Shown here piece after piece: positions 1 through 24,484 of a stretch of 24,484 bases of DNA. Under the pieces are notes generated by a model. It was given only the letters and a program-made list of their open reading frames with translations, made no database searches and was not told where the DNA came from. A program made the translations under genes and the position numbers. Source of the DNA: a virus. The stretch is taken from positions 1 through 24,484 of IMG/VR virus record IMGVR_UViG_3300032282_004864; one strand, written 5' to 3'. Each line of letters begins with the position of its first letter. The stretch's first letter is position 1.

Positions 1-231
1 GCGGTGGTGGAAGGGCGGCTGACTGGGGCGCGGCTGGTGGCTGGAGCATCCACGGCGGCGAAGGCGATCATTCGTGAAACGGACAGCGGCGGCGCGATCC
101 TGGCCGTGCTGAGCGCAGACGCGGCCCTGGTGGCGGACGATTTCCAGCCAGCGCAGGGCATCATCTACAGGACGGCGCTGTATGTGACCATCACGGGCAC
201 AGCGCCACAGCTGAACCTGTTCACCGAATAA
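1..231 (+). CDS. small phage structural protein, 5' end cut by window
   Basis: The reading frame is open from base 1 to the TAA at 229-231, so the true start is probably upstream; GTG codons at 4 and 7 are the only starts visible. The readable part (about 76 residues) is beta-rich, with the pattern GRLTGARLVAG, RETDSGGAILAVLSA, and LYVTITGTAPQLNLFTE at the C-terminus. From memory, small proteins of this style sit near the capsid/head-completion genes of siphophages, which fits the adaptor and neck genes that follow. No catalytic motif is visible. Function is inferred from position only; a head fibre or decoration role is possible but unproven. Confidence 0.55.
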   Translation, partial: AVVEGRLTGARLVAGASTAAKAIIRETDSGGAILAVLSADAALVADDFQPAQGIIYRTALYVTITGTAPQLNLFTE

Positions 232-241
232 AGGCATCCAG

Positions 242-1033
242 GTGGCGATCACAAAGGCGGGACTGCGGGCGGCGGCCCAGGCCATCGCCCAGGACAACGT
301 GGGCGCATCCGGCGGGACCGGGGTGCAGCTACTGGGGACATCTGCCGGGGATTACGATGCGGTGATTCTGATGGCCCTGCGGCTGTTTGCCCAGGACGTG
401 CCGAACGTGCGGGTAAAGGACTGCACGGTGGCCACGGCGGGGCATCTGTTCACGTTGGCGGGCAGCGGGGCAATCCTGGGCAGTGACCAGGCCACCGATG
501 CGAACGCCTGGGTGGACGGCGGCAGCGCCATGCGGGAAGTCTGGCCGAACTATGCCGACAGCGACCAGGGCGCGGAACCGATGGACGCGAATGGCTGGCG
601 GGTGCGCCTGGGACCATCAAAGACGATCCTGGAACTGCTGGCCCTTTCGATGGGCGTGGGCGACGTGCTGCGCCTGGTCTTTTCCAGCCCGCACTACCTG
701 CACGAAGACGATGCGACGAAGGCCAGCGTGAAGGCGGGCAGCTGGGACGCCCTGGTGATGCTGACGGCCAGCCAGATCCTGCAGGTGGCGGCGGCGCGGG
801 CGGCGCAGAATACCGGGAACACGGGCCTGCCGAACGACATCGTGGACCGGCGCAGCCAGTCGGATATTTTCCGCAGCCGGGCGCGTGATCTGTTCACGAC
901 CTATTGCCAGATGGTGGGGCGCAGCGCCAGCCAGGACGGGGCGGGCAGCGTGACAGCGGCCAGCGGGTTCAAAGACCTGGACATCACGGGCACGGCCGGG
1001 CCACTGCTGTGGCACCCGGCGGGGCGCAGGTAA
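242..1033 (+). CDS. putative head-tail adaptor (connector) protein
   Basis: This 263-residue protein starts at GTG 242, ten bases after the preceding stop. It is unrecognised at motif level. The C-terminal part (about residues 205-230, SDIFRSRARDLFTTYCQMVG) has the charged helix often seen at the end of head-tail adaptors that dock on the portal. The central part holds a beta-rich, Asp/Trp-containing region (VWPNYADSDQGAEPMDANGW). It lies directly upstream of an HK97 gp10-like gene and a tail-terminator-like gene, the usual place for a connector in siphophages. The role is inferred mainly from synteny; it could also be another minor virion protein. No signal peptide or membrane segment is seen. 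Confidence 0.5.
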   Translation: MAITKAGLRAAAQAIAQDNVGASGGTGVQLLGTSAGDYDAVILMALRLFAQDVPNVRVKDCTVATAGHLFTLAGSGAILGSDQATDANAWVDGGSAMREVWPNYADSDQGAEPMDANGWRVRLGPSKTILELLALSMGVGDVLRLVFSSPHYLHEDDATKASVKAGSWDALVMLTASQILQVAAARAAQNTGNTGLPNDIVDRRSQSDIFRSRARDLFTTYCQMVGRSASQDGAGSVTAASGFKDLDITGTAGPLLWHPAGRR

Positions 1034-1036
1034 GCA

Positions 1037-1624
1037 GTGAGCAGCCCTATCGGGATCGGCAGCGCCAGGTCTATCGAATTCAACCTGCCGACGATCCCGC
1101 TATGGGTGCCGGATCAGGCCAGGGCCGTGATCGCGGGCCTGACGCAGCAGACCATGCACCTGGCGCTGGTCGATCTGTCTGGCTATGTGTCCGAAGCGGC
1201 ACCGGTGAATAACGGCACCCTGGCGCAGTCGTTCGGCGCGGATCCAGCGACAGACACCGGCGGCATTTCGGTCACCGGCGGCGCGGCCAGTGAATTGGTG
1301 ATGGGCCGGATATTTAGTTCGCTGCCCTATGCCGTGGTGATGGACGAAGGGCGCGAAAAGGGCCACCCCGTCAGCAAAGAAGGCATTGAAGCCATCGGGT
1401 TGTGGGCGCAGCGGAAGCTGGGCCTATCGGCCACCGATGCGAAGCGGGTGAAGTATGCGATAGCAAACACCATCACCAAACGCGGAATCAAGGGCACCCA
1501 CTTCTTCGATACGGCCGTGGACCGGTGGCGGCCACGGGGGGATGAAATGTTCAACGCCCTGGGCGAACAGATCGTGATGGCACTGACACAAGCCGGAAGT
1601 AATCCGGCGAACGGGGGGCGCTGA
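1037..1624 (+). CDS. HK97 gp10-like neck / tail-completion protein
   Basis: This 195-residue protein starts at GTG 1037, four bases after the upstream stop. Residues about 95-170 contain YAVVMDEGREKGHPVSKEGI, then LWAQRKLGLS and a C-terminal GTHFFDTAVDRW. This is the layout of the HK97 gp10 family (a 'Y..v.eyG..' strand, an amphipathic middle, and a 'p.F...a..' helix), which joins the connector to the tail. The next gene starts inside its stop codon (TGATG at 1622-1626), so the two are probably translationally coupled. Family length is usually 120-190 residues, so this one is slightly long. The assignment is by pattern and gene order. Confidence 0.65.
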   Translation: MSSPIGIGSARSIEFNLPTIPLWVPDQARAVIAGLTQQTMHLALVDLSGYVSEAAPVNNGTLAQSFGADPATDTGGISVTGGAASELVMGRIFSSLPYAVVMDEGREKGHPVSKEGIEAIGLWAQRKLGLSATDAKRVKYAIANTITKRGIKGTHFFDTAVDRWRPRGDEMFNALGEQIVMALTQAGSNPANGGR

Positions 1625-2130
1625 TGGCTGTGGTGCTGACGCCTGCGGCCTGCGTGGCCGGGGTGAAGACGCTGGTGGAATCAGTAAGCGGAATCGGCCT
1701 GGTGCACGATTACCGGCGGATCATCCGCAGCGAACAGGACGTGAAGACGCTGCTGCATCACCCGGCCACCGGGGCCGTGAACGCCTGGATGGTGGCGCTG
1801 TCACCGGATTCCACGGCGATCACCCAGAAGAACCCAGGGCATGGCGGCATCGGGACAAAGGGCGGCGGGAACGTGCTGACCACGTTCCAGCTGCAGGTGG
1901 AAGGGTATTACGGGATCAATGACGCGGCGGCATCCGAAAAGACATTCAGGAACCTGGCCTGGGCCGTGGCCGACGAAGCGAACGCCTACGGCCTGCTACA
2001 GATCACGGGCCTGATGTCCCAGGGACCGGCCCAGCTGCACCAGGTAGGCTTTTCGCTGCTGGCGAACCAGTTCCTATTCCATTACTGCCGCATCACGCTG
2101 GACCTGATGGGGCGCACCAGGCCAGCATAG
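1624..2130 (+). CDS. putative tail terminator protein
   Basis: This 168-residue protein begins at ATG 1624, overlapping the preceding stop in TGATG. N-terminal residues 1-30 form a helix followed by LVHDYRRI, then alternating strands (AWMVALS, FQLQVEGYYGIND) and a helix with FRNLAWAVADEANAY. This alpha/beta pattern and size match lambda gpU-like tail terminators, which cap the finished tail tube and join it to the neck. Position between the gp10-like gene and the tail tube gene agrees. No diagnostic catalytic residues exist for this family, so the call rests on fold pattern and synteny. Confidence 0.6.
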   Translation: MAVVLTPAACVAGVKTLVESVSGIGLVHDYRRIIRSEQDVKTLLHHPATGAVNAWMVALSPDSTAITQKNPGHGGIGTKGGGNVLTTFQLQVEGYYGINDAAASEKTFRNLAWAVADEANAYGLLQITGLMSQGPAQLHQVGFSLLANQFLFHYCRITLDLMGRTRPA

Positions 2131-2204
2131 GCAGCAGAGCCGGGGCCGGTGGCGGCCGTGGCGTGGTCCAAACAAACAGAAGAACGACCAGGAGAAAAAC
2201 GCCC

Positions 2205-2564
2205 ATGCACTTTTTGATTACGCGAACGTCGAAAACCCCGAACAGTCCGCTGGTGGTCGTGGTGGACAGCCCGAAGGAAGGCACCCCGTTCTTTGGCGTC
2301 AGCGGCGGCGGCGGGTTTGAGTTTCAGCCGAACGGCCAGGATGGGGACAGCGCCCAGGTGGACGAATACGTGGCCGGGATCCTGATGGGCGATCCTGGGA
2401 ACGCTGAGCATTTCAGCTGTGAACCACCGTTCCAGGCAGCGGGCGATCCTGACGGTGATGCTGCTGGCGAAACTTCGCAGCCTGGCGCACCGAAGAAGCA
2501 GACCGGGAAGCGAAAGGCGGCGGCCGGTGATGCGGCGGCCACGGCGGACGGCAGCGACGAATAA
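2205..2564 (+). CDS. small protein of unknown function upstream of tail tube gene
   Basis: I chose ATG 2205 (119 residues) because CAGGAG at 2189-2194 lies ten bases upstream; an in-frame GTG at 2163 would add 14 basic residues but has no such site. The N-terminus (MHFLITRTSKTPNSPLVVVV) looks like a compact beta domain. From about residue 75 onward the chain is low-complexity and charged (GDAAGETSQPG, KKQTGKRKAAAGD), probably disordered. I do not recognise a family. Its place just before the major tail gene suggests a virion or tail-assembly accessory, which is inference only. Confidence 0.6.
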   Translation: MHFLITRTSKTPNSPLVVVVDSPKEGTPFFGVSGGGGFEFQPNGQDGDSAQVDEYVAGILMGDPGNAEHFSCEPPFQAAGDPDGDAAGETSQPGAPKKQTGKRKAAAGDAAATADGSDE

Positions 2565-2573
2565 GGCGGCCAC

Positions 2574-2608
2574 GGCGCGGGCCAGGTGGATGGGCCACCA
2601 GGTGCGCC
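2574..2608 (+). other. nested stem-loop before the tail tube gene
   Basis: GGCGC (2574-2578) pairs with GCGCC (2604-2608), and inside it GGTGG (2585-2589) pairs with CCACC (2595-2599) around an ATGGG loop. It lies in the 80-base gap before the tail tube gene. There is no U-tract, so it is not a standard intrinsic terminator. It might be an RNA processing or stability element. Confidence 0.3.
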
Positions 2609-2644
2609 AGCCAGCGGCGGTTTTGAACTGAAGGGGAACGGCAC

Positions 2645-3817
2645 ATGACAATCGAAGTAGGGGCGCTGGAACAGGCGTATGCGAAGATCGAAACCAGCTA
2701 TGCGCTGAGCGCAGCCAGCGGCGGCGAAACGCTGTCAGCTACGGACGCGATCCGCCATCTTGAACTGTCGATCACGTCGAAGAAGAACCGGGACGCCAGC
2801 CCGCAGAAGCGGGGAACGCCGGATGAAGTGATCAGCATGGCGCGGCGGCAGTCCCAGTCCTTCAATCTGTCCAGCATCATGTGGGAACCGTCTGGCACCC
2901 TGGGCACCATTTCCAATATCGGGAAATTCTTCCAGGCGGGCATGGGCACGAAACACGCGATTTCCAGCGGCCTGACCACGACCGTCAGCGCCAGCCCGAC
3001 ACCCAGCGCCACCGGGTTCACGGTGGCCAGCGCCACCGGCCTGGCCGTGGGTGACCTGTTCGCTGTCGTCACGTCGGCGGGCACCGAAGTGTCCAGGGTG
3101 AAGACGCTGGCCACGGCGGCGATTACCTGCGACACGCTGTCAGCGGCACCGGCCAGCGGCGCGGCGTTCCTGTCGGGCATCACCTACCAGCTGGCCAGCA
3201 CCCTGTCGTCCACCCTGGCCATTTACAAGTTCTACAACGCGGGCGGCCACGGCCAGGCTGTCTTCGGCGCTGTCGTGGATCAGTTCACGGTGACGTTCGA
3301 CGGCACGAAGGAAGTGATGGCGGCATTCAGCGGCCCGGCGGGCCGGTATGCCGATCTGTCCAGCGGCGGCGGCACGATCCAGTCCAAGCCGGGCAGCCAT
3401 ACGACCGTGGGCAATGGTGCCAGCGGCATGGTGGGCAACTTCTACGTGGACGGTTCGGCGTTCCTGGTGATCGCGGCAAAGATCCAGGTGAACAACGGCC
3501 TGGAACTGCGGAACAAGGAACTGGGCACCCAGTGGGCCACGGGCGTGGCGGGCCGAACGGCGAACCGGAAAATCAAGGTATCGGTGACGTTCTTCCTGGA
3601 AGACACCAATTTGATCGGGAAGGCCAACAGCGTGACGCGGGGCGTCCTGCGGCTGATCGTCGGCAGCGCCAGCGGCAGCATCCTGGCGGCCGTGATGCCT
3701 TCGGTGGAGTTTGAAATCCCGGACATCGGCGGGGAAATCGGCCCCAAAGAAGTGACCATCGAAGGCATGGCCTATGCCACGACGGGCAATGACGGTCTGT
3801 TTCTGGCCGAAATGTAA
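2645..3817 (+). CDS. major tail (tail tube) protein
   Basis: This 390-residue protein starts at ATG 2645 behind the strong site AAGGGGA. The N-terminal 100 residues (AYAKIETSYALSAASGGETL, then AIRHLELSITSKKNRDASP) and the Gly/Ser/Thr-rich beta core resemble long-form siphophage tail tube proteins that polymerise as rings around the tape measure. Residues about 120-185 (TVASATGLAVGDLFAVV, VKTLATAAITCDTLSAAP) look like an inserted beta domain, typical of decorated tail proteins. The C-terminal part (VEFEIPDIGGEIGPKEVTI) resembles the end of such proteins. It sits upstream of the frameshifted chaperone pair. It is probably the most expressed tail gene and is bordered on both sides by stem-loops. 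Confidence 0.75.
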   Translation: MTIEVGALEQAYAKIETSYALSAASGGETLSATDAIRHLELSITSKKNRDASPQKRGTPDEVISMARRQSQSFNLSSIMWEPSGTLGTISNIGKFFQAGMGTKHAISSGLTTTVSASPTPSATGFTVASATGLAVGDLFAVVTSAGTEVSRVKTLATAAITCDTLSAAPASGAAFLSGITYQLASTLSSTLAIYKFYNAGGHGQAVFGAVVDQFTVTFDGTKEVMAAFSGPAGRYADLSSGGGTIQSKPGSHTTVGNGASGMVGNFYVDGSAFLVIAAKIQVNNGLELRNKELGTQWATGVAGRTANRKIKVSVTFFLEDTNLIGKANSVTRGVLRLIVGSASGSILAAVMPSVEFEIPDIGGEIGPKEVTIEGMAYATTGNDGLFLAEM

Positions 3818-3852
3818 GGCAGCCAGGACACCGGCGGCAGAGTAGCAAACCA

Positions 3853-3896
3853 GGCCTGGATCGACAGGGCGGCGAACGCCCTGGACGGTCCAGGCC
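3853..3896 (+). other. two-tier stem-loop after the tail tube gene
   Basis: An outer 8-bp stem, GGCCTGGA (3853-3860) with TCCAGGCC (3889-3896), encloses a 7-bp hairpin, CAGGGCG (3865-3871) with CGCCCTG (3877-3883), around a GCGAA loop. It fills the 103-base gap between the tail tube and chaperone genes. With no T run behind it, a partial terminator, processing site or 3'-end stabiliser that lowers expression of the next gene is more likely than a full terminator. Confidence 0.5.
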
Positions 3897-3920
3897 ATCA
3901 ACGCAGAAGGGAATAACCCT

Positions 3921-4484
3921 ATGGCAGTGCACATTCCGTTTGAACGCGAAATCTTCCGGCCCACGAACGACCAGGTGCCGGGCAATGAATCCGACCAGAA
4001 CCCGCTGGAATTCGACCTGGTGCCCGCTGAAGGGCCGGACCTGGTGCGCCTGAAGTCGATCATTTACGCCACCCTGGGCCTGGTGCAGACGGCCGAGTGG
4101 ACAGAAAAGATGCAGGAAGAAGTAATTGGGGCGTTCAAGACGGGCCAGGGCCTGTTCACGAACACCGTGCTGGGCATTCGCGGCCTGTTCGTCCCGGCCC
4201 TGCTGGCGCACCGGGCGGGACTGATCACCGAACTGAAGAACGACCAGGACCAGGTGGCGATCACGACGGGCGCGGCATTCTCTGCAGTGTCGGGTTACAT
4301 GGTGGATCTATCGCTGCATGTGGCGTTCAAGATCGCAGACCTGGGGAAGAAGGCAAAGGTGGATCCGCGTTTTTTCGTGCAGCCTTCTGGTTCTGGTGGA
4401 GCGGTGACCGGCAAGCGGACACGTTCAACTGCCAGGCCTGCCCGGAACGGATCAGAAGGCAAAGGAACTGCGGCCAGCCGGTAG
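3921..4484 (+). CDS. tail assembly chaperone (gpG-like, unshifted product)
   Basis: This 187-residue protein starts at ATG 3921 with GAAGGGAA upstream. It lies between the tail tube and tape measure genes, the fixed place of the gpG/gpGT chaperones that coat the tape measure during tail assembly. Residues 1-150 are an ordered, mostly helical domain (LKSIIYATLGLVQ, QEEVIGAFKTGQGLF, HVAFKIADLGKKAKVDPRFF). After residue 152 the chain becomes basic and low-complexity (SGSGGAVTGKRTRSTARPAR), as expected for the short tail read after a slippery site. The heptamer at 4370-4376 lets a fraction of ribosomes make the longer GT form. Confidence 0.75.
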   Translation: MAVHIPFEREIFRPTNDQVPGNESDQNPLEFDLVPAEGPDLVRLKSIIYATLGLVQTAEWTEKMQEEVIGAFKTGQGLFTNTVLGIRGLFVPALLAHRAGLITELKNDQDQVAITTGAAFSAVSGYMVDLSLHVAFKIADLGKKAKVDPRFFVQPSGSGGAVTGKRTRSTARPARNGSEGKGTAASR

Positions 4485-4912
4485 GCGACACCGGCAAGCC
4501 AGCGCCCTGGCATATCCCGATGCAGCAGGTGACCAGTAAGCGGCGCGGGCCGAACCAGGGCGTGATCGAAACGGTGGACGACTGCGGCGGGGTGTTCGCG
4601 GCGATCCCAGGGAAGGGCCTGACGCCCGCCTGGATGATGGGGCCGGAAGGCGGGAAGCGGGAACCGATGTTCCAGTGCCCGCAGTCAGCGATCCCTGGCC
4701 ACGTCTGGGAACTGCTGGCGCTGTGGTGGTCCTGCCGGAATATGCGGACGCTGCCGAAGTCTGGGGCGTTCGTGGATCAGCCGATGCTGGTGCGGCAGTC
4801 GTTCCCCATCTTTGAAATGCTGGCGAACAGCCAGGAGCGGGCGCAGGGGTATCAGTCGTCCGCAGCGGTGACAGCGCAAACGGTGGCGGCGATGTTTGGC
4901 GGCGGACGGTAA
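3921..4912 (+). CDS. tail assembly chaperone GT, made by -1 frameshift at 4376
   Basis: The predicted fusion has about 330 residues: 152 from the G frame (3921-4376), then the -1 frame from CGT at 4376 to the stop at 4910-4912. The -1 frame is open well upstream of the site and has no good start near the switch. The T part looks like real protein: it begins RAAFWFWWSGDRQADTFNCQ and includes C171-x2-C174 and C184-G185, then conserved-looking stretches such as PMFQCPQSAIPGHVWELLAL. A few Cys residues could hold a zinc ion. In lambda, G and GT act at a fixed ratio to assemble the tail, and the GT part contacts the tube protein. Confidence 0.75.
4370..4376 (+). other. -1 ribosomal frameshift slippery heptamer TTTTTTC
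   Basis: The zero-frame codons are CGT TTT TTC; a -1 slip gives TTT TTT CGT, so both tRNA-Phe can re-pair. This fits the X-XXY-YYZ rule exactly and lies where the G-frame protein loses order and the T-frame protein starts. I could not identify a convincing stimulatory pseudoknot within the next 50 bases by eye. Confidence 0.8.
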
Positions 4913-4954
4913 AGGCGGGCGGCCGGTGGATGAACAAAGGGGGACCGTGACGCC

Positions 4955-7900
4955 ATGGGCATGAGCCAGAGCCAGATCGAACTGCTGATAAACGCCAGGA
5001 ACAACGCCCAGGCAGCATTTGAACAGCTGCACGGCCAGATCGGGAATATTACCCAGGGTTCCACCCAGGCCAGCAAAGCGATGGACACCCAGGCGCAGGC
5101 CACCCAGGCCAGCGGGGTGGCTGCCCAAGCCACGGGCGTGGCCATCGGGATGCTGGTGGATCGCCTGGTAAATGGCCTGGTCAGCGCCTTCCACAGCACC
5201 ATCGACGCGGCCAATAAGTTCGACGCGGGCATGATCGGCCTGCAGTCGGTATCGCGGGCGTTCCACCAGGACGCGGGCCTGGCCACCGATGCGGCGCGGA
5301 AGCTGGCCAGCGATGGCCTGATGTCGGTGGGCGATGCGGCCACCGGCCTGAAGAACCTGCTGGCGGCGGGTTTCAGCCTGCCGCAGGCCACCGAACTGAT
5401 GATGCGGTTCAAAGACTCTGCAGCGTTCGGGCGGCAGGGGGCGCTGTCGATGGGCGAAGCGGTGGTGAGCGCCACCGAAGGCGTGAAGAACGGAAACAGC
5501 GTTCTGGTGGATAACGCGGGCATCACGAAGAACCTAAGCCAGATCCTGGTCGAAGCCGGGAAAAGCCAGAACGATCTTAGCAAGGCATCATCTGATTCCA
5601 GCGTTCGCATGGCGCTGTTCAACGGCATCGTGAAGGAAGGTGCGCCACAGATCGGGGACGCGGCGAAGTTCCTGGAAACGGCCGCCGGTAAGCAGGCCCA
5701 ATTCAGCGCCCAGGTGGACATCGCCCAGCAGAAGATCGGCAAGGAAATGCAGCCTGCGCTGCTGTCGCTGCTGAATACCATGATGCCGATGGTGCAGGTG
5801 ATCGGGGACCATGCGGACGTGTTCCTGCGCCTGGCTGGTGTCCTGGTGGCTGTGATCGGGCCAGTGGCGGCGCTGCGGGCGGCCACGGCCCTGGGGATCC
5901 CCAGCCTGGTGGGCATGGCAGACGCGGGCATCAATCTGATGTCGGTGTTTAGTGGCGGGGTGTCTACCATCGGGGACTTCCGGGCGGGCCTGCAGATGGT
6001 GGGCGAAGGCGCGGGCCTGACGTTCAAAAACCTGGGCCTGGTGGGAACGGCGGCTGGGATCGCGGGCGCGGCATTCGCGGGCTGGGAAATCGGCCGGATC
6101 ATCGGAGAAACCACCGGCCTAGATCACGCCCTGCAGGGTTTGTTTGAACGAATGCAGGGCATCGACAAAGCCAGAATCAACGCTGAAATCACGCAGGACA
6201 CGATTAACAGGGCCACGGCCCAGGGCGCGAAAGCCACGATCAGCTATTCGGAAGCGGTCCAGTTCATCATGGACAAAGAAGCGATCCGGGTGGCCCAGTG
6301 GAATGCGTCTTCGACCGTGCAGAAGGCAGCGATAGACGCGGAAGTGCGCCTAGGTATCGTCACGCAGCAGCGGGGCGATCAGGTGAAGGAAATGCTAGAC
6401 AAGCAGGACGCCCTGGACAAAAAACGCCTGGCGGCTGTCAGCGTGGCGCAGGCCCAGACGAAGGCCGAAGGGGAAGTAAGGCAGGAACTGGAAGTGTTCG
6501 GCATGACGATGGCCAGCGCCACCGGTCTGCTGGCGAAGAATGAAGCCGGGTTCCGGGCCTGGGCTGATGCAAACAAAGTATCGAAGGACACCGTGGACGC
6601 GGTGGAAGCGGCCCTGAAGAAGCATACGGACGCCCAGAAGAAGGCCCAGGACCAGACGAAGGCCCTGAAGGAAGAAATGGAAAAGCTGGACGGGGCGCTG
6701 TCCGGTTTGGGCCTGGTGACCAGGGAACAGGCCGTGAAGGAACTGGACGAACTGAATAAGCAGATGCTGGCGGCCCAGGCGGGCGGGATCCCAGTGACGG
6801 CCACGGTCCATGGGATGCTGCCGAAGCTGCAGGAACTGGCTGTGAAGGTGAAGGCGTCCGGTATCGAATTCGCGGAAATGGAACGAACGATGCGGGCGGC
6901 GAACGCTGTGATGGCGTCGATGATCCCGAACGTGGACATTCAGGTGGGCAGCATGGCGAACCTGCTGCAGCTGGTCCCTTCGGTGAATGTCGAAATCGAC
7001 CAGCACCAGCTGGCCCTGGACAAAGCCAGCAAAGCCTACAAAGACCTGGGGATTACCAGCCGGGACGAACTGAAGAAGCTGGCAGAGCGGGCACAGCAGG
7101 ACTATCAGAACATCGCGGCCGTGGTGGGGAAGACGGCACCGGAAGCCGTGGCAGCGTTCAAAAAGATGGTGGACGCCCAGAAGCTGGCCAGCGGCGAACT
7201 GCCCAGCTACTGGCAGGCGAACGTGGCCCCGGTGATGATCCGATCCATAGACACGGTGAAGCAGGCCGTGGATGGATCCTTCGCGCAGATGCTGCTGGGC
7301 ACCAAGTCGTTCCACGATGGGTTCCTGGACATTTGGAGCAGCCTGAAGAAGGGCGTGGAAAATGTGCTGTCCAGCATCCTGCAGGCGTTCACCGATTCAT
7401 TCCTGAAGGGCCTGATAGGGGCGATTCAGGGCCAGCAGGGCGCATTCAGCAATGCGTTTGCTGGCCTGTTCGGTGGCGGCGGCGCGGCGGGCGGCGCGGG
7501 CGGCGGCGCGGGCGGCGGCGGGATGCTGGCCGGACTGTTCGGCGGCGGCGGCGCGATCAAAGGTATGGGCGGGGCCGGTGGCGGTAGCATCTTCGCGGAC
7601 GGCAGCGGCACCGGAGCAATGACCGGCGGCGCGGCCGGTGGCGCTGGGGCCATGCAGATGTTCGGCGGCGGCCTGATGGCGGTTACCGGCGGCATCAGCC
7701 TGTTCCAGCAGGCCAGCCAGGGGAACAAACTGGGCAGCCTGATGGCAGGGGCGCAGACGGGCGCGGGCATCGGCACGATGATCATGCCGGGCGTGGGCAC
7801 GGCCATCGGCGCAGGCATCGGCGCGGCGGGCGGGTTCGTGGCCAGCCTGTTCGGCGGCGGCAAAGACGGCCGGGCAGCGGTGAACGATTTCGCCAGCCAG

Positions 7901-9319
7901 CTGGGCGGGTTCGACGTGCTGCACCAGAAGCTGGCGGCGCTGGGAGCCGAAGGCGAGGCCATGTGGATCAAGATTACCCAGGGCGTGGGGAAGAACGATA
8001 AAGCCGGGGCGCAGGCAGCGATCCAGGCCGTGGTGGACGCCCTGGCGAAGCATAACGACAAGCTGGCAGAGGCAGCGGCGGCGGCCGGGCAGTATGGGAT
8101 GTCCTGGGAAGACATGGACAAGACCGTGCAGCAGTCGAAGATCAGCGAAGTGGCAGAAAAGCTGCTGAAGGACCAGGTGGCCCTGGAAGCGCAGGGGTAT
8201 CGGCACGATGCGGTCCTGAAGAAGCAGGCAGAGTCTTACAGCGCCCTGATTGCGAAATCGGCGGCCCTGGGGACCGAACTGCCGGTGGCGATGAAGCCGG
8301 TGCTGCAGAACCTGGCCGACATGGGCCTGCTGGTGGACGACAACGGCGAAAAGATCAAAGACCTGTCTAGGGTGCAGTTCGTCGGGATGGGCGCGGCGGC
8401 AGAGGCTGCGGCGAAGCAGGCGGCCGAAGGCGCGAAGGCAGCCGAAGAACGGATGATCCTGCTGAAGAAGGCCGTGGGCGGACTGTCGGAAAACGAACTG
8501 GCGGCCCTGGGCGACACCGGAAGGGCGGCGCTGAATAAGCTGCTGGAAGGCATCGAAGCCAGCCATGGCAGCGTGGACGGCATGAGCCTGGCGATTAACG
8601 GCGCGAAGGGCGACCTAACCCAGATGAGCGGGGAAGGCCAGCAGGTGTTTGCGAAGATCCTGGAAGCAGCGAAGGATGCGGCCACCCACGGCCTGGACTA
8701 CGTGGGCGAACACGGCATCATGGCGGGCCGGTCCCTGGGCGATTCCCTGAAGACGCTGACGGATGAGGACTTCCCAGGGATGTCGGCGGCGGCACTTGAG
8801 GCCCTGGCGGCCATCCAGGCAGCCACGGGCATGAATAAGACCGAAATATCGCAGTTCGCGGACATCGGGGAAGCGAAGCTGAAGGTGATGGCGGAAAGCA
8901 TGAACCGGATCCTGCCAGCGGCCGACATCGTGGCTGGCGGTTTGCGTGACCGGTTCAATAATCTGACGTTCAATCCGATCAACCTGGACGTGAACGTGAC
9001 CACCCACGGGATGCCGGACCTGAGCGGCGGCGGCGAAGGCGCGGACGGGGACGTGACGCTGCGCGGCGCGGCGGGCGGCGGCCTGTATTCATCCCCCACG
9101 ATCCGGGTGCTGGCGGAATCCGGGCCGGAAGTCGTGGGCAGTCCCAATGCCATCACGCGATCCCTGGCGGCGGCGATGCAGTCCCAGGGCGGCGGCGGGA
9201 TGTTCGGCGGCAGCGGCCAGGCGATGCAGGACATGATGGCCGAACTGCTGCGGGCGATTAAAGCGATGCCGGGCGATATGCGGCGCAACATGCGGGATGC
9301 GGTCCTGCAGCTGGGATAA
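4955..9319 (+). CDS. tail tape measure protein
   Basis: This 1454-residue protein starts at ATG 4955, with AAGGGGG at 4937-4943; a second ATG at 4961 is possible. The N-terminal 100 residues are helical and Gln/Ala-rich. Residues about 290-330 hold hydrophobic helices (FLRLAGVLVAVIGPVAALRA). Residues 450-700 are charged coiled-coil with many Lys/Glu/Gln. A Gly-rich segment (about 839-912) and a hydrophobic Gly/Ala segment (about 936-968, TMIMPGVGTAIGAGIGAAGG) follow. Near residue 1385, SSPTIRVLAESGPEVVG matches the 'aSGPE.V' end common to tape measures. It sets tail length and is likely ejected into the host envelope. It is the longest gene here and follows the chaperones. Confidence 0.92.
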   Translation: MGMSQSQIELLINARNNAQAAFEQLHGQIGNITQGSTQASKAMDTQAQATQASGVAAQATGVAIGMLVDRLVNGLVSAFHSTIDAANKFDAGMIGLQSVSRAFHQDAGLATDAARKLASDGLMSVGDAATGLKNLLAAGFSLPQATELMMRFKDSAAFGRQGALSMGEAVVSATEGVKNGNSVLVDNAGITKNLSQILVEAGKSQNDLSKASSDSSVRMALFNGIVKEGAPQIGDAAKFLETAAGKQAQFSAQVDIAQQKIGKEMQPALLSLLNTMMPMVQVIGDHADVFLRLAGVLVAVIGPVAALRAATALGIPSLVGMADAGINLMSVFSGGVSTIGDFRAGLQMVGEGAGLTFKNLGLVGTAAGIAGAAFAGWEIGRIIGETTGLDHALQGLFERMQGIDKARINAEITQDTINRATAQGAKATISYSEAVQFIMDKEAIRVAQWNASSTVQKAAIDAEVRLGIVTQQRGDQVKEMLDKQDALDKKRLAAVSVAQAQTKAEGEVRQELEVFGMTMASATGLLAKNEAGFRAWADANKVSKDTVDAVEAALKKHTDAQKKAQDQTKALKEEMEKLDGALSGLGLVTREQAVKELDELNKQMLAAQAGGIPVTATVHGMLPKLQELAVKVKASGIEFAEMERTMRAANAVMASMIPNVDIQVGSMANLLQLVPSVNVEIDQHQLALDKASKAYKDLGITSRDELKKLAERAQQDYQNIAAVVGKTAPEAVAAFKKMVDAQKLASGELPSYWQANVAPVMIRSIDTVKQAVDGSFAQMLLGTKSFHDGFLDIWSSLKKGVENVLSSILQAFTDSFLKGLIGAIQGQQGAFSNAFAGLFGGGGAAGGAGGGAGGGGMLAGLFGGGGAIKGMGGAGGGSIFADGSGTGAMTGGAAGGAGAMQMFGGGLMAVTGGISLFQQASQGNKLGSLMAGAQTGAGIGTMIMPGVGTAIGAGIGAAGGFVASLFGGGKDGRAAVNDFASQLGGFDVLHQKLAALGAEGEAMWIKITQGVGKNDKAGAQAAIQAVVDALAKHNDKLAEAAAAAGQYGMSWEDMDKTVQQSKISEVAEKLLKDQVALEAQGYRHDAVLKKQAESYSALIAKSAALGTELPVAMKPVLQNLADMGLLVDDNGEKIKDLSRVQFVGMGAAAEAAAKQAAEGAKAAEERMILLKKAVGGLSENELAALGDTGRAALNKLLEGIEASHGSVDGMSLAINGAKGDLTQMSGEGQQVFAKILEAAKDAATHGLDYVGEHGIMAGRSLGDSLKTLTDEDFPGMSAAALEALAAIQAATGMNKTEISQFADIGEAKLKVMAESMNRILPAADIVAGGLRDRFNNLTFNPINLDVNVTTHGMPDLSGGGEGADGDVTLRGAAGGGLYSSPTIRVLAESGPEVVGSPNAITRSLAAAMQSQGGGGMFGGSGQAMQDMMAELLRAIKAMPGDMRRNMRDAVLQLG
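7470..7560 (+). repeat. GGC-rich low-complexity tract inside tape measure gene
   Basis: This tract is a run of imperfect GGCGGC/GCGGGC units coding for Gly/Ala (GGGGAAGGAGGGAGGGG). It marks a flexible link between the coiled-coil part and the hydrophobic part of the tape measure. It is prone to slippage and to assembly error, although the frame is intact here. Confidence 0.6.
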
Positions 9320-9325
9320 GCGGCC

Positions 9326-11533
9326 ATGGCCTACACCTACAAACGGACCATTCTGGCCGACAGCCCGGCAGCGTTCTGGCGGTTCAATGAGGCGGCGGCG
9401 GCCACAACGGCGGCCGACAGCAGCGGGAACGCGAAGACGGCCACCGTGGTCAGCACGGTGACGTTCGGCGGTGCTGGTGCCCTGGCGAAGGACGCGGACC
9501 TGGCGGCGCAGTTCACGGGCGCGGGGTATCTGACGCAGGCGGCGCTGGCTGCGTCCACGACCACCTACAGCCTGGAATGCTGGCTGAAGCCGGACAGCAG
9601 CCAGGTGGCGGCTGCGGGCGCGATCCTGGCGGCGGATGGCGGCGCGGGCGTGTTCTATCGTCCAGGCACCGGGAAGATCAGCGTGAACTTCAGCGGCGCG
9701 GACCACCTGAACACGTCGGCGCTGACGAATGCCACCTGGGTGCACCTGGCCGTGGTGGTCACGGCTGGCGCGGGCGTGTTCTATCTGAACGGGGTGGCGG
9801 CGGGGACGTTTGCCAGCGCCACGACATTCACGCCGAACCGGATAGGCGGGGACTCCACCAGCCAGAACCTGAAGGGGTATCTGGACGAACTGGCGTATTA
9901 CCCAGGCGTGGCGCTGTCGGCGGCCACGGTCCTGGCGCACTACACGGCGGGGGCCAGCGGGTTCGATCCTTCGCATGAAGTGCAGCTGGAACTGTCCGGG
10001 CGCGGCGCAGGGTGGACCGACGTAACGGCGGACCTGGCGCGGGAAACTGAGGAACTGGATTACGGCATCAAAGGCATCGGGCCGACTGATCGCCTGGCAG
10101 ACACGGGCACGTTCAAATTCAGCCTGGATAACAGCACCAGCAACAGCGGCGGGGTGGTGGGCTACTACTCACCAGGCCACGCCAGTGTCCGGTCTGGGTT
10201 CAAACTGTCGATCAGGGTGCGGGTGGCCATCAACGCCTGGGGCAGGACGTTCTATCGTCACGTCGGGCGGCTGGATGAAATCGACCCGGTGGCGGGCATC
10301 TACGGGAACCGCATCACGCAGTGCACCAGCGTGGACTGGATGGACGAAGCGGCGCGGGCGAAGGTGTCCGGCCTGGCTGTGCAGTTCGACCAGACCAGCC
10401 ACGACCTGTTTACGCTGCTGGCGAACGCAGTATCCACCCCGCCGGAAGCCATCGTGATCAGCACGAACGGCAGCGACACTTACCCGATTGCGCTGGACAC
10501 GGCCGAAGACGAAAAAGTGCAGGTGGTCACCGAACTGAAAAAGATCCTGGATTCCGAACTGGGATACGGGGCCATCATCGGGGACGAAATCCAGGGCGGC
10601 ACCCTGGCGTTCCAGGGGCGGCGCGGGCGCGGGCTGTCGTTCACGAATGCGGATACGTTCGCGGATACGGAATTCATCAGCCTGAAAGCGGCGCAGCATC
10701 GGGCGGACATCGTGAACGCTTTCCAGCTGGTGGCGCACCCCAGGGAAGTGGACACAAACCCAACTTCTATCCTGTATGACCTGAAATCAGCTGTGCCGGT
10801 GGGGCCTGGGGCCACGGTGCGGATCCTGGGGCCGTATCGTGATCCAGACCAGCAGGCCCCACGTATCGGCGGGACGAACATGCAGGCCCCGTCTGTCGTG
10901 TTCCCGCTGGCGGATTATGCGTTCTGGACCAATGACGACGGCACGGGCACCGATCTAACGGCCTATCTGACAGTCGTGGCCAGCTACGGCGGCAGCGGTG
11001 TCCGGTATTCGCTGACGAACACGGCCACCCAGTCGGGCTACGTGACGAAGCTGCAGGCCCGTGGGAAGGCTGTGAAGGGATACCAGACGGTGGTGGCCGA
11101 AGCCAGGGATGCCACCAGCGTGGCGGCAGACGGCGAAAACCTGGTGACGATGGACATGCCTTACCAGTCCACCATCGACGTGGCCCTGGAAGCTGCGCCC
11201 TACCTGGTGGGCGTATTCAAAGATCCAGGCCCACGTCCTTCGGTGACGTTTGAAGTGCCTGCGGACGACGGGGCGGCGCTGAAGCGGCTGCTGGTGCTGG
11301 ACATCAATAGCCGCATAGGGATCAGGGAAACGGTCACGGGCATCACAGACGACGGGCCGGGCACCGTGGTAATTGGGTATTTCATCAATTCGGTGCACAT
11401 TCAGATAGGCGTGACCGGGCGCTATTTGTTCACGTTCACGCTGGCCCCGGCAGACCGGAACAGCTACTGGCTGGTGGAAGTGCCTGGACGTAGCGAACTG
11501 GACGAAACCACGCTGCTGGCCATGTCGCTGTGA
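9326..11533 (+). CDS. tail-tip protein with N-terminal LamG/concanavalin-like domain
   Basis: This 735-residue protein starts at ATG 9326, seven bases after the tape measure stop. Residues about 10-208 show a LamG-like lectin fold: AFWRFNEAA, YSLECWLKP (about 81), WVHLAVVV (about 138), VFYLNGVAAGTF, RIGGDSTSQNLKGYLDELAY and VLAHYTAG. The rest (about 215-735) begins VQLELSGRGAGWTDVTADLA and is a beta-rich virion domain with RTFYRHVGRLDEIDP and a C-terminal SYWLVEVPGRSELDE. Such order after the tape measure fits a distal tail or hub protein. The lectin part probably binds a surface glycan during adsorption. Usual separate distal-tail, hub and tip genes are absent, so this protein may combine several jobs. 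Confidence 0.7.
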   Translation: MAYTYKRTILADSPAAFWRFNEAAAATTAADSSGNAKTATVVSTVTFGGAGALAKDADLAAQFTGAGYLTQAALAASTTTYSLECWLKPDSSQVAAAGAILAADGGAGVFYRPGTGKISVNFSGADHLNTSALTNATWVHLAVVVTAGAGVFYLNGVAAGTFASATTFTPNRIGGDSTSQNLKGYLDELAYYPGVALSAATVLAHYTAGASGFDPSHEVQLELSGRGAGWTDVTADLARETEELDYGIKGIGPTDRLADTGTFKFSLDNSTSNSGGVVGYYSPGHASVRSGFKLSIRVRVAINAWGRTFYRHVGRLDEIDPVAGIYGNRITQCTSVDWMDEAARAKVSGLAVQFDQTSHDLFTLLANAVSTPPEAIVISTNGSDTYPIALDTAEDEKVQVVTELKKILDSELGYGAIIGDEIQGGTLAFQGRRGRGLSFTNADTFADTEFISLKAAQHRADIVNAFQLVAHPREVDTNPTSILYDLKSAVPVGPGATVRILGPYRDPDQQAPRIGGTNMQAPSVVFPLADYAFWTNDDGTGTDLTAYLTVVASYGGSGVRYSLTNTATQSGYVTKLQARGKAVKGYQTVVAEARDATSVAADGENLVTMDMPYQSTIDVALEAAPYLVGVFKDPGPRPSVTFEVPADDGAALKRLLVLDINSRIGIRETVTGITDDGPGTVVIGYFINSVHIQIGVTGRYLFTFTLAPADRNSYWLVEVPGRSELDETTLLAMSL

Positions 11534-11580
11534 TGGTTCGCGTGGTCCTATCTACAGGAAAGCGAAGGGGGAAGTAACGC

Positions 11581-12888
11581 ATGGCATGGACGACACCGGC
11601 AACCTGGACAGCGGGCCAACTGGTCACAGCCCTAGACCTGAATACCCAGGTGCGGGACAACCTGAATATTTTGAAGGCCAGCATCAGCAATGATGGCGGC
11701 ACCTGGTCGGGTTCGGTGACATCTGGCACCAGCGGCACCATCGGATATTCAGATGGTTACTTCGCCAGGGTGGGCGCGAATTCTATCAAACTGTGGAATG
11801 GCGCGGCGCTGGGGACGTTTCAGGCGGGGACCGTCCAGGATTCAGTAGGGACGCTGGCGGCTGTGCGGGGCGGCGCGATTGCCATTACGTCCCAGGCGGC
11901 CCTGGATTTCATCTATGGCGCATCCAGTTCGGCCCTGGCGCGGCTGGCGGCCGGTTCGGCCCTGCAGTTTCCCAGGATTAACGCAGCCGGGAACGGCTGG
12001 GAATTTGCGAACGCGGCCAGCGGAAATAAAGACATTTGCAACGGGCGGCTGACGCTGGAAACAGGAGTGCCTATCAGCGTGACAGACCAGGCGGCTAAAG
12101 GAACGCTCTACTGGACGCCATTCAAAGGGAACCAGGTGGGCCTGTATAACGGGACATCGTGGGACGTGATCACGTTTACTGAGCTGTCGATTTCCCTGGC
12201 CAGCAGCACGGCATCAAAGCCTGCAGACGTGTTTGTCTACAATAACAGCGGCACGGCCACGCTGGAAACGCTGGCCTGGACCAGCACCACGGCGCGGGCG
12301 ACTGCGCTTACAACGCAGGACGGGGTTTACGTGAAAAGCGGGGCCACCACCCGGCGATATGTGGGCACGATTTACATTGATTCAGGCGGGAACACGGCCA
12401 CCGATACCCTGCAGGATCCTGGCGTCTGGAATTTCTATAACCAAGTGCCCAGGCCAGTGGGCGCGGCAGACTCCACAGCCAGCTGGACCTGGGCGACACC
12501 GGCAGGAACGTATCGGGCGGCCAGAAACACCGCAGCGAATGCGGTAAACATCATCGTGGGCCTGGCTGGATACAGCCAGCTGCACCTGACGGCCAGCAGC
12601 ATGGCAGTGTCTGATGCCGGGATCAATAACGGCAACCAGGGCACGGGCATAGGCATAGACAGCAGCACGGTGAATTCGGCCCAAATTTGCTCAAGTGTCA
12701 CGGCCCCAGCCAATTACGGAAACGCCACCAATTCATTCGCGCATTACGAGGGTTACCCGGCCATCGGGAAGCGATCCTATCGCTGGCTGGAATGGGCGAC
12801 AGATAACACGGGCACGGCCACTTTCACATTCTACGGCGCGGCCACGCTGGGCCATCAGATGGGGATTTACGGCTACATGAACCGATAG
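11581..12888 (+). CDS. tail fibre / receptor-binding protein
   Basis: This 435-residue protein starts at ATG 11581 behind a GGGGGAAG site. Its first 30 residues, WTTPATWTAGQLVTALDLNT followed by QVRDNLN, match a short N-terminal motif ('W..G..vTA..LNt.vRDNl') common to phage fibre and collar proteins. The body is rich in Gly, Ser, Thr, Ala and Asn, as in trimeric beta-structured fibres (KLWNGAALGTFQAGTVQDS, YVKSGATTRRYVGTIYIDS). The last 100 residues (SYRWLEWATDNTGTATFTFY) look like a separate head domain that would carry host specificity. It is the last clear virion gene before the lysis region. The receptor cannot be told from sequence. Confidence 0.65.
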   Translation: MAWTTPATWTAGQLVTALDLNTQVRDNLNILKASISNDGGTWSGSVTSGTSGTIGYSDGYFARVGANSIKLWNGAALGTFQAGTVQDSVGTLAAVRGGAIAITSQAALDFIYGASSSALARLAAGSALQFPRINAAGNGWEFANAASGNKDICNGRLTLETGVPISVTDQAAKGTLYWTPFKGNQVGLYNGTSWDVITFTELSISLASSTASKPADVFVYNNSGTATLETLAWTSTTARATALTTQDGVYVKSGATTRRYVGTIYIDSGGNTATDTLQDPGVWNFYNQVPRPVGAADSTASWTWATPAGTYRAARNTAANAVNIIVGLAGYSQLHLTASSMAVSDAGINNGNQGTGIGIDSSTVNSAQICSSVTAPANYGNATNSFAHYEGYPAIGKRSYRWLEWATDNTGTATFTFYGAATLGHQMGIYGYMNR

Positions 12889-12898
12889 GAATAGCGTG

Positions 12899-13405
12899 AT
12901 GATTCCATTCGGTCAGCCGGTGAAGTTTGGGAAGAAGGCCTATCGACAGTTAAACGCGGCCCACGAAGAACTTGAACTGGCCACGAAGAACGCCGAAGTG
13001 CTGCAGGCTATCGCCAGGACGGCGATTATGCAGGCAGACGACATTCGGGCCAGGGCAGCCCAGCGGCTGCGTGATGTAATGGCGCGGCACGGTCTGCCGG
13101 ATGGACACTACAGAAAAGACGACGAAGCCAGGCTGATGCAGCGAATGGTGCCGGAAGAAGAACTGGGACACAAAGGGGGGCGTGATGGGGAAGAAGGATC
13201 TAGTGATGCTGCCGGGGCTGGACAGCAGCGAAGTGGCGGCGATCATGGCGGAAGCGCAGCGGCTGGCGGATCAGTCGGCAGCGCAGGCGGATCAGTCGAA
13301 CGCGGACAGTTCGGCGCAGCACCAGCAGGCGATGGAATCCTACCAGCAGGCCATGGCGCGGCATCTGGACTTCCTGGAACAGAACCCCACGGTGCGGGTG
13401 GCTGA
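12899..13405 (+). CDS. small helical protein, unknown; C-terminal part doubtful
   Basis: ATG 12899 was chosen because AGGA at 12887-12890 is eight bases upstream; GTG 12896 is also in frame. Residues 1-94 form a credible charged helical protein (KAYRQLNAAHEELELATKNA, RAAQRLRDVMARHGLPDGHY). After the run AAAGGGGGG (13172-13180) the chain becomes Gly/Ala low-complexity (HGGSAAAGGSVGSAGGSV), which looks like a shadow of the next gene in another frame. In the -1 frame a stop falls at once (TGA 13183-13185), giving the TGATG junction used elsewhere in this genome. So the true product is perhaps about 95 residues. A family is not recognised; it may be a fibre-assembly or virion accessory. Confidence 0.5.
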   Translation: MIPFGQPVKFGKKAYRQLNAAHEELELATKNAEVLQAIARTAIMQADDIRARAAQRLRDVMARHGLPDGHYRKDDEARLMQRMVPEEELGHKGGRDGEEGSSDAAGAGQQRSGGDHGGSAAAGGSVGSAGGSVERGQFGAAPAGDGILPAGHGAASGLPGTEPHGAGG

Positions 13406-13616
13406 TTATCCTGCGCCAGAAGAACCGCAGGCCCCGGACATGATCGCGGGCCAGTCAGCCCAGGACTGCCTGAATGCGCTGGTGCGCGATGCGTTCGATG
13501 CGATGCTATCCAGGCTGAAGCGTGACGGCCAGGCGGCCAGGCTGCAGCGGTTCCAGGCACTGCCACCAGACACCCAGGAACAGCTACTGAGCGGCACCGA
13601 AGTCAGCGCCACGTAG
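13185..13616 (+). CDS. helical protein of unknown function
   Basis: From ATG 13185 this is about 143 residues; GTG 13182 and ATG 13206 (with AAGGA at 13194-13198) are alternative starts, and the last has the best-spaced ribosome site. The protein is almost all helix: AAIMAEAQRLADQSAAQADQ, a Gln/Ala/Ser linker, MARHLDFLEQNPTVRVADYP, then DCLNALVRDAFDAMLSRLKR. It overlaps the doubtful 3' part of the preceding frame by 221 bases. Content and location between fibre and lysis genes suggest a tail-fibre assembly or virion accessory, but no family is recognised. Confidence 0.6.
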   Translation: MGKKDLVMLPGLDSSEVAAIMAEAQRLADQSAAQADQSNADSSAQHQQAMESYQQAMARHLDFLEQNPTVRVADYPAPEEPQAPDMIAGQSAQDCLNALVRDAFDAMLSRLKRDGQAARLQRFQALPPDTQEQLLSGTEVSAT

Positions 13617-13672
13617 TCGAAGCAGTAGCTGGTGGGCAGCAGTTTCAACCTGGGGCGGGGATCAAACGCAGG

Positions 13673-14332
13673 ATGGGCAAAGGGCTGATGGCGCTGATGG
13701 ATGGGGCAGAAAAACACTGGCAGCTGGTGAGTGCCCTTGGGGGCATTCTCCTGGCCACCCTGCGGTGGACCTGGCCGAACGTGATACTGCCAGGGTATCG
13801 GCTGACGCTGCTGCCGGTGCTGTCGTGGCTGAAGGGCATGGCCCGGCTGCCTGGGCAGGTGGCCAGCCTGGCCACGCTGGCGCTGACCACGGCGGACACC
13901 GTGAACCGGATGAACGACGTGATGAGCAACGGCGGGCGGACGGGTATGGCGGACCAGGTGGTGATGTTGACGGCCAAAGTGCGCCTGGCAAGCCGAAATG
14001 AGGCGGGATGGTTGGCGGATTCCAGCGGGCACAATGTGCGGGTGGATCCAGGGTTTACGGATCTGCTGGGCTGGACTGAATCCGACATGGTGGGGGACGG
14101 GTGGCTGCGGCTGCTGCACCCTGATGACGCCCATGCCTACCTGGACGCCTGGAACCAAAGCCTGGCGCACCAGCTGCCGTTCGTGTTCCCGCACCCCAGA
14201 AACGGCGGCGCGGTGCGATTCATGCAGGCATCTGGCGAATTTCTGCCGGTGAAGGTAACGGCATTCCCGACGATCAAAGAAGTGGGCGGGGTGATCAAAT
14301 GGGTGGGCGTCGTGGAACGGGTGACAGAGTGA
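13673..14332 (+). CDS. membrane-anchored PAS-domain protein
   Basis: This 219-residue protein starts at ATG 13673; ATG 13688 with AAAGGG upstream is an alternative. Residues about 17-55 are hydrophobic (LVSALGGILLATLRW, ILPGYRLTLLPVLSWL), probably one or two membrane segments, followed by a helical linker (60-105). Residues about 110-219 read as a PAS fold: VDPGFTDLLGWTESDMVG, then WLRLLHPDD (144-152), AYLDAW, a PFVFPHPRNGG hairpin, and the closing VGGVIKWVGVVERVTE. PAS domains bind small ligands or cofactors and sense redox, oxygen or metabolites. No kinase, GGDEF or HTH output is attached. The next gene, a cell wall hydrolase, begins inside its stop (GTGA), so a role in lysis timing is plausible but inferred. 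Confidence 0.7.
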   Translation: MGKGLMALMDGAEKHWQLVSALGGILLATLRWTWPNVILPGYRLTLLPVLSWLKGMARLPGQVASLATLALTTADTVNRMNDVMSNGGRTGMADQVVMLTAKVRLASRNEAGWLADSSGHNVRVDPGFTDLLGWTESDMVGDGWLRLLHPDDAHAYLDAWNQSLAHQLPFVFPHPRNGGAVRFMQASGEFLPVKVTAFPTIKEVGGVIKWVGVVERVTE

Positions 14333-14805
14333 CAGACGACGAAATCAAAGGCGGCCTGAATGATCGCCTGGCCCTGGGCCTGACGGCCTGGGCAGAAGCC
14401 AGGGGTGACGCGGCGCAGGGCGGCAGCAGCGTGGAAGAACGCCTGGCCGTGATGGCCGTCTGTCGGAACCGGGCGGCCGATACGCTGCACCGGTGGCCGA
14501 AGACGGTGGCGGGCGTTTGCCTGCAGCCGGTGCAGTTTTCCTGCTGGAATACTGGCGCGGACGTGAACCACCTGGCGCTGATGGCCCAGGCCCAGGCCGT
14601 GCTGGCCGGGATGATCGTGGCCGACAGACTGCTGCAGGAAACGCTTTACCTGGCGGATGGTGTCCTGGCGGGCATCATCGCGGATCGAACGGGCGGCGCA
14701 AACCACTATTACGCGCCGAAGGCCATGGGGGGCAAAGTGCCAGCCTGGGCGAAGGGACGGCAGCCGGTGGCTGCAGTCGGGGATCAGCTGTTCTTCAGGC
14801 TGTGA
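14329..14805 (+). CDS. cell wall hydrolase, SleB-like endolysin
   Basis: This 158-residue enzyme starts at GTG 14329, overlapping the upstream stop by GTGA; an in-frame ATG at 14299 would intrude further into the PAS gene. It has the Hydrolase_2/SleB pattern: LTAWAEARGD with the likely catalytic Glu23, AVMAVCRNRAAD, TVAGVCLQPVQFSCWN and GGANHYYAPKAM followed by PAWAKG. Family members cut peptidoglycan, described as lytic transglycosylases in spore germination and acting as phage lysins. There is no signal peptide, so export needs the holin-type membrane protein encoded next. Full family length is present. Confidence 0.85.
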   Translation: MTDDEIKGGLNDRLALGLTAWAEARGDAAQGGSSVEERLAVMAVCRNRAADTLHRWPKTVAGVCLQPVQFSCWNTGADVNHLALMAQAQAVLAGMIVADRLLQETLYLADGVLAGIIADRTGGANHYYAPKAMGGKVPAWAKGRQPVAAVGDQLFFRL

Positions 14806-14819
14806 AAGGGAAACCGGAC

Positions 14820-15548
14820 ATGACGGGAAACACGAAATACTGGGTGGGTTTGCTGGCGTCGATCTTCGCGGCGCTGTCGGCGGATACAACGCTGTTTCCG
14901 CCATCATGGCATTCCTGGCTGACGCTGCTGGGCGTCCTGGGGACGGCCATCAACGGTTACATGATCCAGCGGCCTGGGCCGAACGATAAGGCGCTGATGA
15001 TCGCCCTGGTGATCGGTGGCGGTCTGCTGCTGTCGTCCGGCTGCGGGCCAAAGATTGCGAACGCCCAGGTGGGCCAGGTGGCGCAGGCCGTGACGTATGC
15101 GCGGCAGGCCATCGCTGGCGCGGATGCGGCGCTGACGACGGTGGACCAGCTGATGAGCGCCACCCCGCCATTGATCCCAAAACAGGAAGGCCTGGCCGTG
15201 GTGCAGGTGATCGGCAGCATGGGCCGGGAACTGCAGCGGGCGGCGAAGGCGCTGGAATTGTGGAAGGCGGCCACCAACCAGGTGGACCGTGCGAATGCCT
15301 GGGCTGTGGCGCAGGCGTCGATCCAGGCGGCGCAGCAGGCCGTGCTGCAGGCCGTGGTGCCGATCAATGACGCGGCGGCGCGGGCCAAGGTGATCACCGT
15401 GCTGCAGGGCGTCCAGGCGGCGCTGGGCGCGATACGTTTGGGCGCGGCCATCGCGGGCATTACCGGCGGGGACGATCCGGCGGAAGACCTGGCGGCGCTG
15501 GGCGGGCGGATGGATCGGCTGGCCATTTCCTGGGGGGGTGCACTGTGA
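14820..15548 (+). CDS. holin-like membrane segments fused to lipoprotein-type sequence
   Basis: From ATG 14820 (AAGGGAAA upstream) the protein is 242 residues. Residues 7-22 (YWVGLLASIFAALSAD) and 30-48 (WHSWLTLLGVLGTAINGYM) resemble two holin segments. Residues 59-75 (LMIALVIGGGLLLSSGC) form a type II signal-like segment ending in a lipobox Cys75. Internal in-frame starts exist: ATG 14961 gives a product with Arg and Lys ahead of the hydrophobic core, and ATG 14997 starts right at it. The remaining residues are Ala/Gln-rich helices (AVTYARQAIAGADAALTTVD, QASIQAAQQAVLQAV). A holin plus an outer-membrane lipoprotein (o-spanin-like) from one frame is the simplest reading; full-length-only translation is the alternative. 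Confidence 0.6.
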   Translation: MTGNTKYWVGLLASIFAALSADTTLFPPSWHSWLTLLGVLGTAINGYMIQRPGPNDKALMIALVIGGGLLLSSGCGPKIANAQVGQVAQAVTYARQAIAGADAALTTVDQLMSATPPLIPKQEGLAVVQVIGSMGRELQRAAKALELWKAATNQVDRANAWAVAQASIQAAQQAVLQAVVPINDAAARAKVITVLQGVQAALGAIRLGAAIAGITGGDDPAEDLAALGGRMDRLAISWGGAL

Positions 15549-15754
15549 AGATCGAAGACCTGAACAAAGTGCTGGCGCTGGGGATGCAGGCCGTGGCCAC
15601 GTATCGGAACTTGCGGGATCAGCTGCGGGCCGTGCAGCCGGACGCCCAGGGCCTGGTGGACGATGCCGAACTGATCCAGATGCTGGGGGCCGAAGCGAAG
15701 GCCCTGGAAGATCACGCGGCGGCCGTGCTGCAGAAACACGGCGGCGCAGCGTAA
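15545..15754 (+). CDS. small helical protein at end of lysis region
   Basis: This 69-residue protein starts at GTG 15545, overlapping the upstream stop in GTGA, with a G-rich ribosome site (GGGGGGG) about eight bases before. It reads as two or three helices (NKVLALGMQAVATYRNLRDQ, DAELIQMLGAEAKALEDHAA) with no membrane segment or Cys. I recognise no family. Coupling to the holin/lipoprotein ORF suggests a lysis accessory or a minor virion protein. It is the last gene of the late block; promoter 1 follows. Confidence 0.6.
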   Translation: MKIEDLNKVLALGMQAVATYRNLRDQLRAVQPDAQGLVDDAELIQMLGAEAKALEDHAAAVLQKHGGAA

Positions 15755-15812
15755 CGAAGAAGCCGGGCCAGGTGGTCCGGCGCTGCCAGGCGCAGAAGAT
15801 GAAAACGCCCTG

Positions 15813-15829
15813 GCTGATCTGGGATCAGC
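15813..15829 (+). other. short inverted repeat in intergenic gap
   Basis: GCTGATC (15813-15819) pairs with GATCAGC (15823-15829) around TGG. It sits between the last late gene and promoter 1. No U-tract follows, so a terminator is only a weak possibility; with a loop of three bases it could also be a dyad protein-binding site. Confidence 0.25.
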
Positions 15830-15871
15830 TGGGGAATTCGTCCAACGTCCTGGGCCTGGCAGCATTTAATA

Positions 15872-15911
15872 CAAAAAAGACTTGACGGCCCGCACCACCA
15901 GGCAGTAATCT
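15872..15911 (+). promoter_or_regulatory. promoter 1 (sigma70-type, repeated module)
   Basis: An A-tract (AAAAAAGAC) is followed by -35 TTGACG at 15882-15887, an 18-base spacer, and -10 TAATCT at 15906-15911. The predicted transcript start is near 15918. The same A-tract plus TTGAC, with the same 18-base spacing to TAAT(C/G)T, occurs twice more (18670 and 21969). It drives the block of tiny genes from 15964. Confidence 0.8.
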
Positions 15912-15920
15912 GGACACGTT

Positions 15921-15938
15921 CCTGGCAATGACGCCAGG
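15921..15938 (+). other. leader stem-loop after promoter 1
   Basis: CCTGGC (15921-15926) pairs with GCCAGG (15933-15938) around the loop AATGAC. It starts nine bases after the -10 box, near the 5' end of the predicted RNA. A related stem-loop (loop AATGAG) lies in leader 3. It may stabilise the RNA or bind a regulator. Confidence 0.4.
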
Positions 15939-15963
15939 GCATCACCGGATAGGACGGCACAGC

Positions 15964-16422
15964 ATGAACACTTCAGAACGCATTCCCCCAGCAGTCAATG
16001 ATCACCAGGTGGGCCGGGATTTCATCCTGGGCGGCCGGGCCATCTTTACGCTGACGGGGCGCACCACCCGGTTCACGTATCGCGTGGACAAAGTGGACGG
16101 CCAGGGCGGGCGTCCGGTCTTCTTCGTGAAGCTGCTGACCGGCCCGGACAACCTGCAGGATTACACCTACATGGGCATGGTGGATGCCACGAACGGGTTC
16201 GTGCGCCTGACGGCCCGCAGCACCTACCGGGAAGACTCCCTGCCGGTGGTGGCGATCCGCTGGGCGCTGCCGCAGTTGTTCGCGGGCCATGCGCTGCCTG
16301 CCGGGGCCAGCATCCTGCACGAAGGGCGCTGTGGCCGGTGCGGCCGGACGCTGACGGTGCCGGAATCTATCACCAGCGGGTTCGGCCCGGAATGCGCCAC
16401 AAAGATCGGGATGGTGGCGTGA
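15964..16422 (+). CDS. DUF6011-like protein with C-terminal zinc-binding motif
   Basis: This 152-residue protein starts at ATG 15964; GGATAGGACGGCAC upstream supplies the ribosome site and matches that of the gene at 22060. An earlier in-frame ATG (15928) lies in the leader stem-loop. The N-terminal part (FILGGRAIFTLTGRTTRFTY, YTYMGMVDATNGFVRLT) is beta-rich. The C-terminus, GRCGRCGRTLTVPESITSGF followed by GPECATKIG, is the C-x2-C...GxGPEC motif of small DUF6011-type modules common in phage and actinobacterial proteins. The domain role is unknown; zinc binding and nucleic acid contact are inferred. It is the first gene of promoter 1. Confidence 0.7.
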   Translation: MNTSERIPPAVNDHQVGRDFILGGRAIFTLTGRTTRFTYRVDKVDGQGGRPVFFVKLLTGPDNLQDYTYMGMVDATNGFVRLTARSTYREDSLPVVAIRWALPQLFAGHALPAGASILHEGRCGRCGRTLTVPESITSGFGPECATKIGMVA

Positions 16423-16424
16423 TC

Positions 16425-16598
16425 ATGCAGGATCAATTTGTGGCGGCGGGTGCGGGCGTGGCCGGTGTCGGCTGCGCCTGCTGCGGGCAGGCCATCGCCC
16501 TGGGCGACATGATCACAGATCGGAAGGTGATGAAGGGCGGGGAACTGGCCTACATCGAACTGGTGCACCAGGGGGGTGCAGCACGGTGCGGTCTGTGA
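16425..16598 (+). CDS. tiny Cys-pair protein
   Basis: This 57-residue protein starts at ATG 16425, or at GTG 16419, which would give a GTGA overlap with the preceding stop. The core VGCACCGQAIALGDMI has one CxxC pair, with a last Cys near the end (AARCGL), so zinc binding would need a third or fourth ligand such as His (LVHQ). The pattern CxxCG..I..GD resembles one knuckle of a treble clef or zinc ribbon. Function is unknown. It belongs to a run of tightly overlapping genes. Confidence 0.6.
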   Translation: MQDQFVAAGAGVAGVGCACCGQAIALGDMITDRKVMKGGELAYIELVHQGGAARCGL

Positions 16599-16810
16599 TG
16601 ATCCAGGAAGAAGTGAACGGCTGGGCCGTGGTCAGCGGGGACGAAACGCTGGCCACGACGAAGACGGCCGTGGACGCCCTGGCGTTCGTGAAGAAGCGGG
16701 ACGCGGACCTGGCGATGGCGGCGGGGCGGAACGTCCTGACCGTGGTGCACTGGCATACTACCAGCAGCATCGGTGCCCGGATCGTGCGGGCCGTGGCGGG
16801 TGCACAGTAA
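16586..16810 (+). CDS. small protein of unknown function
   Basis: This is a 74-residue protein from GTG 16586, chosen for AGGGGGG nine bases upstream; ATG 16598 in a TGATG overlap with the previous stop is the alternative. The sequence (NGWAVVSGDETLATTKTAVD, ALAFVKKRD, LTVVHWHTTSSIGARIVRAV) is an alpha/beta fold with no Cys. No family is recognised. It is coupled to neighbours on both sides (TAATG at 16808-16812 starts the next gene), so it is probably co-translated in a fixed ratio. Confidence 0.6.
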   Translation: MRSVMIQEEVNGWAVVSGDETLATTKTAVDALAFVKKRDADLAMAAGRNVLTVVHWHTTSSIGARIVRAVAGAQ

Positions 16811-17037
16811 TGGCCTGCATGTGTGGCGCGGCCGACTGCCGAAACTGCCGGGATCTGACCGGCGAACCCGTGCGGGCCTGCGCCTGCTGCGATGCGGAAC
16901 TGGATCACATTGACGCAGCCCACGGGAACCTGGTGGTGGACGGTGATGGGGTGGCCTGGTGCTGGGATTGTTTCCGCGATGAATGCGAACATGCGAAGGA
17001 ACCGGCCAATGGTGGCCACGATACGGGAAGGGCGTGA
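16810..17037 (+). CDS. Cys-rich zinc-finger-like protein
   Basis: This 75-residue protein begins at ATG 16810, sharing an A with the previous stop (TAATG). It holds about ten Cys: MACMCGAADCRNCRDLTG, VRACACCDAELDHIDAAHG, and AWCWDCFRDECEHA. The pairs are spaced for two zinc sites: an N-terminal C-x4-C-x2-C group and a CACC...CWDC ribbon. Phage proteins like this often modulate host transcription or nucleases, but no specific family is recognised. The Asp/Glu-rich C-terminal half makes direct DNA binding less certain. Confidence 0.65.
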   Translation: MACMCGAADCRNCRDLTGEPVRACACCDAELDHIDAAHGNLVVDGDGVAWCWDCFRDECEHAKEPANGGHDTGRA

Positions 17038-17040
17038 ACT

Positions 17041-17328
17041 GTGAACCTGAAAATGAGCGAAGAAGCGGCGCGGCGGCTGGTGGTGCTGATCGAAGACAAC
17101 GAACAGCCGGGCGGCATCCTGGCCGACGTGGTGGACCAGGTGAAGATCGAACTGGACCGGAAGCGGGCGGCGCGGGCGGCGAAGCTGACGGTGGCCGAAA
17201 CGCAGATGCTGGCGCACCTGGTGAGCCGTGCGGACACCGGCCTGCAGCTGACGTATGGCGTGGCGGCCGGTGACCTGGTGGGCAAGCTGAAGCGGTTCCA
17301 GGAGAACGCAGAAAAGGGGGTTCGATGA
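17041..17328 (+). CDS. small helical protein of unknown function
   Basis: This 95-residue protein starts at GTG 17041, three bases after the previous stop, with AAGGGCG upstream; ATG 17053 is a second possibility. It is helical and charged (EEAARRLVVLIEDNEQPGGI, DQVKIELDRKRAARAAKLTV, LVGKLKRFQENAEKG). It lacks Cys, unlike its neighbours. No family is recognised. The next gene starts within its stop (ATGA at 17325), so the two are likely coupled. Confidence 0.6.
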   Translation: MNLKMSEEAARRLVVLIEDNEQPGGILADVVDQVKIELDRKRAARAAKLTVAETQMLAHLVSRADTGLQLTYGVAAGDLVGKLKRFQENAEKGVR

Positions 17329-17654
17329 TCCCGGCGGGCGTTCTGGTGGATCGTGACCTGGGCGACGAAGCCACGCTGATGGCCTACTGTGAGGCGGGCT
17401 GTCACGACGTGGCGCTATTCGACCAGCCGGGCCATGTGCACCGGCAGGCGTTCGTGATCGAAGGCGTGGAAGCCATGCACCAGCAGATGGGCCTGGGCGG
17501 GGTGGTGATCATCGCGGAATGCGAAGACTGCCAGGAACGGATCAGCGAACGGAACGCCGAACGGGCATATGAGGATTACCACGGCGGCAGCGGCCCGCAG
17601 ACGGCCGAAGAACGGCACCAGGCGGCATACGAGCAGAAGCGGGCGCTGCGATGA
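17325..17654 (+). CDS. small protein of unknown function
   Basis: This 109-residue protein starts at ATG 17325 with AAGGGGG four bases upstream and an ATGA overlap. The N-terminal half is alpha/beta with Cys and His (MAYCEAGCHDVALFDQPGHV, HRQAFVIEG), then CEDCQERISERNAERAYEDY with a CxxC pair. The C-terminal third is charged helix (AEERHQAAYEQKRALR). Zinc binding by the C-x3-C/H and C-x2-C residues is possible. I recognise no family. Confidence 0.6.
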   Translation: MIPAGVLVDRDLGDEATLMAYCEAGCHDVALFDQPGHVHRQAFVIEGVEAMHQQMGLGGVVIIAECEDCQERISERNAERAYEDYHGGSGPQTAEERHQAAYEQKRALR

Positions 17655-17815
17655 AGGGCCTGGTGGACGGTAAGGAACTGCGGTTCTACCTGGACGCCTA
17701 TCCACGCGATCATTCGGTGAATCGGCTGGCGCGGACGGTGCGGCGGTGGCAGATCCTGGCCTGGCTTGGCCTGGCGTTCGCTGTGGCGCTGGTGATGTTT
17801 GGGGTGCGGTTTTGA
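17651..17815 (+). CDS. small single-pass membrane protein
   Basis: This 54-residue gene starts at ATG 17651, coupled by ATGA to the stop at 17652-17654, and ends at TGA 17813-17815. The first half is polar and basic (MKGLVDGKELRFYLDAYPRD, then NRLARTVRRWQ). Residues 35-52 (ILAWLGLAFAVALVMFGV) form one hydrophobic helix with the Arg-rich part before it, predicting a cytoplasmic N-terminus. The role is unknown; phage early proteins of this type include superinfection-exclusion and membrane modulators, but that is inference. Confidence 0.65.
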   Translation: MKGLVDGKELRFYLDAYPRDHSVNRLARTVRRWQILAWLGLAFAVALVMFGVRF

Positions 17816-17826
17816 GCGGCCAGGGC

Positions 17827-18249
17827 ATGGGTGGGCTGCTGAGTCAGCAGGGCGGCGCGGCGCGGCTGATCGGGACCGTATGCCTGGACGAACAGCTGCG
17901 GCCTGGCCTGGTGACGAAGACAGACGGCAGCACCTGGGCAGGCGTGGCGCTGTCCTGGCACCAGGAACCAGGGCGGCGCTGGCTGACGGTGCGGCCGGTG
18001 CCGGTGGCGCGGACACTGCGGGAATACGTGCAGCACACTGATGATCAGCTGGGCCTGGTGGCGCTGTGGCAGCGGCAGATGCAGGTGATGCTGGGGCGCG
18101 GCGGCATGATCGACTGCCAGCGGTGCGGCAGGCAGCAGGGGGACGTGCACGGCCTGGACGGCACTGGCGGGATGATCGCGGTGCTGTGCCTGGCCTGCGG
18201 TGAAGTGGTGGAGTATTGGGGGCAGATGCCAGACGGGGCGGCGCGATGA
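17827..18249 (+). CDS. protein with C-terminal zinc ribbon
   Basis: I give ATG 17827 (140 residues); a TTG at 17812 overlapping the previous stop as TTGA would add five residues and may be the true coupled start. Residues 1-85 are alpha/beta (GGAARLIGTVCLDEQLRPGL, WAGVALSWHQEPGRRWLTV). Residues about 97-135 hold a ribbon: DCQRCGRQQGDVHGLDG then AVLCLACGEVVEYWG, giving C-x2-C...C-x2-C. Such ribbons bind zinc and often nucleic acid or RNA polymerase. No family is recognised. The next gene overlaps its stop as ATGA. Confidence 0.65.
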   Translation: MGGLLSQQGGAARLIGTVCLDEQLRPGLVTKTDGSTWAGVALSWHQEPGRRWLTVRPVPVARTLREYVQHTDDQLGLVALWQRQMQVMLGRGGMIDCQRCGRQQGDVHGLDGTGGMIAVLCLACGEVVEYWGQMPDGAAR

Positions 18250-18671
18250 TGAACCAGGACGAAATCGAACAGGCTGTGGAACAGGCCATGCGAAACCTGA
18301 CGCAGGAAACCAGGGCCGAAGTGGAAGTGGCAGCGGCGGCTGAGCCGATCCAGCTGCTGAAGGAACACCAGCGGCGCTATGCCTGCCAGGTGGCGAAGGA
18401 AGCGGCGGACGAAAAGCCGATGGGCAAACAGAGCCGATACCTGCGGGCCAGGTTTCTGCTGTATTCAGATCGGGCGGAACGGTCGTTCACGCGGGCGCTG
18501 GCGCTGGCGGAAATGGGCCAGGACGAAGCGGCCGAACTGATGAAGGCCCTGGACGAACGGGCAGTGGAACAGGCGATGGCGGGGCGGGCAGTGGACAGCG
18601 TAGGCGCGGCGGCGCGGGTGGCGCTGCGGCGCAGGATCCGCCTGGCGTTCGGCCTGGCCACGAAAGAATAA
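18246..18671 (+). CDS. helical protein of unknown function
   Basis: This 141-residue protein begins at ATG 18246 (ATGATGA overlap with the previous stop at 18247-18249). It is nearly all helix and strongly charged: NQDEIEQAVEQAMRNLTQET, EVEVAAAAEPIQLLKEHQRR, SRYLRARFLLYSDRAERSFT and AELMKALDERAVEQAMAG. It has one Cys. No family is recognised. Promoter 2 begins right at its stop codon (TAA 18669-18671 feeds the A-tract), so it closes the promoter 1 unit. Confidence 0.65.
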   Translation: MMNQDEIEQAVEQAMRNLTQETRAEVEVAAAAEPIQLLKEHQRRYACQVAKEAADEKPMGKQSRYLRARFLLYSDRAERSFTRALALAEMGQDEAAELMKALDERAVEQAMAGRAVDSVGAAARVALRRRIRLAFGLATKE

Positions 18672-18707
18672 AAAGACTTGACGGCCGAACAGCGTAGGCC
18701 GTAATCT
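18670..18707 (+). promoter_or_regulatory. promoter 2 (sigma70-type, repeated module)
   Basis: After AAAAAGAC come -35 TTGACG (18678-18683), an 18-base spacer, and -10 TAATCT (18702-18707). The spacer is bordered by an inverted repeat, ACGGCC (18681-18686) and GGCCGT (18697-18702), which could be an operator particular to this copy. The transcript would start near 18714, leaving a leader of about 68 bases before the DUF932 gene. Confidence 0.8.
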
Positions 18708-18729
18708 AGGCGGGTTCCACGGTGCTGGG

Positions 18730-18745
18730 CCGGTAAATGGACCGG
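18730..18745 (+). other. leader stem-loop after promoter 2
   Basis: CCGGT (18730-18734) pairs with ACCGG (18741-18745) around the loop AAATGG. It lies in the untranslated leader, 22 bases after the -10 box. It parallels the leader stem-loops of promoters 1 and 3, though the stem bases differ. Confidence 0.35.
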
Positions 18746-18781
18746 ACGCAGCCGGGGGAAACACGAAGGACGGATAGGACA

Positions 18782-19876
18782 ATGAAGGCAGGAAAAACAC
18801 TTCAGCAGATGGCGCAGGAACTGGAACGCCAGGTGGCCACCCGTAAGGATTACGTGGCCGACCAGGGCGCGGTCCAGGTGGACGTGATCGACGGGGAACT
18901 GATGCTGGCGGGCGTGAACGGCGGCCCGAAGGCGATTACGGCCCACGCCCATCTGCAGATGGCGGATCACCTGGTGATCCCGACCCGCTACTACCAGCGG
19001 ATGATGGCCGAACAGCCGAAGCTGCTGGCGGACAACGTGAACACCTGGCTGCACCAGGACGGCGGCAACAAACGCATGATCAGAACGCTGGACGGCAAGG
19101 TGCGGGCGTTTCTCTCACCGAAGTATCGCCCGCTGGATAACTTTGAACTGGCGAACGCGGTGCTGCCCACGCTGATCGAACACGGCGTGGAAATCGCCAG
19201 CTGCGAACTGACCGAAACCCGCATGTATATCAAGGGCATCCTGCCGGAACTTTCGGAAGAACTGCCGGAAGGCATGACCTGGGGCCAGGGCCATCAGATG
19301 GTGGGCCGGGACGGCCGCCTGGTGGCGGCGCTGACGATCAGCAACAGCGAAGTGGGCGCGGGCAGCCTGCGGGTGGAACCTGGCGTATTTACGACCTGGT
19401 GCACGAACCTGGCCGTGATGAAGCAGGCGGCCATGAAGAAATACCATGTGGGCCGGTCCAGCACGGCGGACGATGCCATGGAAATCTTCCGGGACGAAAC
19501 ACGCCAGGCGGATGATCGGGCGTTCTTCCTGAAGGTGCAGGACGTGGTGGGCGCGGCATTCAGCCGGGACCAGTTCCTGCTGGCCATCGCGCAGATCCGG
19601 GACGCAGCAAAGGATCCCATTCGTTCGGACGATCTGCCGAAGGTGGTGGAAATCACCGTGAAGGAACTGGCGCTGCCTTCGACCACGCAGAACAGCATCC
19701 TGAAGGCACTGGCCAGCGGCGGGGATCTGTCACGCTGGGGCCTGTCGTCAGCGATCACGCAGGTGGCCAATACGTTCCCGGATTACGAAGGGGCGACTGC
19801 CCTGGAACGTGCGGGCGGCGAAGTGCTGGCGCTGAATGGCAGAGGCTGGGACCAGATCAGCAATGCCGCAGCCTAG
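18782..19876 (+). CDS. DUF932 phage/plasmid-like protein
   Basis: This 364-residue protein starts at ATG 18782 (GGATAGGACA upstream, shared with the promoter 1 gene); the earlier ATG 18737 is inside the leader stem-loop. Features of DUF932 seen: NGGPKAITAHAHLQMADHLV, NVNTWLHQD, GKVRAFLSPKYRPLDNFELA, YIKGILPEL, and GVFTTWCTNLAVM with following helices. The family is common on plasmids and phages, sometimes near anti-restriction or recombination genes, but its biochemical activity is not established. No signal or membrane segment is present. It is the first gene of promoter 2, suggesting early strong expression, and is followed by a strong RNA hairpin. Confidence 0.85.
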   Translation: MKAGKTLQQMAQELERQVATRKDYVADQGAVQVDVIDGELMLAGVNGGPKAITAHAHLQMADHLVIPTRYYQRMMAEQPKLLADNVNTWLHQDGGNKRMIRTLDGKVRAFLSPKYRPLDNFELANAVLPTLIEHGVEIASCELTETRMYIKGILPELSEELPEGMTWGQGHQMVGRDGRLVAALTISNSEVGAGSLRVEPGVFTTWCTNLAVMKQAAMKKYHVGRSSTADDAMEIFRDETRQADDRAFFLKVQDVVGAAFSRDQFLLAIAQIRDAAKDPIRSDDLPKVVEITVKELALPSTTQNSILKALASGGDLSRWGLSSAITQVANTFPDYEGATALERAGGEVLALNGRGWDQISNAAA

Positions 19877-19888
19877 AACGGGGCAGAC

Positions 19889-19921
19889 GGCCGGGCCTGG
19901 GGGAAACCCCACGGCCCGGCC
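19889..19921 (+). terminator. strong GAAA-capped stem-loop after DUF932 gene
   Basis: GGCCGGGCCTGGGG (19889-19902) pairs with CCCCA, a bulged C, and GGCCCGGCC (19907-19921) around the tetraloop GAAA (19903-19906). That is 14 base pairs, nearly all GC, with a GNRA cap. No T run follows, so it is not a classical intrinsic terminator; attenuation, Rho-linked termination or 3'-end protection of the DUF932 mRNA are the options. Confidence 0.45.
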
Positions 19922-19964
19922 CGTGATCGACCTGGAAGGGCGTCCTGCCTAGTCCACGGGGGAC

Positions 19965-20216
19965 GTGTTCAAACGGGTGGCTATCATCGGGCGCGGGCGG
20001 CGGATCTTCTACAGGATCCTGGTGGTGCGGTTCCTGGACGGGAAGCAGCCAGCGCAGGCGGAAGTGCCGATAGGGAAGTGGTCAAAGTGCAGGGCCATCA
20101 CGGGCAGCCAGGCGCAGTTCTGGCTACAGGTAGACGGGCTAGTGCGGATCGGGATGGAAGCAGACGAAGCCAGGCGTTCGGTCCTGGCATGGGCGGCAGG
20201 ATCGGGGGACAAATGA
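19965..20216 (+). CDS. small basic protein of unknown function
   Basis: This is an 83-residue protein from GTG 19965. GGGGGA at 19958-19963 is too close to this codon, while GTG 19977 is slightly far, so the start is uncertain. The sequence is basic and beta-rich at the N-terminus (IIGRGRRIFYRILVVRFLDG), then AITGSQAQFWLQVDGLVRIG and a helix with MEADEARRSVLAWAAG. The AAA+ ATPase gene starts within its stop (ATGA at 20213), so it may be a partner or adaptor of that ATPase. No family is recognised. Confidence 0.55.
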   Translation: MFKRVAIIGRGRRIFYRILVVRFLDGKQPAQAEVPIGKWSKCRAITGSQAQFWLQVDGLVRIGMEADEARRSVLAWAAGSGDK

Positions 20217-21970
20217 AGACACGACTGGCGAAGGAATTGGTGGAAGGCACGGGCGGCATCACGGCCTGGAAGAAGTTCCTGGCGGCGGATCGGTTCGACT
20301 ACAAAGAACGGATCGACGTGAACCTGGCCGGGCTGACGAACGCCCAGCTGGACGCGATGCTGGCCCTAGTGGAGAAGGTAGCGAAGGCGAAGGACCGGCT
20401 GGGCCGGATGGCGAAATCCCTGCAGGTGGACGTGGCGAACTGGAAGCAGGCGCTGCTGTCACCGGAGAACGTGAAGGCGCGGGGCCTAAAGCAGTTTGAA
20501 GGCCTACTGCAGCAGTTCCTGCTGAAGCAGGCACCGGGCCAGCGGCTGTATAAGCGATCCGAAGGCGCGGCCGAAGGGGTGGACGCCTGGGAAGGATATT
20601 ACGTGTCCCAGGTGAAATACTGCGAACCAGATGGGCGCAACAATCGGGACAGTCCGCCCTGGGTGTCGATGTCGCTGGTGTTCGATGAATTGGGCCAGCT
20701 GTCGAAGACCGGCGAAACATTCCGGGACCAGGACGTGCGCGGGCGAACGGCGGCGGAAGTGCTGCTGATGCGCGGGTTCTGCGTCGAAACGGATGAACTG
20801 CTGGCGGCATATGAGCGGGACCGGGCGCGGTTTGTGAAGCTGCGGGACCAGATCGGGCTGCAGCTGTGGGCGGACGGCCAGGGGTTCGTGGCCAGGGTGG
20901 ACGGGAACGGCGAAAAACCCAGCAGCCAGCGGTCTGATCACAGCAGCCGGAATGAATGGCAATACGAATACCGACCGTTCCCGATGGCCCACGACGATGG
21001 CGGGCTGTCGAAGGTGGTGGTGGACGTGTTCCGGGAAGAAGACCGTGAACGCGAAACCGAAAAGGCACCGGATCCCTATTACTGGCGCAACGTGGCCGAT
21101 GGAGTGCTGACCGGTGACGAAACCGACGAAGACGCCCAGGCGCTGGTGAACGAAGACGGGGAAGTGCTGGGGCCGGTGGACGTGCCGGTTCACCCCACCA
21201 TGATCGTGTTCGATCTTCGGCGGCATCTGCGGATGTCGCTGCACGTTCGGCAGCTGGCGGATTACGAATTCGACCTACAGCTGGCGGATCGCCTGGTGCT
21301 GTCACCGGAACGGAAGCAGCTGGTGCGGATGCTGGTGGAAAGTAAGGCGGGCAGTTTCCGGGACATCGTGCGGGGGAAGACCGGCGGCGCTGTGATCCTG
21401 CTGGCCGGGCCACCTGGAACGGGGAAGACGCTGACGGCTGAAGTGTTCGCTGAGTCTGAAGGGCGGGCGCTGTATTCGGTCCAGTGCAGCCAGCTGGGGA
21501 TTTCACCGGAAGACCTGGAAGGGAACCTACTGAAGGCATTCAGCCGGGCGCGGCGCTGGAATGCCGTGATGCTGCTGGACGAGGCGGACGTATACGTGCG
21601 GCAGCGGTCTAATGATCTGATACAGAACGCCATCGTGGGCGTGTTCCTGCGGATGCTGGAATACCAGGATACGGTGCTGTTCCTGCTGACAAACCGGGCG
21701 GACGACGTGGACGACGCAGTGGCCAGCAGGTGCATGGCCAAGCTGACCTACAAAACGCCCAGCCTGGACGAACAGGTGCGGATCTGGCAGGTGCTGACAG
21801 TAGGCCAGGGCATGAGCCTGGACGATGCGGAAGTGCAGCAGATCGCGGACCAGAACCCCACGCTGTCGGGCCGTGACGTGAAGAACCTGCTGAAGCTGGC
21901 GGCGCTGGATCGTTCGGTGCCTTTGTCGGCTGATCGGGTGAAGTTCCTGCTGCAGTTCAAGCCAGCATAA
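20213..21970 (+). CDS. AAA+ ATPase with long N-terminal domain
   Basis: This 585-residue protein starts at ATG 20213, coupled by ATGA to the upstream gene. The N-terminal 300 residues are unrecognised and charged. Residues about 320-345 (VPVHPTMIVFDLRRHLRMSL) lead into the ATPase core: Walker A GPPGTGKT (399-406), Walker B MLLDEAD with D456 and E457, sensor 1 LLTNR with N494, and Arg506 in ASRC, followed by PSLDEQVRIWQVL and the lid helix SGRDVKNLLKLAA. All catalytic residues are kept. The stretch ALYSVQCSQLGISPEDLEGN and WNAVMLLDEADVYVRQR recalls an AAA group known from bacteria and fungi. A protein-remodelling or DNA-transaction role is inferred. Promoter 3 begins at its stop. Confidence 0.85.
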   Translation: MKTRLAKELVEGTGGITAWKKFLAADRFDYKERIDVNLAGLTNAQLDAMLALVEKVAKAKDRLGRMAKSLQVDVANWKQALLSPENVKARGLKQFEGLLQQFLLKQAPGQRLYKRSEGAAEGVDAWEGYYVSQVKYCEPDGRNNRDSPPWVSMSLVFDELGQLSKTGETFRDQDVRGRTAAEVLLMRGFCVETDELLAAYERDRARFVKLRDQIGLQLWADGQGFVARVDGNGEKPSSQRSDHSSRNEWQYEYRPFPMAHDDGGLSKVVVDVFREEDRERETEKAPDPYYWRNVADGVLTGDETDEDAQALVNEDGEVLGPVDVPVHPTMIVFDLRRHLRMSLHVRQLADYEFDLQLADRLVLSPERKQLVRMLVESKAGSFRDIVRGKTGGAVILLAGPPGTGKTLTAEVFAESEGRALYSVQCSQLGISPEDLEGNLLKAFSRARRWNAVMLLDEADVYVRQRSNDLIQNAIVGVFLRMLEYQDTVLFLLTNRADDVDDAVASRCMAKLTYKTPSLDEQVRIWQVLTVGQGMSLDDAEVQQIADQNPTLSGRDVKNLLKLAALDRSVPLSADRVKFLLQFKPA

Positions 21971-22007
21971 AAAAGACTTGACCGGTGCCCGCTGGCAGGC
22001 GTAATGT
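21969..22007 (+). promoter_or_regulatory. promoter 3 (sigma70-type, repeated module)
   Basis: AAAAAAGAC is followed by -35 TTGACC (21978-21983), an 18-base spacer and -10 TAATGT (22002-22007). The A-tract merges with the stop codon of the AAA+ gene, as at promoter 2 with its own upstream gene. The transcript would start near 22014 and carry a 46-base leader to ATG 22060. Confidence 0.75.
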
Positions 22008-22019
22008 TGATCCTGTCGG

Positions 22020-22035
22020 CGGGCAATGAGGCCCG
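22020..22035 (+). other. leader stem-loop after promoter 3
   Basis: CGGGC (22020-22024) pairs with GCCCG (22031-22035) around the loop AATGAG, almost the same loop as in leader 1 (AATGAC). It is twelve bases after the -10 box. Confidence 0.4.
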
Positions 22036-22059
22036 GACACTTCGGAAGGACGGCACCAA

Positions 22060-22575
22060 ATGAACGCAGCCACCAGCACCATCACGACATCCAACGCAGT
22101 GCAGCAGTTCCCGGCAGCGATCACGCGGCAGGTGAACTGCGTGAAATGGGCAGCGGCGAAACAGGGCCGTATCGCTGCGGCGGCTGAGCAGGGCAGGCTG
22201 ATGGTGATGGCGGCGGGCAGCCGTGCCGTGATCAATGGGGACCGGCTGGAAAACTTCCTGGCCCTGGCCATCGACCAGGTGCTGATGGCGAAACACCTGC
22301 ACGAAGGCCTGGCGGTTTGCCCGGCCTGTAATGGCCTGGCGAAGAACCAGGCGGGCCATGTGCACAGCTGCGGGCGCTGTGATGCCGTGTTCACCAGCCA
22401 GCCCATCGAACGGCAGGCGGCCCTGGAAGTGGTGAACCTGATGGGCGGGATGGTGATGGCGCACCCGGCGGAACCCATCCGACACTTCGACCTGGACACG
22501 TTCGACCTGGAAGGGCGGCTGCAGCGGCATCACGGATGGATGAACGCCCAGGGCGACGTGGTGCAGTGGGGATAG
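22060..22575 (+). CDS. protein with central zinc ribbon, unknown
   Basis: This 171-residue protein starts at ATG 22060, preceded by AAGGACGGCAC as at the promoter 1 gene. Residues 1-85 are helical and basic (AITRQVNCVKWAAAKQGRIA, ENFLALAIDQVLMAKHLHEG). Residues about 88-113 hold CPACNGLAKNQAGHVHSCGR then CDAVF, a C-x2-C...C-x2-C ribbon with extra His. The C-terminal part (ERQAALEVVNLMGGMVMAHP, FDLDTFDLEGRLQRHHGW) is alpha/beta. No family is recognised; a DNA- or RNA-binding early protein is plausible. Confidence 0.7.
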   Translation: MNAATSTITTSNAVQQFPAAITRQVNCVKWAAAKQGRIAAAAEQGRLMVMAAGSRAVINGDRLENFLALAIDQVLMAKHLHEGLAVCPACNGLAKNQAGHVHSCGRCDAVFTSQPIERQAALEVVNLMGGMVMAHPAEPIRHFDLDTFDLEGRLQRHHGWMNAQGDVVQWG

Positions 22576-22583
22576 ATCGACCA

Positions 22584-22612
22584 GGGGCCAGCGCCAGGCG
22601 CGGGCTGGCCCC
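22584..22612 (+). terminator. 9-bp GC stem-loop between zinc-ribbon genes
   Basis: GGGGCCAGC (22584-22592) pairs with GCTGGCCCC (22604-22612) around an 11-base loop. It follows the stop at 22575 and precedes the next ribosome site. Only ATCAAAA follows, so there is no U-tract; it may attenuate or stabilise the RNA. Confidence 0.4.
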
Positions 22613-22641
22613 ATCAAAACCGAACCCAGGAGAATCGACAC

Positions 22642-23004
22642 ATGACGCGGCGCACGAAGGACGACAGCGGACACAGGCACCAGTGCACCAGGTGCAGGAA
22701 GACGTTCAAATGCTACGGGGTGCAGTGGCAAAATTACGATGGAGAACCCGAAGTGGTCTGCACCGATTACCACGAAGGGCAAGCCACTACCTGCCCGGCC
22801 TGCGATGAACTGGCCGAAGCAGAGCAGGCGCAACAGGCAGCGGAGCGGGCGGCCTGGCAGAGCAGGCTGCAGATCATCGGCGGCGCGGTGCTGTTCGGGT
22901 TCGGGTGCGGCCTGGTGGCACTGGGCGCGGTAGTGATGGGCGTGGCCGTGGCGGGCGCGGGCGGCTGGATGATCTGGGACGCGGCGCACCATGGCCAGGA
23001 GTAA
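22642..23004 (+). CDS. zinc-ribbon protein with C-terminal membrane hairpin
   Basis: This 120-residue protein starts at ATG 22642 with AGGAG eleven bases upstream. The N-terminal half holds HQCTRCRKTFKCYG and, after an acidic stretch (EPEVVCTDYHEG), TTCPACDELAEAEQA, giving paired Cys for one or two zinc sites. A helical linker leads to residues about 77-112 (IIGGAVLFGFGCGLVALGAV then VMGVAVAGAGGWMIW), long enough for two membrane segments or one long one. The combination suggests a zinc module held at the inner membrane. No family is recognised. Confidence 0.65.
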   Translation: MTRRTKDDSGHRHQCTRCRKTFKCYGVQWQNYDGEPEVVCTDYHEGQATTCPACDELAEAEQAQQAAERAAWQSRLQIIGGAVLFGFGCGLVALGAVVMGVAVAGAGGWMIWDAAHHGQE

Positions 23005-23320
23005 CCACGGCGGGCGCGGCGGGAATGCGGCGCTGCGGTGCCCATGCTGCCAGGTCACGAAAGGGCCGGGCTGGCGGACGGCGGCCGTGGTGGCGGATGG
23101 CCGGATCCGGCGGCACCTGGTGACCAGGCACGGGATCACCAGGCACCTGCTGCGGGCCTGGGTGCGGTGCCTGAAGTGCGGCTGGGAGTGGTGGACGACA
23201 CATAAACATGGCCTGGCGCTGGCCGGACGTGCGGCAGCCAGTCCGAAGCAGAAGCGGCTGTGGAAGATCAGGAACAGTAAGACGGTGCTGTGCAGGTGCG
23301 GCAGGGTGATCGACAAATGA
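22991..23320 (+). CDS. zinc-finger-like basic protein
   Basis: This 109-residue protein starts at ATG 22991, overlapping the previous gene by 14 bases. It is very basic and carries LRCPCCQVTKGPGW, VRCLKCGWEWWTTHKHG and VLCRCGRVIDK, spaced by His-containing helices (RRHLVTRHGITRHLLRAW). The CPCC...H...H and CLKC groups could form a zinc finger followed by a ribbon. The charge fits DNA or RNA binding, as in Ogr/Delta-like or GATA-like phage regulators, but it is not a clear member of either. The next gene overlaps its stop as ATGA. Confidence 0.65.
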   Translation: MARSNHGGRGGNAALRCPCCQVTKGPGWRTAAVVADGRIRRHLVTRHGITRHLLRAWVRCLKCGWEWWTTHKHGLALAGRAAASPKQKRLWKIRNSKTVLCRCGRVIDK

Positions 23321-23646
23321 GCAGCGAAACTTCGCAAGTGAACCGGGACGCCAGGCCATGCCGGAACTGCCGGGGGCCAGTGGAACAAAAGGGCAAGCGG
23401 GAAAAGGAATTCTGCACGAACCGATGCCGGGCGGCCTACCGGGACGAACTGCAGCAGCAGGCGATCCGGGAAGCCATGGGGCGGATCGAACAGCTGCGGC
23501 TGGGCATGATCGAAATGGCGGCCAGCATCGCAGTCCAGGCGGAAGCCTTCGGCGGCGCGATGGAACAGCTGCAGGCAAGTATGGACGGCGCGGCCGAAAT
23601 GCTGCGGCGGCTGGAAAAGAAACGGCGCACCGGCCCCAGGGCGTGA
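23317..23646 (+). CDS. FCS-type zinc finger with coiled coil
   Basis: This 109-residue protein starts at ATG 23317 (ATGA overlap); an in-frame GTG at 23290 would lie deep in the previous gene. Residues about 12-45 read RPCRNCRGPVEQKGKREKEF then CTNRCRAAYRDE, the C-x2-C...FC-x3-C-R-x-x-Y/W-R layout of small phage and bacterial FCS-like zinc fingers. The remaining residues form a long helix (QAIREAMGRIEQLRLGMIEM, AMEQLQASMDGAAEMLRRLE), likely a dimerising coiled coil. It sits just before the RecT-like gene and might assist it; that is inference. Confidence 0.7.
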   Translation: MSSETSQVNRDARPCRNCRGPVEQKGKREKEFCTNRCRAAYRDELQQQAIREAMGRIEQLRLGMIEMAASIAVQAEAFGGAMEQLQASMDGAAEMLRRLEKKRRTGPRA

Positions 23647-23700
23647 CCTATTACGACACGGCCGGACGATAGGGTGGAAGGGACAAAGGGGAACTGACAG

Positions 23701-24484
23701 ATGAGCGAACCGACACAAGACAATCAAGTAATGGCGCTGGCCACGGCGGCCGTGAAGGAATCAGTGGGGCGAGGCCTGGCGGTATCGCCATCCGCCAGTG
23801 GATCAGACCAGGCGGCGCTGACGGCCCTGCAGGCCGTGATGCCGGACAGCCTGGGCGGCCTGGTGCAGATGTCCCAGGCGTTTGCGAAAAGCCAGATCGT
23901 GCCGAAGTCGCTGCGGAACAAGCCGGACGATTGCCTGATTGTGCTGATGGCCGGGCTGGAAATGCGGCTGACGCCGATCCGGGCCGTGCAGAACATCACC
24001 GTGATCAGCGGGAACCTGGCCGTGAAGGCCGATATGCAGCTGGCCCAGGTCCGCAGTTCTGGCCTGCTGGAATTCTTCGATGAAGGGTTTGAAGTCAAAG
24101 GCACCACCGACGCGGACCTGGCCGAACGGGTGCCGAACCCGATGGTGCAGCGGAAGATCGCGGCGGCCGTGGCGGCCATGCCGGGCGGCAAGCCATACGG
24201 GTGGTCGGTGGCGCAGCGGCGCGGGGAATCCCAGCTGCACGTTCGCGTCTTTTCCTGGGAAGACGCAGACCGGGCCACCACGACGCAGTGGGAAGGCGAA
24301 GACGGCCACCGGGAAAAAAAGCTGATCAAGCTGCACGAAAAGGACACTTACCGGAACTATCCCCAGGACATCTATCCACGGCGGGCACGGTGCCGGGTGC
24401 TGGCGCTGCTGTTTTCTGACGCCCTGGCCGGGATCCCGGCGGTGGAAACCATCGACGGGGTGGAAGTGTTCGATGAACCAGCCA
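23701..24484 (+). CDS. RecT-like single-strand annealing protein (3' end cut)
   Basis: The frame starts at ATG 23701 with AAAGGGGA upstream and stays open to the window end (261 codons). Residues about 45-115 read LVQMSQAFAKSQIVPKSLRN, then CLIVLMAGLEMRLTPIRAVQ, NITVISGNLAVKADMQLAQV and RSSGLLEFF; later comes YPQDIYPRRARCRVLALLFS then DALAGIPA. This order ('s.lvP..l', 'ai..g.elGl.p..a..ni..i.gk...k......l.r.sG') is that of RecT-family annealing proteins of phage recombination systems. They coat single-stranded DNA and anneal it, usually with a partner exonuclease, which would lie beyond this window. Confidence 0.75.
   Translation, partial: MSEPTQDNQVMALATAAVKESVGRGLAVSPSASGSDQAALTALQAVMPDSLGGLVQMSQAFAKSQIVPKSLRNKPDDCLIVLMAGLEMRLTPIRAVQNITVISGNLAVKADMQLAQVRSSGLLEFFDEGFEVKGTTDADLAERVPNPMVQRKIAAAVAAMPGGKPYGWSVAQRRGESQLHVRVFSWEDADRATTTQWEGEDGHREKKLIKLHEKDTYRNYPQDIYPRRARCRVLALLFSDALAGIPAVETIDGVEVFDEPA

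Follow-up and report, generated by a model that had tools for sequence, protein, structure and literature searches.

The locus and its lysis genes

The window, by which we mean the whole stretch of DNA that was analyzed, is an IMG/VR virus record of 24,484 bases; none of 50,697 phage records matched it at the nucleotide level. An open reading frame (ORF) on the plus strand at 13673-14332 of this phage record was read as encoding 219 aa, directly 5' of the gene for a cell-wall endolysin. The features of this region are as follows:

13673..14332, plus strand: holin-like membrane protein with a C-terminal PAS domain, 219 aa (ORF, PAS_3 match, homology to the proteins of L004 and L005)
13679..13843, plus strand: long N-terminal helix, residues 3-57, presumed membrane anchor (AlphaFold; moderate hydropathy)
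13925..13960, plus strand: SNGGRTGMADQV, a degenerate copy of the PNGG-SS-[LMI]-[RK]-D motif (aligned with PNGGSSMRD motifs)
14003..14326, plus strand: PAS domain, residues 111-218 (Pfam 122-214, AlphaFold, PDB matches)
14329..14332, plus strand: GTGA, in which the start of the endolysin gene overlaps the stop of the PAS gene (sequence)
14329..14805, plus strand: endolysin, Cell Wall Hydrolase_2, PF07486 (Pfam E=7.6e-14; PHROG endolysin 1e-10)
14820..15548, plus strand: 242-aa ORF with a holin-like start of two transmembrane (TM) segments, then an in-frame lipobox-like LLLSSGC and an Ala-rich lipoprotein-like part (sequence reading)

The sequence-only reading had claimed that the first gene is coupled by GTGA to a cell wall hydrolase and lies upstream of a holin-like ORF, and both claims agree with what we found. 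The overlap is present, the endolysin is PF07486, and the next ORF, at 14820, begins with two TM segments. The endolysin could instead start at ATG 14299, which is in frame and preceded by a G-rich stretch; the overlap would then be 34 nt. The ORF at 14820-15548 had no significant family match in Pfam or PHROG. It holds a two-TM part and a lipoprotein-like part in one frame, with an internal start near 14997, and is possibly a dual-start lysis gene. Farther along the window, 18737-19876 encodes a protein matching phrog_1362 (unknown function), and 20078-21970 encodes an AAA+ ATPase matching phrog_29662, labeled "ATP-dependent protease."

The C-terminal half is a PAS domain

Residues 122-214 of the window protein matched PF08447 (PAS_3) in Pfam with an E value of 7.5e-12 and 45.8 bits, compared to a gathering cutoff of 25.6. 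An AlphaFold model, for which the input was 17 real viral sequences, gave a pLDDT of about 96 for the PAS domain, with values of mostly about 92-97 for residues 111-218 and one block at 81, and showed the strand and helix order of a PAS domain. Comparison of this PAS model to PDB structures returned 617 matches at E<=0.001; among the matches listed (50), all were PAS/LOV-type. The features expected of the fold, a five-stranded sheet with flanking helices, are present in the AlphaFold elements and in the PDB matches. Taken together, the C-terminal half of the protein is a genuine PAS domain. Structure prediction plus a profile search, suggested in the earlier reading as a check on the PAS pattern noticed there, confirmed the fold.

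The protein ends at its PAS domain. We found no kinase, cyclase, or other catalytic output domain and no second Pfam match in the 219 aa, and a PAS sensor kinase or transmitter was ruled out because nothing of this kind follows the PAS domain. We also looked for the cysteine that forms the flavin adduct in LOV domains. Cysteine is absent from the entire window protein, and a LOV photoreceptor was therefore rejected.

The PAS architecture recurs in other phages

The same layout, an N-terminal TM segment followed by a coil and a PAS domain, was found in 16 further viral proteins from about a dozen uncultured-phage lineages. These relatives were collected with an alignment-based scan, a second scan with real sequences, and the DNA motif G-[HNDY]-G-W-x4-H-P-D-D. 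The query alignment of the first scan included three synthetic PAS consensus rows; our conclusions rest on the later real-sequence alignments. Single-protein scans of viral contigs with the PAS protein, the endolysin, and the tape measure protein gave no close relatives, and tblastn with the window protein and four relatives against the 50,697 phage records gave nothing useful. A PAS match in the record of "Pseudomonas phage Y10" (OQ572411.1, 21636-29872) was discarded since the neighboring genes are bacterial. That stretch carries PtsP-like, diguanylate cyclase, and Lgt-like genes and looks like host contamination.

The relatives are about 180-235 aa long and have a C-terminal PAS domain without an output domain. 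Most carry P-N-[GH]-G-x-S-[ILM]-[KR]-D (PNGG/PNHG-S-S-[LMI]-[RK]-D) between the coil and the PAS domain, which sits after the coil as an addition and does not replace it. Divergent lineages share the PAS core, including G-x-GW. In two lineages (G1 and G2), whole-gene dN/dS was about 0.1-0.2, indicating purifying selection. The separate halves gave about 0.05-0.22, from which we conclude that both halves are maintained; in G1 the PAS domain is under the tighter constraint of the two, which is not the case in G2.

The N-terminal module of the relatives belongs to a widespread phage family

Using PNGG[ST][ST][LMI]RD as a search pattern, we obtained at least 120 viral matches versus 7 in 84,980 bacterial and archaeal genomes (257 Gb), a strong viral bias. 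No PAS domain was present among the 7 matches to this R-form motif, and a bacterial prophage origin was rejected on these grounds. When translated, the motif matches were mostly proteins of 65-110 aa in which one TM segment and basic residues accompany the motif and a coiled coil; PAS fusions accounted for six. The stand-alone proteins fall in phrog_9869, a family of unknown function in PHROGs. A phrog_9869 match was also obtained in 7 of the 9 PAS relatives scanned (E<=8e-4), and a profile of the stand-alone proteins matched the N-terminal half of 14 of the 17 PAS proteins with E values of 1.3e-10 to 5e-18. The fusion protein from L125 is 42% identical to the stand-alone protein from L159 over 71 aa (E=4e-18). 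From these sequence comparisons, the N-terminal halves of the relatives belong to phrog_9869, a large unannotated family of predicted phage membrane proteins.

We then have two measures of how often the stand-alone genes lie beside endolysins. An M15-type or CHAP endolysin-like ORF lay within 1 kb in 51 of 101 stand-alone contigs versus 13 expected at random positions; it was always downstream of the PNGG gene, and the distance was 60 nt or less in 26. With redundancy removed, the linkage was weaker (12/43). The CHAP representatives were confirmed by Pfam and PHROGs, while the M15 call is based on an SxHxxGxAxD...HxH motif, with no Pfam match reported. A frequent order among the stand-alone loci was one-TM PNGG protein, endolysin, two-TM protein, and the window has the same order. 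Across loci L054 to L173 (e.g., L059 and L057), PNGGSSxRD marks a very large phage membrane-protein family that is enriched directly upstream of endolysins.

Since the relatives' N-terminal half also occurs alone beside endolysins, the membrane module is the probable output of the PAS proteins. The statement that the window protein has no kinase or other output domain stands as far as Pfam goes, but homology of the relatives to phrog_9869 suggests that the output lies at the other end of the protein.

Is the window protein itself part of this family? Its residues 19-217 align with the L004 protein (E=7e-13), so that homology extends beyond the PAS domain, and it also aligns with the L005 protein (E=1e-16). 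Against a profile of the PAS relatives, the score of the window N terminus was reached by 1 of 5,000 full shuffles and by 34 of 5,000 shuffles of the C half. Against the stand-alone PNGG profile, the match was not significant (E=0.28). We therefore describe the window N terminus as a probable divergent member of a phrog_9869-like family, weakly recognizable as such.

The earlier description of the protein as membrane anchored holds more clearly for the relatives than for the window protein. Hydrophobic stretches occur in its N-terminal helix at residues 17-33 and 37-53, but hydropathy is moderate, with a best 19-residue value of 1.17; the TM segment is clearer in the relatives. A positive-inside charge pattern of the N-out/C-in type was present in 16 of 17 PAS proteins and 108 of 111 stand-alone proteins. 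For the relatives, this charge distribution predicts an N-out/C-in protein with its PAS domain in the cytoplasm. The window protein is the sole exception among the 17, and the charge pattern there is not decisive.

Several PAS genes occupy lysis positions

In L004, the PAS gene lies directly before a GH24 lysozyme gene (PF00959), followed by Rz/Rz1-like genes, of which the Rz match is weak. In L125, an Rz-like spanin (phrog_1152, 2e-15) is encoded two genes upstream of the PAS gene. In the same contig, an HNH-endonuclease-like ORF (L125:5454-6360) lies between the spanin and PAS genes and overlaps the end of the former. The G2 contigs are T7-type and Autographiviridae-like (TerS, PF11123; TerL, PF22530), and in them the PAS gene is the sole gene between the tail fiber and TerS genes. 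The same slot encoded small TM proteins in all ten isolated or fosmid-derived Autographiviridae inspected, and the slot protein of LUZ100 is annotated as a T7 gp17.5-like holin.

Other copies lie elsewhere. Going by names read from translations, the G1 copies adjoin nrdA/nrdB-like genes, those of L062 and L113 adjoin replication genes, and that of L005 adjoins the portal gene, implying that the family is not exclusively lytic in position. Endolysins of PF08291 and PF01510 were sought in the PAS records, and none was near a PAS gene. The placement of the PAS protein in a lysis region therefore recurs in unrelated phages (L004, G2, and L125) but is not shared by several PAS lineages.

A possible role in gating lysis

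We put at about even the chances that the window protein is a PAS-fused, holin-like membrane protein of the lysis cassette with a gating role. The PAS fold, the layout common to several phage lineages, and the lysis position in some of these are observed; topology, holin-like activity, sensing, and gating are inferred. It would be a PAS-fused member of a one-TM, N-out/C-in, coiled-coil family of lysis-cassette proteins, LysF1b-like in layout. The N-terminal helix would sit in the inner membrane and leave the coil and PAS domain on the cytoplasmic side. There, the PAS domain might respond to a ligand, cofactor, or partner by setting how the membrane module oligomerizes, and a change in oligomeric state could bring forward or put off permeabilization of the membrane and, with it, the release of the co-expressed endolysin (14329). 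Its holin partner is probably the two-TM protein encoded downstream (14820).

A simpler role for the PAS domain would be structural: it could drive dimerization or clustering of the holin-like protein without sensing anything. PAS domains commonly dimerize, and the C terminus of the PNGG family is otherwise a short coiled coil that a PAS domain could strengthen. However, the domain was added after the coil and did not take its place, and its core, with G-x-GW, has persisted in divergent lineages; of the two halves of the protein, the PAS domain is the more constrained one in G1, although G2 does not show this. We consider a purely structural PAS domain unlikely. We are similarly disinclined to believe that the protein is a membrane-anchored modulator with no part in lysis, pairing with or titrating host PAS proteins or sensing the host state in some other way. 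Its place beside endolysin genes would then reflect insertion hotspots in late operons. The copies beside nrdA/nrdB, replication, and portal genes fit such a modulator, and the two-TM ORF downstream could be the sole holin. It would leave aside the recurrence of the PAS gene at the T7 holin slot and directly 5' of two endolysins that are unrelated to each other, as well as the homology of the relatives' N termini to stand-alone proteins concentrated before endolysins.

If the protein does act in lysis, it might act as an inhibitor, functionally like T4 RI/T, with a signal reported by the PAS domain delaying lysis via the downstream two-TM holin. The candidate holin at 14820 is in the same cassette, and in F1 mycobacteriophages a one-TM protein and a two-TM protein are paired and depend on each other in their roles (PMC13056207). 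An antiholin nevertheless seems very unlikely to us: in G2, the PAS gene is alone between the tail fiber and TerS genes, which is the place of the holin, and LysF1b, the one-TM protein of the F1 phages, itself acts as a holin and not as an antiholin (PMC13056207).

Returning to a gating role in a holin-like protein, the relatives show that attaching a PAS domain to a widespread holin-like module is a recurrent viral design. We found no relevant report of a holin or other lysis protein with a PAS domain in the open-access literature, where absence is not proof. The clock that times holins is described as intrinsic, and outside signals reach it mainly via separate antiholins such as T4 RI. A built-in sensor may decide when some phages burst the cell. 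We suggest only tentatively that many uncultured phages time lysis by a PAS sensor built into a one-TM holin-like module, reading a small molecule, redox state, or a partner in the cytoplasm and gating permeabilization of the membrane directly. If true, such recurrent PAS-holin fusions would let host physiology set lysis time directly, and the very large unannotated family phrog_9869 would gain a function.

Comparison with known systems

Small proteins named "PAS domain" from uncultured phages are already in BFVD, where they are unexplained. Two of these from uncultured Caudovirales, A0A6J5NY05 (205 aa) and A0A6J5QVN9 (195 aa), aligned over nearly their full length in Foldseek; "PAS domain" is their only name, and the hit list gives no function or link to lysis. 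The PAS relatives share the TM segment, basic stretch, coil, and PNGGSSxRD of their N-terminal half with the phrog_9869 stand-alone proteins, which differ in being 65-110 aa long and lacking a PAS domain. The window N terminus is weakly recognizable in this comparison.

In layout, we found a likeness to LysF1b of the F1 mycobacteriophages (PF10874, DUF2746; Girr, NormanBulbieJr, and Che8 gp35). LysF1b has one N-terminal TMD with a predicted N-out/C-in topology; its deletion impairs lysis, energy poisons trigger it, and its action as a holin is experimentally supported (PMC13056207). That study describes it as a new class of holin and notes a similarity to PF10874 by HHpred (PMC13056207). Like LysF1b, the relatives described here are predicted to have a single N-terminal TMD, an N-out/C-in topology, and a charged cytoplasmic part; the window protein departs from this in its charge pattern and its weak TM character. 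LysF1b also shares its lysis cassette with a two-TMD protein. The window has these cassette features (PAS gene, 13673; PF07486, 14329; two-TM ORF, 14820, by sequence reading). LysF1b lacks a PAS domain, and its cassettes have the endolysin genes first and are found in phages of mycobacterial hosts. The Che8 gp35 motif N-T-H-D-T-N-M-R-D-D-L resembles that of the PNGG family (NTHDTNMRDDLDEI versus PNGGSSMRDAVDRI). PF10874 matched none of 23 records, while the control, Che8 gp35, matched at 5.8e-13, and membership in the DUF2746/LysF1b family was rejected. Since the profile similarity of Che8 gp35 to the PNGG family was 6 bits, we regard the likeness as analogy or remote homology, not membership. 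Che8 gp35 (L181:9205-9576) falls in phrog_404, labeled "minor tail protein," a label that may mislead since phrog_404 contains this LysF1b-type lysis protein.

The window protein is about the same size as the class III holin T of T4 (about 218 aa), which likewise has one TM segment near the N terminus and a globular C-terminal regulatory domain. T4 T is N-in/C-out, and its periplasmic domain binds RI, whereas the PAS domain here is predicted to be cytoplasmic and the charge distribution of the relatives is opposite to N-in/C-out. Membership with T4 T was rejected on the topology of the relatives. A Proteus phage holin gave a weak structural match (E=0.055). Lastly, the G2 relatives occupy the tail fiber-TerS slot of the T7 gp17.5 holin, a likeness of position. 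Holins of the gp17.5 type are about 70 aa and have no PAS domain, unlike the G2 relatives, which carry one.
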